Assembly (NCBI RefSeq): GCF_000255115.2 | Contig: NC_018068.1 | Span: 1,054,001-1,118,000 of the forward strand | DNA length: 64,000 bases | From: Desulfosporosinus acidiphilus SJ4 | GTDB lineage: Bacteria; Bacillota; Desulfitobacteriia; Desulfitobacteriales; Desulfitobacteriaceae | Direction of reading: 5' to 3' | Part shown: in pieces, positions 1 to 64,000 of the stretch | Layout of the letters: each line of letters begins with the position of its first letter | Numbering within the stretch: position 1 is the first letter of the stretch | Position numbers and translations under genes: made by a program | The notes under the pieces: generated by a model | What the model was told of the DNA's origin: nothing | The model's database searches: none | Seen by the model: the letters and a program-made list of their open reading frames with translations, nothing else

Positions 1-246
1 CCACTTTCATGGCATGTAGTCCAGGAATTAGGCTATGTATTGAATTATATTTCTATCAGTGAACCATTACCTACTATTTTTAAGCCCGTTTCTCCTCCAC
101 CATATATGAATGGAGGACCTAAAGACTTTTTAGCATGGGTTATTGAATGCAGAGAAAAAGACTTCACACCAGACATTTGCTTGAAGTGGCTTGAGGGGCG
201 TTTGCCCCGGCCCGTTGATGAAATTTCCCAGTGGAACAACGATTAA
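1..246 (+). CDS. C-terminal end of an unidentified protein (5' partial)
   Basis: The frame is open from base 1 to the stop at 244-246, with no stop upstream, so this is probably the last 81 codons of a gene that starts outside the window. A TTG at 40 could serve as a start but has no ribosome site in front of it. The tail contains a proline-rich stretch (KPVSPPPYMNGG) and ends in a polar segment. I do not recognise the family. The following 100 bases contain no clear gene or strong terminator. Confidence 0.45.
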   Translation, partial: PLSWHVVQELGYVLNYISISEPLPTIFKPVSPPPYMNGGPKDFLAWVIECREKDFTPDICLKWLEGRLPRPVDEISQWNND

Positions 247-340
247 ATAGATGAGAAAAAACCAGGGCTTAAATTAACAACCAACGTCTAATTGTTCTTA
301 AACTCTTCAGTGAAGATGCCGTCCCTCCGCTGACTCAGGA

Positions 341-581
341 AAGAAAAAGATACTTGAAGAAATGAAAAAAGTTTTTGTAGAAATTCCTTACGGAGTTGAC
401 CACACTCTGAAGGTATTACAAAATACGGAAGAAATAATCACAATTGTCGCATTTCTACATGATATAGGGGCAGTCAAAGCCCAAAAAAAAGTCCAGGTCT
501 ATTAATGGCAAATATCAAGAAAAAGAGGGGCCAGTGGTGGCACAAGAGATACTGCAAAAAGTAATAGCTTTACAAAGGTAG
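341..581 (+). pseudogene. Frameshifted HD-domain phosphohydrolase remnant
   Basis: From the ATG at 362 the frame reads MKKVFVEIPYGVDHTLKVL and then FLHDIGAVKAQ. It contains the H and HD residues typical of small HD-superfamily metal-dependent phosphohydrolases. It stops at 503-505 just after a run of eight A (483-490). In the +1-shifted frame the expected continuation resumes (NGKYQEKEGPVVAQEILQKV) and stops at 579-581. The simplest reading is a single-base slip in the A-run. The protein is also shorter than usual family members, so the 3' end is probably lost as well. The 5' limit is uncertain because codons for KKKILEE precede the ATG in frame. A sequencing error in the homopolymer could mimic the slip. 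Confidence 0.6.
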
Positions 582-614
582 TAAGGCGACTTACTATATA
601 GTAAGGTGGCTAAC
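581..614 (+). promoter_or_regulatory. Tandem palindromic operator upstream of the MarR gene
   Basis: Two related 14-base boxes lie 20 bases apart. GTAAGGCGACTTAC (581-594) has perfect GTAAG/CTTAC arms. GTAAGGTGGCTAAC (601-614) is an imperfect copy. They sit directly before the ribosome site AAAGGAGG (616-623) of the MarR gene. The position and symmetry fit an autoregulatory MarR operator; binding is inferred. Confidence 0.6.
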
Positions 615-630
615 AAAAGGAGGATATTAT

Positions 631-1155
631 TTGGAAGGATTTAGATTTAGTTTAAGGGACCTACCGCAACGGGATATATTAGATAAATTTTCAAAACGTT
701 TTCCAAATCTAAATAAAGAATCAGTTGAGAGCTGCATTGCTTTATTAAGAACTGCTTCTGACATATCTAAACTTTTTGAGAGTAACTTTGCAAAACATGG
801 TTTGTCCGAAGGTAGATTTACAATTTTAATGCTTTTGTATCGTCAGGACAATCATTTGCTGTCTCCCGCATCGCTGAGTCAGAAGGCTGAAGTTACCAGA
901 GCAACCATGACAGGACTTATTAGTGGTCTTGAAACTCAAGGTTTCATAGAAAAAGTCCCTAATCCTAATGACCAGAGAGGTTATTTAGTTCATCTTTGTC
1001 AAAAGGGATTAGATTTATTGAATGAAATTCTGCCCAATCATTATATGTTGAACGCTTCGATTATGTCTGGACTAGAACAAAGTCAGTTAAACGAGTTAAT
1101 GTCTTTATTAAATGCCTTAAGATTAAATTTACCAAATACAATTCAGGGGGAATGA
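631..1155 (+). CDS. MarR-family transcriptional regulator
   Basis: A 174-residue winged-helix regulator. The DNA-binding region is about residues 79-125: SPASLSQKAEVTRATMT forms the helix-turn-helix, and PNPNDQRGYLVHL the basic wing. A longer than usual N-terminal extension of about 40 residues precedes the first dimerisation helices. The start is TTG at 631, chosen because AAAGGAGG ends seven bases upstream. The stop is four bases before the start of the nitroreductase gene, so the two form one operon. Tandem palindromes just upstream suggest autoregulation, with the nitroreductase as co-regulated effector. The signal molecule cannot be read from sequence; electrophiles, quinones or nitro compounds are usual for such pairs. 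Confidence 0.85.
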   Translation: MEGFRFSLRDLPQRDILDKFSKRFPNLNKESVESCIALLRTASDISKLFESNFAKHGLSEGRFTILMLLYRQDNHLLSPASLSQKAEVTRATMTGLISGLETQGFIEKVPNPNDQRGYLVHLCQKGLDLLNEILPNHYMLNASIMSGLEQSQLNELMSLLNALRLNLPNTIQGE

Positions 1156-1159
1156 TTAA

Positions 1160-1798
1160 ATGTCAATTGACCAAAATCTTGATGAGATCATTAAAGCTCG
1201 CCGTTCTATTCGTCTGTTTACTTCTGAGATGCCTACTAAAGAGGACATTAAAGCCATTATACAAGCTGGAGTTTTAGCTCCCTTTGCAGGTTTAGCAAAT
1301 ACAGGTAAGGATGGACGCAAATTTATTGTTGTTTCCAGAAACAATCCACTTATTAACCAATTATCAAGCGTAGTAAAGAATCGGGCTGGTGTCTTTGCCG
1401 AACAATTTAATGCCCAAACAAATTCAAATCCAATACTCCGGGCTCAGGGACAGGGATTCTTAAAACGTTTGGAAATGACTGCTCAGCAAGGACCTTTAGG
1501 TATTGGAAGTGCACCATATTATATAGTGGTCGCAGAAAAAAGAGGAATACCCGATGTACAACACAAATCACTTGCCCATTGCATGGAAAATATGTGGTTA
1601 AAAGCAACGGCATTAGGGTTAGGTTTTCATTTAGTTACAATCACTACCCAAATGGAGCAAGATAATGAGTTTTGTAATCTACTTAGTCTCCCGTTTGGAG
1701 AGTACAGATTAGACGGATGTGCAATTGGATTTCCAGCACAAAATCCTCCCCAACCAATACGTTCCAGCATAGATGACGTGACCACCTGGTTTCTGTAA
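1160..1798 (+). CDS. Nitroreductase-family flavoprotein
   Basis: 212 residues. The N-terminal ARRSIRLF motif is the classic FMN-phosphate-binding start of the nitroreductase fold, and the C-terminal half carries the usual AIGFPAQ segment. Enzymes of this family use FMN and NAD(P)H to reduce nitroaromatics, quinones or enones. Several catalyse other redox steps, so the substrate is open. It starts four bases after the MarR gene stop and is almost certainly controlled by it. No signal peptide is seen, so it acts in the cytoplasm. The length is normal. Confidence 0.85.
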   Translation: MSIDQNLDEIIKARRSIRLFTSEMPTKEDIKAIIQAGVLAPFAGLANTGKDGRKFIVVSRNNPLINQLSSVVKNRAGVFAEQFNAQTNSNPILRAQGQGFLKRLEMTAQQGPLGIGSAPYYIVVAEKRGIPDVQHKSLAHCMENMWLKATALGLGFHLVTITTQMEQDNEFCNLLSLPFGEYRLDGCAIGFPAQNPPQPIRSSIDDVTTWFL

Positions 1799-1943
1799 GA
1801 ATCTTTTTCTGATATAACTTTTTCGGAATGGACTCAAACTGAAAGTTTTGTTGGATAATAGCGGTAAGCCCATCAATGGACTTTCGCCAGATTTTTGTGT
1901 AAAATCAATATTTGGAAAACTAAAATGGATTGAGTGATTTGAG

Positions 1944-3098
1944 ATGGAAAATAAAGTGAAAATGGGTGGTCATCCGGGTGGACACCCAGGAATGAACGTT
2001 GACTACGATAAGAACCCTTTCATCGTAATCTGGGAAACTACTCGTGCATGTGGGCTTAAGTGCCAACACTGTCGTGCAGATGCGCAACCTGATCCGCATC
2101 CGGAGGAGTTAACGCACGAGCAAGGTATCGCGCTAATCGATGAAATCTACGAAATGGACAACCCGATGCTAGTTTTCACTGGTGGGGACTGCATGCTTCG
2201 AAAAGACCTTTTTGAATTGGCAGACTACGCTATTAAAAAAGGAATGCGTGTTTCGATGAGCCCCAGTGCTACTGTTGAAGTAACAAAAGAGCGCATGGAC
2301 ATGGCGAAAAAAATTGGGATTTCTCGTTGGAGTTTCTCAATTGACGGTGCAGATGCTAAGACGCATGATGCTTTCCGTGGAATCGATGGAACTTTTGACT
2401 TAACAATCGAGAAAGTTAAGTATTTAAATGAAATTGGTATATCTCACCAAATCAATACTTGCATTAACAAAGCAAATTTACACCAACTGGAGCAAATGGC
2501 GGAATTGATGAAAGAGTTGAAGACTTCGGTTTGGTACATTATAATGATGATTCCAACCGGACGTGCTTCAATGGATGATTGCATAACAGCTGCAGAGCAC
2601 GAAGAAGTATTCAAGTGGTTATACGAGTTAAGTAAAGTTGCGCCTTATGATATAAAAACAACTGCAGGTCAGCACTATCGTCGTGTTGTATTCCAACAAC
2701 GTGCTAAGGAAAACGGTACTACAGGTGAGGAAATCACGTTCGAAGGTACTAAGACACGAGACATGGCTCAGTTCATTGATGGTTTAGCAAGAGCACCAAA
2801 AGCAGTTAACGATGGAAATGGTTTCATCTTCGTATCACACACTGGTGACGTTTCACCAAGTGGATTTTTACCATTAGTAGTTGGTAACGTTAAGGAAAAT
2901 AGACTGCGCGACATCTACCGTGAAAGCCCTATTTTAAAAGACTTGCGTTCGCCAGATAAGTACGAAGGTAAATGTGGTATTTGTGAGTTCAACAAAGTTT
3001 GTGGTGGGTCAAGAGCACGTGCCTACGGCGCAACTGGAAACTATATGGCATCAGAGCCATTCTGCGTGTATATTCCAGAGAAGATGAGAAAGAAATAG
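1944..3098 (+). CDS. Radical SAM/SPASM protein, AhbD/NirJ-like
   Basis: 384 residues. The radical SAM cluster motif is C36-x3-C40-x2-C43, following WETTRACGLKC. The C-terminal SPASM region holds C344, C347, C353 and C374 in CGICEFNKVCGGSRARAYG, the pattern of the AhbD/NirJ haem-biosynthesis group and of BA_1875-type proteins. The N-terminus is unusual: a short His/Gly-rich segment, GGHPGGHPG, at residues 8-16. The gene is monocistronic, with a strong terminator 12 bases downstream and no haem genes or peptide precursor beside it. It presumably performs a SAM-radical modification with an auxiliary Fe-S cluster. The substrate is unknown, and a haem d1 or siroheme branch role is only one possibility. 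Confidence 0.8.
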   Translation: MENKVKMGGHPGGHPGMNVDYDKNPFIVIWETTRACGLKCQHCRADAQPDPHPEELTHEQGIALIDEIYEMDNPMLVFTGGDCMLRKDLFELADYAIKKGMRVSMSPSATVEVTKERMDMAKKIGISRWSFSIDGADAKTHDAFRGIDGTFDLTIEKVKYLNEIGISHQINTCINKANLHQLEQMAELMKELKTSVWYIIMMIPTGRASMDDCITAAEHEEVFKWLYELSKVAPYDIKTTAGQHYRRVVFQQRAKENGTTGEEITFEGTKTRDMAQFIDGLARAPKAVNDGNGFIFVSHTGDVSPSGFLPLVVGNVKENRLRDIYRESPILKDLRSPDKYEGKCGICEFNKVCGGSRARAYGATGNYMASEPFCVYIPEKMRKK

Positions 3099-3110
3099 AA
3101 TTATAGTGTG

Positions 3111-3138
3111 AACGCCTGCGATTTTCGCGGGCGTTTTT
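3111..3138 (+). terminator. Rho-independent terminator after the radical SAM gene
   Basis: An 11-pair stem (AACGCCTGCGA with TCGCGGGCGTT, one G-U pair) with a TTT loop is followed by TTTTT. Confidence 0.85.
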
Positions 3139-3227
3139 AATATGATATAATTCTTGGTGCATGAATTCAATTTCTAAGGCATCAAGAAGCATTAAAGGTG
3201 TTACAAATACATAGTGGGAGATATAAG

Positions 3228-5372
3228 GTGATTAGCGAGAAGGATTTCTTTGCAGAGATCAAGGCTAGAGGTTTTGATTTAACTGAACAGCAAAAACGGG
3301 CTGTGGTCCATAACCATGGCCCTCTTTTACTTTTAGCTGTTCCCGGTGCAGGCAAGACGACGGTTCTCACTGTTCGTTTAGCCTATTTGATTCTTGTCAA
3401 AAACATAGATCCTCGAAGGATTCTTTGTCTAACCTTCGGACGGGCAGCAGCCAGGGAAATGCGTGAACGGTTTGTTGCGAATTTTGGGGCAATGGTCAGC
3501 AGTCAAAATAATGGCTGTGGGGAAATTCAATTTTCTACGATTCATAGCTTTGCTTATGAAATAGTTCGAACCGCTTTTCGACAAAGAGGTACCAGATTTG
3601 AAATTATTGAGGAACAAACAGGCGCTGATAGCAAGATGGGAGTTCTTCGTAAAATCTACGAAAAGCATAATATTTCCGCAATTACCGATGAGCAGCTGGA
3701 AGGGTTGCAGAATTGCATTTGTTACGTAAAAAATACCTTAAGCAAACCTGAAGAGCTTTTAAATTGTGACATTAAGAATTTTTCCCTTATTTATAAGGAT
3801 TATGAGAACTATAAGCAAAGCAGCCAGCCGCGTCTGATTGATTATGACGATATGCTTTCCCTTGCCTTTCAAGAGTTAATGGAAAATCCGACGTACTTAG
3901 CGTGTTATCGAAAGCGATTTGACTATATTCTTACGGATGAAAGCCAAGATACGTCTCTTCTACAGCACAAAATCATCGAAATGATCGTTAAACCCAAGAG
4001 CAATATTTTTGTAGTGGGGGATGATGATCAGTCAATTTTTGGGTTTCGAGCGGCTGAACCAAAGTACCTTTTAGAGTTTGAACAGACTTACTCCGATGCA
4101 AAGATCCTTCGCATGGAGCAAAATTTTCGCTCGACTCCGCAGATTGTGGACGCTGCCTGTGGTTTTATTCGTTCTAATAAACTGCGATTTGATAAAGATA
4201 TGTTTACTGAGAATCCCAAGGGAGACGCTCTTCGGATTGGGCAATTTGAAGGGATTAGAGAACAAAATCAATTTATTATTCAGAAACTCAAGAGTCAAAA
4301 GGATTTGACAAAGGTAGGGGTTTTGTACCGAAATAATTTATCCGCCATTTATTTAGCAGATGCGTTAGATCGGGCTAATATTTCCTTTTATATGCGTGAA
4401 TCAGGTAAACAGAGGTTTTTCACCCACTGGGCCATTAACGATATGTTGAATTTTCTTCGCTTCTCATTTAACGATAAAAGCTTGTCCGTTTTGGAGCGAA
4501 TTTGGTCTAAGTTGAGTTGTCCTATACGTAAGCAACATCTTGATTTACTGAAGCAAATGCCAATCAATCGTTCAATCTTCGAAATCTTGGCTGAACAACC
4601 GGGAGTGACCTTAAAGGGAAGATCAGAGTACTTAGACCTCAAAAAGTGGTTTAAGGAGCTTAATACTCTTTCACCTGCTCAGGCGATCCATTATATCAGA
4701 AACCAACTGGATTATGATAAAGCAATGAAGAGAATATGTGAGTCCTTAGGTTTTTCTGAAGAATATGTCGGAAGTCTCTTAGATCTTCTGAGTTCAATCG
4801 CACAGAATGAATGTACAATTGTGGATTTTGCCAATCGTTTAACGTATCTTGAAGAGCAGATGACGTCTTCGCATAAAAATAAACACAAAAATGCCGTGAC
4901 CCTTTCAACCATCCATTCTGCCAAGGGTTTAGAATGGGAACAGGTCTACCTAATTGATCTTGTCGAAGGGATTATTCCTGAACGGGAGACGATTAAGGCT
5001 GAGAAAGGTGGAAAGAACGAATTATTAGAAGAGGAGAGACGTCTTTTCTATGTCGGCATGACCAGAGCTAAACGCCAGTTAACCTTATGCTCTATGAATT
5101 ATTATCATCATAAACGAGTGAAAGTTTCCCGTTTTATCCGTGAGGTCAATCTTGTGATGCAAGGTAAAAACCCTCAAGAGGTGACCCAACAGGAAGTATC
5201 AAGCCCTATGAGCGATTTAGTTGCAGGGTTGGTTATACAACATAAGTCATTTGGAGAGGGAGTCATTGTTAACGATGAGGGAAATGTAATTGTAGTTCGT
5301 TTTAAGAACGGTTCACAGCGTTCGTTCATGAAAGATATCTGTGCCAAGCAGAGGTTGATTTGGGCTATATAA
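3228..5372 (+). CDS. UvrD/PcrA/Rep-type superfamily 1A DNA helicase
   Basis: 714 residues from the GTG at 3228, chosen because GGGAG lies seven bases before it. An earlier in-frame GTG at 3198 has no ribosome site. All SF1A motifs are visible: Q motif (TEQQKRAV), Walker A (AVPGAGKTT), DESQDTS, VGDDDQSIFGFRAAEP, NFRSTPQIV, TIHSAKGLEW and VGMTRAKRQL. The C-terminal 45 residues (HKSFGEGVIV to FMKDI) resemble the Tudor-like tail of PcrA, which contacts RNA polymerase. It is an ATP-driven 3'-5' helicase for repair or conflict resolution. It is shorter than PcrA and distinct from RecB/AddA because no nuclease domain is present. It stands alone between the radical SAM and ACP genes. Confidence 0.9.
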   Translation: MISEKDFFAEIKARGFDLTEQQKRAVVHNHGPLLLLAVPGAGKTTVLTVRLAYLILVKNIDPRRILCLTFGRAAAREMRERFVANFGAMVSSQNNGCGEIQFSTIHSFAYEIVRTAFRQRGTRFEIIEEQTGADSKMGVLRKIYEKHNISAITDEQLEGLQNCICYVKNTLSKPEELLNCDIKNFSLIYKDYENYKQSSQPRLIDYDDMLSLAFQELMENPTYLACYRKRFDYILTDESQDTSLLQHKIIEMIVKPKSNIFVVGDDDQSIFGFRAAEPKYLLEFEQTYSDAKILRMEQNFRSTPQIVDAACGFIRSNKLRFDKDMFTENPKGDALRIGQFEGIREQNQFIIQKLKSQKDLTKVGVLYRNNLSAIYLADALDRANISFYMRESGKQRFFTHWAINDMLNFLRFSFNDKSLSVLERIWSKLSCPIRKQHLDLLKQMPINRSIFEILAEQPGVTLKGRSEYLDLKKWFKELNTLSPAQAIHYIRNQLDYDKAMKRICESLGFSEEYVGSLLDLLSSIAQNECTIVDFANRLTYLEEQMTSSHKNKHKNAVTLSTIHSAKGLEWEQVYLIDLVEGIIPERETIKAEKGGKNELLEEERRLFYVGMTRAKRQLTLCSMNYYHHKRVKVSRFIREVNLVMQGKNPQEVTQQEVSSPMSDLVAGLVIQHKSFGEGVIVNDEGNVIVVRFKNGSQRSFMKDICAKQRLIWAI

Positions 5373-5488
5373 TTTGGGCTATCCGTTGTAAAATCATACC
5401 ATGGTCTATTCGTTTTAAACGGCGAATTAGAATTTGAATCAACCCACACAATATTACATAAGCGTTGAGAGAAGGAGTGTGACTAAAA

Positions 5489-5725
5489 ATGGAAGACAGA
5501 GTACTATTCACTTTAAATCATATTTTACAAAAGAAGAAGAGAAAGATAACCCTGGAGAGCCGTTTGCGGGAAGACTTATTTGTTGATTCGGTAGATATGT
5601 CGATGATTATTGGGGACCTGGAGGATGAATTCGAGATAACGATTACTGATGACGAGTTTGCAGATGTGGTTACCGTCAATGATATTGTAGAAAAACTGAA
5701 AGCGAGAGGTTTATCCGATTACTGA
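5489..5725 (+). CDS. Acyl carrier protein (solitary)
   Basis: 78 residues with the acyl-carrier fold. The phosphopantetheine attachment serine is S34 in FVDSVDMSM, where the usual DSL reads DSV. The acidic helix II that docks partner enzymes follows (IIGDLEDEFEI). GGAG precedes the ATG by about ten bases. It is not next to fatty-acid synthesis genes, so it is probably a secondary or specialised carrier rather than the housekeeping AcpP. A terminator follows. Its cognate enzymes cannot be named from this window. Confidence 0.85.
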   Translation: MEDRVLFTLNHILQKKKRKITLESRLREDLFVDSVDMSMIIGDLEDEFEITITDDEFADVVTVNDIVEKLKARGLSDY

Positions 5726-5800
5726 TCGATAATAAATTCGTTGTAATTTCATAACCTCCGTTCCCAGTTATTGACGGCTTAATTTATGATCAGAAAAAAG

Positions 5801-5835
5801 AAATAACCGCTCCGACTAGGTTTGCGGTTATTTCT
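5801..5835 (+). terminator. Terminator after the ACP gene
   Basis: The stem AAATAACCGC / GCGGTTATTT (5801-5810 with 5824-5833) has a 13-base loop. It is A/T-flanked on both sides, so it could work in both directions. Confidence 0.75.
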
Positions 5836-5871
5836 TATAGTCTGTAAAACTGAACGAATACACCGAAATAC

Positions 5872-6015
5872 GCACGTTTAATTTTTGACATAGTTACAAG
5901 TCCCCAGGCTAGGGAATTTTATCTTAAGATGGGGGCAATGCCTTGCGGGGAAGTAGAGTCTCTCCTTGAAAGGGGACGAATAATCCCTCACTTAATTTAT
6001 ATAATAGCAAGCTAA
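5872..6015 (+). pseudogene. C-terminal relic of a GNAT acetyltransferase
   Basis: The frame reads ARLIFDIVTSPQAREFYLKM followed by GAMPCGEVES and GRIIPHLIY, ending at TAA 6013-6015. AREFYxKMGA followed by G...PhL is the standard C-terminal part of GNAT N-acetyltransferases (motif B). There is no start codon or ribosome site, and the N-terminal acetyl-CoA-binding part is missing. This is a decayed 3' fragment lying between the ACP terminator and the SGNH gene. Confidence 0.6.
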
Positions 6016-6131
6016 AATTTAATTTTTGCTTAGTCTTAAAATTAGTTTACCAGGTTGTATTAAACCATTGATAAATAAAAAGTAAAAAAGAATAAAGTTG
6101 TGACTTAGTAATAAGTTTGAGGTGTAATAAC

Positions 6132-6686
6132 GTGAAGTTAGTTGCAATAGGTGATTCGATCACAGAAGGATACCCTTTTGGCCGGGAGAAATCTTGGGTG
6201 GAATACTTGGCCAAAGAATTAAAATGTGAGGTAATAAATCAAGGCAATAACGGAGATTTTACCAAAGGCATGCTTCATCGATTTGAGCGAGATGTGCTTT
6301 CTTATGCACCCACTCACGTCATTATCCTTGGAGGAGCAAACGACGCTTATGAGGAAATTAGTTTAGAACAAGTTAGTTCGAATTTTGTGCGAATGATTGA
6401 AATGTGTCACAAGCAAGGTGCTATCCCCATATTAGGTATGCCGACACCATCATTAATGGCTGAAGAGGAACGTTTTTTGGAGGATTACAGAAAATGGTTC
6501 GCAGACTATGCAACTAAAAAGTCTATACGTATCATTGACTTTTTTTCACCTTTTCAACATAAAATCAAGTCGGGTCAAGCTGCAGAGTTTTTTGTAGATG
6601 AAGTCCATCCAAGTATTCGGGGTTATGCTTTTATGGGAGAGATTGCTTCTCAAACCTGGAATAGATGGGAAATTATTAAAGTTTAG
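6132..6686 (+). CDS. SGNH/GDSL-type hydrolase
   Basis: 184 residues. Block I is AIGDSITEGYP with the nucleophile serine. Block III is GGAND, with the oxyanion asparagine. Block V is DEVHPS, with catalytic Asp and His. All four SGNH residues are therefore present, predicting an esterase or acyl hydrolase. The GTG at 6132 is preferred because GAGGTG (6119-6124) sits seven bases before it; an upstream in-frame TTG at 6117 overlaps that ribosome site. No signal peptide is visible, so it is probably cytoplasmic, like TesA-related arylesterases in Firmicutes. The substrate is unknown and the gene is monocistronic. Confidence 0.85.
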   Translation: MKLVAIGDSITEGYPFGREKSWVEYLAKELKCEVINQGNNGDFTKGMLHRFERDVLSYAPTHVIILGGANDAYEEISLEQVSSNFVRMIEMCHKQGAIPILGMPTPSLMAEEERFLEDYRKWFADYATKKSIRIIDFFSPFQHKIKSGQAAEFFVDEVHPSIRGYAFMGEIASQTWNRWEIIKV

Positions 6687-6785
6687 TTTCCCTTATATTT
6701 CTTCGTATTAGAGGGATAACTAAAGAAGACTCATAATAGGAACATAAAATTAACGCCAAATAACAGAAAATTAATTTGTAATTTA

Positions 6786-6812
6786 TTGACTGGAGTGCTA
6801 TGATTGTATAAA
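6786..6812 (+). promoter_or_regulatory. Probable promoter of the T-box leader
   Basis: TTGACT (6786-6791) and TATAAA (6807-6812) with a 15-base spacer, short but in the right place ahead of the T-box RNA. Confidence 0.45.
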
Positions 6813-6818
6813 CCGTTG

Positions 6819-7081
6819 AAGGGGAAGTAAAAGCGCAAACCAACCTCACAGAGAGTCGGGTAAGGTGGAATCTCGACAGGTAATGGAGCGAGTAAATGGG
6901 CCCCTGAGGGCGGAACGAAAAAGCAGCCGCTGCTTTAGTAGTTTCCGACGCTGAGCCCGCGTTATGAGGCAAAGGGTGTGTTGGCACTCTGCATGAGAGG
7001 ATGCATTAATTGGTGCATCAATTAAGGTGGTACCGCAGATTTACGTCTGTCCTTATTGTTAGGGGCAGACGTCTTATTTTT
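6819..7081 (+). promoter_or_regulatory. T-box riboswitch leader, candidate Trp specificity
   Basis: The hallmark T-box sequence AAGGTGGTACCGCAG is at 7024-7038. It is followed by a terminator stem (ACGTCTG 7043-7049 with CAGACGT 7066-7072) and a T-rich run. Upstream, the Stem I region pairs GGGG (6821-6824) with CCCC (about 6901-6904) and carries an AGTA element. The 3' side of the putative specifier loop reads AGTAAATGGG. A UGG codon (Trp) at 6897-6899 followed by a purine is the best specifier candidate, but this assignment is inferred by eye. Uncharged tRNA would permit read-through into the DAHP synthase gene. Confidence 0.85.
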
Positions 7082-7189
7082 GAGTCCACTCTCGGTTTTG
7101 GTTCTCTGTGAAACTTTTGAAACGACGCAGAAGCTTGAAACGTGCAGAGAAATTACCCGCAAATTTTGAATTTGAGGGAGGAAATGATG

Positions 7190-8326
7190 ATGAAAGACTT
7201 GAAATTGGCAGGACTTGACTCAGAACGAAGCATCATTGAAGTGGACGGGGTAAGCATTGGCGGAAAGGAAATTATCTTGATGGGCGGCCCATGTGCTGTT
7301 GAATCAAGTATTCAGATGCAAGAGTCTGCCGCAGTGGTTAAGAAAGCAGGCGGAAAAATTCTGCGCGGGGGAGTTTTTAAACCCCGCACCTCACCCTATA
7401 GTTTTCAAGGCTTAGGTATGGAAGGCGTAAATTATATGGTTCAGGCGGCCAAGGAATATGGTCTGCTCTGCGTCACCGAAGTCGTTGACACTCGGAGCTT
7501 GGAGTTAGTGGTGGATAAAGTAGACCTCTTGCAAATAGGTGCCCGCAACATGCAAAATTTCGAACTGCTAAAATTAGCAGGCAAGACTAACAAACCCATT
7601 ATTCTTAAAAGGGGTTTGTCGGCCACCATCGAGGAATGGTTGCTGGCCGCAGAATATATTTTGTCAGCCGGCAATCCTCGAGTAATTCTCTGTGAACGGG
7701 GTATTCGCACCTATGAACCCAGTACGAGAAACACTCTGGATGTGAGTGCCGTAGGTGTGGCTAAAGAACTCTCTCATCTTCCGGTCATTATTGACCCAAG
7801 TCATGCCGCTGGGAGAAGAGACTTAATCTCTTCCTTATCGAAAGCTGCTATAGCTGCGGGTGCTGACGGTTTGTTGATTGAAATGCACCCTAACCCGGAT
7901 GAGGCTGTTAGTGATGGGCCACAGTCTCTTACCCCGGAACAATTTATCAATTTAGCTCAAGAGCTGGGCATGGTTGCACAATCTGTCCAGAGGTTTTTTG
8001 ATTTTGGCACTGATGATTCCCTTGAAGCCCTGCGTTCTAAGATCGACTTGGTTGACCGCAGTATTGTAGAAGGTTTAGCGGAACGTATGCAAATTGTCAG
8101 GAAGTTAAGCGATCAGAAACGACTGGACCGAGTCAAGGATGCAAACCGTGAAAAAGAGATAATCCAGCGTTTAATGAGTCTGGCGGAGGAATTGGATCTT
8201 CCAGCAGAATTAGTTAAAAAGATTTATCCCATTATATTTGAGTATGGGATTCAAACTCAAATCAAAAGTAAAATAGAACAAGATAAAAGACTTGATCCCT
8301 CATGCTATTATTTTGGGAGTAAATAG
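7190..8326 (+). CDS. aroF: DAHP synthase fused to C-terminal chorismate mutase
   Basis: 378 residues. Residues about 1-265 are a type I-beta (KDO8PS-like) 3-deoxy-D-arabino-heptulosonate-7-phosphate synthase, with GGPCAVES, FKPRTSPYSFQG, VVIDPSHAAG-type and LIEMHPNPD segments. Residues about 280-365 are an AroQ-type chorismate mutase helix bundle (LRSKIDLVDRSIV, RMQIVRKLSDQK). The enzyme would condense PEP with erythrose 4-phosphate and also turn chorismate into prephenate. The mutase domain probably serves as the feedback sensor. In Bacillus the mutase is N-terminal; here it is C-terminal. The start is one of three consecutive ATGs (7184, 7187, 7190); spacing to GAGGGAGG favours 7190. It is controlled by the T-box immediately upstream. 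Confidence 0.9.
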   Translation: MKDLKLAGLDSERSIIEVDGVSIGGKEIILMGGPCAVESSIQMQESAAVVKKAGGKILRGGVFKPRTSPYSFQGLGMEGVNYMVQAAKEYGLLCVTEVVDTRSLELVVDKVDLLQIGARNMQNFELLKLAGKTNKPIILKRGLSATIEEWLLAAEYILSAGNPRVILCERGIRTYEPSTRNTLDVSAVGVAKELSHLPVIIDPSHAAGRRDLISSLSKAAIAAGADGLLIEMHPNPDEAVSDGPQSLTPEQFINLAQELGMVAQSVQRFFDFGTDDSLEALRSKIDLVDRSIVEGLAERMQIVRKLSDQKRLDRVKDANREKEIIQRLMSLAEELDLPAELVKKIYPIIFEYGIQTQIKSKIEQDKRLDPSCYYFGSK

Positions 8327-8416
8327 TGTAGTGTAATTTTAAGACAACTCTGCTTTTCCTTAAAGAAAAAAACCTGGTCGGTGTTGGTTCTTATGGTCTA
8401 TGAAAATAAGTGAAAC

Positions 8417-8444
8417 GGCTTAGTTCAGTTTTCTGAACTAAGCC
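8417..8444 (+). terminator. Perfect 12-bp hairpin, possible terminator or repeat
   Basis: GGCTTAGTTCAG and CTGAACTAAGCC are separated by TTTT. No T-run follows, so it is either an unusual terminator for the DAHP synthase gene or a member of the GTTCAG/CTGAAC hairpin family seen at 18.8 and 62.2 kb. Confidence 0.4.
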
Positions 8445-8454
8445 TGAGTAAAAA

Positions 8455-8952
8455 TTGGCTGTTTCGGTTAGCCTGTGGAAAGAAGATTTCAGAGTGGACT
8501 ACATAAAACAAGGTACGAAGTCCTTTTATTTAGCCCTTCTGGCATTATTTGCAGGAGGGTTTAATACCTTTGCGATATTGTATGATATACAACCGTTGAT
8601 GCCGGATCTTTCTAATGACTTTCATATTTCCCCAACCTTGGCCAGCCTTTCTTTGTCTTTAACTACTGTAGCCATGGCTGTAAGCATGCTTTTTGTGAGT
8701 TCATTATCAGATTCCTGGGGAAGAAAACCGGTGATGATCTGTTCCTTGTTTGCAGCATCTATTCTGGCAAATTTGACTGCGGTCACCCCAAGTTTTCATG
8801 GTTTGCTCGTTCTTAGGGTTATATTAGGGATTGCCCTTGCCGGCCTTCCTGCTATCGCTATGACTTACTTGAGTGAGGAAATTGAACCGGGGGCCTTGGG
8901 AGTTGCCATGGGTATTTATATCAAGACTATTAATTTGCGGATCTGCCAATGA
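8455..8952 (+). pseudogene. Truncated MFS transporter (N-terminal third)
   Basis: The first ~155 codons encode a recognisable major-facilitator N-terminus. It has transmembrane segments around LALLALFAGGFNTFAILYDI, LASLSLSLTTVAMAVSMLF and GLLVLRVILGIALAG. It also has the inter-helix motif SDSWGRKPVM (motif A) and the LSEEIEPGALGVAMGIYI segment typical of YnfM/YgaY-like exporters. After GIYI the sequence turns into unrelated residues and stops at 8950-8952. Roughly 240 residues of a normal 400-residue carrier are missing. No weak remainder was found downstream, so a deletion joined the 5' part to the promoter region of the PAS gene. The TTG start is a guess. Confidence 0.65.
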
Positions 8953-8995
8953 ACAATCAACAGAAGATAAACAAGGTCGTTGGAGGTGTATGGAA

Positions 8996-9340
8996 ATGGA
9001 TTTTGGTGAGGTTTTTAAGGATATTTCTGCGGGACTTTTAGTTACGGACGCAGATTTCAATGTGATCTGGGCCAATAAATTCGAGGAACAGTTCTACGGG
9101 AAACCGGTTATGGGCTTATGGGCTTTAGACTGTCACATGCTAGAAAATCGCCAAAAGATTGCCGACTTTATAGCGCGGTTTAAAGCCGGGGAATTAAAAT
9201 CCTTTACCAAAGTTGCTTTCGGGATGGTTATTACCTATAGCAGCTACTTCAAGGATGGGGAGTTTGCCGGAATGATTCGAACAAGAATTTATTTGCCCGA
9301 AGGAGCGGATGCGAAGGAGACAGCTCATTATCCAAAGTGA
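8996..9340 (+). CDS. Small stand-alone PAS-domain protein
   Basis: 114 residues from the ATG at 8996, seven bases after GGAGGTG (8982-8988). An ATG at 8990 is too close to it. The core, ISAGLLVTDADFNVIWANKFEEQFYG, is a typical PAS N-terminal strand-helix pattern, followed by a CHMLENRQ segment like those of small redox or ligand-sensing PAS proteins. No output domain is attached. It probably signals through a partner protein or binds a small molecule. It lies directly after the truncated MFS gene and before a bidirectional terminator. Confidence 0.65.
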   Translation: MDFGEVFKDISAGLLVTDADFNVIWANKFEEQFYGKPVMGLWALDCHMLENRQKIADFIARFKAGELKSFTKVAFGMVITYSSYFKDGEFAGMIRTRIYLPEGADAKETAHYPK

Positions 9341-9426
9341 ACCTCCCCTGCCTATACTTCGTTAAGAGCTAAGGGCTTCCGGCAAGCCCAAAATACATGT
9401 CTCATGGGTATCTCGTTAGAGATACA

Positions 9427-9464
9427 AAAAATCAGCAACTCTTTAATGGAGAGTGCTGATTTTT
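9427..9464. terminator. Bidirectional terminator between convergent genes
   Basis: AAAAATCAGCA (9427-9437) pairs with TGCTGATTTTT (9454-9464), plus an inner CTCT/AGAG. It has A-run and T-run flanks, so it serves the PAS gene (+) and the aminotransferase gene (-). Confidence 0.85.
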
Positions 9465-9480
9465 GTGCTTTTCTGGATGC

Positions 9481-11127
9481 CTAATGTTTTCTTTCCCTTT
9501 GCTCCCGCCAGGTGCTGGCGTACTTCTCAAAGGTCTTTTGAACTGTGGTTCCGATTTCGCAGTAAGCCTCGTCGTTTAAGTTGGCTAAAGAGGTCCGAAT
9601 TGACCATTCGGGCCCGCCAAACCCGCTGCCGTTTAACAATACAATCGAAGATTCTTCTGCCAACCGGAAAAGAATGTCCGTGGGTTCATAGGTTTTCTCA
9701 AGGTATTCGACGAATTCATCTCCGTATTTTTGCTTTGCCCATATCAATAAGTCAATCTGACTGTAATAAGCAGCGTTGTAGGGATCATCGGGCAATGTTC
9801 GGTCAAAGCCCTCAAACAACAGTCGTTGGCGCCGGCGGCAAATATCTTGGGTTAATTTTTTGTAACGGTTCTCGCGGTCAAGCAAGCAGAAAAGGGCAAA
9901 GAGTCCCATTTGAACTTGTTGCGGAGTGGATAAGCCGGCTGTGTGATTAAGTGCCACTTGACGGCTGTCTGCAACCATTCGATCAATAAAGCGAAGCTTT
10001 CCCGGATGGAGGGACATAATTCCATAGCGTTCTGCAAGCGCCTTAGTTTCATCAGGAGGCAGTTCTCGTATTAACTGATCATAGACATTGTTTTGGTGTA
10101 AGGCGATGACCCCCAACCGCCAGCCTGTGGCTCCAAAATACTTGGAGAATGAATAAACTCCCAGAGTATTAAAAGGTAAATCGGCCATCAGCGAACGAAA
10201 TTCATTGACAAAGGTTCCATAAACATCATCAGTAATGATCATTAACTTGGAATTATGGTTTTTAACAATATCTATTAAATGTTCTTTAGATTTGGACTTG
10301 ATGGCTACCGATGGCGGGTTGCTGGGATTAACGGTAAAGAGTGCTTTAATTGCTTGATCCTTCAGCTGATCGAGTTCAGAGTTTGGATATTGCCAAAGGT
10401 GATTGCCTTCTTCGTCCATCTCAGACGCATTGATTTTTACAACCTCAAATTGGTAGCGGGATAAATGGGGGATCTCCAAATAAGGTGTAAATGTTGGAAC
10501 CATAAGGGCAATTTTATCTCCTTTGGACAAAAGCTTATTAGCAATTAAGGAGTCAAAAATATAGCACATGGCTGCGGTCCCGCCTTCTACAGCGAATAAG
10601 TCATAGCGTCCGGCGGGAGGGCTGCCATCGCACATTTCCTGGATTAGGTAATCGTGAACTACTTGTTCCAGGTGCCTGAGCATGCGATCCGGTACTGGAT
10701 AATTATCCCCGATAATTCCATCCACCAGCTCGTGAATCCAGGCGTCTGGGTCAAATCTCATCTTGCGGGTGCCATAATCCAGGATGTTTTCAAGCATCGT
10801 GATCCCTGGTGCATCCTGATGGGTCTTAAGATAATCTGTAAAGCGAAGAGCAATTCCTTCTTTATGCGGCATTCCTGCGAGATCCTTGTCTTGCCAGGTT
10901 TTACGTGTTTCTTCAATTGCATATTGCCCAAGAGTGAAAAATGCTTCACGTGGTGTCGCGGCAATCCAATTAGGGTTTCCTCTTCCTGCATTAAGCATTG
11001 CCCATAAACTCTTGTCATGGTGTTTATCAGCAAGAGTTATCAATTTGTTTTTAAGCTCGAAGGGACTAAGATTTTCGTACTCAATTTCCATCTCGCGACG
11101 AGTTTGATCGTTATTAATAGTAATCAT
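9481..11127 (-). CDS. asdA: Bifunctional aspartate aminotransferase / L-aspartate 4-decarboxylase
   Basis: 548 residues of fold-type I PLP enzyme. The Schiff-base lysine is K329 in YSFSKYFGATGWRLG, preceded by the cofactor-contact segment IITDDVYGTF. The ~100-residue N-terminal extension (NPNWIAATPREAFFTLGQYA) and the overall length match aspartate beta-decarboxylase rather than ordinary 400-residue aminotransferases. It would convert L-aspartate to L-alanine plus CO2 and also transaminate. In some bacteria this is coupled to an aspartate:alanine antiporter (AspT) for proton-motive force, but no aspT is adjacent here. The ATG lies close to a GGGGAAGGA ribosome site. It is cytoplasmic and monocistronic on the minus strand. 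Confidence 0.9.
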   Translation of the reverse strand: MITINNDQTRREMEIEYENLSPFELKNKLITLADKHHDKSLWAMLNAGRGNPNWIAATPREAFFTLGQYAIEETRKTWQDKDLAGMPHKEGIALRFTDYLKTHQDAPGITMLENILDYGTRKMRFDPDAWIHELVDGIIGDNYPVPDRMLRHLEQVVHDYLIQEMCDGSPPAGRYDLFAVEGGTAAMCYIFDSLIANKLLSKGDKIALMVPTFTPYLEIPHLSRYQFEVVKINASEMDEEGNHLWQYPNSELDQLKDQAIKALFTVNPSNPPSVAIKSKSKEHLIDIVKNHNSKLMIITDDVYGTFVNEFRSLMADLPFNTLGVYSFSKYFGATGWRLGVIALHQNNVYDQLIRELPPDETKALAERYGIMSLHPGKLRFIDRMVADSRQVALNHTAGLSTPQQVQMGLFALFCLLDRENRYKKLTQDICRRRQRLLFEGFDRTLPDDPYNAAYYSQIDLLIWAKQKYGDEFVEYLEKTYEPTDILFRLAEESSIVLLNGSGFGGPEWSIRTSLANLNDEAYCEIGTTVQKTFEKYASTWREQRERKH

Positions 11128-11680
11128 TCCTTCCCCAGTCCTACAATTGCTTTTTGATTACACTGGTTATATAGTTAACCATAGGTATTTATAGGAGCAC
11201 TTCGTTAGTAATAACGGACATTCTTGTGCTCTTAATGGTACTCTGTGCGCTAATTACTTCATTTATACCCCGTCTATACTGCCTTTATTTTTTGTTGAAT
11301 ATGGATAGTCAATTGCCCATATAGATAAAATAGCTTTGGAGTATCACCTTGGCAGGGGATGCTGGGACATAGGGGGACAGACTCTATCTTTAGGGTATAA
11401 TTTTCATGCATCATTAGGAATGAGGACGAGCTGGATATACTACATCCAGTTCGTGTTTCTTTCACTATCAAAACCTCATACCTCTGAGCGGTATCAATGA
11501 TGAATGAAAGTTTTCTATAACCAATTTAACTTCTTTTGTAGGAAAGGAAGGAATTATTGAGATTTTAACCGAATTACTTTAGAAAAAATAGCGGAGCAGT
11601 CTCCAAATTTAAAAAGCCGTTAATAAAGTTGATCAGAGCAGATAATCGGAGTTATCATGATTGAAAGGCGTGAAGTTTAA
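11128..11680. other. Intergenic stretch without a confident gene
   Basis: This 553-base gap lies between the divergent asdA and GNAT-like genes and must hold both promoters. No ORF here has a convincing ribosome site or familiar sequence. About 29 codons ending at a TGA near 11660 read SKFKKPLIKLIRADNRSYHD, and a neighbouring frame reads KEGIIEILTELL. These could be relics of a lost gene, but I cannot identify it. Confidence 0.3.
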
Positions 11681-12310
11681 ATGTCATTAAAACCAAGACG
11701 TATCTATACTGAAGAGTGGAGTCCTTCAGAGGAGCAGATTAACAGTATATTTCCTTTGGATAAAATAACCTCAGAAATAGGCAGGAATCCCGATATCAAG
11801 GTATTCCGCGACGAAGAGGTAAAAGCGAAGTATCCTGCTCAGTTCAATATTTCAGTTCAAGCAAGGGCCTATAATCTCGGGTTAGTCGAACTGCTGCATG
11901 AATATTATGAGACAAACAAAACAAAACCTGAGCTTGAGGATTTGCTGGGAGTAAAATTACCGCAAATTCTTTGGGAGGACAACTTGGGCTATGAAGATAA
12001 GTTGATTAGCCTGCATATTACCAAACTCAATAAACAAGAAATCTTCATCAATGATATCGTGTTGGTCAAAAATGAAGATTTTGATATTTTAAGTGACGAG
12101 ATTATTGCTCAAGTGCTTAATAATTTACAGATCTTCGCTAAAGAGCAGGGCGCCAGGTACTTATCCGGTTATGCCGCCAATCGCAGCACGCTGGCCATTT
12201 TCAAAGGCATGGGATTTCAAGAAGATAGGCGAGAGAATATGGGCAATGATTATCTTTGGAAAATTGCCGTAGTGACTGGGGAACAATTGCCTTTTTATAC
12301 GGAACTTTAA
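11681..12310 (+). CDS. GNAT-like protein of unknown substrate
   Basis: 209 residues. The C-terminal part (EIIAQVLNNLQIFAKEQGARYLSGYAANRSTLAIFKGMGFQE, about residues 145-187) has the helix-strand-helix pattern and the xxFKGMGF ending of GNAT acetyltransferases. The acetyl-CoA pyrophosphate loop (QxxGxG/A) is not evident, so it may not be active. The N-terminal 100 residues are unfamiliar. GGCGTG precedes the ATG. The next gene, a probable selenoprotein of the DsbA/FrnE family, starts 45 bases downstream with its own ribosome site, so they are probably co-transcribed. Confidence 0.5.
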   Translation: MSLKPRRIYTEEWSPSEEQINSIFPLDKITSEIGRNPDIKVFRDEEVKAKYPAQFNISVQARAYNLGLVELLHEYYETNKTKPELEDLLGVKLPQILWEDNLGYEDKLISLHITKLNKQEIFINDIVLVKNEDFDILSDEIIAQVLNNLQIFAKEQGARYLSGYAANRSTLAIFKGMGFQEDRRENMGNDYLWKIAVVTGEQLPFYTEL

Positions 12311-12354
12311 TTTTAACTGTTAAAGATTGAAGACTTAACAAGGAGAGAGACAAC

Positions 12355-12972
12355 ATGGCTAACAGAATTACAGTTTTTTCGGACTTTTTATGACCTTTTT
12401 GTATGATAGGGAAAGTCCCCCTTGACCAGTTGGCCAAGGATAGAAATTTAGAAGTTATATGGAAATCTTTTGAATTGAGACCGGAAGGTATGGAAATTCC
12501 ACCTAAACCACCGGAGTATATTGAACAAGCCAAAGCAGGCATTGAAGTCCTGGGACGTAAATATGGCGTAAAAATGGTTTTTAATGACAAAAGCAAACAT
12601 TCCCGTTTAGCATTGCAAGGTTCTAAATTTGCTGAAGAATGCGGGAAGGGTGATGAGTATCACAATGCAGTATTTGCTGCTCAATTCCAAGAACAGAAAG
12701 ATATTAACGACCTAACGGTATTAATTGAAGTAGCTGCTGAAATCGGCTTAGATCCTGAGAAATTTAGGGAAGTCCTGGTCTTGAGGAAGTATGAACAAGC
12801 GGTTTTACAAGATATTAGTGAAGCACAAGCTTTAGGAATCCCTGGTGTACCTTATTTTATGGTTGATGGACGAACTGCTTTTGGGGCTCAAAGCTACGAA
12901 GACTTGGAGAAATTGCTTCTTGGCACGGAATCGGGTGCTGAAGGACTGTCCCGAGATTTGAAACTAAAATAG
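12355..12972 (+). CDS. DsbA/FrnE-like thioredoxin-fold protein with in-frame TGA (probable selenocysteine)
   Basis: A strong ribosome site (AAGGAGAGAG, 12340-12349) leads to the ATG at 12355. The frame runs MANRITVFSDFL, then TGA at 12391-12393, then PFCMIGKVPLDQL without interruption to the stop at 12970-12972. That gives 205 residues if TGA is decoded. Family members read SDFxCPFCxxGK here, so TGA sits exactly at the first, nucleophilic cysteine of CPFC (residue 13; C16 is kept). The cis-proline loop GIPGVPYFMV and the C-terminal SYEDLEKLL are intact. About 15 bases after TGA a short GGGA/TCCC hairpin with an AAG loop could be a bacterial SECIS. The likely role is a thiol-disulfide oxidoreductase or isomerase-type redox protein in the cytoplasm, since no signal peptide is seen. 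The alternative is a nonsense mutation or sequencing error. Ordinary gene callers will start it at 12403 and lose the active site. Confidence 0.75.
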
Positions 12973-13031
12973 TAAGTATCAGATTCTTGACTTGCGTCGA
13001 AAGTGACCAATAAACAAGCCGCATGGAAAAT

Positions 13032-13062
13032 GGCTGCAAAAGACCTTTGCAGCCTTGTAGTT
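13032..13062 (+). terminator. Hairpin terminator after the DsbA/FrnE-like gene
   Basis: GGCTGCAAA pairs with TTTGCAGCC around a five-base loop, followed by a weak TTGTAGTTGTTT tract. It lies upstream of the GTG start of the next gene, which supports that later start. Confidence 0.6.
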
Positions 13063-13082
13063 GTTTGAGAGGATGTGACCAC

Positions 13083-14006
13083 GTGACAAAAGTTGAACGA
13101 ATGATGGCGGCAATTAACTTTGAGAAAGTGGATCGTATTCCGAGAGGAGAATTTAATCTCGATGACAACTTTGTAGGAAATTTACTGGGTCTTAAAGAGA
13201 ATGTAAAATTTGAAGACAGAGTAAAGGCCTGTGAACTTTGTGGACTTGATGCTTTGGCTTTTTCTCCGGAACCGTTCGCAGCCTCACCTTCTGTAGGCTC
13301 CACAGCTACCGAAAGCCCAGCTGACAAGTTTGAGGTCTGGAAAGAGTTGAAACTTTGGCGGAAAGAAACAGACTTTTTTATTTTCGCCTTGATAGATGGG
13401 CCGTTTCAAGGAACGGCAAAACTTTTTTCATCATTCACTAACTATCTGTTAGCCATTGCTCAAGGGGATCCGGCAATACCGGAAGTGGTTAAAGCGGGAG
13501 TAGCCACCAATATTGAATTAGGGTTAAATGCCTTGGCTTTGGGTGCTCACGGGATTATTATTGCTGATGATATCGCCTATAATGGCGGGACGTTTGTTTC
13601 GCCAACGGCCTTGCGCATGAATTTTTTTCCTGCTCTTCGAGAACAGGTTGAAACGTTACAACGCGAAAAAGTTCCGGTTTTCTTTCACGCGGATGGAGAT
13701 TTAAAGAAGGTTTTAGAAGATATTATCAATTTAGGTGTGGATGGGTTACATTCCCTTGATTTTCCATCGTTAAGTGAGATTGACAAGGTTAGAAAAGCAA
13801 CCGCAAATACGGCTTGCTTAATGGGCGGCTACGATTTGGGGTGGTTTGAAGAAGAGAACAGAACAGAAAAAGCCTTGAATTTGCTGGAGGTGACTGCTAA
13901 AGGCGGGGGATATATCTTTGGCAGCAGTGCAGGAATCCTTGGGATGGGTCAAACTCCTCAACATGTTATGGAAGTCTATCAGTTTGTTAATAATTTTAAG
14001 GTATGA
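13083..14006 (+). CDS. Uroporphyrinogen decarboxylase-superfamily protein (methyltransferase-like)
   Basis: 307 residues of URO-D/MtaA-type TIM barrel: KVERMMAAINFEKVDRIPRGEF at the start, ALIDGPFQGTAKLF, HGIIIADDIAYNGG, VPVFFHADGDL and LMGGYDLGW. Members either decarboxylate uroporphyrinogen III or move methyl groups between corrinoid proteins and small molecules. Haem-pathway HemE is unlikely, because the protein is short and not near haem genes. The zinc-ligand HxC of MtaA-type enzymes reads HAD here, so zinc-thiol activation is doubtful. The GTG at 13083 has GAGAGGA eight bases upstream; an earlier ATG at 13023 lies before the hairpin terminator. A RACo-like corrinoid activator lies 1.8 kb downstream, but no corrinoid protein is in the window. 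Confidence 0.7.
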   Translation: MTKVERMMAAINFEKVDRIPRGEFNLDDNFVGNLLGLKENVKFEDRVKACELCGLDALAFSPEPFAASPSVGSTATESPADKFEVWKELKLWRKETDFFIFALIDGPFQGTAKLFSSFTNYLLAIAQGDPAIPEVVKAGVATNIELGLNALALGAHGIIIADDIAYNGGTFVSPTALRMNFFPALREQVETLQREKVPVFFHADGDLKKVLEDIINLGVDGLHSLDFPSLSEIDKVRKATANTACLMGGYDLGWFEEENRTEKALNLLEVTAKGGGYIFGSSAGILGMGQTPQHVMEVYQFVNNFKV

Positions 14007-14093
14007 TCCGTCCGGAAGAAGAATTTCAAATCTGTGAGTTGTTTAATGGGGCGGAATGGTGGGGGCTAATTATTTTTTGACGAGGAGCACTAT

Positions 14094-14966
14094 ATGATCA
14101 TCAAAAAATATCGCAGTTTAAACGAGACAACTATGAGTGAAGTTCTTGATCTAGAGAAGGATTGCAACGACTATGACGAGCTTAGGGGAAGTGTTTTTTT
14201 AGATACTTCCTTAAATTTTAATCAAATGATACAGAGCATTTTTCTTCTTTATGAGGGCCGGATGCTGATCAGCATGCTATCGATGTTCATACCGAGTCAC
14301 CAGGAAGTCGAAATTTCCGCAATGACGAGACCGGAGTATCGGAAGAGGGGATATTTTAAGGCTTTGTTGTTCCAAGCCGTCGAAGAACTTTGCCTCCATA
14401 ACATCTCAGACATTCTTTTTGTCTGTGAAAGGCCTTCAGATTCGGGGAAACAGGTTCTTAACCGTTTACAAGCAGTATTTGAGCACAGCGAATATTATAT
14501 GAGTTTGAATAGGGGTGGAAAGGCTGATATAGAAAATCAGCGCTTGGTCCTTTCTAAGTCCACTCTTCGGGACCTGGAAACAATTATTCAGCTCAGCTGC
14601 AAGATTTTTGACGATAATGATGAAGATGCCAGGAGTCTTATTGAGAACTGCCTTAATTCAGAAAGCCGGGATCAGTACCTGGCCATTCTAGGCGATAAAC
14701 CTATGGGAATGGTTTCGGTAAATCATTTAAGTGATGAAGAGGCATCAATCTTTGGTTTGGGAATTCTGCCCGAATATAGAAGCTTCGGTTATGGCAAGGA
14801 ACTCCTCGGTTTAATTCTCAAAGACTTATGGAGACTGGGTAAGCAGCAAATCACCTTGGAGGTTGACAGCGAAAATGACCGCGCGTTTGCTCTTTATCAA
14901 AGGATGGGATTTCGCATTGAAGTAGCTTATGACTATTATCGCAAGCAAGTAAGTGACTTTTGCTGA
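14094..14966 (+). CDS. Tandem GNAT-domain N-acetyltransferase
   Basis: 290 residues. The C-terminal half has a canonical acetyl-CoA loop (GLGILPEYRSFGYGKELLGL, about residues 220-240) and the ending ALYQRMGFRIE. The N-terminal half has a second, weaker GNAT pattern (AMTRPEYRKRGYFKALL, about residues 78-95). It therefore looks like a duplicated GNAT of the MSHD/YbfA style. The start is ATG 14094 after GAGGAG. It overlaps the reading frame upstream of the NRDE gene, with only 37 bases between its stop and that ATG. The acyl acceptor is unknown; small-molecule or ribosomal-protein acetylation are both possible. Confidence 0.75.
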   Translation: MIIKKYRSLNETTMSEVLDLEKDCNDYDELRGSVFLDTSLNFNQMIQSIFLLYEGRMLISMLSMFIPSHQEVEISAMTRPEYRKRGYFKALLFQAVEELCLHNISDILFVCERPSDSGKQVLNRLQAVFEHSEYYMSLNRGGKADIENQRLVLSKSTLRDLETIIQLSCKIFDDNDEDARSLIENCLNSESRDQYLAILGDKPMGMVSVNHLSDEEASIFGLGILPEYRSFGYGKELLGLILKDLWRLGKQQITLEVDSENDRAFALYQRMGFRIEVAYDYYRKQVSDFC

Positions 14967-15003
14967 GTTGGATCTAACTTTGAGCAGAATGGAGGTGGCA
15001 AAG

Positions 15004-15774
15004 ATGTGTCTGATTATTTTCGCTTATGACATTCACCCTAATTATCGCCTTGTTCTTGCAGCTAATCGGGACGAATTCTATCATCGACCGACAGAGGCTG
15101 CACACTTTTGGGATTCGGACCCCGAGATTTTGGCCGGGCGGGATCTGGAAATGATGGGAACCTGGATGGGTATAACCCGATCAGGCCGGTTTGCTGCGCT
15201 GACAAATTTTCGAGATCCATCTTCACAAATCCGAGAGCCGAAATCCCGGGGATTTCTTGTGAGGGATTATCTTAGTTCTAAGGAATCACCTGCAGAATAC
15301 ATAGAGAAGGTCAAGCATAACCAGTCTCTTTACAATCCGTTTAATCTTCTTGTAGGTAACCTTTCCTGTTTAATGTATTTTAGTAACCAAGCACGGGAAT
15401 TCCAAGAACTTAAGCCGGGACTTTATGGTCTTAGCAATCATTTTTTGGATACACCCTGGCCCAAAGTCCGCAAGAGCAAACAAGCTTTGGTCAATTATCT
15501 GGAATTAACCCAAGAAGAAATCGTTCCTCAGAAGCTTTTTGAAATTTTAGCGGATACAGAGCGGGCTCAAGATCATGAGCTGCCCAATACAGGGATAAGC
15601 CTTGAGCGAGAAAGGATGCTTTCACCCATTTTTATTGAAGGAAACGATTACGGGACCAGGTCTTCCACAGTACTCTGCCTTGATAGAAACTATAACGTTC
15701 TTTTCCAGGAGAGGAGTTTTCGGGGAGATAATAAGTCCTGGAATGAAGCAATATATCAGTTTAAACTGTCTTGA
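15004..15774 (+). CDS. NRDE (TANGO2-like) family protein
   Basis: 256 residues. The start is ATG 15004, five bases after GGAGGTGG. This makes cysteine the second residue (MCLIIFAYD), as expected for this Ntn-hydrolase-like family whose mature N-terminus is Cys. The signature LAANRDEFYHRPTEAAHFW follows, then LAGRDLEMMGTWMGI, LTNFRD, SRGFLVRDYL and GTRSSTVLC. The length is normal. In animals TANGO2 is linked to haem or lipid handling; the bacterial role is unsettled. It lies between the GNAT gene and the RACo-like gene. Confidence 0.85.
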   Translation: MCLIIFAYDIHPNYRLVLAANRDEFYHRPTEAAHFWDSDPEILAGRDLEMMGTWMGITRSGRFAALTNFRDPSSQIREPKSRGFLVRDYLSSKESPAEYIEKVKHNQSLYNPFNLLVGNLSCLMYFSNQAREFQELKPGLYGLSNHFLDTPWPKVRKSKQALVNYLELTQEEIVPQKLFEILADTERAQDHELPNTGISLERERMLSPIFIEGNDYGTRSSTVLCLDRNYNVLFQERSFRGDNKSWNEAIYQFKLS

Positions 15775-15833
15775 AGAGCGTATGGTAAGTGTGAATTATA
15801 TTTTCGGAAAATTCAGTAATGGGGGGTTTGGTT

Positions 15834-17405
15834 ATGGTAAACCAATATGAAAAGCCTGTTATTCTGGCCGATCAGATGCAAACGACTCTCACCAGCCTTG
15901 AACCACTTTCGAGGAAAGTATTTCTAACCTTAGTACCTCCTAGTTCTTTGGATAACAGGGCCGTTGTGGATCAGGTCCGCCAGTTATTAGAACGTGATTT
16001 CCGTCCAGTACGTGTCCCCTTAGCGTTAATGTCTAAAATTCCAACCCTCTGCCGCGATGCTGATTGGCAAATTACAGCAACTATGGCGGAAACGGGTTTG
16101 GGATGGGATCTTATTGAAGTTGAACCGGGGAATACGACTCAGCAGCAATTTGGCCTGGCTGTGGATATCGGAACAACGACTGTAGTCGTTTATCTAATAA
16201 ATTTGGGCAATGGGGAGGTCCTGGGGCATGCAGCAAATTACAACGGGCAAATTAGTCTGGGTGAGGACATTTTAAGCCGTATTCGTCAGGCAGCAGAACC
16301 GGGGGGATTAAAACACCTGCAGACTTTAATTCTGGATACTCTTAATGAATTAATTGAAACTGTTTGTCTGACTTCTTTAAAGCCCTGTCAAATAACAGCT
16401 GCAGCCATTGGAGCCAATACAACAATGGTTCACCTTCTCCTTGGTCTCGATCCGGCTTCGCTTTGCCGTGCTCCCTATACTCCCATCGTCAACAATCCGG
16501 GCTTGATTCCGGCCGGAGAGCTTGGAATGAAAATTCATCCCTTGGCACCGGTATATTGTCTTCCGAGTATCGGCAGTTACTTAGGCGGAGATGTTATCGG
16601 CGGGGTTTTGGTCAGTGGTATGCATACGAAGCCCGATGTCTCTTTATTTGTTGATATTGGCACGAATGGAGAAATTGTTATGGGCAATGAGGAATGGCTT
16701 GTTGCGTGTGCCGGAGCTGCCGGACCAGCCTTGGAAGGCGGGGTTACTTCCTTCGGCATGCGGGCAGAGTCCGGAGCAGTCGATCATGTCGAGATCGATG
16801 GAAAGAGCGGCAGAGTTCGGTATACGACGATAGGAGGGATGCCTGCGCGGGGAATCTGCGGTTCAGGCTTGGTGGATACCTTGGCTGAGCTTTTTCTGAA
16901 TGGAATTATTGACCGCACAGCCCGCTTTACCCATGGCAGAGATGAGTACGTGATTGTCCCGGCTTTGGAGTCAGCTATAGGCAAAGACATTGTGGTAACT
17001 CAAATTGATATCAACAACTTTATGGCTACGAAAGGGGCCGTCAATGCGGCAACGGATCTTTTGATGGAAAACGTAGGATGTCCTTGGCAGGAAATCAGCC
17101 ACTTTTATGCAGCAGGAGCCTTTGGCCAATACTTACCTGTGGAGTCAGCTATTACTATTGGGCTTTATCCTGATCTCCCGCGTGCTTCCATCGTGCGTTT
17201 AGGAAACAGTTCGGGCGAAGCAGCACGACAGGTTCTCATCTCACGCTCAAAGCGCAGGGAGGCTGAGACGATCGCTTCCAAAGTCACTTATTTTGAACTC
17301 AATGCAAATTCCTCCTTTATGGAAAAATTCGTAAGCAGTAAATTCCTTCCTCACACGGATCTCGAGCGGTATCCAAGTGTCAAAAAGCGACTTGATAGGT
17401 TATAA
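15834..17405 (+). CDS. RACo-like ASKHA-domain protein lacking the N-terminal ferredoxin domain
   Basis: 523 residues. The ASKHA (actin-like ATPase) domain starts at about residue 108 with GLAVDIGTTTVVVYL, continues through GANTTMVHLLLG and SLFVDIGTNGEIVMG, then CAGAAGPALEGG, and ends with FYAAGAFGQYLPVESAI and a late GLYPDLP segment. This is the RamA/RACo type of ATP-dependent reductive activator of corrinoid proteins. Those enzymes carry an N-terminal [2Fe-2S] or C-terminal Fe-S domain; here the first 100 residues match only the linker region (SRKVFLTLVPPSSLDN) and no CxxxxCxxC cluster motif is visible. Electrons would have to come from another protein. ATG 15834 is chosen because a G6 ribosome site lies seven bases upstream. 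Confidence 0.8.
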   Translation: MVNQYEKPVILADQMQTTLTSLEPLSRKVFLTLVPPSSLDNRAVVDQVRQLLERDFRPVRVPLALMSKIPTLCRDADWQITATMAETGLGWDLIEVEPGNTTQQQFGLAVDIGTTTVVVYLINLGNGEVLGHAANYNGQISLGEDILSRIRQAAEPGGLKHLQTLILDTLNELIETVCLTSLKPCQITAAAIGANTTMVHLLLGLDPASLCRAPYTPIVNNPGLIPAGELGMKIHPLAPVYCLPSIGSYLGGDVIGGVLVSGMHTKPDVSLFVDIGTNGEIVMGNEEWLVACAGAAGPALEGGVTSFGMRAESGAVDHVEIDGKSGRVRYTTIGGMPARGICGSGLVDTLAELFLNGIIDRTARFTHGRDEYVIVPALESAIGKDIVVTQIDINNFMATKGAVNAATDLLMENVGCPWQEISHFYAAGAFGQYLPVESAITIGLYPDLPRASIVRLGNSSGEAARQVLISRSKRREAETIASKVTYFELNANSSFMEKFVSSKFLPHTDLERYPSVKKRLDRL

Positions 17406-17430
17406 TGAACAGCAAAAATCATAAACGTAG

Positions 17431-17477
17431 AAAAGCAGCATCTCCCTAAGTCGATAACTGGAAATGCTGCTTTTTAA
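17431..17477 (+). terminator. Terminator after the RACo-like gene
   Basis: AAAAGCAGCAT (17431-17441) pairs with ATGCTGCTTTTT (17464-17475), and an inner CTCC/GGA extends it. A T-run ends it. Confidence 0.8.
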
Positions 17478-17624
17478 ACTGTTCATCGTTCTTAAGTCAG
17501 ATTCACTAACAATGCCTGCCGGTTCTTCATTTATAGATATTATGATCGAAGGAATAAGGCATGGCAATAACCATAAATTTCTGTGTCTTGTACATCCAGA
17601 TGCTTTGTACTAGTTAGTGGGTGA

Positions 17625-17653
17625 TTGACATAGTACCATACTCTTAATATAAT
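17625..17653 (+). promoter_or_regulatory. Consensus sigma-A promoter of the second MarR gene
   Basis: TTGACA (17625-17630), exactly 17 bases, then TATAAT (17648-17653). Both hexamers are perfect consensus, implying a strong promoter that would need repression. Confidence 0.85.
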
Positions 17654-17683
17654 GGTTCATATAAAAACTATCCACAACTAAAC

Positions 17684-17699
17684 AGTTTATACATAAACT
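17684..17699 (+). promoter_or_regulatory. Palindromic MarR operator
   Basis: AGTTTAT-AC-ATAAACT, a perfect 7+7 inverted repeat, lies about 30 bases downstream of the -10 box and 20 bases before the MarR start, placed for a roadblock or autorepression. Confidence 0.6.
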
Positions 17700-17719
17700 A
17701 TTATTAGAGAGGTGCATTT

Positions 17720-18184
17720 ATGGATTATTCCAATAAAAACGTCAAACTTGCTGCTGAGGTTGTTCAATCCTTTATGACCATTAGTAAAACCCTCGTGAGG
17801 TTTACTCAGCAAAATGCTTCCAGTTTAGGTTTAACAGTTCAGCAGATGGGGATCATCAACACAATTTATTCTACACCCAGTGCTACGCTCAAAGCGATCA
17901 CGGAAAAATTGCAAATGTCAAAAAGCACTGTCAGTGTCAATGTGGACGAACTTGTTAAGGCAGAGCTTATTGAAAGAAAAATAAGTGAAGAAGATCGCCG
18001 GGAGATTAATTTAACTCTGACAGCAAAGGGGGTAACGTTAGCGCAGAAATCTTGTCAGAATGCCTCATCCTATAAAGCAATGATGTCAGCCTTAGAAGAT
18101 ATTTCTGAAGAAAAAATCCAAGAATTGATGAAAACCCATAATGAGTTATTAGCGAATTTACGACGATGTAACCTTCCTGTCTAA
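17720..18184 (+). CDS. MarR-family transcriptional regulator
   Basis: 154 residues. The winged helix spans about residues 45-100: STPSATLKAITEKLQMSKSTVSVNVDELVKAELIERKISEEDRREI. It is flanked by dimerisation helices. The start ATG follows GAGAGGTG. It has a perfect consensus promoter and a 16-base palindrome in its leader, which suggests tight autoregulation. No co-transcribed gene follows: the next gene is convergent. Its target genes cannot be inferred. Confidence 0.85.
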   Translation: MDYSNKNVKLAAEVVQSFMTISKTLVRFTQQNASSLGLTVQQMGIINTIYSTPSATLKAITEKLQMSKSTVSVNVDELVKAELIERKISEEDRREINLTLTAKGVTLAQKSCQNASSYKAMMSALEDISEEKIQELMKTHNELLANLRRCNLPV

Positions 18185-18239
18185 TAGTATTTTCCCGAGT
18201 GCTTTCCTAAAAAATTTTCCTCAAATATCTCCTTTAGCC

Positions 18240-18647
18240 TTAGTTCTGGTATTGAGGAGTAGGGACTGAAAAAGTTAACTGGCTAAATGTCAGGACATCC
18301 CCGAATTCAAGAAAGTTATAGGAGTTTTTTTGCGCATTTTCCATGAGTTCGGAGAGAGGGATAAAAGTAAGGATGACATCTTTTGGTTCCATTAACTGGG
18401 CTATTAACTTAAAGTGTTGGGTATTAAAACGTATGGCAATATGTAAGTCATCCGTATAAACTATTTGAAGTACGTACGCGTCTTGATGTTCCGTCGCAAA
18501 CCAATCATAAGTATAATTCGATAAACCGGCTTGATTTACGGCTCTAATCTTATCTTTGAATTCCTTAACATAGAGAATAAGGACATCGCGGCCATTTTCC
18601 AGTTGGCCAAAGGCAGATTGTTCAGGTGAGTATGCCTGAGTGAACAT
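18240..18647 (-). CDS. Conserved hypothetical protein, 135 aa
   Basis: I do not recognise this family. The protein is mixed alpha/beta, acidic, without signal peptide, membrane segment or cysteines. It includes NGRDVLILYVKEFKDKI and a YVLQIVYTDDLHIAIRFN core with alternating hydrophobics, suggesting a beta-sheet domain. The ATG at 18647 is preceded on the minus strand by a good GGGGGA ribosome site seven bases away, which supports real translation. It converges with the MarR gene. Function unknown. Confidence 0.6.
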   Translation of the reverse strand: MFTQAYSPEQSAFGQLENGRDVLILYVKEFKDKIRAVNQAGLSNYTYDWFATEHQDAYVLQIVYTDDLHIAIRFNTQHFKLIAQLMEPKDVILTFIPLSELMENAQKNSYNFLEFGDVLTFSQLTFSVPTPQYQN

Positions 18648-18729
18648 TCAAATCCCCCTTTTATCTGAGATCATCGGTTTCATTCGTAACTTTCAAGCTA
18701 TTTTCTTTTCTGCTTGAGTATACTTGATC

Positions 18730-18782
18730 CCATCGAAGCCCTCACTGCTCTGAGTGGGGTTATCCTTCGTCTTCTTCGATGG
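18730..18782. repeat. Nested hairpin upstream of the 135-aa gene
   Basis: Outer arms CCATCGAAG (18730-18738) and CTTCGATGG (18774-18782) enclose a second stem (CCCTCACT region with AGTGGGG). It lies in a 434-base gap (18648-19081) that otherwise holds the repeat copy at 18800-18838 and no visible gene. It may be a structured RNA or part of a mobile hairpin repeat. Confidence 0.5.
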
Positions 18783-18799
18783 TTTTAGAGTCTCCCGTC

Positions 18800-18838
18800 G
18801 AAGCCCTGCGGTTCAGCTTTAGTTGAACGAGTTTACTC
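18800..18838 (+). repeat. Dispersed hairpin repeat, copy A
   Basis: A 39-base element GAAGCCCTG..GTTCAGCTTTAGTTGAAC with a GTTCA(G)/(T)TGAAC hairpin. About 32 of 39 positions match the copy at 62210-62248 in the same orientation. Confidence 0.6.
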
Positions 18839-19081
18839 AAACGGAAGAGATATGCCAAATACTTTCGTTTAGGCTTGGCTCAAGCTAAGCTTCAATTGAA
18901 TTTTATCATAAATACGTACGTTCTTAATAGAAGATGTTTTATTAATTGAAGGAAAAAGAGCAGTTAAATTGAATAATCTTATAGATATCTGTTGTCTAGA
19001 GCAAGGTTTTACCTTTAGGATATCTAGAGCTGTTAAAGGGCTCAATGCGTTCGTTCAGATTCTGATGATAAGGAGGACTTT

Positions 19082-19351
19082 ATGGAAAATCCTTGTGGAA
19101 CGACAAAAGCCAATATTCTTGAAAGTACAGAAATAGAAGGTATGCCAATCTATTTCGGCACGGGAGTAAATCCGGTAAATTCACCGGCCCAGTTTTTCGT
19201 GGCTTGGGGTAAAGAAATACTTACCGGTGGTTTAATCCATACCTATAATATTAAATCAGCTGAGCGAGGAATCGAATGGTTTATTGATGAGGATGAGGCT
19301 GAGGCCAAATATCTTAAGATTCAGCGGCTTTTGTTAGGCTGCCTGCTCTAA
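19082..19351 (+). CDS. Small conserved hypothetical protein, 89 aa
   Basis: An 89-residue soluble protein after a strong AAGGAGGAC ribosome site. It has no membrane segment or known motif; the middle reads AQFFVAWGKEILTGGLIHTYN and the second half is acidic (FIDEDEAEAKY). It stands alone and is followed by a hairpin at 19419-19451. I cannot assign a family. The clear ribosome site and composition make it a likely real gene. Confidence 0.55.
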   Translation: MENPCGTTKANILESTEIEGMPIYFGTGVNPVNSPAQFFVAWGKEILTGGLIHTYNIKSAERGIEWFIDEDEAEAKYLKIQRLLLGCLL

Positions 19352-19418
19352 TTTCAAGGAGTCATCGGCAGATAACCAAATGATAACTAAACCTTTAAAT
19401 AAGTTCTTGTTAAAAATT

Positions 19419-19460
19419 ACTTGCATTATAAGCGGAATAGCTGATGCAAGTTATTTTATT
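19419..19460 (+). terminator. Probable terminator after the 89-aa gene
   Basis: ACTTGCAT (19419-19426) pairs with ATGCAAGT (19444-19451), followed by TATTTTATT. Confidence 0.45.
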
Positions 19461-19507
19461 AATTTGCGGGATAGTTAAAAAGCTCTTTTCTTTTTGCGAA
19501 AAGAGAG

Positions 19508-19541
19508 TATAATACATTTCAACAGTTAGATAATTATCTAA
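19508..19541 (+). promoter_or_regulatory. -10 box and palindromic operator of the sdpRI operon
   Basis: TATAAT at 19508-19513 is followed by TTAGATAATTATCTAA (19526-19541), a perfect 16-base palindrome at the expected transcription start. This placement fits autorepression by the ArsR/SdpR-type protein encoded just downstream. A matching -35 box is weak. Confidence 0.6.
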
Positions 19542-19590
19542 GCATCTAAAGAAACTTTTCTAAGGGAACATATCTAGGGAGTGTGATGTA

Positions 19591-19881
19591 ATGCTTAATC
19601 TACCATTTAAAGCACTGGCAGATCCCACGAGACGGAAGATTATTCTTCTGCTGAAGGAACATGATATGACAGCTGGAGAAATCGCAGAACAATTTAACAT
19701 GACGAAACCCAGCATTTCGCATCACCTAAATACTTTAAAACAGGCCCAGTTAGTGACGGATGAACGTAAGGGTCAAAATATATACTATTCATTAAATACC
19801 ACGGTCTTTCAAGAAGTTGTGAATTGGTTTTTTAATGCTGGTCATGTCAATGAAGGAGGAATTAAGCATGAAGAACATTAG
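19591..19881 (+). CDS. sdpR: ArsR-family autorepressor, SdpR-like
   Basis: 96 residues with a single winged helix: FKALADPTRRKIILLLKEHDMTAGEIAEQFNMTKPSISHHLNTLKQAQLV. There are no metal-binding cysteines, which matches SdpR rather than ArsR or SmtB metal sensors. In Bacillus, SdpR represses its own operon until the membrane immunity protein SdpI, bound by the SdpC toxin, sequesters it. The gene overlaps sdpI by 14 bases, as in the Bacillus pair, so translation is coupled. No sdpC toxin or sdpAB maturation genes are present in the window. Confidence 0.85.
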   Translation: MLNLPFKALADPTRRKIILLLKEHDMTAGEIAEQFNMTKPSISHHLNTLKQAQLVTDERKGQNIYYSLNTTVFQEVVNWFFNAGHVNEGGIKHEEH

Positions 19882-20536
19882 TAGTTTGCTAAAAAAAGAT
19901 TGGCCGATTTTGATTCTCATTGTTCTGGGATTTGTCATTGGCATTTATTTTTATCCGACTCTTCCCAATAGGATTCCCATCCATTGGAATACTCAAGGAC
20001 AGGTCAATGGTTATGGAAGTAAATTGTTTGGTACGTTCGGAATCCCTGTAATTATTTTGGCGTTATATATTATGTTTGTGGCCCTTCCTTTTATCGATCC
20101 CAAACGAAACAATTATCGTGCCTTTGAGCCGACGTATCAGTTTCTCAAGTATTTGCTTGTTGTTTTTTTCTTGGGCATGGAACTAATAAGTTTGTTAATC
20201 GCTTCCGGTTCGGTTATGAATAAACCGCTTTTAATTCAAGTTATGGTTTCCTTGCTCTTCATTTTGCTGGGAAATGTTATGGGAAGATTTAAGCATAATT
20301 ATTTTGTGGGTATTAGAACGCCTTGGACTCTCGCCAATGAAGAAGTTTGGCGCAAAACCCACCGATTGGCAGCCCCGTTGTGGGTATGTGGCGGTATTGT
20401 TAACATCCTTTTGGCGGTTCTCGGGATGACTTTTAACGGACGCGGTTTGATCTTTGTTTTGGCTGTTATCTGCTTGGTACCGATTGGGTACTCATATTTG
20501 GCCTATCGTGAGCTGGGCATTCATAATGATCATTAA
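19868..20536 (+). CDS. sdpI: SdpI-family immunity membrane protein
   Basis: 222 residues from the ATG at 19868, seven bases after GAAGGAGG; it overlaps the sdpR stop. Six transmembrane segments are visible: WPILILIVLGFVIGIYF, FGIPVIILALYIMFVALPF, FLKYLLVVFFLGMELISLLI, IQVMVSLLFILLGNVMG, APLWVCGGIVNILLAVLG and GLIFVLAVICLVPIGYSYL. The N-terminal PxxIPIHWNxxGxxxGYGSK motif is the DUF1648 signature, and GNVMGRFKHNYFVGIRTPWTL is the SdpI signature. It gives immunity to SdpC-like peptide toxins and transmits the signal to SdpR. Here it probably protects against toxins from neighbours. Confidence 0.88.
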   Translation: MKNISSLLKKDWPILILIVLGFVIGIYFYPTLPNRIPIHWNTQGQVNGYGSKLFGTFGIPVIILALYIMFVALPFIDPKRNNYRAFEPTYQFLKYLLVVFFLGMELISLLIASGSVMNKPLLIQVMVSLLFILLGNVMGRFKHNYFVGIRTPWTLANEEVWRKTHRLAAPLWVCGGIVNILLAVLGMTFNGRGLIFVLAVICLVPIGYSYLAYRELGIHNDH

Positions 20537-20647
20537 ATCTCCACATTTGTTTGTCAAGGAATTCTCATAGCTTGGGATAAAGTATTAGAATGGATTATGA
20601 AGATTTTATAAGCCGTTTGTAAGTTTATAACCTATTCAACCAAGGAC

Positions 20648-20681
20648 CGAACGATTCTTGTTTTCGAACAGGGATCGTTCG
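20648..20681. repeat. Inverted repeat upstream of the riboswitch promoter
   Basis: CGAACGAT (20648-20655) and ATCGTTCG (20674-20681) flank an inner GTT/AAC. It may be an operator or weak terminator; no T-run follows. Confidence 0.4.
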
Positions 20682-20690
20682 AAATATGTA

Positions 20691-20719
20691 TTGACCTGTT
20701 TCCAAAATTCTAGTAGAAT
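20691..20719 (+). promoter_or_regulatory. Sigma-A promoter for the xanthine-dehydrogenase operon
   Basis: TTGACC (20691-20696), 17-base spacer, TAGAAT (20714-20719). The predicted start near 20726 puts the purine aptamer at the 5' end of the transcript. Confidence 0.65.
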
Positions 20720-20745
20720 AGCTCTTGGATAAAATAATTTAATAT

Positions 20746-20814
20746 GTTCATATAGTCGCAGAGATAGGGTCTGCAAGTTTCTACCGGACTGCCGTAAATG
20801 GTCCGACTATGAGC
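20746..20814 (+). promoter_or_regulatory. Purine (guanine-class) riboswitch aptamer
   Basis: All conserved parts are present. P1 is GTTCAT with ATGAGC. The ATA-GTC junction follows. P2 is GCAGA/TCTGC with loop GATAGGG. Joining strand AAGTTTCTACC precedes P3 GGAC/GTCC with loop TGCCGTAAATG, then GACTATG. The discriminating pyrimidine in GACTATG is C (C74 numbering), which predicts guanine/hypoxanthine/xanthine rather than adenine binding (adenine aptamers read GATTATG). A terminator stands 125 bases downstream. Confidence 0.9.
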
Positions 20815-20940
20815 GAAGTACCTAGCAAATGGACACTAACGTTAAGTTAGTTGAACTTATCCAGAGGCTTAATTTTACACGACGACCTTCACTTATTTAC
20901 CATCAGATGAAGAGCCGGCGCGCTAAGTCATTGGGCTAAG

Positions 20941-21004
20941 CTCAGGCGAGCGAGGTTTCTCTCAGTAATTTTGAGTTGAATACCGCTCGCCTGAGTTTTT
21001 GTTT
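20941..21004 (+). terminator. Riboswitch expression-platform terminator
   Basis: A perfect 12-bp stem, CTCAGGCGAGCG (20941-20952) with CGCTCGCCTGAG (20984-20995), followed by TTTTTGTTTT. It lies between the purine aptamer and the first structural gene. TGAGC of the P1 3' strand could pair with GCTCA at 20940-20944, a possible but weak switching link. Confidence 0.8.
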
Positions 21005-21051
21005 TGGGGAATTTTTTTGTTGAAAATAGATTTCAGGGAGGACTGACCAGA

Positions 21052-21855
21052 GTGTTTACAATACTTGATATGGCTCAGCCAGACAGGCTGGAAGAGGCCT
21101 ACGAAATTTTGCTGAAGAGACGAAATAATACAATTCTTGGCGGCTGCGCTTTTTTAAAGATGAGCAAAAAACAGATTAGAACAGGCATTGACCTATCAAA
21201 ACTAAAGCTGGATTATATCAGGGAAGACAATGGGTTTGTAGCCATCGGAGCTATGACCACTTTGAGGGAACTGGAAACGAATCCTCTTCTTCGGGAGTCT
21301 TTTAATAGTATTCTCTCGCAAGCAGTAAGTAATATTATTGGAGTGCAATTCAGGAATGGCGTTACGATAGGTGCTTCAGTGTATTCTAGATACGGCTTCT
21401 CTGATCTCCTTACGGCCTTGTTAGTTTTAGATACTGAGGTCGAATTATATCATCAGGGCAGAATGCCCCTGGGTGAGTTTCTAAAGAGGCCTTGCCAAAA
21501 AGACATATTAGTACAATTAAGAATTAAGAAAAGCCAGCGAATAGCAGCTTTCATCAGTTTCAGAAAATCGGCCAGTGATTTTGCAGTTTTGAATGTGGCT
21601 GTCTCCAAACTAGACGATCAATGGACCATAGCGGTTGGGGCCAGACCAGGAAGGGCAATGATTGCAGAACGTGCCTCGAGGACTCTGAACAAAGAAAATC
21701 TGAGAGCTCAGGATATCGAAGAAGCGGCGAACATTGCAGCTGATGAGTTATCTTTTGGAACGAATGCCCGAGGGACGGCAGATTACCGCAAGGCTCTTTG
21801 CCGAGTGTTGGTTAAACGAGGAATTAGGGAGGTTATACTATGCAAATCGAACTAA
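21052..21855 (+). CDS. xdhB: Xanthine dehydrogenase-type FAD-binding subunit
   Basis: 267 residues from the GTG at 21052 (AGGGAGGA nine bases upstream). A longer frame begins inside the terminator T-run and is not credible. The FAD-binding features of the CoxM/XdhB family are seen: ILGGCAFLKMSKKQ, then VAIGAMTTLREL, then NGVTIGASVYSRYGFSDLL. In canonical members this last loop reads GNIxxxSPxxD. Substrate electrons pass from the Mo subunit through two 2Fe-2S clusters to this FAD and on to NAD or ferredoxin. It overlaps the next gene by 16 bases and is the first gene after the purine riboswitch. Confidence 0.85.
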   Translation: MFTILDMAQPDRLEEAYEILLKRRNNTILGGCAFLKMSKKQIRTGIDLSKLKLDYIREDNGFVAIGAMTTLRELETNPLLRESFNSILSQAVSNIIGVQFRNGVTIGASVYSRYGFSDLLTALLVLDTEVELYHQGRMPLGEFLKRPCQKDILVQLRIKKSQRIAAFISFRKSASDFAVLNVAVSKLDDQWTIAVGARPGRAMIAERASRTLNKENLRAQDIEEAANIAADELSFGTNARGTADYRKALCRVLVKRGIREVILCKSN

Positions 21856-22289
21856 CGATCAATGATAAAGTAGTAATTTGGGATGTTGAAAGTGACGAGT
21901 TTTTGGCCGATACTCTTCGAGCCCATGGTTTTTTAAGCGTTAAGAAGGCTTGTGATACAAGCTGCTGCGGATTGTGTACGGTCTGGATGGACGGCAAACC
22001 GGTTTTGTCCTGTTCCATTTTATCCGTACGAGCTCAAGGTAAAAAGATCACAACCATTGAGGGAGTTACCCAGGCTGCCGAGGAGTTTGCCCGTGTTCTA
22101 ACTGCTGAAGGGGCAGAACAATGCGGATTTTGCAGCCCAGGTTTTATTATGAATGTCTTAGCCATGAAAAATGAACTGGACAATCCTACGGAAGAGGATA
22201 TTATTCACTATCTGACGGGAAACTTATGCCGCTGCACCGGTTATATGGGTCAGCTGCGAGCCGTAAAAACCTTTCTGGGGGTGGCATAA
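21840..22289 (+). CDS. xdhC: Xanthine dehydrogenase-type [2Fe-2S] subunit
   Basis: 149 residues. The plant-type 2Fe-2S cluster is bound by C38, C43, C46 and C58 (CDTSCCGLCTV...SC). The second, helical 2Fe-2S domain uses C95, C98, C130 and C132 (QCGFCSPGF...LCRCTGY). All ligands are intact. It is the electron-transfer subunit of a three-part molybdenum hydroxylase. It overlaps the FAD subunit gene and lies three bases before the Mo subunit gene. Confidence 0.92.
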   Translation: MQIELTINDKVVIWDVESDEFLADTLRAHGFLSVKKACDTSCCGLCTVWMDGKPVLSCSILSVRAQGKKITTIEGVTQAAEEFARVLTAEGAEQCGFCSPGFIMNVLAMKNELDNPTEEDIIHYLTGNLCRCTGYMGQLRAVKTFLGVA

Positions 22290-22292
22290 AGT

Positions 22293-24590
22293 ATGCGTCC
22301 GGATAATTTAAGAAGTGTGAGTCACAGTATTTCTAAGATTGACGGGATGTCTATAGCTATGGGCAAGCCCGCTTATACGGAAGACCTGGCTATGGCTCAT
22401 GCTCTCGTGGTAAAGGTTCTCAGGAGCCCTCATGCTTTTGCTAAAATTAGAAGCATTGATACTGCTCGAGCAGAGAGGGTCAAAGGTGTGGAATGTATAC
22501 TCACCTATAAGGATGTCCCCCAAGTACGCTTTACCTTAGCAGGACAATCCTATCCTGAACCCTCACCTTATGATCGTTTAATCCTCGAGGATATGGTCCG
22601 TTATGTCGGCGATGAGGTTGCCATTATCGCCGCAGTGGACGAGAAAACAGCCCAGAAAGCTATGAATTTAATCAAGGTTGAATATGAGGTTATGAAACCG
22701 GTTTTGGATTTTGAGGAGGCCATAGGGCATCCGTCGGTCGTTCATCCAGAAGAGGATTTAAGCTGTAATTTTGAAATAGGTTTGCATAAGGAGAAAAATA
22801 TTGTCTCTACCCACGAAAGAGCTGAGGGAGATGTAGACCAAGTCTTAAAGGAATGCGCCGTCGTTGTTGAAGATGTCTATTATTCTCAGGCTCAAGCTCA
22901 TGCTATGATGGAAACTTACCGTTCCTTTACCAATCTTGATCATATGGGAAGACTGGTGGTATTAAGTTCAACCCAGGTTCCCTTTCATATCAGGAGACAA
23001 TTGGCCAGGGCCCTGCAGATTCCGGCTAGCAAAATACGTGTTATAAAGCCAAGAATCGGAGGCGGGTTTGGGGGCAAGCAGACTGGAGCCGGTGATGTAT
23101 TTGCTGCAATTGTCACTCTGAGGACGGGAAAACCGGCCATGATTATCTATGACCGGCAAGAAACCTTTAGCTGTACAACCAGTCGCCATGCCATGAGAAT
23201 TAAGGTAAGAGTCGGAGCAGATTCGGAAGGTTATATCCGGGCTGTTGACCTTGAAGTGTTATCGGATACGGGAGCTTACGGTGAACATGCTCCCACAGTT
23301 TTAAGCTGTGTCGGTGAATATACGCTTCCTTTGTACAATAAAACGAGAGCGGTAAGAATGCGGGGAAATGCCGTTTATACCAATAAAATGCCTGCCGGGG
23401 CTTTTCGGGGATATGGGGCGACCCAGGGGACTTTTGCTTTAGAACCAGCTGTTAATAAGCTGGCGGAACGTTTAGCTATGGATCCTGCGGAGCTTCGCCT
23501 TAAAAATATAAGCAAAGTGGGCGAGACCTTTCTTACCGGTGAAGGGGTTCCACTGGGAAGCACGGCTTTAGACCGCTGCATTAAAAAGGGCCAGGAAATG
23601 ATCGGCTGGAAGCAAAAATTTCCCCGCCAGGTCATTGACCAAACAAAGGTCAGGGGCATAGGAATGGCTGTTACCATGCAGGGTTCGGGCATCGCCAATC
23701 TAGGCACAGCCTCCGTTGAGATACGCTTAAACGATGACGGCAATTTCGCTCTGTTGATCGGAGCCACAGACATGGGCACAGGCTGTGACACCATCTTAAC
23801 TCAAATGGCCGCTGAGGTTTTAGAGGTTCCCATGGATAAGATTATTGTCAGCGCCGGAGACACGGATACTGCCCCTTTTGATCCCGGTTCTTACGCTTCA
23901 AGTACGACTTATTTAGCCGGAACTGCAGTGATTAAAGCGGCAGAAGAATTAAAAGATAAAATCTTAGCCCAAGGTGCAAAGTTCTTGGGAGTATCTAAAG
24001 AAGACGTTGTTTTCGAAGAACTTGCAGTGCGAACAGTCAGTGGGGATCAAGGGATTACTTTTGACAAAATTGCGGAACAAACCATTTTGGGAATGGGAAA
24101 CCTTCAGTTGGCAGCTATGGCCACCCATGGCAGCGAAGTTTCTCCTCCTCCTTATGTGGCGGGGTTTGCAGAGGTGGAAGTGGATCTGGAAACAGGTAAA
24201 ATTGACTTGCTCGACTATGTTGCCGTTGTAGATTGCGGGACAATGATTAATCCTAATTTGGCTAGAATACAAGCCGAAGGGGGGATTGCCCAAGGCATAG
24301 GCATGGCTCTTTATGAAGAGGTCAGATATAGCAGCTTGGGCAAGATGGAGTCAAATACGTTTATGCAATACAAAATACCTTGCCGCAAAGACGTTGGCAG
24401 GGTACGCATTGCCTTTGAAGAAAGCTATGAACCATCGGGTCCTTTCGGAGCGAAATCGATAGGCGAAGTAGTGGCGAATACCCCTTCACCTGCAATAGTC
24501 AATGCAGTATATAACGCCGTTGGAGTTCAGGTCCATCATTTGCCGGTCACTCCGGAGAAGGTTTTTTTGGAAATGCAGAAACAGCAATAA
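22293..24590 (+). CDS. xdhA: Xanthine dehydrogenase-type molybdenum-binding subunit
   Basis: 765 residues, normal for the family. It carries RIGGGFGGKQ near residue 250, AFRGYGATQG near residue 370 and the catalytic-glutamate region GPFGAKSIGEVV near residue 730. Purine-specific xanthine dehydrogenases usually read FGAKGVGEP; the change to SIGEVV leaves substrate specificity open. It hydroxylates purines or other N-heterocycles at the Mo-pterin centre. The guanine-class riboswitch argues for a purine. No XdhC-type chaperone, MocA-like maturation gene or selD/yqeB cluster lies alongside, so maturation factors must be elsewhere. Confidence 0.88.
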   Translation: MRPDNLRSVSHSISKIDGMSIAMGKPAYTEDLAMAHALVVKVLRSPHAFAKIRSIDTARAERVKGVECILTYKDVPQVRFTLAGQSYPEPSPYDRLILEDMVRYVGDEVAIIAAVDEKTAQKAMNLIKVEYEVMKPVLDFEEAIGHPSVVHPEEDLSCNFEIGLHKEKNIVSTHERAEGDVDQVLKECAVVVEDVYYSQAQAHAMMETYRSFTNLDHMGRLVVLSSTQVPFHIRRQLARALQIPASKIRVIKPRIGGGFGGKQTGAGDVFAAIVTLRTGKPAMIIYDRQETFSCTTSRHAMRIKVRVGADSEGYIRAVDLEVLSDTGAYGEHAPTVLSCVGEYTLPLYNKTRAVRMRGNAVYTNKMPAGAFRGYGATQGTFALEPAVNKLAERLAMDPAELRLKNISKVGETFLTGEGVPLGSTALDRCIKKGQEMIGWKQKFPRQVIDQTKVRGIGMAVTMQGSGIANLGTASVEIRLNDDGNFALLIGATDMGTGCDTILTQMAAEVLEVPMDKIIVSAGDTDTAPFDPGSYASSTTYLAGTAVIKAAEELKDKILAQGAKFLGVSKEDVVFEELAVRTVSGDQGITFDKIAEQTILGMGNLQLAAMATHGSEVSPPPYVAGFAEVEVDLETGKIDLLDYVAVVDCGTMINPNLARIQAEGGIAQGIGMALYEEVRYSSLGKMESNTFMQYKIPCRKDVGRVRIAFEESYEPSGPFGAKSIGEVVANTPSPAIVNAVYNAVGVQVHHLPVTPEKVFLEMQKQQ

Positions 24591-24600
24591 GGACATTGTT

Positions 24601-24644
24601 TCAGACAGATCCTCTGCTTCAAAGCGAAGTAAGGATCTGTCTGA
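24601..24644 (+). terminator. Hairpin after the xdh operon
   Basis: A perfect 13-bp stem, TCAGACAGATCCT with AGGATCTGTCTGA, and an inner CTTC/GAAG. There is no strong T-run, so it is either a weak terminator or an RNA-stabilising hairpin. Confidence 0.55.
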
Positions 24645-24758
24645 GTTAACTTATAGGATTTCCAACAAAGGATACCCCCGGTATAGTTAATGCGTTCAAT
24701 CCGGAAGAATGGTATAATATTTCAATAGGATTGAGAGCAGGGGAGGTGCGAGAGTGAC

Positions 24759-25094
24759 ATGGATTATAAACCTAGAGCTGAACAATTCGCCACAAAAACT
24801 GTAACCTTACCTCGCTTGAATCGCTTAAGTCCTTCCTTGGAGAGTACAGCGTTAAAGATCATGGAGGAATCTGGGGAATTAGCTCAGGCAATCGGCAAAT
24901 TCAGAGGACTTAGTGGTGAACGACAACGCCTCGAGGAAGAAGAAGCTATGCAGAGAGTGGCCTGCGAATTGGTAGACGTGGCCCAGACAGCTGTTACGAT
25001 GATGTTTGTCCTTGAGGAACAGTATGGAATTAATCTGGAGACTATTTTGCAAGAGCATATAATGAAGCTGCGTCAAAAGGGCTATTGTGATTAG
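24759..25094 (+). CDS. MazG-like nucleotide pyrophosphohydrolase
   Basis: 111 residues with the all-alpha NTP-PPase pattern: KIMEESGELAQAIGKFRG (EExxE metal-binding motif) and ELVDVAQTAVTMM (ExxD). It resembles MazG-like/RS21-C6 housecleaning enzymes that hydrolyse (d)NTPs to the monophosphate. The ATG at 24759 follows GGGGAGGTG. It is monocistronic with a good terminator. Confidence 0.8.
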   Translation: MDYKPRAEQFATKTVTLPRLNRLSPSLESTALKIMEESGELAQAIGKFRGLSGERQRLEEEEAMQRVACELVDVAQTAVTMMFVLEEQYGINLETILQEHIMKLRQKGYCD

Positions 25095-25136
25095 AGAAGT
25101 TTTGAGAGAAGTATTCATCAAAACTTCTCAATTTTT
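25094..25136 (+). terminator. Terminator after the MazG-like gene
   Basis: GAGAAGTTTTG (25094-25104) pairs with CAAAACTTCTC (25119-25129), then AATTTTT. Confidence 0.85.
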
Positions 25137-25165
25137 ATATCTATCCTCTAAGAAGGTTAGAGTCA

Positions 25166-25351
25166 GTGGGCCTTTGCCAAGTTCTGATGAAGAAAAACCA
25201 AGTCATGGGATGGGCAGACATACCGCTGAGCAGCAAAACGACTTATGGTTCAAACTTACTGAATAGACCTTGTTCTAAGAGAGGTGGGGCCGTGTTGAAA
25301 CTGATGTTTCTCGCGGTCCTTCAATAGGTTTCCGAGGCTTATCTTTTTTTT
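25166..25351 (+). ncRNA. Candidate structured small RNA of unknown class
   Basis: A roughly 185-base non-coding stretch ends in eight T (25344-25351). Its 3' end can close on its 5' end: GTGGGCCT (25166-25173) with AGGCTTAT (25335-25342), and TGATGAAG (25185-25192) with CTTCAATA (25319-25326). Inside are ACCAAGTC/GACTTATGGT, GCTG-AG-CAGC, and a GGGCCGTG..CGCGGTCC stem enclosing GAAAC-TGAT-GTTTC. The long end-closing irregular stem plus terminator resembles 6S-type RNAs, but I cannot confirm that or any Rfam family. The IS element lies 37 bases downstream. Confidence 0.35.
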
Positions 25352-25384
25352 ATCCGATTTTAAAGGTCTGATTTATAGTTAATA

Positions 25385-27033
25385 TTAATTAGGGATTACT
25401 GAATAACCTCGAAACCTGCATGGGAGTAGGAACTAAGGCCATTTTCGTGGTATAATAAAGCAAGATAAAGGATGAATATGGTCGAAAAACCTTGCAGATG
25501 GGGGACGAAAATGTACCGAAAACCTACAGGTCAAATTAGCTTACTCGAAGACTTCAGATTTTTTGCAGGCGGCAAACTTGATGCGAATAACCGTTGGGTC
25601 AAGATGGCCGATTTGATTCCCTGGAACGTTGTTGAAGAGCGATATGCTTCTCATTTCCCAAAGCATACTGGAAATGTTGCGAAACCAGTTCGTGTCGCAT
25701 TGGGTGCCCTCATCATCAAAGAAAAGTGTGGATTTTCCGACGAAGAAACCGTCCAACAAATCATGGAAAACCCCTATTTGCAATACTTCATCGGGCTGGA
25801 GGAATTTCAAACCACTCCACCGTTCGATTCATCGAGTATGGTCCATTTTCGGAAACGCCTCGACGCTAAGGTAATTGCTGAACTGAACGAAGCCTTATGT
25901 AAGGGAGAAACAAAGACGGAAACTGAAGATCATAAAGATCAAAACACTCCCCCACCAAGTTCAGGTTGTACAGACGACAATCGTCGTGAAGATCAAGCAA
26001 GCAGTGAGCAACCACCCCAACAAAACCACGGAAAACTCATTTTGGATGCCACATGCACCCCGGCCGATGTGAAATATCCCACGGATTTTTCTCTACTAAA
26101 TGACGCACGGGAAAAGTTAGAGGCCATGGTGGACACCTTGCATGAGAATCAAATAGGGAAAGAGCTCAAGCCAAGAACCTATCGACAAAAGGCACGTAAA
26201 CTCTATCTGAAGTTAGAAAAGAATCGGAAACCCAGAAGTCGTGAAATCCGCAAGGCCATTCGGAAACAGCTGAGCTTCGTTACAAGAGACCTTCAGATCG
26301 TCTTGAAACTATCAGCCAAGTACCCAGAAGGACTCAGTAAACGGCAGCAAAAAGACTTAGAAACCATACAAACACTCTTTGAACAGCAAAAAACCATGTA
26401 TGACAAACGAGTCCACACTATAGAAGAGCGTATCGTGAGCATTAGCCAACCGCATGTTCGCCCGATTGTGAGGGGTAAAAAAACAGCAGCCACAGAATTT
26501 GGAGCGAAAGTTGCCATAAGTATCGTCAACGGATTTGCTTGGATCGAGAAGTTGAGTTGGGAAGCCTTTAATGAGGGCACCACCCTGATTGATTCGGTAG
26601 AAACCTATAAGGAGCGCCATGGAAACTATCCTGAATCCGTGATTGCCGATAAAATATATCGGAACCGAGACAACCTGCAGTACTGCAAGTTACATGGCAT
26701 TCGGCTTAACGGGCCCAAACTAGGTCGACCCTCGAAGGATAAAAAAGAGCATTTAGAACAAAGGCGGCTAGAGAAACAAGAGGCAGGCCTAAGAAATGCA
26801 GTCGAGGCGAAATTCGGTGAAGGAAAACGTCGTTATGGACTAGGTCGAATAATGGTACGTCTCAAAGAAACGAGTGAGACGGTCATTGGCTTACAGTTCA
26901 TCATCATGAACCTGGGGAAGCGCCTCCGGGATCTTTTGTACCTTTTTTGGGAAACGCCTTTTTTCGAGTTGGGAGATTTTGTTTGTTGCCTAGAAACTAA
27001 AAATATGGGGACTGTTCAGTAATCCCTAATTAA
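25385..27033 (+). mobile_element. Complete insertion sequence, IS1182/IS5-like, with TTAA target duplication
   Basis: The element spans 25389-27029 (1641 bp). The left end TTAGGGATTACTGAA matches the inverted right end TTCAGTAATCCCTAA over 15 bases. Both ends are flanked by TTAA (25385-25388 and 27030-27033), a 4-bp target-site duplication. One intact transposase gene fills it. It inserted between the candidate small RNA and the sugar-sensing operon. Confidence 0.85.
25511..27022 (+). CDS. DDE transposase, IS1182/IS5-like
   Basis: 503 residues from ATG 25511 (GGGGGA five bases upstream); an ATG at 25472 in frame is an alternative. The N-terminal DUF772 part reads QISLLEDFRFFAGGKLDANNRWVKMADLIPW. 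The catalytic triad is visible: D in LILDATCTPADVKYP, D in VIADKIYRNRDNL followed by LNGPKLGRP, and E in VEAKFGEGKRRYGLGRI. A lysine-rich coiled region separates the first two. All key residues and both ends are intact, so the element is probably active. Confidence 0.88.
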   Translation: MYRKPTGQISLLEDFRFFAGGKLDANNRWVKMADLIPWNVVEERYASHFPKHTGNVAKPVRVALGALIIKEKCGFSDEETVQQIMENPYLQYFIGLEEFQTTPPFDSSSMVHFRKRLDAKVIAELNEALCKGETKTETEDHKDQNTPPPSSGCTDDNRREDQASSEQPPQQNHGKLILDATCTPADVKYPTDFSLLNDAREKLEAMVDTLHENQIGKELKPRTYRQKARKLYLKLEKNRKPRSREIRKAIRKQLSFVTRDLQIVLKLSAKYPEGLSKRQQKDLETIQTLFEQQKTMYDKRVHTIEERIVSISQPHVRPIVRGKKTAATEFGAKVAISIVNGFAWIEKLSWEAFNEGTTLIDSVETYKERHGNYPESVIADKIYRNRDNLQYCKLHGIRLNGPKLGRPSKDKKEHLEQRRLEKQEAGLRNAVEAKFGEGKRRYGLGRIMVRLKETSETVIGLQFIIMNLGKRLRDLLYLFWETPFFELGDFVCCLETKNMGTVQ

Positions 27034-27183
27034 AATTTAATGGTGGACATGCTTTCTAAAGAGAGACATAATAAAAAAGACTAAGTTGAATTTTATGACT
27101 AAAAAGGAACTTCTGAATATCACTTCTTGAGGTAGTTATTATCGGGATGTCCGTTGCATCGGCAAAGCAAAAGGGAGAATGTT

Positions 27184-28209
27184 ATGAGACGATTTATCAA
27201 AGGTCTGTTTAAGGGGCATGCCAATGGTTTTATTTATGGGATTATAATGAGTTTGTTTTTTGCCAATATCATCCTTCTGAGCATGCATTGGCAAAATACG
27301 GGTTCTAAAAATGCAGTTCTTCCCCGCTATCATTTTTACGCTATCTTTCCAGGAAGCAATGATCCCTTTTGGGCTGATGTGAAACAGGGCATAGTGCAGG
27401 CGGCAGCCTCCTCGAAGGTAGCGATTGAGTTCAATCAGTTAAATCCGGGAGACAATGTCGGTACTTTGGACTATCTTAACATCGCCAGGCTTTCCCAGGT
27501 TGATGGAATTATTACTCAGGGCTCCGGTGATTCTCAGATCGAGCAAGCGATAAATGAAGCGGTTGAAGCAGGAATTCCCGTTGTTACATTAGAGACCGAT
27601 GCCAAGAACAGTAAACGGCAGGCCTTTATCGGCGCCAATAGTTACCTGATCGGAGAACAGGCGGCCAAATTAGTGATTCAAGGAACCCGCGGCAGAGCTC
27701 GAGTGGCGGTCATTATGAGCGGAAATGCCCAAACGGATACCGCAGCTCAAAATAGTATGCTTAATGGATTTTTGACGACCTTAAGAGATGCGCCAGATGC
27801 CCAAATGGTTAAGATTTATACTGCAAATCCCGGGATTCTCAATACGGAGGAGATAGCCCAAACGATTCTTCGGCAGAAAAACATCAATGCTATCTATAGC
27901 GTGGATCCTCTGTTTTCAGTTGGTGTGGCTCAGACCGTTATCAATGACAATGAGGTCGGAAGATTAACCATCGTTGGTTATGGTATATCGCCGGAAATTG
28001 AAAGCTATATTCAGCGAGGTGTTATTTACGGTATCGTTGCCGGCAATCCGTTAACGATCGGATCCGACAGCATTAAGGCCTTGCTAGAACTGAAAGAAAA
28101 GAATCACACTTCATCCGTGATTGATACCGGCATAACAATTGTAAACAGGGATACGCTGGCTAATTACCAAAAGAAGTCAGCCGCGCTGACTACGGGTGAC
28201 CAGACATGA
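27184..28209 (+). CDS. Membrane-anchored periplasmic-binding-type sugar sensor
   Basis: 341 residues; ATG 27184 follows GGGAG by six bases. One N-terminal transmembrane anchor (FIYGIIMSLFFANIILLSM, about residues 14-33) has no lipobox. A Peripla_BP_4 domain follows (FYAIFPGSNDPFWADVKQGI, GIITQGSGDSQIEQAINEA, VVTLETDAK, FIGANSYLIGEQAA). It resembles the ribose/ABC-type binding proteins that couple to LytS kinases rather than transporters. It overlaps the kinase gene by four bases (ATGA), so they are translationally coupled. It most likely presents a bound sugar to the kinase's external domain. Confidence 0.8.
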   Translation: MRRFIKGLFKGHANGFIYGIIMSLFFANIILLSMHWQNTGSKNAVLPRYHFYAIFPGSNDPFWADVKQGIVQAAASSKVAIEFNQLNPGDNVGTLDYLNIARLSQVDGIITQGSGDSQIEQAINEAVEAGIPVVTLETDAKNSKRQAFIGANSYLIGEQAAKLVIQGTRGRARVAVIMSGNAQTDTAAQNSMLNGFLTTLRDAPDAQMVKIYTANPGILNTEEIAQTILRQKNINAIYSVDPLFSVGVAQTVINDNEVGRLTIVGYGISPEIESYIQRGVIYGIVAGNPLTIGSDSIKALLELKEKNHTSSVIDTGITIVNRDTLANYQKKSAALTTGDQT

Positions 28210-29759
28210 TTGACTTGCGAAAGTACTTTCATCTGACCGGATTAAGAAGACAACTTGTTTTATTTGCCCTGGCTGTTGTTATTATTTTAGCCTCCAGCTC
28301 CATCTACTCCTATTACAATGCTGGCTTAATCAATCGACAAGCTAATAATATTTTTCAAGACTATGAATACGTAAATAATCTGAATGCGGCTATTATCAAC
28401 GTGGAAGGAGATCTGGAGGATTATCTGGCGACGCAATCATCATACTCTTTGATGAACTATTACAGTGCGAATAACAAGCTGCAGGCCCTTATGGAACAGA
28501 GAAAGTTTAATGTGGGTACCGATGAGCGGAGTCTGCAGCTGGAAGATGTTCATAACATGACGGAAGCTTTCCTCAAGGAGGCAGATACTGCGGTTTATGC
28601 CCGTCGTGGAAATATGATAACCGTGGGCTTGAACCATCTGGCCCAGAGTAAGCAGATAGGGGATTATATTCATAAGGTAATGAATAATCTCGTGGATAAT
28701 ACCTTAAAAGATGAAACCCAGAAATACCAAAAAATGAAAAAGAATACTCAAGTCAGTATGTTGTTTGGAACAGGTTTTATTCTCTTCGCTCTGGGACTTA
28801 GTATAATTCTCATCTTAGTTTTTACCTACCGGATTACGAGACCTGTGGTGGAATTAGCTGAGGCGGCCCAACGAATTGCTCATGAGGATTTTGATGTTAA
28901 GCTGAAAGAAGATACTCCCAATAATGAAATTGGGATTCTGACGAAAACGTTCAATCAAATGGTAGTAAGCCTGCGGAATTATATTACAAATATGCAGCAA
29001 AAGGCCGAGACGGAAAACCGCCTGAAAGAAACGGAGATGCATAACCTGCGCATGAAGTCTTTGCTCAGAGATGCCGAGTACAAAGCCTTGCAGGCCCAAA
29101 TTAACCCGCACTTCTTTTTCAATACCTTAAACCATGCCGCTCAATTAGCCATGTTGGAGGAAGCAGAAGAGACGTACAGTTTTATACACCAAGCTTCGGC
29201 ACTTTTTCGCTATAGCCTTAAAGGCGGAGAAAATCCGGTAACCCTTAAGGATGAGGTGGAAAATGTCTCAACTTACGCCAATATTATTAAGGCCCGTTTT
29301 AAAGACAGAATCAAATTTGAATTTGAGATCGATGAGGGCGTTTTGAATCAGCCCGTTCCAGTGTTAATCATGCAGCCGTTGGTCGAGAACGCTTTTATTC
29401 ACGGAATGGAACACATAACTTATCAGGGGCTGCTCAAAGTGCGTGTTTACCAGGAAGAAGGGCTGACTAAGGTTGAGGTGATCGACAATGGGGAAGGTAT
29501 TTCCGAAAAAAGACTGGAAGACCTGCGCAAAGGTGCGCCCGAGCGAGAGGATGGCCTTAACCAAACAGGAATCGGACTTCATAATGTCAGGCAGCGTCTG
29601 GAGATTTTTTATGGAGAAAATCAGGGAGTACAACTGCTGGAGATAGAGTCAAGAATCGGATGGGGAACCGTAGTTCGTCTAAACCTGCCTCAAGATCGAG
29701 GATCGAGATCTGAGGGAATGGAATATATATCGGACCTGGGGAGGGAAAGAGATGCATAA
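28206..29759 (+). CDS. LytS/YesM-type sensor histidine kinase
   Basis: 517 residues. Transmembrane 1 (LVLFALAVVIILASSSIYSYY, residues 16-36) and transmembrane 2 (LFGTGFILFALGLSIILILVF, about 182-202) flank a ~145-residue external domain. A HAMP domain follows (ITRPVVELAEAAQRIAHEDFDV). The His_kinase domain has the phospho-acceptor H302 in QINPHFFFNTLN. The HATPase_c has MQPLVENAFIHGMEH, DNGEGIS and GIGLHNVRQRL. It phosphorylates the YesN-type regulator encoded next, with an eight-base gene overlap. In Clostridium beijerinckii a kinase of this type works with the anchored binding protein XylFII to sense xylose. Confidence 0.9.
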   Translation: MIDLRKYFHLTGLRRQLVLFALAVVIILASSSIYSYYNAGLINRQANNIFQDYEYVNNLNAAIINVEGDLEDYLATQSSYSLMNYYSANNKLQALMEQRKFNVGTDERSLQLEDVHNMTEAFLKEADTAVYARRGNMITVGLNHLAQSKQIGDYIHKVMNNLVDNTLKDETQKYQKMKKNTQVSMLFGTGFILFALGLSIILILVFTYRITRPVVELAEAAQRIAHEDFDVKLKEDTPNNEIGILTKTFNQMVVSLRNYITNMQQKAETENRLKETEMHNLRMKSLLRDAEYKALQAQINPHFFFNTLNHAAQLAMLEEAEETYSFIHQASALFRYSLKGGENPVTLKDEVENVSTYANIIKARFKDRIKFEFEIDEGVLNQPVPVLIMQPLVENAFIHGMEHITYQGLLKVRVYQEEGLTKVEVIDNGEGISEKRLEDLRKGAPEREDGLNQTGIGLHNVRQRLEIFYGENQGVQLLEIESRIGWGTVVRLNLPQDRGSRSEGMEYISDLGRERDA

Positions 29760-31362
29760 GATACTTGTGGTTGATGATGAACCTATTGTCTTGGACTCGA
29801 TTCGCTTCATCATTGATCGCTATCTGCCTAATACCTGCTTAGTGGAAGGGGCTTTTTTGGGCTCGGAAGCCATCGAGAAATCAGAAACCTTTAAACCGGA
29901 TTTGATCTTTATGGATATTCGCATGCCGGGCTTGGATGGAATGGAAGCGATTCGGGAAATTCGTTCCCGCCACAAAGATATGATTTTTGTAATCATAACT
30001 GCCTATGACCATTTTAATTATGCCCGAGAGGCCCTTCAGTTAAATGTTTTGGATTATCTTGTGAAGCCTATTCTTAAAGAACGGGTTTTGGAGGTATTAA
30101 CTAAAGCATTTGGCCTCTTGGAAGAAAAACTCCAGGCGGTCCGGCGGACGGTGGCTATGAAAGAGAAGTTCACCAAGCTGTCCGTACACTTGGAAAACGA
30201 ATTCCTTTATTCACTCCTCCTGGGCAATCAAGTCGCTTCGGATCTGGTATTTTATGAAGAAACGTTTGCCATGAATCTGAAACGGGGATATTTGTTTTTG
30301 CTCCAGCTAGGGGCAGATAATGATAAAGGGAATGACCCTGTCGAGGTTTCCATACACCGGCATGCTCTTTTCCATGCATTTAGACTTTCTCTGAAGAGCC
30401 GCATTTCTTGTTTAGTTGGGGGCGCCACTTTGAATCGTATTGTCGCTTTCATTCCCGTTTCCGAAGGCACAGACGAATATGCTCTGCGCAACCGGGCTAT
30501 CGAACTGGCGGAAGCAGTCAAGTCGGAACTTAAGGCCGCAGGGCCTTTATCCTATATGATAGGGATAGGACGTGCCTATTCTCTGAGCGATTTTTTAAAG
30601 GGGGTTGAAGAGGCGGAGCGTGCGGTCCAAAGCGGCGCACTCCAAGGCCAGCAAGGAGAGGAAATCTATCACATAAGCGATACCTTGCCTTTTCTTAAAA
30701 CCGCTGCTTATTATCCGATACAGAAAGAGCGGCTGCTCATTGAAAGGGTAATGCTTGGGGATAGTCCCGGGGTTCAAGAGCTATACAAGGAACTTTTTGA
30801 TAAAGGGCAAACGACTCAGGAAATGACAGGTTATAAGCAGCGTTTGAGCGAATTTGCCGTTGTCCTGACACGTACGCTGTCTTATCAGGGACTGTTTGAG
30901 TCCGAAAGGGAAGAACAACTTTTTACGAGCCTTAAGCATGACGACCCACATCTTATTTATAACGAATTTGGCAGCAGATTGGCGGCAATAACTCAGAAGC
31001 TAAAGAAAATACAACAGGAGAAGATGGCTAAGGCTTCCTTGCGTATAGTTCAATACATGGAAAAGAATTATTCATCCGAGCTTAAACTGGATGAAGCTGC
31101 TAAAATGATGAATATGAGTTATCACTATTTCAGCAAGTTTTTTAAACAAAGTACGGGACAAACGTTTACAGATTACCTAGCTGGCATAAGAATCCAACAG
31201 GCCCAGAAACAGCTTCTCACTTCCAGGAACAGCGTTAAAGAGATCGGCAGTTTTGTGGGTTATAAAGATCCTAATTATTTCAGCAAAATATTCAAAAAGT
31301 TAACGGGTCTAACTCCGTCAGAGTACCGGGAGTTAAGCGGTGGAGGAAATGATGCGCCTTAA
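29752..31362 (+). CDS. YesN-type response regulator, receiver plus AraC HTH
   Basis: 536 residues. The N-terminal receiver carries VVDDEP, phosphorylatable D55 in FMDIRMPGLDG, T/A at ITAYD and K in YLVKPI. A long ~280-residue linker of unknown fold follows, then a C-terminal AraC pair of HTH motifs (SSELKLDEAAKMMNMSYHYFSKFFKQSTG and VKEIGSFVGYKDPNYFSKIFKKLTGLTPSEYR). It overlaps the kinase gene by eight bases and the next binding-protein gene by eleven. The likely targets are the adjacent xylFGH-type genes. Confidence 0.9.
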   Translation: MHKILVVDDEPIVLDSIRFIIDRYLPNTCLVEGAFLGSEAIEKSETFKPDLIFMDIRMPGLDGMEAIREIRSRHKDMIFVIITAYDHFNYAREALQLNVLDYLVKPILKERVLEVLTKAFGLLEEKLQAVRRTVAMKEKFTKLSVHLENEFLYSLLLGNQVASDLVFYEETFAMNLKRGYLFLLQLGADNDKGNDPVEVSIHRHALFHAFRLSLKSRISCLVGGATLNRIVAFIPVSEGTDEYALRNRAIELAEAVKSELKAAGPLSYMIGIGRAYSLSDFLKGVEEAERAVQSGALQGQQGEEIYHISDTLPFLKTAAYYPIQKERLLIERVMLGDSPGVQELYKELFDKGQTTQEMTGYKQRLSEFAVVLTRTLSYQGLFESEREEQLFTSLKHDDPHLIYNEFGSRLAAITQKLKKIQQEKMAKASLRIVQYMEKNYSSELKLDEAAKMMNMSYHYFSKFFKQSTGQTFTDYLAGIRIQQAQKQLLTSRNSVKEIGSFVGYKDPNYFSKIFKKLTGLTPSEYRELSGGGNDAP

Positions 31363-32407
31363 GAAGGACTACTTCATTTATATTGTTTTGGTTATCCTGA
31401 TAACTTTAACAGGATTCAATGTTTATGGGGTCTGGTGGAATAACACACCCCCTAATGTTGCCAAACCGCAAACGGAAAAGCCAAAGATTAAGATCGGAAT
31501 CTCGTTAGGGACGCTGAAGGAAGAACGTTGGGTGCATGACCGGGATATTTTGGAGGCAAAGGCCAAAGAGGCTGGGGCTGAAGTATATGTCCAAAATGCC
31601 AACAACGATGATACGGATCAGCTTGATCAAGTGAAATATCTTATCGATAAAGGGATTAAAGTCCTGATTCTTGTACCCAATGATATGGAAAAGGCTGCGG
31701 AAATTGTCCAAATGGCTCACAAAGCAGGCGTTAAAGTGATTTCCTATGACCGTTTGGTTCTCAATGCAGGGGTAGACCTTTATCTTTCTTTCGATAACAG
31801 AGAGATTGGAAGGCTCATGGCCAAAGCCATCCTGGCTGCCCAGCCTACAGGAAACTATGTTATTCTTAATGGTGCGGCCAACGATAATAACTCCCTGCAA
31901 ATAAAAGACGGTTATGATAGTGTGTTTAGCCAGAGCGAGAAGGAAGGTAAAATAAAGATCCTGACGGAGTATTTTACTCCGGATTGGCTGGCGGAATCAG
32001 CTTATAAAAAGATTGACAACCTTTTGCAGGCCAATAAGAATATTCAAGCCGTCTTGGCAGGAGACGACAGTCTAGCCGGAGCGGCGATTGAAGCTCTATC
32101 CGAATACCGTTTGGCCGGCAAGGTTGAGGTGGTTGGACAGGACGCAGATCTGGCCGCCTGCCGGCGCCTTGTCCAGGGGACTCAGTTGATGACGGTTTAT
32201 AAACCCATCGATAAGCTGGCAGCTCTTGCGATTAGAATGGCTTTGAAAATGGCCAATAACCAATCTCTCGGTGTTTATGATAAGGTGTCGGACGGTAAGT
32301 ACCTCGTGCCATATCAATATATTACTCCCATCGCAGTTAATCGGTCCAACCTGGATGACACTGTGCTCAAAGACGGCTACCAAAACCGAGAGGATGTTTA
32401 TCGTTGA
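31352..32407 (+). CDS. Second membrane-anchored sugar-binding protein, XylFII-like
   Basis: 351 residues from ATG 31352 (GGAGG five bases upstream; GTG 31340 and ATG 31349 are alternatives). It has a single N-terminal transmembrane segment (YFIYIVLVILITLTGFNVYGVWW) with no cleavage-type lipobox. The XylF-type domain reads KIGISLGTLKEERWVHDRDI, LIDKGIKVLILVPND, VISYDRLVLNAGVDLYLSFDN, GAANDNNSLQIKDGY, VVGQDADLAACRRLVQGTQ and TVYKPIDKLA. The xylose-binding-type residues and lack of a mature secreted form match XylFII, the sensory partner of LytS. It closes the sensor operon and is followed by a terminator, so it is separated from the transporter genes. Confidence 0.8.
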   Translation: MRLKKDYFIYIVLVILITLTGFNVYGVWWNNTPPNVAKPQTEKPKIKIGISLGTLKEERWVHDRDILEAKAKEAGAEVYVQNANNDDTDQLDQVKYLIDKGIKVLILVPNDMEKAAEIVQMAHKAGVKVISYDRLVLNAGVDLYLSFDNREIGRLMAKAILAAQPTGNYVILNGAANDNNSLQIKDGYDSVFSQSEKEGKIKILTEYFTPDWLAESAYKKIDNLLQANKNIQAVLAGDDSLAGAAIEALSEYRLAGKVEVVGQDADLAACRRLVQGTQLMTVYKPIDKLAALAIRMALKMANNQSLGVYDKVSDGKYLVPYQYITPIAVNRSNLDDTVLKDGYQNREDVYR

Positions 32408-32480
32408 TTTAGATAATGAATACGGAAAAGTCTATTGGCGCGTTCGCCCAGAGAATTTCCTTAAGTTAAAGACTTAGGTT

Positions 32481-32524
32481 AAATATGACCAGTAAATCGC
32501 AAAAATTTACTGGTCATATTTTTA
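32481..32524 (+). terminator. Terminator between the sensor operon and the transporter operon
   Basis: A 15-16 bp stem, ATATGACCAGTAAAT (32482-32496) with ATTTACTGGTCATAT (32505-32519), followed by TTTTT. Confidence 0.9.
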
Positions 32525-32792
32525 AAAATTTTGACAAATCTGTTCTGTATACAAAAAAATTAACCAGAGGCAAAAGGACTCTCTTCACGAATATTAAAAA
32601 TAAACAAATGAATCAAACTTAGACTCGTACTGTATAAAAAATATTTAAAGGAGGCCGAAATAATCTCCCCGTTATAATAATAAATATTAGAGAAACGTTA
32701 AAGGGAGGGAAGTTCCCTGCCGGGGGGAGACCGTTCAGGTGTAAAAGGCAGGACCCAAACGAATTTAACAAAACTATAGGGGGAAAGTAAAA
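32525..32792 (+). promoter_or_regulatory. Leader region of the xylFGH-type operon
   Basis: No gene is visible. It contains TTGACA (32530-32535), TATAAA (32633-32638) and TATAAT (32673-32678), none with a well-spaced partner, and a G-rich leader. In the leader CCTGCC (32716-32721) can pair with GGCAGG (32747-32752). This is where the phosphorylated YesN-type regulator would be expected to bind; no box can be defined by eye. Confidence 0.35.
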
Positions 32793-33941
32793 GTGAAAAG
32801 AAATTTAAAAACAAGTCTTCTATCAGGTTTAGTTATTTTCGCAACTGTAGCATTGGCAGGTTGCGGAAATAGCGCAAGTACAAATAGTGCAGCTCCAAAC
32901 AACTCGAACGCCAGCAGCCCAAGCACAAAGGCAAGTGTTGGTATTGTTCTGCCAACCAAGGCTGAATCAAGATGGCCAATGGCACAAAAAGAATTTGAAC
33001 AAGCAGTACCAGGCGCAACAATTCTGTACAGCAACGGTGATACAGCTACTGAAAAAACTAACGTTGAAAGTCTTATATCCAAGGGCGTTAAAGTTATTGT
33101 TATCTGCCCGCAAGATGCCACAGCAGCCGCGGCTGAAGTTAACGAAGCACATGCTAAAGGCATCCAAGTTGTTTCTTACGACAGACTTATCATGAATACA
33201 CCCAATGTTAATTATTACGTAACCTTTGACAGCGTAGCTGTTGGTGCAGCTCAAGCTAAATATTTAGTCGATAATGCTAAAGGTACGGGGAATCATCTGT
33301 ATTTGTATGCCGGTGCTCTTTCTGATAACAATGCCTTCCTGTTCTTCCAAGGTGCTTGGAGCGTTCTTCAACCAAAAATTGCTGATGGCACGTTCGAAAT
33401 TGAAAACTCAAGTGTTGCAAATTCCTTGAAGAATACAGCAACACTTTCACATGATCAATTAGCTCAAATTATTGGTCAAATCACAACAAACTGGGATCCA
33501 GCAACTGCCAAAACATTAGCACAAGCTAATCTGGCAAAAGCAACAGCTGCTCAAAAAGGTGCTTGTTACGTTCTTGCTCCAAATGATGACACGTCACGTT
33601 CTATCACAGATACATTCAGAGCCGATAAAGCAGTTACCCAAATTTACTCAACAGGTCAAGACTTCACCCAAGCTTCACTGCAATACATTTTAGATGGCAA
33701 ACAAAGCATGACAGTTTGGAAATCAGATAAAGTCCTCGTTGACGATGTAAAACAAATCGTTGATGCAATTCAAAATAATGCAAAGCCATCAGTTATCGTA
33801 ACAACCTACAATAATGGCAAGGCTGATGTTCCTTCAACAAAAGCTCCTTTAACGATTGTTACCAAAGATAATGCTGAAAGCACTATCAATTCTTCAGGAA
33901 TGTATACTGTATCAAACGGTAAGGTCAGCCCTGTAAAATAA
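32793..33941 (+). CDS. xylF: Sugar ABC transporter substrate-binding lipoprotein, XylF/ChvE type
   Basis: 382 residues. The lipoprotein signal ends in the lipobox LAGC (cysteine about residue 23), then a Ser/Asn/Ala-rich linker. The binding domain contains [79 protein letters not shown] and QDFTQASLQYILDGKQSMTVWK, typical of the XylF/ChvE monosaccharide group. The Ser/Asn-linked sequence is low-complexity. It captures the sugar outside the membrane for the ATPase and permease encoded downstream. The xylA/xylB genes nearby argue for xylose, but ChvE-type proteins bind several sugars. Confidence 0.85.
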   Translation: MKRNLKTSLLSGLVIFATVALAGCGNSASTNSAAPNNSNASSPSTKASVGIVLPTKAESRWPMAQKEFEQAVPGATILYSNGDTATEKTNVESLISKGVKVIVICPQDATAAAAEVNEAHAKGIQVVSYDRLIMNTPNVNYYVTFDSVAVGAAQAKYLVDNAKGTGNHLYLYAGALSDNNAFLFFQGAWSVLQPKIADGTFEIENSSVANSLKNTATLSHDQLAQIIGQITTNWDPATAKTLAQANLAKATAAQKGACYVLAPNDDTSRSITDTFRADKAVTQIYSTGQDFTQASLQYILDGKQSMTVWKSDKVLVDDVKQIVDAIQNNAKPSVIVTTYNNGKADVPSTKAPLTIVTKDNAESTINSSGMYTVSNGKVSPVK

Positions 33942-33974
33942 TCGACAGAAAATCATAACACATAAGAATTTATT

Positions 33975-34008
33975 AGGGTAGGATACCGCAGGCTATCTTA
34001 CCCTTTTA
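33975..34008 (+). terminator. Intercistronic hairpin between xylF and xylG
   Basis: AGGGTAGGATA (33975-33985) pairs with TATCTTACCCT (33994-34004), then TTTT. It probably attenuates transcription, or stabilises the upstream mRNA, so that binding protein exceeds ATPase and permease. Confidence 0.7.
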
Positions 34009-34033
34009 AATTTCATTTAGGAGGAGTAATCTT

Positions 34034-35560
34034 TTGAAAAATATTGATTATATTCTTGAAATGGATAATATAGGGAAAGAATTTCCTGGTGTTAAAGCAC
34101 TAGATGGTGTCAACTTCAAAGTTAAACGTGGCGAAATTCATTGTTTAGTCGGTGAAAATGGCGCAGGAAAATCAACATTGATGAAGATTCTCTCCGGTGT
34201 TTATCCAGCAGGTACATTTAGCGGAAAAGTTATTTTAAATTCTGAAGAACAACATTATAAAAACATTTCGGATAGTGAAAAAGCAGGGATCTCTATAATA
34301 TACCAGGAACTTGCTTTAATACCAGAACTTACAATTTACGAAAACATCTTTTTTGGACATGAACTAAAAAAGGGTCAGTTTATTGATTGGAACGAAACCA
34401 TTGTTCAAGCAAAAGAAATGCTTAAAAAAATCCGCGTCAATATCAACCCGGAAACTAAAGTCAAAGATGTAGGCGTGGGAGTTCAACAACTGGTCGAAAT
34501 AGGAAAATCCTTAAGTAAAAATGTTAAGCTCTTGATTTTGGACGAACCCACGGCAGCGCTTAGTGAAGTTGATTGTGATAATTTATTGCAGATTTTAAGG
34601 GATTTAAAGGAACAAGGCGTTACTTGTATCATGATTTCTCATAAATTAAGAGAAGTTATCTCAATCGCAGATACGATCACCGTATTAAGAGATGGAAAGA
34701 CAATTGTGTCAATTGATGCTACCGAACGCAAAGTTGAGGAAAGCGAAATCATTAAGCATATGGTTGGCAGGGAGATAGAAGATATTTATCCTAAAAGGAA
34801 AGACCTTAAGTTCGGAGATATATGTTTCGAATTAAAAAATTGGACTGCCTTTGATCCGAGCAAAGGCAATGAAATACTTCACAATATTGATTTTCATGTC
34901 TATCAGGGGGAGATTGTTGGCATTGCCGGACTTATGGGTGCGGGACGCACCGAAATGGCTCTCAGCATTTTTGGCAATCCCAAGCATTATGATTTAAAAG
35001 GTGATTTATACCTTAATGGAATCAAAAAGAATTTAAACTCTCCCGAGAAAGCTATTAAAGAAAAAATAGCCTATGTCACCGAGGATAGAAAAGTCAATGG
35101 TCTTGTGTTAATTCAGGATATAAAATTTAACACAACCCTCGCTAATCTAAAACAGTTATTAAAAGGCTTCTTTATTGATGAACATGAAGAAGTAAATGTC
35201 GCCAATAAGTTATTTAACGAAGTTGAAATGAAAGCTCGGTCTATCGAGCAAATTGTGGGGACATTATCCGGTGGTAATCAACAGAAAGTTTCATTGGCAA
35301 AATGGCTGTTTTCCGCCCCAAACTTGTTGATTTTAGACGAGCCGACTCGTGGTATCGACGTTGGAGCTAAGTTTGAAATATACACAATCATGAATGAACT
35401 TGTTAAAAGAGGCATGAGCATTATCATGATCTCTTCGGAATTGCCGGAAATATTGGGCATGAGCGATAGGATTTATGTTATGTCTGATGGTAATATAACC
35501 GGTGTTATAGACGCTAAAGATGCGACAGAGGAAAAAATTATGGAAATGGCTACGGCGTGA
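34034..35560 (+). CDS. xylG: Sugar ABC transporter ATP-binding protein
   Basis: 508 residues with two fused ABC domains. The first has Walker [14 protein letters not shown]-loop YQELALIPELT, signature VGVGVQQLVEIGKSLS and Walker [12 protein letters not shown]. The second has a degenerate Walker [12 protein letters not shown], signature [15 protein letters not shown] and Walker [15 protein letters not shown]. This is the RbsA/XylG/MglA class of CUT2 transporters, where the second site is partly inactive. GGAGGAG precedes the TTG start. The permease gene follows without a gap. Confidence 0.9.
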   Translation: MKNIDYILEMDNIGKEFPGVKALDGVNFKVKRGEIHCLVGENGAGKSTLMKILSGVYPAGTFSGKVILNSEEQHYKNISDSEKAGISIIYQELALIPELTIYENIFFGHELKKGQFIDWNETIVQAKEMLKKIRVNINPETKVKDVGVGVQQLVEIGKSLSKNVKLLILDEPTAALSEVDCDNLLQILRDLKEQGVTCIMISHKLREVISIADTITVLRDGKTIVSIDATERKVEESEIIKHMVGREIEDIYPKRKDLKFGDICFELKNWTAFDPSKGNEILHNIDFHVYQGEIVGIAGLMGAGRTEMALSIFGNPKHYDLKGDLYLNGIKKNLNSPEKAIKEKIAYVTEDRKVNGLVLIQDIKFNTTLANLKQLLKGFFIDEHEEVNVANKLFNEVEMKARSIEQIVGTLSGGNQQKVSLAKWLFSAPNLLILDEPTRGIDVGAKFEIYTIMNELVKRGMSIIMISSELPEILGMSDRIYVMSDGNITGVIDAKDATEEKIMEMATA

Positions 35561-35607
35561 AAACATTAACTGAATCATCAAGCGATAGAGGCGGAAAGGG
35601 GTTAATT

Positions 35608-36780
35608 ATGAACGAGTTAAGTAAAATTTTCAGAAATAACATACGTGAATATGGTATGTTTATCGCTTTAGGTGTAATATTTATTTTATTTACAGTCCTA
35701 ACAGGCGGTACCTTCATTTCTCCTAATAACATATCAAATTTGATAAATCAAACAGGTTATATAGCGGTTTTAGCTGCCGGTATGACCCTTGTCATCATTA
35801 TTCGTCATATTGACTTATCGGTTGGTTTTCTTGCTGGGTTTTTAGGGGCCATTGCTGCACTGCTAATGACAAGTTATAATATCCCGGCTATTCTCGCCAT
35901 CATTATTATCCTGGCTTTAGGTGGGGTTATTGGTTTACTTTACGGCGTGTTGGTTGCTAAACTGGGGATCCCGTCATTTGTTGTAACTCTTGCAGGTATG
36001 ATATCTTTCCACGGGTTACTCTTATTTGCCACCCAATCTGGCGGGACTATTAATATCACTGATAAGTTCTTCAATGAAATAGGAAACGGATTCATACCAA
36101 GTTTCGGCACAATCGCCGGATTCGACGTCTCGAGTGTCATGATTGGTCTCGTTGGTATAATATTATTTATTTACTTTCAGATTAAAGAGCGCAACACTAA
36201 GAAAAGATATCATTTTGAGGTTCTGCCAATTCCGTTCTTTATTGCAAAACTTGTTTTAATTTCGGCCATGATTTCAGCATTAATACTTGTTTTGGCAATA
36301 AACAGCGGTATTTCCTGGACTCTTGTTATTGTGGCAGTTGTTATTTTCATATTCTCGACAATATTGAACAAAACGGCACTGGGCCGTCATATTTATGGTA
36401 TTGGCGGTAATCCTGAAGCAGCTGAACTTTCTGGTGTTAGTGTTGCCAAAGTTACAATCTATGTCTTTATTATTATGGAAGTTTTAACAGCTCTTGCAGG
36501 AATACTTTTTGCTTCCAGAATGCAAAGCGCTTCACCAACAGGTGGTACAGGATTTGAGCTTCTGGCAATCGCTGGAGCATTTATCGGCGGATGCTCTGCC
36601 AGCGGCGGAGTTGGTAAAGTTTCAGGATCACTGATAGGTGCTTTAGTTATGGCATCCCTAACCAACGGTATGGATTTAATGGGACTTGGAAGTTCTGTTC
36701 AATATGTAATACAAGGCCTGATCTTAGTTTTAGCTGTTGTATTTGACATTATGACTCGCAAATCACGTTCAAATGGCTAA
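35608..36780 (+). CDS. xylH: Sugar ABC transporter permease
   Basis: 390 residues from ATG 35608 (AAAGGGG upstream). A GTG at 35557 in frame overlaps the xylG stop and has no ribosome site. About ten transmembrane segments are seen, including YGMFIALGVIFILFTVLTGG, YIAVLAAGMTLVIII and IPAILAIIIILALGGVIGLLYG. The CUT2 permease motif HIYGIGGNPEAAELSGVSV is intact. A ~40-residue charged insertion (IKERNTKKRYHFEVLPIP) between segments is typical of XylH/MmsB and absent from RbsC. Confidence 0.88.
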   Translation: MNELSKIFRNNIREYGMFIALGVIFILFTVLTGGTFISPNNISNLINQTGYIAVLAAGMTLVIIIRHIDLSVGFLAGFLGAIAALLMTSYNIPAILAIIIILALGGVIGLLYGVLVAKLGIPSFVVTLAGMISFHGLLLFATQSGGTINITDKFFNEIGNGFIPSFGTIAGFDVSSVMIGLVGIILFIYFQIKERNTKKRYHFEVLPIPFFIAKLVLISAMISALILVLAINSGISWTLVIVAVVIFIFSTILNKTALGRHIYGIGGNPEAAELSGVSVAKVTIYVFIIMEVLTALAGILFASRMQSASPTGGTGFELLAIAGAFIGGCSASGGVGKVSGSLIGALVMASLTNGMDLMGLGSSVQYVIQGLILVLAVVFDIMTRKSRSNG

Positions 36781-36956
36781 TAATTTGGAGGTAGCAGATG
36801 GCAGTGCCTTCTCCTATGATTTCATGTCTTCGATGAGTGTCGGCTAGGCAATTCAAAAAATATAGTTCCTTTGAATTGCGGAATTCCGAAGCGGGACAGA
36901 AATAAATTGGATTCATACAAATTTACGGAATGGAAAAGCTGCGAGGAGATGTTGAT

Positions 36957-37928
36957 ATGAAATCCGTGATTATGGGGATTGATTTGGGCGGAACTTCAAT
37001 TAAGTTAGGGCTAGTCAATATCTCAGGACAAATTGTCCAAAGTTTAGAATGGCCTACTCCCAAAAATAAGAGCTATCATGAAGTGATCGCAGCTTTTGAA
37101 CGGATGTCTGAACAACTCTTACGAGAAAGCAGCTATAGTTGGCGAGACATCTTGGGCGTAGGCATAGGCATACCAGGTTTTCTGGATTTTTCCACAGGTT
37201 CTGTTTTTGAGGTTGTTAATCTTGGTTGGCATCAGGTGCCTTTAAAAGAAGAATTGGAACGGATATGGGATGTCCCCGTACTGCTGGAAAATGACGCTAA
37301 TGCAGCGGCTTTGGGAGAAATGTGGACTGGGGCCGGCAAAGGGGCTTCGCATATAATTTGTTTAACAATAGGTACTGGAATCGGCGGGGGCGTTATAATT
37401 AATGGCGACATTTATCACGGAGCTAACGGAAGCGCGGGAGAGATTGGCCATATTACTGTAAAAGAACAGGGCGGGAGACCCTGTAATTGCGGAAAAAAGG
37501 GCTGCTTGGAAACTGAAGCTTCCGCCACAGCTATCGTTCTGAAAACCTTGGAACAGGTGAAGGGAGCTTCAGGGCTCTTAAAAGAAGAATATGCCAAGCA
37601 AGGGAATAGCATTACCGCAAAATCAGTTGTAGAACTTGCTAAGCTGGGAGACCCAACATGTCAGACAATCATTGCGGATGCTGGAACAGTTTTGGGGAAG
37701 GCTTTGGCCAATATGTGTTATTTGCTTAATCCTGAGTTGATTGTTATTGGCGGGGGAATTTCCTACGCTGGAGAAATTCTGTTTAAGCCCCTAACGGAAT
37801 CCTTTCGCAACTTTGCCTTACCAAGAGTTCGGGAAAACACCTCTATTGTACAGGCTAAATTAGGAAATCAGGCCGGGATTGTTGGTGCCGCCTCATTGAT
37901 CCATCATTATGATCTACTAGAATCATGA
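36957..37928 (+). CDS. glcK: ROK-family glucokinase
   Basis: 323 residues from ATG 36957 with GAGGAG eight bases upstream. The ATP-binding GIDLGGTSIKLGL, sugar-binding ENDANAAALGEMW, GTGIGGGVIINGDIYHGANGSAGEIGHI and the zinc motif CNCGKKGCLETEAS are all present. There is no N-terminal HTH, so it is a kinase rather than a repressor. It phosphorylates glucose (or a related hexose) to the 6-phosphate. It lies between the sugar permease and xylA, with its own terminator. Confidence 0.88.
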   Translation: MKSVIMGIDLGGTSIKLGLVNISGQIVQSLEWPTPKNKSYHEVIAAFERMSEQLLRESSYSWRDILGVGIGIPGFLDFSTGSVFEVVNLGWHQVPLKEELERIWDVPVLLENDANAAALGEMWTGAGKGASHIICLTIGTGIGGGVIINGDIYHGANGSAGEIGHITVKEQGGRPCNCGKKGCLETEASATAIVLKTLEQVKGASGLLKEEYAKQGNSITAKSVVELAKLGDPTCQTIIADAGTVLGKALANMCYLLNPELIVIGGGISYAGEILFKPLTESFRNFALPRVRENTSIVQAKLGNQAGIVGAASLIHHYDLLES

Positions 37929-37988
37929 CGGCAGCAAAATTACTTTGTTAGATCCTGTTTATTGATAGAAAGCAGAACTAACTCCAAA

Positions 37989-38028
37989 AACCCTATCTCG
38001 TCTTTATTTGTTGAGATAGGGTTTTTTG
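37989..38028 (+). terminator. Terminator after glcK
   Basis: AACCCTATCTC pairs with GAGATAGGGTT around a 13-base loop, then TTTTT. Confidence 0.85.
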
Positions 38029-38091
38029 TATAACGACAATATCACAACTAAAACGAATTGAATGGATTGTAGCTTATCTTTTACCTATCAC

Positions 38092-38154
38092 AAAGTTATT
38101 GATAACTTTATAAATGCACTTTATAAAATAGATTGAAAAAGTTAACTCATAAGT
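38092..38154 (+). promoter_or_regulatory. Palindromic operator region upstream of xylA (candidate XylR site)
   Basis: AAAGTTAT-TG-ATAACTTT (38092-38109) is a perfect 8+8 palindrome. A second weaker site, AAAAAGTTAACTCATAAGTTTA, lies about 35 bases further on. AGTTA/TAACT half-sites resemble those ahead of galT and of the second transporter. XylR is encoded just downstream of xylA. Confidence 0.55.
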
Positions 38155-38211
38155 TTATAATTTAAAGCAGATTATTTGACTGAAAATTAAAACAGGAGAG
38201 GCGAAAATAGG

Positions 38212-39534
38212 ATGAGTGAAATTTTCAAAGGAATTCCTCGAATTCATTATGAAGGACCTGACTCTAATAACCCCTTAGCGTTCAAGTACTATAACCCAAC
38301 TGAAATACTTGGCGATAAGACAATGGAAGAACATTTGCGCTTTTCAGCAGCCTTTTGGCATACGTTTAATGCTGCCGGAGCTGATCCCTTTGGTGATGGC
38401 ACTATTTCTCGCCCCTGGGATAAATACGTTGACCCCATGGATAAAGCAAAATCAAGAATGACAGGTGCTTTTGAATTCTTTGAAAAATTAGGTGTGCCTT
38501 TTTTCTGCTTTCATGACAGGGATATAGCACCCGAGGGGGAGAATTTGTCCCAGACCAATCGGAATTTTGATGTAATTGCCTTATATGTAAAAGAATTAAT
38601 GCAGACTTCCCATGTTAAACTTCTTTGGGGTACTGCTAACCTTTTCAGCCATCCGCGCTATGTGCACGGTGCGGCAACGTCATCCAATGCTGATGTTTTT
38701 GCTTACGCAGCAGCCCAGGTTAAGAAAGCGATGGAAGTAACTAAAGAATTAGACGGTCAGAACTATGTATTTTGGGGTGGACGTGAGGGCTATGAGACCT
38801 TGCTCAACACAGATATGGGATTAGAATTGGATAACTTAGCCAGGTTTTTTCATATGGCTGTAGATTACGCCAAGAAGATTGGGTTTACAGGACAGCTCCT
38901 GATAGAACCAAAACCCAAAGAGCCGACAAAGCACCAATATGACTTTGATGTCGCGTCAGTTTTGGCGTTTCTGCGCAAGTATGGCTTAGAAAAGGACTTT
39001 AAGGTGAATATTGAAGCAAACCATGCAACGTTAGCGGGGCATACTTTCCAACATGAGCTGCATTATGCTCGTATTAACGGAAGTTTAGGCAGTGTCGATG
39101 CTAATCAAGGTGACGAACTGTTGGGCTGGGATACAGATCAGTTTCCCACGAACCTTTACACAACAACGTTGGCTATGTATGAAATCCTAAAAAATGGCGG
39201 GCTGCACAAGGGTGGACTAAATTTCGATGCAAAAGTCAGAAGAGCTTCATTTACCGCTGAAAATATATTCCAAGCGCATATCGCTGGGATGGACGCCTTT
39301 GCCCTTGGCTTAAAAGCTGCCTATAAGCTTCTCAAGAACAGAGCATTGGAAAACGTTATCGAAGAAAGGTATTGCAGTTACACCTATGGGATTGGTCAAA
39401 AGATCTGTGAAGGCAGAATTGGTTTTTCGGAATTAGAAGAGTATGCCTTAGCAAACTCAGTTAAGAACCAATCTGGATGCCAAGAAGTTCTGGAATCAAT
39501 TCTCAATCGTTATATTATTCAAGCTCAAAACTAA
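38212..39534 (+). CDS. xylA: Xylose isomerase
   Basis: 440 residues, class II type by length. Active-site motifs: [12 protein letters not shown] (catalytic His and Asp), [33 protein letters not shown] (metal-binding Glu and conserved Lys) and [19 protein letters not shown]. It interconverts D-xylose and D-xylulose using two divalent metals. A strong AGGAGAGG ribosome site precedes the ATG. The XylR gene follows after eight bases, then xylB, so one operon. Confidence 0.95.
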
Positions 39535-39542
39535 GCTAGTAA

Positions 39543-40736
39543 GTGGTGATAACAATTTTTTCGTTTGGTAATATTGGACACGACACAATTAAAGATTCAA
39601 CCGCAAAACGAATCCTGAAACTTTTGTACACTGAGAGACAGTTAACCAAGCAAGAAATAGCTCAACAGTTAGGGTTGAGTATACCCACGGTAATTAGTAA
39701 TGTAAATGAACTAATCGAGGAGGGGTTATTAGAAGAGGCTGGAGTTGCCGGGTCTACCGGTGGACGAAAACCGGTTATTATTCGATGTAAACCCAAAGCG
39801 CGCTATTCTTTTGGAGTTGATATTAACCCGACGGAAGGCAGAGTAATTTTAACGGATCTCGATAACAGAATTTTGGCCGACGAGCGCTTTTCTATTGCTG
39901 AGGTATGTAAAGACAGTTATATTGTGCGACAGGTTTTTAAAATCACTCAAGATATGATTTGTAAGAATAATCTATCTTTAGAAAAAGTGCTGGGTGTAGG
40001 ATTTTCCCTGCCCGGAACCGTTGATGAGGAAAAAATGTTGTTGCTGAACGCTCCTAATCTAGGTATTACCAACGTTAGTTTCAAAAACTTTAGCGAAATA
40101 CTTAGTATGCCTGTTTATATAGAAAATGAGGCTAATGCTGCAGCTTTTGCCGAATCATCGCTTGAAGCAGTAAAGAACATAAATAATCTCGTGTATATTT
40201 CAATCACAAAAGGTATCGGAACCGGAATCGTCATTAAAGGTTCTTTATATAAGGGCACTTTTAAGCGTGCCGGTGAATTCGGACATATGACAATTGTCGC
40301 AAATGGCAAACCTTGTAATTGTGGCAGAGAAGGATGTTGGGAAGTCTACGCTTCAGAAAGGGGCCTATTAGATTTATATCAGGAGTTAAACGGGGAAATA
40401 GTGCCTGGTATTTCTGCGATATTTGAAAAGATCAGGCGCAAAGAAGCATCTGCGCTAGAGGTATTCGATAAATATCTTGATTATTTGGCAATCGGAATTC
40501 AAAACATTATTCTCTTTTTAGATCCCGATTATCTTATTCTAGGTGGAAATATTACTACCTATAAAGACTTATATTTTGAAGATTTGCTTAACAGAGTTTT
40601 TAAACCGGATAGCTTATTTAAAACTAATGAGACAAAAATTTCTTTCTCGAAGCTTGAGGAAGATGCTTCAATTTTAGGTGCGTCATTACTTCCGTTACTG
40701 TCATTTTTCAATGATGAAAGGATTAAAGTGAGGTGA
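39543..40736 (+). CDS. xylR: ROK-family transcriptional repressor XylR
   Basis: 397 residues. An N-terminal winged helix (QLTKQEIAQQLGLSIPTVISNVNELIEEGLL, about residues 33-63) is followed by the ROK domain: SFGVDINPTEGRVI, PGTVDEEKMLLLNAPNL, ENEANAAAFAES, GIGTGIVIKGSLYKGTFKRAGEFGHM and zinc site CNCGREGCWE. The HTH plus sugar-kinase-like domain is the XylR/NagC pattern. The ATP-binding glycine motif is degenerate, so it binds sugar without phosphorylating it. The start is uncertain: two adjacent GTGs (39543, 39546) have weak ribosome sites. It probably represses its own operon at the palindrome near 38092. Confidence 0.88.
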   Translation: MVITIFSFGNIGHDTIKDSTAKRILKLLYTERQLTKQEIAQQLGLSIPTVISNVNELIEEGLLEEAGVAGSTGGRKPVIIRCKPKARYSFGVDINPTEGRVILTDLDNRILADERFSIAEVCKDSYIVRQVFKITQDMICKNNLSLEKVLGVGFSLPGTVDEEKMLLLNAPNLGITNVSFKNFSEILSMPVYIENEANAAAFAESSLEAVKNINNLVYISITKGIGTGIVIKGSLYKGTFKRAGEFGHMTIVANGKPCNCGREGCWEVYASERGLLDLYQELNGEIVPGISAIFEKIRRKEASALEVFDKYLDYLAIGIQNIILFLDPDYLILGGNITTYKDLYFEDLLNRVFKPDSLFKTNETKISFSKLEEDASILGASLLPLLSFFNDERIKVR

Positions 40737-40740
40737 GATC

Positions 40741-42246
40741 GTGGCATATTTAATGGGGATAGATGTTGGAACTTCCTGTGTGAAAGTTATTCTTGCGCAA
40801 GATAGTGGCAAGATAGTTGTATCAACTAATATCGAATATCCGCTGCTGCAACCCAGAGAAGGGTGGGCAGAACAGGATCCCCAGCAATGGTGGCTGGCGA
40901 CCGTGTCGGCAATTAAGAAAATTCTAAGCACGAGCGGGATTGATGGCAATGAGATTAAAGCAATCGGCCTTTCCGGGCAAATGCACGGGGCTGTCCTCTT
41001 GGATGAAAATTACCAAGTCTTGCGACCGGCAATACTTTGGTGCGATCAGAGAACAGGCGCTGAATGCGATTGGATAAACGAGATGATCGGTGCTGAAAAA
41101 CTTGTTGCTTGGACCGGTAATCATGCTCTGCCCGGATTCACGGCACCAAAGCTTCTTTGGTTGCGAAAACATGAGCCGGAAATTTATTCGCGTGTCAGAC
41201 ATGTACTTTTGCCCAAAGATTATATCCGTTATTGTTTAACGGGAGAATTGGCCACCGAGGTTTCGGACGCATCCGGTACACTTCTCTTAGATGTTTCCAA
41301 GCGAGACTGGTCAAAGCAAATGCTTAGCGCCTTAGAGCTGTCAGAGGATTGGTTTCCCCGTGTCGTTGAATCTGCAGTAATCAGCGGGCAGGTCTGCAAG
41401 TCGGCTGCTTTAGCAACATCTTTGCGAGAAGGAACACCCGTTGCAGGGGGTGGCGGAGACCAAGCGGCCGGCGCCGTTGGTTCAGGAATTGTGGAAGAAG
41501 GCTTATTTTCCGTTGCCTTGGGGACTTCAGGAGTGGTGTTTGCAGCGACGAATCAATTAACTGTCAATAGTGATAGTAGTTTACATGCCTTCTGCCATGC
41601 AGTTCCTGATAAATGGCATCTAATGGGGGTTATGCTTTCCGCGGGAGCTTCGTTACAATGGTTCCGGAACAAACTGGCACCAGGGGATTCTTACGATGTA
41701 TTAACGGAAAAAGCGGCTGAGGTAAAACCTGGTGGAGAAGGCCTCTTATTTTTACCGTATCTCATGGGAGAAAGGACACCTTATCCTGACCCGTCAGCTC
41801 GAGGGGCGTTTATTGGCTTGAATCTCCGTCATCACAAGGGTCATCTGGCACGTGCCGTGTTGGAAGGGGTTTCCTTTGGACTGCGTGATTCATTGGAGCT
41901 AATACGAAGTTCAGGAATAACAGCCCAAGAGGTTCGTGTATCCGGTGGAGGGGCACAAAGTTCTTTATGGAGGCAAATCCTTGCTGACGTTTTTAATATA
42001 CCTGTAACGGTAGTTAATAGCAGTGAAGGGCCTGCATTCGGGGCATTACTCTTAGCTGGTACGGGTGTAGGAATTTATTCTTCTGTAGAGGAGGCGTGCC
42101 GAACGACAATTAAGGTCGTTAATAAGTGTGAGCCGATTGCTTCCAACGTAACAGTATATGAACAAATGTATGATATTTATAATTCTCTCTATCTTAGATT
42201 AAGGGATACAATGCACGGCTTAACAGAATTAGCAAATTGTCCTTGA
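40741..42246 (+). CDS. xylB: Xylulokinase
   Basis: 501 residues of FGGY kinase. It contains MGIDVGTSCVKVIL (phosphate 1), the sugar-binding GLSGQMHGAVLLDE and ILWCDQRTGAECDWI, DASGTLLLDVSKRDWS, GGGGDQAAGAVGSGI, FLPYLMGERTPYPDPSARG and VSGGGAQSSLWRQILADVF. It phosphorylates D-xylulose to xylulose 5-phosphate for the pentose phosphate pathway. GAGGTGAG precedes the GTG start, four bases after the xylR stop. Confidence 0.93.
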   Translation: MAYLMGIDVGTSCVKVILAQDSGKIVVSTNIEYPLLQPREGWAEQDPQQWWLATVSAIKKILSTSGIDGNEIKAIGLSGQMHGAVLLDENYQVLRPAILWCDQRTGAECDWINEMIGAEKLVAWTGNHALPGFTAPKLLWLRKHEPEIYSRVRHVLLPKDYIRYCLTGELATEVSDASGTLLLDVSKRDWSKQMLSALELSEDWFPRVVESAVISGQVCKSAALATSLREGTPVAGGGGDQAAGAVGSGIVEEGLFSVALGTSGVVFAATNQLTVNSDSSLHAFCHAVPDKWHLMGVMLSAGASLQWFRNKLAPGDSYDVLTEKAAEVKPGGEGLLFLPYLMGERTPYPDPSARGAFIGLNLRHHKGHLARAVLEGVSFGLRDSLELIRSSGITAQEVRVSGGGAQSSLWRQILADVFNIPVTVVNSSEGPAFGALLLAGTGVGIYSSVEEACRTTIKVVNKCEPIASNVTVYEQMYDIYNSLYLRLRDTMHGLTELANCP

Positions 42247-42252
42247 GATACG

Positions 42253-42268
42253 AAGGAATTTAGGAACT
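42253..42268 (+). repeat. 16-bp direct repeat, left copy
   Basis: AAGGAATTTAGGAACT, identical to 42773-42788. The pair brackets the 504-base block holding the decayed galK. Confidence 0.75.
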
Positions 42269-42400
42269 GCTAAATCGCAGCTAGACTATAAAAAATGATC
42301 GTCTAGGTGAGCGGGACTATCACTAACCAGGTAGGTTATCTTCAAGTAGAGTTTGTCAAAGACTGAAGCTTTCAGTCGCGGTGAGAGATTTAGTGATGAT

Positions 42401-42434
42401 AAAGGCTTGACGGATGGAAAATCGTCAAGCCTTT
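42401..42434. terminator. Hairpin, probable terminator downstream of xylB
   Basis: A perfect 12-bp stem, AAAGGCTTGACG with CGTCAAGCCTTT, with a 10-base loop. The T-run is short (CCTTTC), so efficiency is uncertain. Confidence 0.5.
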
Positions 42435-42455
42435 CAAAGTATAAAGTATATCCAA

Positions 42456-42771
42456 TTCTCAGCGGGTATGTTCTGCCAGTCGCTTTACCTATGAGATCTG
42501 GGCAGCGGTACGAAACAGTCAAGGCGGTAAGTTTTGGCGTTTCCATATGTTTTCCAAGTAAGATTTGAGTTTAAGCCGATAGGAGTCGGGTTGTCTTCCT
42601 CAGCCTCTATTGTAATGGTAAGGGTCGTTGCAGTAAACTATAATGAGGGATTCGAATATTTTTTTGGGGAGTTGACACGTTTGGCGCAGCGGGAGAAAAA
42701 TGAATTTGTTGACGTCAACGTGGCATCATAGATCAGTTTGTTTCAAGCAAAGCCTTAGAAGCGGGGCGCCT
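42456..42771 (+). pseudogene. galK: Decayed galactokinase fragment
   Basis: One frame reads SGYVLPVAL at about 42461-42487, matching GGYVLPAAL of intact GalK. Another frame then reads PIGVGLSSSASIVMV and LAQREKNEFVDVNVAS to a stop at 42729-42731. After a +1 shift GIIDQFVSSKALEAG follows, matching GAGLSSSASIEM, LSQRAENQFVGVN and GIMDQFAS of the intact galK at 46491. At least two frameshifts and an internal loss are needed, and about 60% of the gene is missing. Confidence 0.75.
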
Positions 42772-42772
42772 T

Positions 42773-42788
42773 AAGGAATTTAGGAACT
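42773..42788 (+). repeat. 16-bp direct repeat, right copy
   Basis: Identical to 42253-42268. It ends 20 bases before the galE ATG and just precedes its ribosome site. Confidence 0.75.
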
Positions 42789-42807
42789 ATGAAGGAGGCC
42801 ATAGAGA

Positions 42808-43794
42808 ATGGCAATATTGGTAACTGGCGGAGCAGGCTATATCGGAAGCCATACTGTTGTTGAATTTTTGGCAAAAGGTGAAGAGGTTATTGTTCTCGAT
42901 AATCTTCAGAAGGGACATCGTGAGGCTGTCAAGAGCGGGATGTTTTATGAAGGGGATATTCGGGATGATCAACTCCTCACTAAGGTGTTTTCCGAACATA
43001 ACGTTGAAGCTGTGATCCACTTTGCGGCCGATTCTTTAGTAGGGGAAAGTGTGGAAAATCCCCTAAAGTATTATGATAACAATGTTATTACTGCTCAAAA
43101 TCTTTTGGCGGGAATGGTGAAACACGGAGTTAAGAATATTGTCTTTTCTTCTACTGCGGCTACTTACGGAGAGCCGGAATCTATTCCTATTAGGGAAACG
43201 GATCGTAAAGAACCCACTAATCCCTATGGTGAGACAAAATTAGCCATTGAAAAGATGTTAAAATGGTGTGATCACGCCTATGGGCTTAAGCATGTCGCGT
43301 TAAGATATTTTAATGCGGCCGGTGCTCATATCGACGGACAGATTGGAGAAGATCATCAACCGGAAAGTCATTTAATCCCTATTATTTTACAAGTGGCCTT
43401 GGGGCAGCGAGAACAACTGGCTGTTTTTGGAGATGATTATCCCACGGTCGATGGAACCTGTGTCCGTGACTATATTCATGTTACCGATTTAGCCAATGCT
43501 CATTGGTTAGCTCTGCAAAAACTCAGAAGCACAGGGGAGAGCGCTGTATATAATTTAGGCAATGGGGAGGGCTTTTCCGTAAAACAGGTGGTGGAGAAAG
43601 CCCGGGAAGTAACGGGCCATCCAATTCCGGTAAAAATTGCTCCGCGTCGAGCGGGAGATCCCGCTGTACTTATTGCTTCTTCGGAAAGGGCTCAGCGAGA
43701 GTTGGGCTGGAAGCCGCAATATAACGGCCTGGGACAGATCATTCAAACTGCTTGGAATTGGCATAGCAATCATCCTAAGGGGTATGCAAAATGA
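42808..43794 (+). CDS. galE: UDP-glucose 4-epimerase
   Basis: 328 residues of extended SDR. The NAD-binding loop is VTGGAGYIGSHTV at the N-terminus, with FAADSLVGESV, catalytic serine in SSTAATYGEP, YxxxK at NPYGETKLAIEKML, and RYFNAAGAHIDGQIGEDH. The C-terminus, GLGQIIQTAWNWHSNHPKGY, is complete. It interconverts UDP-galactose and UDP-glucose in the Leloir pathway. GAAGGAGG precedes the ATG. It lies apart from galT and galK, with a degDV-type gene between, and follows the galK relic. Confidence 0.93.
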   Translation: MAILVTGGAGYIGSHTVVEFLAKGEEVIVLDNLQKGHREAVKSGMFYEGDIRDDQLLTKVFSEHNVEAVIHFAADSLVGESVENPLKYYDNNVITAQNLLAGMVKHGVKNIVFSSTAATYGEPESIPIRETDRKEPTNPYGETKLAIEKMLKWCDHAYGLKHVALRYFNAAGAHIDGQIGEDHQPESHLIPIILQVALGQREQLAVFGDDYPTVDGTCVRDYIHVTDLANAHWLALQKLRSTGESAVYNLGNGEGFSVKQVVEKAREVTGHPIPVKIAPRRAGDPAVLIASSERAQRELGWKPQYNGLGQIIQTAWNWHSNHPKGYAK

Positions 43795-43855
43795 AGTTGA
43801 AAAGCTTGCCATGCTGCAAAGGAAGCAGCTTTAGATGGGAATAAATTAGAACAAT

Positions 43856-43898
43856 AATAGGGCAGCAACAAATGAATTCTGTTGTTGTCCTATTTATA
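43856..43898. terminator. Terminator after galE
   Basis: AATAGGGCAGCAACA pairs with TGTTGTTGTCCTATT (one G-U type mismatch) around a 9-base loop. The rest of the 43795-44108 gap shows no gene. Confidence 0.75.
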
Positions 43899-44108
43899 GT
43901 TTCGAACCTTGACGATCTCTCTATAATCAGTGACTACCTGTGACCTTGGCAAGAACATAAAGTACAATGCCTATTCAGGGCAGTAGATACTATTTAAGAA
44001 GGATTTATTAAATAATCAGATAAAACACATATCATGTTGAAGGAGAATAGCGACGATAAGGCGAATTAAATGATATCTTTAAAGAAATAAACAGACGGGG
44101 GATTTGGA

Positions 44109-44951
44109 ATGAAAAGGATCGCACTGGTAACTGACAGTACGGCCGACCTAACAGAAGAAATAAAGAAGGAGTTCGACATTCATGTCATTCCTTTGAAAGT
44201 TAGCTTTGGCAAGGAAGAGTTTTCTGACGAGGAACTTTCGAGCGAAGAATTTTACCGGCGCTTAAGCATTGAGAAGGAACTTCCTAAAACATCTCAGCCT
44301 TCACCTGAAATGTTTGGACGATTGTACAGTAAGTTACTTGAAGAATATCAAGAGATTATTTCCATTCATCTCTCTTCCGCCTTAAGTGGAACCTATAATG
44401 CGGCGAATTTAGCCAAGGAAAAGTTTAAAGAAAAGATCCATCTTGTAGACTCTAAAACCATAAGTTTAGGTATGGGTTTGTTGATGATCGAAGCTGCACG
44501 CAATATAAAAGATGGATATGATAGTGCTTGGATCTTGAAAAATCTGGCCAAAGCCAGGAAGAACATCGAAACTTTGTTTACCTTAAATACCTTAGAATAC
44601 CTGCAAAAAGGCGGAAGAATCGGCAGAGTTCAAGGTTTTGTGGGATCCCTTTTAAACCTTAAACCTGTAATTCGAGTGGGTGATGATGGTGTTTACCATA
44701 CTTATGCAAAGGCTCATAGTCAGAAGAAGTCTCTTGAATGTGTTGTCCAAGCTTTTCAGGATTTAGCAAAGGGCCGCAAACAAATCCGACTGGCTGTTGC
44801 TCACGGAGCGGCAGAACAAGCCGGTCATTATCTTCAAGAGGCTTTAGAAAATGTTTGTCAAATCCAAACAACTGTTTTTACACAGGTTGGAGCTGTTATC
44901 GGTGTTCACACGGGTCCAGGAACGGTAGGGGCCGCAATTCAGTTTGAATGA
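44109..44951 (+). CDS. DegV-family fatty-acid-binding protein
   Basis: 280 residues. Family signature VTDSTADLTEE at the N-terminus, then KTSQPSPEMF, HLSSALSGTYNAA, VDSKTISLGMGLL, LNTLEYLQKGGRIG and GAVIGVHTGPGTVGAA. DegV/FakB proteins bind a fatty acid and present it to the kinase FakA. FakA is not adjacent, which is common for extra paralogues. GGGGG precedes the ATG. It is monocistronic, unrelated to the flanking gal genes. Confidence 0.88.
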   Translation: MKRIALVTDSTADLTEEIKKEFDIHVIPLKVSFGKEEFSDEELSSEEFYRRLSIEKELPKTSQPSPEMFGRLYSKLLEEYQEIISIHLSSALSGTYNAANLAKEKFKEKIHLVDSKTISLGMGLLMIEAARNIKDGYDSAWILKNLAKARKNIETLFTLNTLEYLQKGGRIGRVQGFVGSLLNLKPVIRVGDDGVYHTYAKAHSQKKSLECVVQAFQDLAKGRKQIRLAVAHGAAEQAGHYLQEALENVCQIQTTVFTQVGAVIGVHTGPGTVGAAIQFE

Positions 44952-45046
44952 AAACTTTGTGTCCTTGAAATTAAGCCCAAGGGGGTTTCTTGTATTATCA
45001 GAAAGTATAACCTTTGGTTGTATACTGCAAGAAGAGCTAATTCGTG

Positions 45047-45063
45047 CGAAGACAGTGTCTTCG
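45047..45063. repeat. Short perfect inverted repeat
   Basis: CGAAGACA-G-TGTCTTCG lies in the gap after the DegV gene. It is too tight a loop for a stable RNA hairpin, so a protein-binding site is more likely. Confidence 0.4.
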
Positions 45064-45210
45064 AGCGCCAGCTAAGTTTTCTTCAGAAACGAATTGGAAA
45101 ATATTACAAGGGTGATAATCAGGAATCTTTAAGTATAAGCTAACCTTAGAAGGTCACTAAGGCCTTGAGGTGATAAAGGCGAATCGTAGAGATCTGAAGG
45201 GTGAGTGAGT

Positions 45211-45381
45211 ATGGGGTATCTAACGTTACTAATTGCTATGGTGATTGTCTTAGTCTCTGGCTACTTGTTAGGGCATCATCGCCGCCAATCTGAAAGGAAA
45301 CTGAAATCAAACAAAGTATCAAACAAAGTTTATCCTTTAGCAAGCGCAAAAAGGCAGACCAAATTACACAGGGTTAAGTAG
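45211..45381 (+). CDS. Small single-pass membrane protein, 56 aa
   Basis: 56 residues from ATG 45211 after AAGGGTGAG. The first ~21 residues form one hydrophobic helix (YLTLLIAMVIVLVSGYLLG), then a strongly basic tail (HHRRQSERKLKSNK...KRQTKLHRVK). The positive-inside rule puts the tail in the cytoplasm. I do not recognise the family; it could be a small membrane-associated regulator. It is too short for default gene finders, and the ribosome site is only moderate. Confidence 0.45.
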   Translation: MGYLTLLIAMVIVLVSGYLLGHHRRQSERKLKSNKVSNKVYPLASAKRQTKLHRVK

Positions 45382-45443
45382 TTGGGCAGATAAGATACGG
45401 AGCAATAAAAAACCATTGCCAAAAAGGCTGCAAATATATTATG

Positions 45444-45496
45444 ATGGAGATAATAAAGTTAATTAATTTAATTAACTTTATTATCTCCATTTTTTA
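45444..45496 (+). promoter_or_regulatory. Perfect 47-bp palindrome with T-run just before galT
   Basis: A 23-base arm (45444-45466), single T, then the exact reverse complement (45468-45490), ending in TTTTTT before the galT ribosome site AGGAGGG. Near the centre it contains AAAGTTAATT and its mirror AATTAACTTT, like the half-sites near 50180. It can act as an operator DNA, as a terminator/attenuator hairpin, or both. Confidence 0.75.
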
Positions 45497-45509
45497 GGAG
45501 GGAATATTA

Positions 45510-46498
45510 TGACAGAATTACGTTATAACCCGTTACTTGGGGATTGGACGATGGTGGCTGCACATCGACAGAATCGCCCGAACATGCCAAAGGATGGGTG
45601 TCCGTTTTGTCCGGGTTCCGGAAAAGTTCCCGATCATTATGATGTTCTTAAATATGATAATGATTTTCCTGCCTTAATGACAGACCCGCCTGAAGCTGAT
45701 TCAGTTGGGTCTGTCTTGTATAAAACTAAACAAGCTTATGGAAAATGTGAAGTCATTCTTTACTCGTCGGATCATACCGTCACTCTTCCGCAACTTTCAG
45801 TTGATCATCTGGAGAAGTTGATTGATCTGTGGACAGAACGGTTTATAGCATTGAGCCGGGAACCAAAACATGAGTACATTATGATTTTCGAGAATCGAGG
45901 GCAAGAGTGTGGTGTCACAATGCCCCATCCGCACGGTCAGATATATGCCTATTCTTGGATTCCTCTCAAAATTCGAACAGAACTGGAAAATTGCCAAACA
46001 TATTATGACTCGCACGGGTCGTGCTTGTTTTGCGATATGAATAAGGAAGAAGCAGACTTTCAACAGCGAGTGATTTATGAAAATCAGCATTTCATAGCCT
46101 ATATCCCATTTTTTACAGATTATCCCTATGGGTTGTTCATTGTAAGTAAAAACCACAAGACAGCCTTGACTGATTTTACTCAGCAAGAGAAACGAAGCTT
46201 GGCTGAAATGCTTAAGAACATGACTGGAGCCATGGACACCTTGTTTAATAGGTTATTTCCCTACATGATGGTGATCCATCAGCGTCCGGTGCATGGAGAA
46301 GCTGCAGAAGATTCCTATCATTTTCATATTGAATTTTATACACCCCTGCGAGATGCAGGAAAAATTAAGTATTATGCTTCTTCAGAAATGGGTGCTTGGG
46401 CTGCTTTAAACCCTCAGGCCGTGGAAGAGACATCAGAACAACTGCGCAAAGCATTTCAAGATTATCTGAAAAAGAAGGGCGGTCTAATGAATGCCTAG
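45510..46498 (+). CDS. galT: Galactose-1-phosphate uridylyltransferase, class I
   Basis: 329 residues. It has the HIT-type active site TMPHPHGQIYAY (catalytic HxHxQ), a zinc-type CPFCPGSGKVPDH near the N-terminus, IFENRGQECG, and the second-domain CLFCDMNKEE and YHFHIEFYTP. It exchanges UMP between UDP-glucose and galactose 1-phosphate. AGGAGGG lies eight bases upstream of the ATG. It overlaps galK by eight bases, so the two are coupled. Expression must pass through the 47-bp palindrome/T-run directly upstream. Confidence 0.93.
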
Positions 46499-47669
46499 AT
46501 TGAGCATACTTCGAGAGCAGTTTAAAAAAGTCTTTAACTCCAGTGCGGAAGAGATTCGAATCTTCTTTGCCCCAGGCCGGGTAAATTTGATCGGGGAGCA
46601 TACGGATTTCACAGGAGGTTATGTGCTGCCTGCCGCTCTATCCTATGGAACCTGGGCGGCTGTCCGTCTTCGCAAGGATGGGAAGTTTTGTCTTACCTCG
46701 ACGAGCTTTGACGAGAAGGTAGAATTCGACACGGATCGGATGGATCACCAACAAGAAGAGGTATGGGCCAATTATCCTAAAGGAGTTATTCGAGAATTTG
46801 ATAAATTTGGCTTCCGCTTGTCGGGGTGCGATATGCTGTTTGATGGCAACATTCCCAAGGGTGCCGGGCTGTCTTCCTCGGCTTCCATTGAAATGGTGAC
46901 TGCTATTGCAATTAAGGAACTTGAAACACTGGACTTATCACGTTTAAAATTAATTCAGCTTTCCCAGCGTGCGGAAAATCAATTTGTTGGGGTTAATTGT
47001 GGAATTATGGATCAATTTGCCTCCGGAATGGGGAAAGCTGGGCATGCCTTGCTTTTGAAATGTGATTCCTTGGCTTTCCGTAATGTACCCTTGTATTTAG
47101 GCGATTATCAATTGGTTCTTACTAACTCGAATAAACCGCGGAGCTTGACTCAATCAAAGTACAATCAAAGACGGCAAGAATGCGAAGCAGGGGAAAAAGC
47201 TATTTTAAAGTACCTTCCTTCAGTTTCTTGTTTAGGGGATGTTACCCTTGAACAATGGGAATCTGTTCCTAAAAAAGGCTTTTCTCCGGAGGCATACAAA
47301 CGTTTAGATCATGTGGTGCATGAAAATGCTCGGGTATTGGCCTCGACGATTGCTTTAGAAGCCGGGGATATTGAGACTTTCGGTAAATATATGGTAAAAT
47401 CACACGAATCCTTACGGGATCTCTTTGAGGTGACAGGTCCGGAACTCGACACACTCTTTGAAGAGTCGCGTCAAACATTGGGTTGCCTTGGTACAAGAAT
47501 GACAGGTGCTGGTTTCGGCGGTTGTACAGTGAGTCTTGTTCATAAAGAGGCTATTGCGGACTTCGAAGCTCAGGTGACTAGGGGATATCAGGCCAAGACA
47601 GGCTTGACACCAACTTTTTATAGTGGTGAAATTGGGGATGGAGTACATGAGATATTAGCCGCAATTTGA
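46491..47669 (+). CDS. galK: Galactokinase
   Basis: 392 residues of GHMP kinase. It has the galactokinase signature GRVNLIGEHTDFTGGYVLPAAL, the phosphate loop PKGAGLSSSASIEM, AENQFVGVNCGIMDQFAS and MTGAGFGGCTVSLV near the C-terminus. It phosphorylates alpha-D-galactose at C1. It overlaps galT. Immediately after its stop lies a short galE tail relic. A second, decayed galK copy lies upstream of galE. Confidence 0.93.
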   Translation: MPRLSILREQFKKVFNSSAEEIRIFFAPGRVNLIGEHTDFTGGYVLPAALSYGTWAAVRLRKDGKFCLTSTSFDEKVEFDTDRMDHQQEEVWANYPKGVIREFDKFGFRLSGCDMLFDGNIPKGAGLSSSASIEMVTAIAIKELETLDLSRLKLIQLSQRAENQFVGVNCGIMDQFASGMGKAGHALLLKCDSLAFRNVPLYLGDYQLVLTNSNKPRSLTQSKYNQRRQECEAGEKAILKYLPSVSCLGDVTLEQWESVPKKGFSPEAYKRLDHVVHENARVLASTIALEAGDIETFGKYMVKSHESLRDLFEVTGPELDTLFEESRQTLGCLGTRMTGAGFGGCTVSLVHKEAIADFEAQVTRGYQAKTGLTPTFYSGEIGDGVHEILAAI

Positions 47670-47670
47670 T

Positions 47671-47739
47671 AGTTTGGAACAAATCATAGAGACAGCCTGG
47701 AAATGGCATCAGTCTCATCCGGAAGGGTTTGATAAATGA
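47671..47739 (+). pseudogene. galE: C-terminal relic of galE
   Basis: The frame reads SLEQIIETAWKWHQSHPEGF then DK and stop at 47737-47739. It aligns with the end of intact GalE, GLGQIIQTAWNWHSNHPKGY. There is no start codon. It begins two bases after the galK stop and ends by overlapping the ATG of the M24-like gene. Confidence 0.75.
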
Positions 47740-48839
47740 TGAATGCGAGAGAGAAAATCGAAAAAGTTAGAAATTTGCTCAGGGACAAAGGTTTAGACGG
47801 AGTCCTTCTCCGGAAACGTCGGAGTTTCTCCTGGCTAACGAACGGACGAGCTAATTATATTTTTACGACGTCAGAGTTAGGAGTTGCAGATCTCTTAATT
47901 TTTGAGGACAAGGTTTACTGTGTTACGACTAAAATGGAGTTTGCAAGGATACAGGAAGAGGAACTTTCTGATTTAGAAATAGTGTGGATCACGCCGGAGT
48001 GGTATGAGGGTCATCAAGCGGTTATTGACAACCTATGTCTAGGGAAAAAGATGGGAACGGATGTGTGTCCGGAAACAATTCCTCTTAGAGCGGGAATAGA
48101 CTTGAGCAAGGAATTAGCGGAGTTGACTTATGTCTTAAGTCTTGAAGAAATTGAGCGTTACAGATGGTTGTCGCAAAATGTTGCCAGGGCTCTAGAATTA
48201 ACCTGCCGACAGATCGAACCAGGAATGACTGAATTTGAGATTCAAGCACTTTTAACCACAAAAGTTGTGAGCCTGGGAATTCAACCGCAAGTACTTCTCG
48301 TGGCCACTGATCGTAGAATTTATAAATTTCGTCATCCTATCCCTACGGAGAAAAAGCTAGAGAATTATGCGATGCTTGTTCTTTGCGGAGAAAAAGGGGG
48401 GTTGGTTGCTAATGCAACTCGCTTTGTCCATTTCGGGCCAATCTCGCAAGAACTACAGCAGAATAAACGAAAATTGCTGGAGATTGATCTTGCCTTTAAT
48501 CTGGCTACTAGGCCGGGGGTCCCGATCAAGGATGTTTTTCGGCAAGGTATTGAAGTGTACAGAAAAATGGGTTATGAAGAGGACTGGCGTTCCCTTCACC
48601 AAGGCGGACCGACAGGGTATGCTTCACGGGAGTTTCTGGCTAATTTTGATTGCGAGGGCGTGGTTCAGAACCACCAGGCTTTTGCCTGGAACCCATCCCT
48701 TAAAGGTATTAAATCAGAAGATACTATTTTAGTTACGGAGAATGGGCCGGAGTTTTTAACGCATACAGGAGAATGGGAGTATATGAAGATAGAGAAAGAT
48801 GGGAAAATTCACCTCCGTCCAGATATCCTGATCCGATAA
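47736..48839 (+). CDS. Peptidase M24 (creatinase-fold) homologue, probably non-peptidase
   Basis: 367 residues. The N-terminal creatinase-like domain contains LLRDKGLDGVLLRKRRSFSWLTNGRANYIF. The C-terminal pita-bread domain contains IEPGMTEFEIQALL and a HQGGPTGYASREF segment with one conserved His. The metal ligands of Xaa-Pro peptidases (two Asp, His, two Glu) are largely replaced: the expected DxGxxxxxYxSDxTR region reads LCGEKGGLVANATRF. It is therefore probably catalytically altered. Position inside the gal gene block and 4-base overlap with the galE relic suggest a role in sugar metabolism or regulation. Function unknown. Confidence 0.7.
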   Translation: MMNAREKIEKVRNLLRDKGLDGVLLRKRRSFSWLTNGRANYIFTTSELGVADLLIFEDKVYCVTTKMEFARIQEEELSDLEIVWITPEWYEGHQAVIDNLCLGKKMGTDVCPETIPLRAGIDLSKELAELTYVLSLEEIERYRWLSQNVARALELTCRQIEPGMTEFEIQALLTTKVVSLGIQPQVLLVATDRRIYKFRHPIPTEKKLENYAMLVLCGEKGGLVANATRFVHFGPISQELQQNKRKLLEIDLAFNLATRPGVPIKDVFRQGIEVYRKMGYEEDWRSLHQGGPTGYASREFLANFDCEGVVQNHQAFAWNPSLKGIKSEDTILVTENGPEFLTHTGEWEYMKIEKDGKIHLRPDILIR

Positions 48840-48877
48840 ATTGGGTATTTATAATTGGCATAAAAGGGAGTGAAAGC

Positions 48878-50125
48878 GTGGGCGAACCAATTCCAGTCGG
48901 GAGTTTTCAGGGCATGAAATCTCTGAATAAATCGGCAATTCTTAATGTCGTCAGGGAACATGGCCTTATTTCGAGAGCTGAGATAGCAAAATTGACAAAG
49001 CTGACTCCCCCCACAGTTACGAATCTTGTGGGGGAATTGATTGACGCAAAATTAGTGGTTGAAACTGATCTGGGTGAGTCTACGGGTGGAAGAAAACCAA
49101 TTCTGCTCAGAATTAACTCTTCCGCTTTTCGCGTTGTTGGCGTTTATGCTGGACCGAAGAAAGTCAAAGCAGTGGCGGCCACCTTAGATGGAAATTTGGT
49201 TACCCAATTGGAAGCTAAGTATGAGGTGAATCCGACGAGTGAACAGTTTTTAGAAACGCTGGCAGACGTCATCGAAAAGGTTATCGAGAGAGCGACCCCT
49301 AATATGGAGGCTGTTCTAGGAATTGGCGTGGGAATGCATGGTCTCGTTGATTCCCAAGAAGGAATTTCGATTTTTGCACCTCATCTTAATTTGCGTAACA
49401 TTGCCATCAAAGCGTACCTAGAACGTAAATTTAATTTGCCCGTTGAAGTGGAAAATGATATTCGGGCTCAGGCCATCGGTGAAAGTTGGTTTGGTCAGGG
49501 AAAGTGCGTTTCTAATTTTATCTTGTTCCGGGTCGGAACGGGCGTAGGAGCAGGTATCATCTTGGATCATCAGTTGTATCGCGGAGCCTCATACACCGCA
49601 GGTGAAATAGGGCATACAACCATCGATATCAATGGACCAAAATGCAGTTGTGGTAATTACGGCTGTCTGGAAAGCATGGTAGGCGGGACTGCGCTTGCTT
49701 TAAGAGCCCAGCACGCCATTCGTCTTGGCAAAAGTTCAATTCTAGAGGATATGGTTAAAGGCAACCTGGAGCTTATTGACGGAAAAATGCTCTACTTAGC
49801 AGCTCAGCAAGAGGATCAAGTAGCCATAGAAGTATTAGAAGACACAGGCCGTTATCTCGGAATTGGTATTGCCAATCTGATTAATAGCCTAAATCCATCG
49901 CTCATAATTTTAAGCGGAGGAGTTTTCGGATCCGCTGATTTTATTATGGAGTCTTTAAGAAAGACGGTTGAACGACGGGCTTTAGAAAAGCCAGCTCAGG
50001 CAGTTTCCATCGTCATCTCGGAATTAGGCGGAAATGCTATCCCAATTGGGGCGTTTACCTTGGTACTGAAAAAAATATTTACGCCTACGGGGTTAGCTGA
50101 TGGATTATTTGAAAATACAAACTAA
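48878..50125 (+). CDS. ROK-family transcriptional repressor (candidate GalR/arabinose regulator)
   Basis: 415 residues from GTG 48878 with AAAGGGAG seven bases upstream; a longer frame overlaps the preceding gene. The winged helix is LISRAEIAKLTKLTPPTVTNLVGELIDAKLV, then STGGRKPILL. The ROK domain has GVGMHGLVDSQEGIS, ENDIRAQAIGESW, GTGVGAGIILDHQLYRGASYTAGEIGHT and zinc site CSCGNYGCLES. It sits between the gal genes and the second sugar transporter and has AGTTAA-type palindromes on both sides (45444 and 50174). It is a good candidate to control both. Which sugar it senses is not visible. Confidence 0.85.
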   Translation: MGEPIPVGSFQGMKSLNKSAILNVVREHGLISRAEIAKLTKLTPPTVTNLVGELIDAKLVVETDLGESTGGRKPILLRINSSAFRVVGVYAGPKKVKAVAATLDGNLVTQLEAKYEVNPTSEQFLETLADVIEKVIERATPNMEAVLGIGVGMHGLVDSQEGISIFAPHLNLRNIAIKAYLERKFNLPVEVENDIRAQAIGESWFGQGKCVSNFILFRVGTGVGAGIILDHQLYRGASYTAGEIGHTTIDINGPKCSCGNYGCLESMVGGTALALRAQHAIRLGKSSILEDMVKGNLELIDGKMLYLAAQQEDQVAIEVLEDTGRYLGIGIANLINSLNPSLIILSGGVFGSADFIMESLRKTVERRALEKPAQAVSIVISELGGNAIPIGAFTLVLKKIFTPTGLADGLFENTN

Positions 50126-50148
50126 GTAAATTGTCTGAAATATAATGC

Positions 50149-50176
50149 TTGACTATTCTGAATCCGGCAATATAAT
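50149..50176 (+). promoter_or_regulatory. Promoter of the second sugar-transporter operon
   Basis: TTGACT (50149-50154), 16-base spacer, TATAAT (50171-50176). Confidence 0.7.
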
Positions 50177-50206
50177 TAACTTAGGTAATTTAATTAACTA
50201 AGTTAT
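50174..50206 (+). promoter_or_regulatory. Candidate ROK-repressor operator at the transcription start
   Basis: AATTAACTTAG (50174-50184) recurs as AATTAACTAAG (50192-50202), 18 bases apart. TAACTTAG and CTAAGTTA also form an inverted pair (50177-50184, 50198-50205). It overlaps the -10 box and start point. The half-site AATTAACTT is shared with the palindrome before galT. Confidence 0.6.
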
Positions 50207-50321
50207 GGATGGACAAACTCTTTCGATTACTATCTTTTGCCTATCCCTAAATTTAAAGCAATGAGGGAATACGGCGAAGGGTTAGTAATATATTACACGT
50301 TAAATATAAGGGGGAGAAAGA

Positions 50322-51428
50322 ATGAAAAAAGTCCTGTCAGTATTAATGCTTTTCTTTGTAATGGTTTTCGCAACAGCATGCGGTGCGTCAAGCTCAACAG
50401 CTTCAAGCTCATCAACTTCAGGTTCAACCGCAGCCAGTAACGGTAAAATTGCAGGGATAGCAATGCCTACCAAGACATCACAAAGATGGATTGATGATGG
50501 TAACAACATGGTTAAATCATTGCAAGCACTAGGTTATAAAACTGATTTACAGTACGCGGATAATGATGTACAAAATCAGATATCACAGATTGAAAATATG
50601 ATCACTAAAGGTGCCAATGTCTTAGTCATAGCTTCAATTGATGGCACAGCTCTGACGGATGTATTAAAAAAAGCACATGATGCTAAAATTCCGGTTATAT
50701 CCTATGACCGACTAATCATGAACAGTCCTTATGTAGATTACTATGCAACGTTTGATAATTTCAAAGTTGGTGTACTTCAAGCAGGTTACATTGAAAAAGC
50801 TTTAGGATTAAAGGACGGAAAAGGTCCATTTAACATTGAACTGTTTGCCGGATCTCCAGATGATAACAATGCTAAATTCTTCTTTGATGGAGCTATGTCA
50901 GTTTTGCAGCCTTATATAACTTCCGGAAAATTAGTTGTCAGGAGCGGACAAACAGCTTATGCCCAAGTTGGAACCTTACGCTGGGACGGCGCTACTGCAC
51001 AAGCGAGAATGGATAACATCCTCAGTAAAAACTATACAACAGCTAAAGTGGACGCTGTCTTATCTCCCTATGATGGTATCAGTATTGGTATCATATCCTC
51101 TCTTAAGGGTGTAGGCTATGGAACAGCAAGTCAAAAAATGCCTATAATCACAGGGCAAGACTGTGAAGTGGCTTCGGTTAAATCGATCATTGCCGGCGAA
51201 CAAACCTCCTCGATATTTAAGGATACAAGAGTTTTAGCTAAGAAAGCTGCTGAAATGGCAAATGATGTTCTTCAAGGCAAAACTCCAGTAGTAAATGATA
51301 CGAAATCTTATAACAACGGAGTTAAAATTGTCCCTTCGTTCCTTTGCGATCCGGTGGTTGTTGATAAAACAAATTATCAAAAGATTTTAATTGATAGCGG
51401 ATACTATACAGCAGATAAACTCAAATAA
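50322..51428 (+). CDS. Sugar ABC transporter substrate-binding lipoprotein, ChvE/MmsE type
   Basis: 368 residues. Lipoprotein signal with lipobox ATAC (cysteine about residue 20), then a Ser/Thr-rich linker. The domain reads [82 protein letters not shown] and [26 protein letters not shown]. These are the hallmarks of ChvE-type multiple-monosaccharide binding proteins (arabinose, galactose, xylose, glucose). GGGGGAG precedes the ATG. The position between gal and ara genes suits L-arabinose and/or galactose. Confidence 0.85.
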
Positions 51429-51497
51429 ACTTTCATGAATCTGCCAGTTCACAGAGAAGTATATTTTCGTAAGAAACATTAGTAGTTACCAGTGACT

Positions 51498-51550
51498 TTT
51501 AGTGATGGTGTATATCGAAGGTGTTATACCCATCACTAAATTATTTTTAT
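51498..51550 (+). terminator. Intercistronic hairpin after the second binding-protein gene
   Basis: TTTAGTGATGG (51498-51508) pairs with CCATCACTAAA (51530-51540), extended by GTATA/TATAC inside, then TTATTTTTAT. It has the same position and presumed attenuator role as the hairpin after xylF. Confidence 0.75.
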
Positions 51551-51568
51551 GGTAGGAGTTGAAATCCT

Positions 51569-53104
51569 ATGGCAGAGACCATTCTCGAAATGAAAAATAT
51601 TACCAAAACCTTTCCCGGTGTTAAGGCACTCAATAATGTCAATTTAAAGGTTAAACAAGGTGAGATTCATGCCTTAGTTGGGGAAAATGGTGCGGGTAAA
51701 TCAACCCTCATGAAGGTTTTGAGCGGTGTGTATCCGCATGGGAGTTATGCCGGAGACATTTTGTTTCAAAACAATCTCTGCGAATTTAAAGATATAAAAC
51801 AAAGTGAGCACTTAGGAATTGTAATAATTCATCAAGAGTTGGCTTTAATACCCTTTTTATCAATCGCCGAAAATATCTTTTTAGGAAACGAACGAAGTCG
51901 ACACGGAGTTATTGACTGGAATGAAACAACGAAAAAAACAAAACAATTACTTAAAAAGGTCGGTCTTGAAGAGTCTCCAAATACTCTTATAGCCAATATA
52001 GGAGTTGGTAAGCAACAATTAGTTGAAATTGCTAAAGCTTTGTCAAAAGAAGTTAAATTATTAATTTTAGATGAACCCACTGCTGCTTTGAATGAAGATG
52101 ATAGTCAAAATTTGATCGATTTGATTGCCGAGCTTAAAAGTCAAGGGATAACGTCGATTCTTATTTCCCACAAATTGAACGAAATTTCTAAAATCGCTGA
52201 TTCAATCACGATATTACGTGATGGGGCAACCATCGAAACGCTTGACACTAAAAATGACAATATAACGATCGACAGGATCATCAAAGGTATGGTTGGCAGG
52301 GATTTAGTTCATCGTTATCCGCCAAGAGAAACGGAAATCGGTGAGATCAGCTTTGAAGTGAAGAATTGGACAGTTTATCATCCCATAATCAGTGGTCGTA
52401 AAGTATGTGATAATGTCAACATTAATGTTCGCAAAGGGGAAGTTGTTGGTATTGCAGGCCTTATGGGAGCGGGAAGAACTGAACTTGCAATGAGTATCTT
52501 TGGTAAATCCTATGGTAAAAAGATAAGTGGCCAAATATATAAAGACGGTCATGAAATAAATCTAAACAATGTAAATAAGGCTATTAAAAATGGTCTGGCG
52601 TACGTTACAGAAGACAGAAAAGAATTAGGATTAGTTTTAATAGATCATATAAAAGGAAATATATCACTAGCCAACCTTAATAAAATATCTAAGGGCGGCA
52701 TAATGAACGAAAATGAAGAGGTTGTGCATTCGGAGAATTTGCGCAAAAAATTGAATATTAAGTGTTCCGGAATCTTACAGCAGACTGGCAATCTAAGCGG
52801 AGGAAACCAACAAAAGGTAGTACTCAGTAAATGGATTTTCACAGAGCCAGATATATTAATCATGGATGAACCCACCCGGGGTATCGATGTGGGAGCAAAA
52901 TACGAAATTTACACGATTATCAACCAATTAGCAACAGAAGGAAAGGGCATCCTGCTAATTTCTTCTGAGCTTCCTGAATTACTGGGTATGTCCGACCGGA
53001 TCTATATTATGAATGAAGGAAAGGTATTAGGAGAACTAAGTGCAAAAGAGGCATCTCAGGAAAAAATTATGGAAATCATTATGAAGCAGGAGCAGGGGGT
53101 ATAA
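51569..53104 (+). CDS. Sugar ABC transporter ATP-binding protein (MmsA/GguA type)
   Basis: 511 residues with two ABC domains. The first has [39 protein letters not shown] and [11 protein letters not shown]. The second has the degenerate Walker [12 protein letters not shown], then [15 protein letters not shown] and [14 protein letters not shown]. It is a close paralogue of the XylG-type protein at 34034, with the same length and motif spacing. It supplies ATP hydrolysis for the second monosaccharide importer. The permease gene follows two bases after its stop. Confidence 0.9.
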
Positions 53105-53106
53105 GA

Positions 53107-54270
53107 ATGGGATCTCTATATAAAATGTTTAGGGAAAATATAACTAAATACAGTATGGTTATTGCGTTAGTAGGTATTATGATCTTCTTCCAGTTTGCAT
53201 CCGGCGGTATTTTATTGAAACCTTTAAATATTACCAATTTAATATTGCAGAACAGTTACATCCTAATATTGGCAATTGGAATGCTGCTTGTCATAGTTGC
53301 TTTTCAAATTGACCTGTCTGTGGGTTCAGTAGCCGCTGTAGTTGGTGCTCTCTCGGCAATATTGATCATAAACCATCATGTTTCAGTTGCCCTGGGAATA
53401 ATCATTGCCCTAGTAGTTGGTGCTCTCATTGGAGCATTTCAAGGGTTCTGGATTGCTGTTGTAAGGATACCGGCATTTATTACTACCCTTGCGGGGATGT
53501 TGATATTTAGAGGTCTCACTTATGTATCCCTTCAAGGTACTTCTATTGCACCGTTTCCTAGCTCATTCCAAAAGATGAGTACCGGTTTTATTCCGGATTT
53601 CTTTCATGGGAAGGGTCTTCATATCACTACGGTCGTTATCGGGCTCATATTAACAATTTTATATGTGATCTATGAAATGAGAAAGAGAAGAACACAAAAA
53701 AAGTACAATTTTGAAGTGCTGCCTCAGGGTCTTTTAATTGCAAAGATGGCCGCCATTATTGTAATTATAAATCTATTTTTTTATGTCCTTGCTATCTATA
53801 AAGGAATACCTAACGTTTTGATACTACTGCTTGTGCTAATCGCCTTTTATACATTTATTACTACAAAGACGACTTTAGGAAGACACATTTATGCCCTTGG
53901 TGGTAATGAAAAGGCGGCTAGACTATCTGGGGTAAAAACAAGACAAGTTATTTTTCTAGTCTTCGTAAACATGGGGATTCTTTCCGCTCTTTCTGGATTA
54001 GTCTTTGCCGCAAGATTAAATTCAGGCACACCCAATGCAGGTACAGGCTTTGAACTTGATGCTATTGCTGCCTGCTTTATTGGAGGAGCATCTACTGCCG
54101 GCGGCATAGGTACTATTATGGGGGCAATAATTGGTGGGCTTGTTATGGGGGTAATGAACAACGGTATGTCACTAATAGGTGTTGGGATTGACTGGCAGCA
54201 GACCATCAAAGGCTTAGTACTGTTATTTGCCGTAGCATTTGATGTCTATTCAAAATCGAAAACTGCTTAA
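53107..54270 (+). CDS. Sugar ABC transporter permease (MmsB/GguB type)
   Basis: 387 residues with about ten transmembrane segments (for example YSMVIALVGIMIFFQFASGG, YILILAIGMLLVIVAFQIDLSVGS, VALGIIIALVVGALIGAFQGF). The CUT2 motif HIYALGGNEKAARLSGVKT and the XylH-type charged insertion (EMRKRRTQKKYNFEVLPQG) are present. It is a paralogue of the permease at 35608. It forms the membrane channel of the second importer and ends in a terminator. Confidence 0.88.
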   Translation: MGSLYKMFRENITKYSMVIALVGIMIFFQFASGGILLKPLNITNLILQNSYILILAIGMLLVIVAFQIDLSVGSVAAVVGALSAILIINHHVSVALGIIIALVVGALIGAFQGFWIAVVRIPAFITTLAGMLIFRGLTYVSLQGTSIAPFPSSFQKMSTGFIPDFFHGKGLHITTVVIGLILTILYVIYEMRKRRTQKKYNFEVLPQGLLIAKMAAIIVIINLFFYVLAIYKGIPNVLILLLVLIAFYTFITTKTTLGRHIYALGGNEKAARLSGVKTRQVIFLVFVNMGILSALSGLVFAARLNSGTPNAGTGFELDAIAACFIGGASTAGGIGTIMGAIIGGLVMGVMNNGMSLIGVGIDWQQTIKGLVLLFAVAFDVYSKSKTA

Positions 54271-54320
54271 AGTAAGAGCAGTTCTCTTTATAGCTTAGTT
54301 GATTGCTTCCATATTTGGAT

Positions 54321-54352
54321 AAAAGCTGAATATTACTTTCAGCTTTTATTTC
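54321..54352. terminator. Terminator after the second transporter operon
   Basis: AAAAGCTGAA pairs with TTCAGCTTTT around eight bases, then ATTTCT. Confidence 0.75.
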
Positions 54353-54400
54353 TATAAACAATGTTTATTCGCTTGGAAAATGATCAAAGGGGAGTAGTCT

Positions 54401-54682
54401 ATGCCACCCTCAACTATTGCATTCGGATTAGTAATTATTGCGATTGGTTTGTATGGAATAGCGTTCAATAAATATCCCGGTCAACAAATTTCTTTTGATA
54501 GCTCAAGGAAGCGATTTGAAACGGCAAAGGAAAGAAGAATAACCTTATTTGATGGAGTTTTTTGCATAATATTTGGTGCGGTTTATATGATCCCAGGAAT
54601 AATTGCTCTCGTTACTCTAATTGTATTGCTAATAGGCTATTATCCGATTAAAGTATTATTTCTCAAATTTAAATTATTATAA
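54401..54682 (+). CDS. Small two-segment membrane protein, 93 aa
   Basis: 93 residues with AAAGGGGAG before the ATG. Two hydrophobic helices (IAFGLVIIAIGLYGIAFN and VFCIIFGAVYMIPGIIALVTLIVLLIGY) flank a basic cytoplasmic-type loop (SSRKRFETAKERR). I do not recognise the family. It sits alone between the second transporter and araB, with a terminator upstream. The clear ribosome site and membrane topology make it a probable gene. Confidence 0.55.
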   Translation: MPPSTIAFGLVIIAIGLYGIAFNKYPGQQISFDSSRKRFETAKERRITLFDGVFCIIFGAVYMIPGIIALVTLIVLLIGYYPIKVLFLKFKLL

Positions 54683-54781
54683 TAATAGTTCTGACAATCT
54701 ACCCTTTCAATCATGCAGGCCTAAAGAGCTTTAGGATAATGTCATTATTTGAAATTGATAAGTTAAAAAAATTATTAGGGG

Positions 54782-56464
54782 ATGTTAAGATCAATGAATC
54801 ATAAATATACTATTGGAGTGGATTACGGAACTCAATCTGGGAGAGCCGTACTCGTTGAAGTAAAAACTGGGAAAGAGGTCGCTGCGGCAGTAAAAGTTTA
54901 CCGTCATGGTGTAATGGATGAGTATTTACCCGACGGTGTAACCAAGTTGGAACCAGATTGGGCGCTTCAACATCCTCAAGATTATCTGGAGGTTCTACGT
55001 GAAACGATTCCTGAAGTTTTAAAGAAATCAGGAGTTAAGGCTGAAGATGTCATTGGCCTGGGGATTGACTTTACTGCTTGCACAATGTTACCAACTTACA
55101 AGGATGGTACGCCGCTTTGCTTTGATGAAAACCTTAAATCAAATCCTCATGCTTATGTGAAGCTTTGGAAACATCATGCTGCCCAAGAGGAAGCGAATAA
55201 GTTAAATAAGATAGCCGAAGAAAGAGGAGAAAGATTCCTTAAAAATTACGGCGGGAAAATTTCTTCAGAATGGATGATGCCCAAGATATTACAGATTGTT
55301 AACGAGGCACCTGATATTTATGATTTGGCAGATCGGTTTATGGAAGCTACAGATTGGGTAGTATTTGAGCTCACCGGAGAAGAAAAACGCAATAGTTGTA
55401 CAGCAGGGTACAAAGCAATATGGCACAAACAAGAGGGGTACCCTTCTCGAGATTTCTTTAAGTCGCTTCATCCAAAACTTGAGAACGTCGTTGAAGAGAA
55501 ACTTAGCACGGATATCTACTCGATTGGTTCAAAAGCAGGAGAAATTACATCCAAAGCAGCAGAACTAACAGGATTGAAAATTGGAACTGCCGTAGCTGTC
55601 GGTAATGTAGATGCACACGTCTCAGTTCCCGCCTTGGGCATGACGGAGGCAGGCAAGATGTTGATGATTATGGGAACATCAACATGTCATGTCATGCTGG
55701 GTACCGACGAAAAGGTTGTGCCGGGCATGTGCGGTGTGGTTGAAGACGGAATCATTCCAGGTTTACTGGGCTATGAGGCCGGCCAATCCTGCGTCGGAGA
55801 CCATTTTGAATGGTTTGTCGAAAATTGTGTGCCAGCTAGCCTGACTGAAGAAGCGGAAGAACGAGGTTTGGATATTCATGGGCTCTTAACGGAAAAGGCT
55901 GAAAAGCTCCAAGCAGGCGAAAGCGGCTTGATTGCCTTAGACTGGTGGAATGGCAATAGATCTGTTCTCGTGGATGTTGACCTCACCGGAATGATTTTAG
56001 GGTGCACTCTTTTAACAAAGCCGGAGGAAATTTATAGGGCATTAATCGAAGCAACAGCGTATGGAACACGGAAGATCATAGATACTTTTGAGGAAAATGG
56101 GGTTCCGATTCATGAATTATATGCTGCTGGTGGGATTGCTGAGAAAAATAAGCTCATGATGCAGATCTATGCCGATGTCACGAACCGAGAAATTAGAATA
56201 TCGGCTTCGGCTCAAACGCCAGCTCTTGGTTCCGCCATGTTCGGAGCGGTGGTTGCAGGGAAAGAAAAGGGCGGATATGATTCAATTGTTGAGGCTGCAA
56301 AACACATGGGTAAGGTTAAAGAAGAGTATTATAAACCCAATAAGAAAAATGTCGAAATCTATGAAAAACTTTACGCGGAATACAATATCCTCCATGATTA
56401 CTTCGGGCGAGGCACAAATGACGTCATGAAAAGGCTAAAGAAGATCAAAGCCGCTGTAAAATAG
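54782..56464 (+). CDS. araB: L-ribulokinase
   Basis: 560 residues of FGGY kinase with the ribulokinase-specific features. They are [82 protein letters not shown] and [14 protein letters not shown]. It phosphorylates L-ribulose to L-ribulose 5-phosphate. The start is ATG 54782 or 54794; an AGGGG site precedes both, neither with ideal spacing. It begins the arabinose operon araB-araD-araM-araA. Confidence 0.92.
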
Positions 56465-56490
56465 ATGCAGTCCTTAAAGGAGCTAATGCT

Positions 56491-57177
56491 ATGTTAGAAG
56501 AATTAAAAAAATCCGTCCTGGAGGCGAACCTGGAACTTCCTAAAAAAGGTCTTGTAACGTATACCTGGGGAAATGTCAGTGGCATTGACCGTCAGAGTAA
56601 TCTTATTGTGATTAAGCCCAGTGGCGTTCCTTACGAAGAACTTAACGTTGAAGATCTTGTTGTCGTCGATCTTGAGGGAAATCAAGTAGAAGGTAAGTTA
56701 AAGCCTTCATCAGATACGCCGACTCATCTTGTCATTTATAGGAATTTTAATCAAGTGGGTGGTGTAGTTCATACACATTCGAGATGGGCTACGGGCTGGG
56801 CACAAGCGGGTAAAGGAATTCCGGCCCTGGGAACCACTCATGCGGATTATTTCTATGGAGAAATACCTTGTACCAGAAAGTTAACACCTCATGAAATACA
56901 GGAAAACTACGAAAAGCAAACCGGAGAAGTCATAGTAGAAACCTTTTTGCGCGGCAATCCAATGTTTGTGCCGGGGGTACTTGTGAATAATCACGGGCCT
57001 TTTACTTGGGGAAAAAATGCGCAAGAGGCAGTGCATAATTCTGTGGTGCTTGAAGAAGTAGCCATGATGGCTTATACTGCCTGCTCTCTTACACCAGGAA
57101 TTAATCCCATTGATCAGATTTTGCTGGATAAGCATTTCCTAAGAAAGCATGGCGCAAATGCATATTATGGACAATAG
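56491..57177 (+). CDS. araD: L-ribulose-5-phosphate 4-epimerase
   Basis: 228 residues of class II aldolase fold. It carries [40 protein letters not shown], zinc ligands in [14 protein letters not shown] (HTH) and [13 protein letters not shown] (H). The [10 protein letters not shown] segment and length match AraD. It converts L-ribulose 5-phosphate to D-xylulose 5-phosphate, joining the xylose route. AAGGAG precedes the ATG, 26 bases after the araB stop. Confidence 0.92.
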
Positions 57178-57227
57178 TTATATTTTAATAATATTGTCAG
57201 GCCAATGAATGGAGATGGAGTTGAGAG

Positions 57228-58577
57228 TTGTTAAATCTGGACTTAGAGAATATGGCGGGACTAAATTATAAGTGTTCTTGTGGTATTTTTCATAGGGTTG
57301 ATATCCAGACTATTAAGCTTGGCAATGGAGTAATAAATCAATTGCCAAGTCTGCTAACGGCCTTTAAAAATACGAGAATATTTTTGATCGAAGATCAGAA
57401 CACGTTTGAAGTTGCTGGGAAAAAGGTCAAACAATTGTTAGAAGAAGATTTTCAAATTAGTCAATATATATTCAGGGAAGAGCATTTAGTTCCCAACGAA
57501 ATGTCCCTTGGAAGACTTCTTGTAGAGATTCCTGAGGATACCACCCTGATCCTTGGTATTGGTTCCGGAACAATCAATGACTTGGCTCGGTTTTTAAGTT
57601 ACAAACTACACATACCCTATGTAATCGTTGGTACTGCACCTTCTATGGATGGTTATGCTTCAGTGGTTTCTCCGCTTATTGTTGACGGAGTTAAAACAAC
57701 CTTCGAGGCTGTTTACCCCTTAGCAATAGTAGCAGATCTCGATATTATGAAGGCTGCTCCAATGCATATGATCCAGGCAGGTCTCGGTGATATTTTAGGA
57801 AAATATACTGCACTTGCAGATTGGCACCTTGCCCGTGTATTAAAGGAAGAGTATTTTTGCGAGTCAGTTGAAAAATTAGTGCGTTCTGCAGTGGAAAAGT
57901 GTGAGCTAGCGTCTGAAAGGCTGCCCCTGCGAGAAAATGAAATTCTGGAAAGTTTAACAGAGGCATTAATTCTTTCGGGTTTAGCAATAGGCATGGTAGG
58001 GGTTTCTAGACCTGCTTCAGGCGAAGAACATCATCTATCCCACTGCTGGGAAATGATAGGGATGAATAATGGCAGCACATCAAAATGGCTTCATGGCAAT
58101 AATGTGGGTGTTGGGGTAGGAATCATTGCGGAAGCCTATAGGTATTTAAGAACTATAAATATCGAAAAGGTACTAGAATCCGGGAAATATCTAAATTTCA
58201 ATGAAGAGAAATGGATGGAGACTCTAACGAAGGTTTATGGAAGAAGTGCACCAAGTGTTATTCAGTATAAAAAAGAGTCGCTTTGCTTTAATGAACATCA
58301 ACGAAAAAGCAATATGGAAAAAATTATGGCTAATTGGGATGAAATTATAAAAATATGTGATTCATTGGTACCGGAACCGGGTTCCATAAGAGAAACTCTA
58401 AAAAAGGCAGGTGCCATAGTTTCTCCACAACAATTAGGAATAGATCAAGAAGTTTTTAGGGCAAGCCTTGTTGCGGCTAAAGACGTGCGCAAAAGGTATG
58501 GGGTTTTACAGCTGCTTGAAGATGTGGGGATGCTTGAAGAGGCTGCTCGTTATATAACAGATATTTACTATAATTAA
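57228..58577 (+). CDS. araM: AraM / sn-glycerol-1-phosphate dehydrogenase homologue
   Basis: 449 residues. The dehydrogenase core has the NAD-binding GIGSGTINDLARFLS, VGTAPSMDGYASVVSPLI and metal ligands in GLGDILGKYTALADW and ASGEEHHLSHCWE with a later HGNNVGVG. In Bacillus AraM/EgsA is a Ni-dependent G1P dehydrogenase making an archaeal-type lipid precursor; it lies in the arabinose operon there too. Its link to arabinose use is unexplained. The start is TTG 57228, seven bases after GGAG. It has an N-terminal CSCGIFH motif. Confidence 0.88.
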   Translation: MLNLDLENMAGLNYKCSCGIFHRVDIQTIKLGNGVINQLPSLLTAFKNTRIFLIEDQNTFEVAGKKVKQLLEEDFQISQYIFREEHLVPNEMSLGRLLVEIPEDTTLILGIGSGTINDLARFLSYKLHIPYVIVGTAPSMDGYASVVSPLIVDGVKTTFEAVYPLAIVADLDIMKAAPMHMIQAGLGDILGKYTALADWHLARVLKEEYFCESVEKLVRSAVEKCELASERLPLRENEILESLTEALILSGLAIGMVGVSRPASGEEHHLSHCWEMIGMNNGSTSKWLHGNNVGVGVGIIAEAYRYLRTINIEKVLESGKYLNFNEEKWMETLTKVYGRSAPSVIQYKKESLCFNEHQRKSNMEKIMANWDEIIKICDSLVPEPGSIRETLKKAGAIVSPQQLGIDQEVFRASLVAAKDVRKRYGVLQLLEDVGMLEEAARYITDIYYN

Positions 58578-58612
58578 AGATCAAAAATGAGAAGAAGATG
58601 GAGCGATGAAGG

Positions 58613-60106
58613 ATGTTAGGAATTAAAAAATCAGTATTTTGGTTTGTAACGGGAAGTCAAGATTTGTATGGACCTGAAGTGCTTCAGATAGTGGAGGAAC
58701 ATTCTAGGTTGATGACGGAGGGCTTAAATAACGACTCAGACATCCCTTATCAAATCGAATTCAAGTCGGTTTTGAAAACACCAGAGGGTATTCACAAGTT
58801 GTGTCAAGAGGCAAATGTCGATGAATCTTGTGCCGGCCTAATTACGTGGATGCATACATTTTCACCTGCGAAAATGTGGATTGCAGGCCTTTCAGAGTTG
58901 AACAAACCGCTTTTACATCTGCATACTCAGTTTAATCGTGATCTTCCTTGGGATAAGATTGACATGGATTTTATGAATTTAAACCAATCCGCTCATGGTG
59001 ACCGGGAATATGGTTTTATTGGTGCACGTTTGCAGATTCCACGGAAAGTGGTTGTCGGCTACTGGGAAGACCCTGAAGTATGCGGGAAAATAGGCACTTG
59101 GATGCACACAGCAGTTGGATATACAGAGGGACGCCAGCTTAAGGTCGCACGGTTTGGCGATAACATGCGCGAAGTGGCTGTGACAGAAGGAGATAAAGTA
59201 GAAGCTCAGATCAAATTGGGTTGGTCTATAAGTGGGTACGGAGTTGGGGATTTAGTAAGATATATTGACGACATTTCCGACACGGCAGTAAATCAATTGA
59301 TGGAAGAATATGAGACTCTTTATGACATTGCCTCGGAGGTAAGGGAAGAAGGTTCCTTTCGTGATGCTGTTCGAGAGCAGGCTCGCATTGAACTAGCTTT
59401 AAAGGCCTTCTTGAATGAAGGTGGTTTTAGTGCATTTACCACGACCTTCCAAGATTTACATGGCATGAAACAGCTTCCTGGTCTGGCAGCACAACGTCTC
59501 ATGGCAGCCGGGTATGGCTTTGGTGCTGAAGGGGATTGGAAAACAGCCGCCTTGGTTCGAATCATGAAGATCATGGCCGCAGGAAAAGGGACTTCACTCA
59601 TGGAAGATTACACCTATCATCTGGAAAAGGGTCATGAAATGATCCTTGGAGCACACATGCTTGAAATTTGCCCCACCTTAGCAGACAATCGCCCGCGGAT
59701 TGAAGTTCATCCGCTTTCCATTGGAGGAAAAGCAGATCCTGCACGATTGGTCTTTGACGGTGCCGCTGGTCCTGCAATTTGTGCCTCACTAATAGATTTG
59801 GGAGGACGCTTTCGTCTCATAGTCAATGAAGTAGATGCCTTAAAATCGCCGCATTCACTGCCAAAACTTCCGGTTGCCAGAGTTCTCTGGAAACCTCAGC
59901 CCAATCTTAGAGATGCCGCAGAAGCATGGATTCGTGCCGGTGGAGCCCATCATACTTGTTTTTCATTGAATGTCACGGCTGAGCAATTGTTAGATTGGTC
60001 TGAAATGGCAGGCATCGAATATCTTTTAATTAACAAGGACACTAATCTTTTGGCTTTTCGCAATGAATTACGTTGGAACGATGTCGCTTGGAAACTAAAA
60101 GTGTAG
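58613..60106 (+). CDS. araA: L-arabinose isomerase
   Basis: 497 residues, full length. It has [16 protein letters not shown] at the start, [63 protein letters not shown] (active-site Glu region), [13 protein letters not shown] and HMLEICP with metal-binding histidines. It converts L-arabinose to L-ribulose with a manganese-type metal. GAAGG precedes the ATG. It is the last gene of the arabinose operon, with a good terminator 35 bases on. Confidence 0.95.
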
Positions 60107-60140
60107 ACGAAAGCACAGAAGTACCGTGAGATAGTGGTTC

Positions 60141-60180
60141 AAAATGGCTCCCAAGACGCAAATCTTTGGAGCCATTTTGT
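60141..60180 (+). terminator. Terminator after the ara operon
   Basis: AAAATGGCTCC (60141-60151) pairs with GGAGCCATTTT (60168-60178), with an inner AAGA/TCTT. It is A/T-flanked on both sides and may also serve the convergent acyl-CoA dehydrogenase gene. Confidence 0.85.
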
Positions 60181-60207
60181 CTGAAAATAAATTATCGGCT
60201 GAGATAG

Positions 60208-61911
60208 TTAGGAATTTTGATAGGCTCCAACCAATGGCTTCACTTCATTATCCCAAAGAGTTTGAACAGTGGCAGGATTATGACTTGGTTTTTTCATCAT
60301 TGCTTTCAGGAATTCTTCTTGTTCGATGGAATTAGCATAATTGGAAATCTGGGTCAAAGCAAATTGAGCAAAATCTCGAACCAAAAAGTTGAAAATCTCA
60401 TCGAGTAAAGCTGGGGAAATGGGATTAAGCTTGGTATCTTCTAAGATCAACTGGGCATAAACGATGAGCGTGAACATTTCTCCCAAGGCGAGCATGTAAT
60501 CAATATTTTTCACTTGCTCCGGACTAGGACTGGCTTGTTCTAAGAAAGAACGGAAAAGTTCTACTTGTTCAAAGAAGACCAAAACATTAGGGATCTTGAT
60601 GCCCGCATAGGGTATACGATAGTCAGGGAAGCGGACGGAGGCCAGTTTGCCGGCTTTTTGGCGGAAAAGATAGGAATCATCCGCTGGATCGTCACGTTTA
60701 GGTATAACAGGGTATTCCTTAGGCTGGAAGAAGTAATTTTGAATGAATTTAATTACGAGAGCAATATTGACATGAGTGGTCCCTTCTAAACGAGGGATCA
60801 TACCAATATCGCGAATCGCTGTCTCAAAATAGGTATCTTGTTCGAAGCCCTTGGCAGCAATGGCGTCAAGAAGCATTTCGATAATTTTCATACCTTGTGT
60901 AGTAACTTTCATTTTTTGAATTGGATTAAATAATAAATAGCGCCGGTCTTCATCGGAGGCAGAGCGGAAATAATCCAAACTCCTAAGAGCATAAAGTTTC
61001 ATGGCAATAAGGCGGGCATAGGATTCCGTAAATATTTTTTGAATATGGGGAAAATCTGTTACCTTTTTGCCATAGAGTACTCTGTTTGAGGCGTGATTTA
61101 TGGCTTCATAGTAAGCATGGGTACAGATTCCGATAGAAGCAAAGCCTAATTGGAATTTGCCGATATTGACAGAAGAAAGGGAAGAATCCCAAGCTAAAGT
61201 GCCGCTGGAAAGGATATCATCCTCGGAAATCGGGTATTCAATCAGTTCAAAATCTCCTACATAAGCAGCCCGTACTCCCGAGGTGGAGATTTTTTTTACT
61301 AATTTATAGTTGCGGTGTCTGCTGTCAACAACAAAAAATACATAGTCGTTGGTATCTTTATAACGTCCGAATGTAGAAACAAGCGCAGCCTCATTAGCGT
61401 TGCCGATGTAATACTTTCCGCCGTTGGCCGTGAATTGCCCATCTCCGGCAGGTGCCAAGGACATCTCGTTGCTATAGAGATCAGCACCATGTTCTTTTTC
61501 AGATAAGCCAAAGGCAAAGATTCCCCCTTCTCGTAACTTTTTAGCAGTCAAATGTTTGACTTTTTCATTGTTTCCCATCCAAATAGGTCCGAGGCCAAGA
61601 ATTGTAACTTGATAGGCATATTGATAAGAAAGGGAATAAAAGGCGCTAATCTCATTGAATTCACAGATACGGCTTAAATCAAAGCGTGAATTTTCGGCTC
61701 CATAGCCTGCCGGAGTCAAGAGAGCAGCGAAAATTTGATGTTCTTTAATAAATTTGAGGAAATCGGTGTACCAACGGCTTGCCTGATCATCTTCCTTGAT
61801 ACTTGCCAGCCCCTTATCTTCAAAAAAACGAAGGGTCTTCTCCATGATTTCTCGAGAGGGTAAATCTTTCTGCGGGCTTTTGTAGTTTTGGGGATTAAGT
61901 AATAAACTCAT
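60208..61911 (-). CDS. Acyl-CoA dehydrogenase-family protein
   Basis: 567 residues from the ATG at 61911, after GGAAAGGCGTGAGTGC on the minus strand. An upstream in-frame ATG at 61953 lies inside the operator and is unlikely. The middle domain has FAFGLSEKEHGADLYSNEM. FAD and C-terminal features are RVLYGKKVTDFPHIQKI and MIPRLEGTTHVNIALVIKFI, with the likely catalytic Glu. It is about 180 residues longer than ordinary acyl-CoA dehydrogenases, with a C-terminal extension as in some long-chain types. It oxidises acyl-CoA or a related thioester. A perfect FadR-type operator upstream supports fatty-acid control. Confidence 0.82.
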   Translation of the reverse strand: MSLLLNPQNYKSPQKDLPSREIMEKTLRFFEDKGLASIKEDDQASRWYTDFLKFIKEHQIFAALLTPAGYGAENSRFDLSRICEFNEISAFYSLSYQYAYQVTILGLGPIWMGNNEKVKHLTAKKLREGGIFAFGLSEKEHGADLYSNEMSLAPAGDGQFTANGGKYYIGNANEAALVSTFGRYKDTNDYVFFVVDSRHRNYKLVKKISTSGVRAAYVGDFELIEYPISEDDILSSGTLAWDSSLSSVNIGKFQLGFASIGICTHAYYEAINHASNRVLYGKKVTDFPHIQKIFTESYARLIAMKLYALRSLDYFRSASDEDRRYLLFNPIQKMKVTTQGMKIIEMLLDAIAAKGFEQDTYFETAIRDIGMIPRLEGTTHVNIALVIKFIQNYFFQPKEYPVIPKRDDPADDSYLFRQKAGKLASVRFPDYRIPYAGIKIPNVLVFFEQVELFRSFLEQASPSPEQVKNIDYMLALGEMFTLIVYAQLILEDTKLNPISPALLDEIFNFLVRDFAQFALTQISNYANSIEQEEFLKAMMKKPSHNPATVQTLWDNEVKPLVGAYQNS

Positions 61912-61934
61912 GCACTCACGCCTTTCCAAATAGT

Positions 61935-61952
61935 TGAATGAATGTTCATTCA
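61935..61952 (-). promoter_or_regulatory. FadR (TetR-family) operator
   Basis: TGAATGAATGTTCATTCA, perfect 7+7 arms around ATGT. It fits the Bacillus FadR consensus TGAATGAnnAnTCATTCA except in the middle. It lies 24 bases before the acyl-CoA dehydrogenase start. No fadR gene is in the window. Confidence 0.7.
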
Positions 61953-62009
61953 TTAACCTGTAAAATAATAAACTATTTAAACAATTAAGATAATTATCTC
62001 ATAAATTTC

Positions 62010-62045
62010 TTCAAAGTAAAGCTAAGATTGAAGCTGTACTTTGAA
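62010..62045. repeat. Inverted repeat between acyl-CoA dehydrogenase and zinc-finger genes
   Basis: CTTCAAAGT and ACTTTGAAG arms with an inner AGCT/AGCT pairing form a long hairpin about 100 bases upstream of the acyl-CoA dehydrogenase start. It could be a second operator or the end of the minus-strand transcript. Confidence 0.4.
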
Positions 62046-62056
62046 GAAAAACGAAA

Positions 62057-62092
62057 AAAGAGGAACCCACGACCGAGTGCGTTTCCCCTTTT
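62057..62092 (-). terminator. Terminator of the sigma-factor operon
   Basis: On the minus strand AAAAGGGGAA pairs with TTCCTCTTTT (one G-U), followed by TT. It stands ~150 bases after the stop of the zinc-finger gene. Confidence 0.65.
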
Positions 62093-62209
62093 GAGCTATG
62101 AGTATAATTATTAGGCTAAGTTTGATAGGTCTGCTCGCGAAGGCATGTTAAATAGCATTTGTTGGCTAGGCTCTTTTGGCGAAACGGCCCACAGGACGGT
62201 TTCGTCACT

Positions 62210-62248
62210 GAAGCCCCGATGTTCAGCTTTAGCTGAACTTGTTCACTG
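62210..62248 (+). repeat. Dispersed hairpin repeat, copy B
   Basis: The 39-base element related to 18800-18838: GAAGCCC, then GTTCAGCTTTAGCTGAAC, then GTTCACT. Its last bases overlap the stop codon of the minus-strand zinc-finger gene, so the repeat may have supplied that stop. Another hairpin (CGAAAC..GTTTCG, 62180-62204) precedes it. Confidence 0.6.
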
Positions 62249-62920
62249 TTCCTTAGGAACGTCAGAGATTGTTTTTTGGGCTTTCTTAGCTTTGAAAATT
62301 AAGTAGATACCTGTCAGGATTAGCACAATTGGAATCAGACTGCTCTTTATCATATAGTAAAAATCCCAACTTCTAAACAAGTCACTGAAGACTGAATATC
62401 TGTCCATCACTTGCATTAGGCTGAGAAAACCAAGAACCGAAATAATAATCCCGAGAATGCGGCGGTTCTTAAACAGCAAGGAATAATCAAAGAGTTGCTG
62501 ATCGAAGAGATTCCGATCCTCTAGTAATTGGCCTTCTGCCTTTCTCCTTCTTAGGCTGTAGCTTTCAAAGAAACTAAAAAACCAAGTAGGGATTAGGGCC
62601 AAGGGAATAATAAGATCTAAACCAATATAAGTAGCGATGACGATGACGCCCAAGGCAAGAATCATTAACTGTAAACCGCGCCGCATAAGGCCCATTTTCA
62701 TATGAGCAGCACCGGGAACTAAACTTGTACAGAGGAAAAGAAACTTATCTATAAAGGATGGCTTAGACTCTTGAGGCAAATCAGAAAAGAACGTCGTTTG
62801 AATACAGTGATGACAGATGTTTCTGCCATCGATCTGAAGAGTACATTCCGAACAGATTGGATTTTTGCATTTCTCACAGAGAGCCAAAGCTTCTTCATTG
62901 GGATGATATTTGCATTGCAT
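62243..62920 (-). CDS. B-box-type zinc-finger membrane protein
   Basis: 225 residues. The N-terminal zinc finger (residues 1-40) has CKYHPNEEALALCEKCKNPICSECTLQIDGRNICHHC, the pattern of bacterial B-box/DUF proteins. About four transmembrane segments follow (GLQLMILALGVIVIATYIGL, LIIPLALIPTWFFSFF, ILGIIISVLGFLSLMQV, SSLIPIVLILTGIYLIFKA). It is the third gene of an operon with the sigma and anti-sigma genes and may be a target or part of the signalling. GGAGG precedes the ATG. Function unknown. Confidence 0.75.
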   Translation of the reverse strand: MQCKYHPNEEALALCEKCKNPICSECTLQIDGRNICHHCIQTTFFSDLPQESKPSFIDKFLFLCTSLVPGAAHMKMGLMRRGLQLMILALGVIVIATYIGLDLIIPLALIPTWFFSFFESYSLRRRKAEGQLLEDRNLFDQQLFDYSLLFKNRRILGIIISVLGFLSLMQVMDRYSVFSDLFRSWDFYYMIKSSLIPIVLILTGIYLIFKAKKAQKTISDVPKEQ

Positions 62921-62954
62921 AATTAAACCTCCTTAAAATTGGTTCTCAGAATTA

Positions 62955-63500
62955 CTAGGGGGCTAAAGAATCGATTTTTGTAATGAGAGTGTGGGTTAGT
63001 TGATTTATTCGATTCAAAGGAAGTGCTATTTGCTTATTTAACTCATTATTTAATAGGGCGACCTGGGTGTTTGTTAAATAATGAGTTAAAGGCGATAGAT
63101 TAAGAGTGAAAAGGAGAAAGCCTGCAGCCACCATGCTGAAACCCCAATTTCTAAGCTCAAAGAGAGGAGAGTTTGCCGTTTTATGAGGATGGCCATCATC
63201 ATAAGTATCTAAGTTCCTGTGAGCAGTCGACGGTTGTTGCTCGCATTTTTCAATGGAGGAGGGCTTAATTTGATATTTGTGCTTGTCGATTGCTTTCATT
63301 ATGTTGAGCTTGAGGTCTTCCGGAGGGGTGAGAGCAGTCCTTCCTGCTGCCAAGACATTGGCTGTTTCTTGGATTTGCAGAAGATTATTTCGGCATTCAA
63401 GACAAAGAGCCAGGTGATTGCTCATCTCTTCGAGTTTGCTCTTACTCAAACTTTTCTTGTAATAACTGTGCCAATCATCTTTGCTCAGATAACAGGTCAT
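62955..63500 (-). CDS. Zinc-finger anti-sigma factor with single membrane span
   Basis: 181 residues from ATG 63500. The longer frame starts at a GTG that is itself part of the GGAGGTG ribosome site. The zf-HC2 anti-sigma motif is H-x3-C-x2-C: MSNHLALCLECRNNLL. A transmembrane segment (WGFSMVAAGFLLFTLNLSPL, about residues 122-141) leads to a ~40-residue external tail. It holds the ECF sigma factor inactive until an envelope signal arrives. It overlaps the sigma gene by 26 bases. Confidence 0.85.
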   Translation of the reverse strand: MTCYLSKDDWHSYYKKSLSKSKLEEMSNHLALCLECRNNLLQIQETANVLAAGRTALTPPEDLKLNIMKAIDKHKYQIKPSSIEKCEQQPSTAHRNLDTYDDGHPHKTANSPLFELRNWGFSMVAAGFLLFTLNLSPLTHYLTNTQVALLNNELNKQIALPLNRINQLTHTLITKIDSLAP

Positions 63501-64000
63501 GACAGTCACCTCCTGATAGTATAAATTGAAGTTCCTCTTTCAATAGTTTTCGACCTCGGAACAAGCGGGTTTCTATAGTTCTTTTAGAAGTGCCCAATAT
63601 ATCTGCGATCTGCTGAGGAGTGAAGTCTTCAAAGTAGTAAAGAATAAGAACAGTACGGTAGATTTCATGTAAACTTCCAATTGCGTCTTGAATTTCAGCA
63701 GATACTTCTTGACGGAGAAGATTTTCTTCCGGACCAACTCTTTTATCAAAGTGACTATCTAAACAAGCAGGTTCCACAAAGAGCGGCTTTTTCCTGCGGG
63801 ACCAATCAAGACAATGGTTGACGGCAATTCTGTAAAGCCAGGTAGAAAAAGCGGAACCTTGTTTGAATCCGGCAAGTTTGTTATAGACTTTGATAAAAAT
63901 TTCCTGTGTGATATCCCGAGCATCCTCTACATTTTGAGTGTAGTAATAGGCAGTTCTGTAAACTCCTGTTTGATAACGTTCAATAATTTCTTCATATAAC
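63475..64000 (-). CDS. ECF-type RNA polymerase sigma factor (5' partial)
   Basis: The minus-strand frame is open to the window edge: about 174 codons, lacking the extreme N-terminus. Region 2 reads YRTAYYYTQNVEDARDITQEIFIKVY and FSTWLYRIAVNHCLDWSRR. Region 4 reads AIGSLHEIYRTVLILYYFEDFTPQQIADILGTSKRTIETRLFRGRKLLKEEL. This is a SigW/SigV-type group 4 sigma factor. A shorter frame starting at 63777 omits region 2 and is wrong. It directs transcription in response to envelope or stress signals under the anti-sigma factor encoded next. Confidence 0.9.
   Translation of the reverse strand, partial: LYEEIIERYQTGVYRTAYYYTQNVEDARDITQEIFIKVYNKLAGFKQGSAFSTWLYRIAVNHCLDWSRRKKPLFVEPACLDSHFDKRVGPEENLLRQEVSAEIQDAIGSLHEIYRTVLILYYFEDFTPQQIADILGTSKRTIETRLFRGRKLLKEELQFILSGGDCHDLLSEQR

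Follow-up and report, generated by a model that had tools for sequence, protein, structure and literature searches.

A FrnE/DsbA-type gene of Desulfosporosinus acidiphilus with an in-frame UGA at its active site and two conserved hairpins as its probable selenocysteine signal

DsbA-like selenoproteins with a UxxC motif, assigned to COG2761, were reported from the Sargasso Sea in 2005 (PMC1088965) and from Desulfotomaculum reducens and other organisms in 2006 (PMC1794560), and are also tabulated in two further sources (PMC9312934, PMC13188914). Among proteins with cysteine at the same place, the FrnE proteins of Deinococcus carry a CP(W/F)C motif and are predicted to be cytoplasmic; FrnE of D. 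radiodurans has been described as a cytoplasmic disulfide reductase with a C-terminal CXXXXC that has been proposed to regenerate the active site, and some FrnE proteins are without this second motif (PMC8945050). Lmo1059, a CPFC protein of the DsbA family, reduces GSSG, and its first cysteine is essential both for this reaction and for diamide tolerance (PMC10715225). In the literature searched, no paper was found by title on a bacterial FrnE with selenocysteine, and the main text of the deep-Sep study (PMC12013277) has neither DsbA nor Desulfosporosinus. The signal that specifies selenocysteine (Sec) in bacteria, the SECIS hairpin, has been described by a rule of a loop of 3–9 nt, a stem of 4–16 bp, a spacing of 16–37 nt from the UGA and an energy of at most −7.5 kcal/mol, with G in the first two places of the loop, most loops then having G or U; some elements depart from this model, and distinct classes have been pointed to (PMC13188914).

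We analyzed a stretch of 64,000 nucleotides (the window) from the genome of Desulfosporosinus acidiphilus SJ4 (4.99 Mb in 3 contigs), which contains a gene of this family with a UGA at the codon of the attacking residue. The parts of the gene that concern the protein are the following:

12340–12345, plus strand: ribosome-binding site AAGGAG, read from the sequence
12355–12972, plus strand: gene of the FrnE/DsbA-type selenoprotein, which has 205 residues when the UGA is translated as Sec
12391–12393, plus strand: UGA codon, residue 13, first place of U-P-F-C, from sequence and alignments
12400–12402, plus strand: codon (TGT) of the resolving Cys16, invariant in alignments
12850–12852, plus strand: codon of P166, which is invariant in the alignment and may be the cis-proline of the thioredoxin fold

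A first-pass annotation had read a ribosome site, an ATG at 12355 and a frame running to 12972 with one TGA at 12391, and had placed this TGA at the first cysteine of a CPFC motif whose second cysteine is kept. The sequence confirms all of this: the frame ends in a TAG stop at 12972, and the readthrough product of 205 residues contains U13-P-F-C16, the CXXC-type motif of the FrnE/DsbA family in its U-P-F-C form. The PF01323 (DSBA) profile matches residues 5–188, thus spanning the TGA, with 127.2 bits (cut-off 25.6), whereas the NF041057 profile for the Rcas_1661 (seleno)lipoprotein stays at 48.5 bits, under its curated cut-off of 190. We conclude that the gene almost certainly encodes a thiol-disulfide oxidoreductase of the FrnE/DsbA type with Sec as its attacking residue, inserted at the UGA at 12391, a reading built on the conservation of this codon, the machinery genes of the genome and a stretch of frozen RNA, together with a predicted fold. 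With the published DsbA-like selenoproteins (COG2761/PF01323) the product has the Pfam family and the UxxC motif in common, a likeness drawn from their published description. The earlier remark that the family has precedents agrees with the print record since 2005, and the proposed tandem-hairpin signal described below is the newest part of the present work. Since none of the five TGA members examined passes an NCBIfam cut-off, TGA copies in the family may well be mis-called by gene finders; for the present gene, which a gene finder could start at an internal ATG with loss of the active site, our analysis settles the matter.

The structure predicted for the product (pLDDT 91) has a thioredoxin fold with a helical insertion, as in FrnE. 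Its best Foldseek matches are chains of D. radiodurans FrnE (PDB 5cnw, 5cp1, 5xwh; E = 8.6e-15 to 4.8e-14, TM-score by query 0.79–0.83), and FrnE is also the top match in a sequence profile search; the active-site residue is Cys in D. radiodurans FrnE and predicted to be Sec here. By comparison with the family, P166 would be the cis-proline of the fold. The first strand of the model occupies residues 4–9 and leaves no room for a signal peptide, so that the protein is most likely cytosolic. The C-terminal CXXXXC is missing from the 205-residue translation, which has no Cys after residue 96. By analogy with FrnE and with Lmo1059, which has Cys at the site and which we liken to the product by its CPFC motif, we suggest that the protein reduces disulfides in the cytosol, and that its chemistry may be faster for having Sec at residue 13. 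Sec13 would attack a disulfide, either of a protein or of a small molecule, Cys16 would resolve the mixed selenosulfide, and a cellular reductant would restore the Sec13/Cys16 pair; both the direction of this reaction and its substrates are proposed on the strength of these likenesses.

Matches to the protein family occur in 28 of 45 genomes of the bacterial family, and none occur in three of the 29 genomes of the genus. All 26 full orthologues, every one within the genus, have TGA at the same codon, and S9, D10, F11, L12, P14 and Cys16 around it show no change among them. Near relatives outside the genus have TGA in 10 of 12 cases and TGC in two (L077 and L079 of Alicyclobacillus, near-identical to each other); ten of these loci (L072–L081) were found by fixed peptide patterns, which biases them to near relatives, and two more TGA genes (L113, L115) came from the search of the class Bacilli. 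A scan of species genomes yielded 32 loci, comprising 22 of the genus type, seven TGA genes of named Bacilli (Aneurinibacillus, Aquibacillus, Paenisporosarcina, Terrihalobacillus, Evansella, Virgibacillus, Sinobaca), one TGA gene of a Bacillota bin and the two TGC genes of Alicyclobacillus. Patterns that demanded a stop, Cys or Ser at the site underlie the earlier site counts; an alignment free of any motif repeats the reading, with a stop (95) or Cys (42) in 137 of 137 family loci, a number that includes overlapping fetches of one gene. Three copies look decayed (L150, L151, L157), having one stop at the Sec codon and another in frame at about residue 36; for L150 and L151 this second stop sits where Trp is expected, and the common position is curious.

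The genome of D. acidiphilus contains the full machinery for Sec. selC is a tRNA-Sec with anticodon tca (ARAGORN; 64.9 bits in Rfam), selA scores 496 bits, selB 345.6 bits over its main stretch and 370.9 with its neighbor (cut-off 242.25), and selD, which has one in-frame TGA of its own, 399.8 bits (cut-off 125). The searches for the tRNA, selB and selD also give matches in all 14 control genomes, mostly under the cut-off; in the source genome each of the three has matches above the curated cut-off. Two of the checks that the first-pass annotation had named, the presence of selA, selB, selC and selD and the nature of the residue at this site in homologues, both bear out its selenoprotein interpretation. 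Across the genus, selA is present in 27 of 29 genomes, including all 26 that have the selenoprotein gene; one genome (98% complete) has selA and no copy of the gene, and two less complete ones have neither. All ten source genomes of L072–L081 have selA, the two with TGC included. In a sample of 398 genomes of the class Bacilli, 47 had a family match at 1e-50 and 85 had selA, which was found in 20 of 20 genomes with an in-frame TGA in a family match versus 9 of the 27 whose matches have none (p = 1.4e-6); in 19 of those 20 the TGA occupies the Sec codon and the frame is open apart from it, and the 20th is the source of the decayed copy L150. The TGA gene of Aneurinibacillus (L072) fits a published study of that genus, in which A. 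terranovensis and A. tyrosinisolvens are the sole species noted to have selenocysteine synthase (PMC7996765).

Downstream of the UGA lie two adjoining hairpins. Columns are numbered from the UGA as 1–3, column n being window position 12390+n:

12409–12419, plus strand: hairpin HP1, GGGA-AAG-UCCC, columns 19–29; wobble columns 21 and 27 invariant, loop column 24 variable
12420, plus strand: linker of one base between HP1 and HP2, a variable wobble column (C/A/G)
12421–12438, plus strand: hairpin HP2, CUUGACC-AGUU-GGCCAAG, columns 31–48, loop at 12428–12431; candidate for the SECIS read by SelB

Seven degenerate residues from 19 to 27 are the same in all 26 genus genes, and five of them are encoded by a single codon throughout (GGG, CTT, GAC, CAG, TTG), versus none of 55 such residues elsewhere in the gene (p = 3e-6, an indicative value since the sequences are related). 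We extended the comparison to 36 distinct TGA genes (clade I: the 26 of the genus and 10 others) and 41 wobble columns from −24 to 96. Columns 21, 27, 33, 36, 39, 42 and 48 are invariant in all 36 genes, 33 and 36 in part by choice because the motif by which the set was picked (CTTGACC or CTTAACC in the HP2 region) covers columns 31–37; columns 21, 27, 39, 42 and 48 are free of this motif, which also played no part in the choice of the 26 genus genes. Genes of the set further had to stay open for 120 codons or more past the site (40 or more at contig ends); outside the set stand the relic L161 and a copy with a stop at the site and then a second one (L088/L157). Column 27 is fixed as C though the encoded residue is V, I, A or F. 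Among the paired wobble positions tabulated, six of seven are invariant, the one that varies being column 45, which faces column 34 as G-C in 25 genes, A-U in two, G-U in two and a mismatch in one (n = 30). The unpaired columns 24 (HP1 loop) and 30 (linker) vary, as do the remaining wobble columns before and after the hairpins, except the UGA's own and that of the invariant Trp36. The freeze begins at HP1 and stops at HP2, and in it lies the strength of the RNA case. Covariation within this element is suggestive only: a single pair shows changes of both partners, in two of the sequences, and the score is slightly higher for a control slid by −1. RNAalifold predicted both hairpins unprompted, with pair 35–44 open.

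HP2 agrees with the published rule in loop, stem and spacing. Its loop is AGUU in 33 genes, AGGU in two and GGUU in one (n = 36), so that G always stands at column 39, and every gene has a G within the first two loop places with G or U after it, at a spacing of 34 nt; in the window AGUU caps a stem of eight positions, one of them an A-C mismatch. With its 4-nt loop, its G then U/G, its spacing of 34 nt and its stem of at least 4 bp, HP2 is like the bacterial consensus of PMC13188914; the present element differs in having a second conserved hairpin between the UGA and HP2, which the section on the consensus does not describe. The energy of HP2 alone in the window is −7.1 kcal/mol, 0.4 short of the −7.5 limit, and that of a 63-nt region −13.1; the section of PMC13188914 that gives the limit does not state over what stretch it is measured. 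Among rule-abiding hairpins, HP2 ranks first in 33 of the 36 genes (exceptions L073, L075, L080). As a separator of Sec from Cys forms, hairpin energy fails for clade I, where the best rule-abiding hairpin is at or below −7.5 in 3 of 36 genes versus 2 of 37 Cys homologues, and a folding z-score is likewise too weak to serve as evidence (−2.3 for the region with plain shuffles versus −2.45 elsewhere in the gene). In the two TGC genes of Alicyclobacillus the codons differ and, by eye, neither hairpin can form, the best rule-abiding hairpin of L077 having −0.1 kcal/mol; being near-identical, these genes make the loss of the signal with the change to Cys a single case. The frameshifted relic L161 keeps the element, with one further compensated pair by eye. 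Rfam returned no match to a SECIS family, and the covariance model R1, run over 29 genus and 398 Bacilli-class genomes with stricter filters in one of its two scans, found nothing above 30 bits beyond the clade I FrnE genes and one relic; weaker matches that were inspected (L162–L164) looked like chance.

Three readings would remove Sec from the protein altogether. Decayed copies of the family do exist, as noted above, with L161 as a frameshifted case, and the TGA at 12391 might likewise have come about by nonsense mutation, or by faulty sequencing, in a gene of the ordinary Cys form; this is scarcely credible for a codon that all 26 orthologues of the genus have in common with 10 genes from outside it, and for a gene whose wobble sites are frozen in the two hairpins only. 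If the UGA were a true stop, a shorter protein without the active site could start at ATG 12403, four codons past the TGA, which opens a frame of 189 residues that a gene finder could call. We hold this to be very improbable: only 25 of the 36 genes have this ATG, the others having F, I or L at residue 17, the invariance of the residues on both sides of the UGA in the genus argues against an internal start, and the resulting form would lack the first strand as well. That Cys homologues are known at this codon would suit a UGA read as Cys, or as Trp, by a suppressor or a changed code. To this, too, we give next to no weight, considering the complete Sec machinery of the source genome, the selA found in each of the 20 sampled Bacilli genomes with the TGA form, and the use of UGA as the true end stop of the same gene in relatives such as L014 and L016.

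A further question is which hairpin carries the signal. The first-pass annotation had pointed to the small GGGA/TCCC hairpin as the SECIS. The hairpin is real (HP1), its wobble pair G21–C27 is invariant in 36 of 36 genes, and it lies at about the spacing found in sister clades II and III (19–21 nt); the possibility that it acts alone and that HP2 is incidental nevertheless appears unlikely, as the HP1 loop has G in its first two places in seven genes and lacks it there in 29, four of the 36 have no G at all over columns 22–26, and the frozen wobble sites are more numerous in HP2, whose loop has the recognized pattern throughout. We therefore favor HP2: SelB, which would bring the charged Sec-tRNA to the UGA at 12391, most likely recognizes AGUU, the loop of HP2 (12421–12438), and HP1 (12409–12419) belongs to the same signal and probably holds this loop close to the ribosome. 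Insertion of Sec at the UGA, like the choice of the loop that SelB reads, is what we infer from these patterns.

A similar arrangement is found in selD. The selD gene of the source genome (L048) has two adjoining hairpins after its own UGA, and we compared it with DNA near selA from 40 stretches. These came from 19 genus genomes (one of which gave two stretches), two genomes of the bacterial family and 18 of the 85 Bacilli-class genomes that have selA; the 18 are not a random draw, as many of them also have a TGA FrnE gene. Nine of the 40 stretches lacked selD, and two pattern matches (L196, L204) were dropped as not being selD; the set came to 30 TGA-containing selD genes, of which 17 belong to the genus. 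The distal hairpin pairs columns 31–36 with 40–45 around a loop of GUU, GUA or GUC at a spacing of 33 and is fully paired in 27 of 30 genes, while the upstream hairpin takes one of two registers, two bases apart, with at least four of five pairs in all 30. Strong covariation runs through both hairpins in the first register: 11 cells have changed on both sides, a number reached in none of 500 shuffles, which ignore relatedness, and compared with one to four cells in slid controls. For the mixed set, RNAalifold recovers no more than the base of the distal hairpin, an outcome that would be in keeping with an upstream hairpin of shifting register. The upstream loop (UUC, CCG, CCA, AGC, UGC and others) often has no G where the rule wants one. 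In the three genes with a broken distal hairpin (L192, L198, L200, the last two apparently very similar) this loop reads GGC or GGA, with a GG that fits the rule, an association that is only suggestive because GGC is also found in L188 and L201, where the distal hairpin is intact.

The same layout in selD makes it plausible that tandem hairpins are general and that the upstream one acts as a spacer, a role that we deduce from the geometry: with the upstream hairpin folded out, the effective spacing would be 34 − 11 = 23 nt in the FrnE gene and 33 − 13 = 20 nt in selD. We accordingly put forward, as a tentative proposal that is quite possible if short of probable, that tandem-hairpin elements are a distinct class of bacterial signal. 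In such elements SelB would read a distal loop 33–34 nt from the UGA, an upstream hairpin without a recognized loop would fold out about 11–13 nt to leave the usual effective distance of about 20–23 nt, and the design, common to two unrelated genes (FrnE and selD) and to Desulfosporosinus and Bacilli, would interconvert with a single hairpin. If true, this would explain how bacterial SECIS loops at 33–37 nt can work, and SECIS search programs would treat long spacings differently. In the literature searched, a search that was not exhaustive, no paper was found by title on a two-hairpin bacterial SECIS.

Single hairpins occur in the sister clades. Clade II comprises TGA genes of Bacilli, mostly with SDYV-U-P(F/Y)C-x-(I/L)AE (18 distinct rows), and clade III with other TGA genes spans several Bacillota families (11 rows), among them a second family copy in two genus genomes (L037, L038). 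Both have one hairpin at about the place of HP1, its loop mostly with G and then G or U; the best rule-abiding hairpin lies at 19–21 nt in 17 of 18 clade II genes (exception L131, 26 nt) and in 10 of 11 clade III or other genes (exception L111, 28 nt). The clade II genes (L121, L124, L131, L132, L134, L137, L141–L149, L152–L154) show a single hairpin of GCGG type at about 20 nt and interleave with Cys forms on the tree. A quick tree of 84 rows, drawn from 133 collected matches with near-duplicates and most genus rows left out, implies 12 changes between Sec and Cys, of which well-supported branches force nine; on a careful tree of 46 rows there are five, of which three are forced. The latter places the genus genes together with the rest of clade I (support 100/99), with weak support for their place inside the clade (86/52), and transfer between Bacilli and Desulfosporosinus, in either direction, is likely from these sequences. 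The sister clades thus offer a natural set in which one enzyme exists as a Sec or a Cys form, with at least nine switches on the quick tree and three SECIS designs.

Directly upstream of the selenoprotein gene lies a partner that the first-pass annotation had called GNAT-like:

11681–12310, plus strand: gene of a predicted GNAT-fold protein, 209 aa, from upstream conservation (tblastn), AlphaFold2, Foldseek and VIA

The predicted structure agrees with that description. The AlphaFold2 model has a pLDDT of 88, the Foldseek matches listed (E ≤ 0.001) are GNAT enzymes, and VIA gives Z up to 9.0 with NatD on top and other GNATs within one Z of it, so that the product is predicted to have a GNAT fold. 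Pfam gave nothing over its cut-off for this product, and among the matches listed for 17 members of the protein the only one of GNAT type was FR47, at E = 0.045 in one member. By tblastn the gene stands directly upstream in 25 of the 26 genus loci (L009–L034), L033 ending at a contig edge, and in none of the 10 loci outside the genus (L072–L081). It is separated from the selenoprotein gene by 44 bases here and by a few bases in many genus loci; the small gap and the constant upstream place make co-transcription of the two genes probable. No other neighbor of the selenoprotein gene is constant. Within the window, an ordinary GNAT acetyltransferase (14094–14966; PF00583, 74.5 bits) lies a few genes from the divergent GNAT-fold gene. 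Close downstream are genes for a URO-D-family protein (13023–14006; PF01208) and a RACo-type corrinoid activator (15819–17405; PF14574, PF17651), which suggest a corrinoid methyl-transfer set. On the other side, a frame of 165 residues (8455–8952) resembles, by eye, the N-terminal portion of MFS transporters, ends abruptly and is overlapped by an unrelated frame (8873–9340); it is possibly a broken gene.
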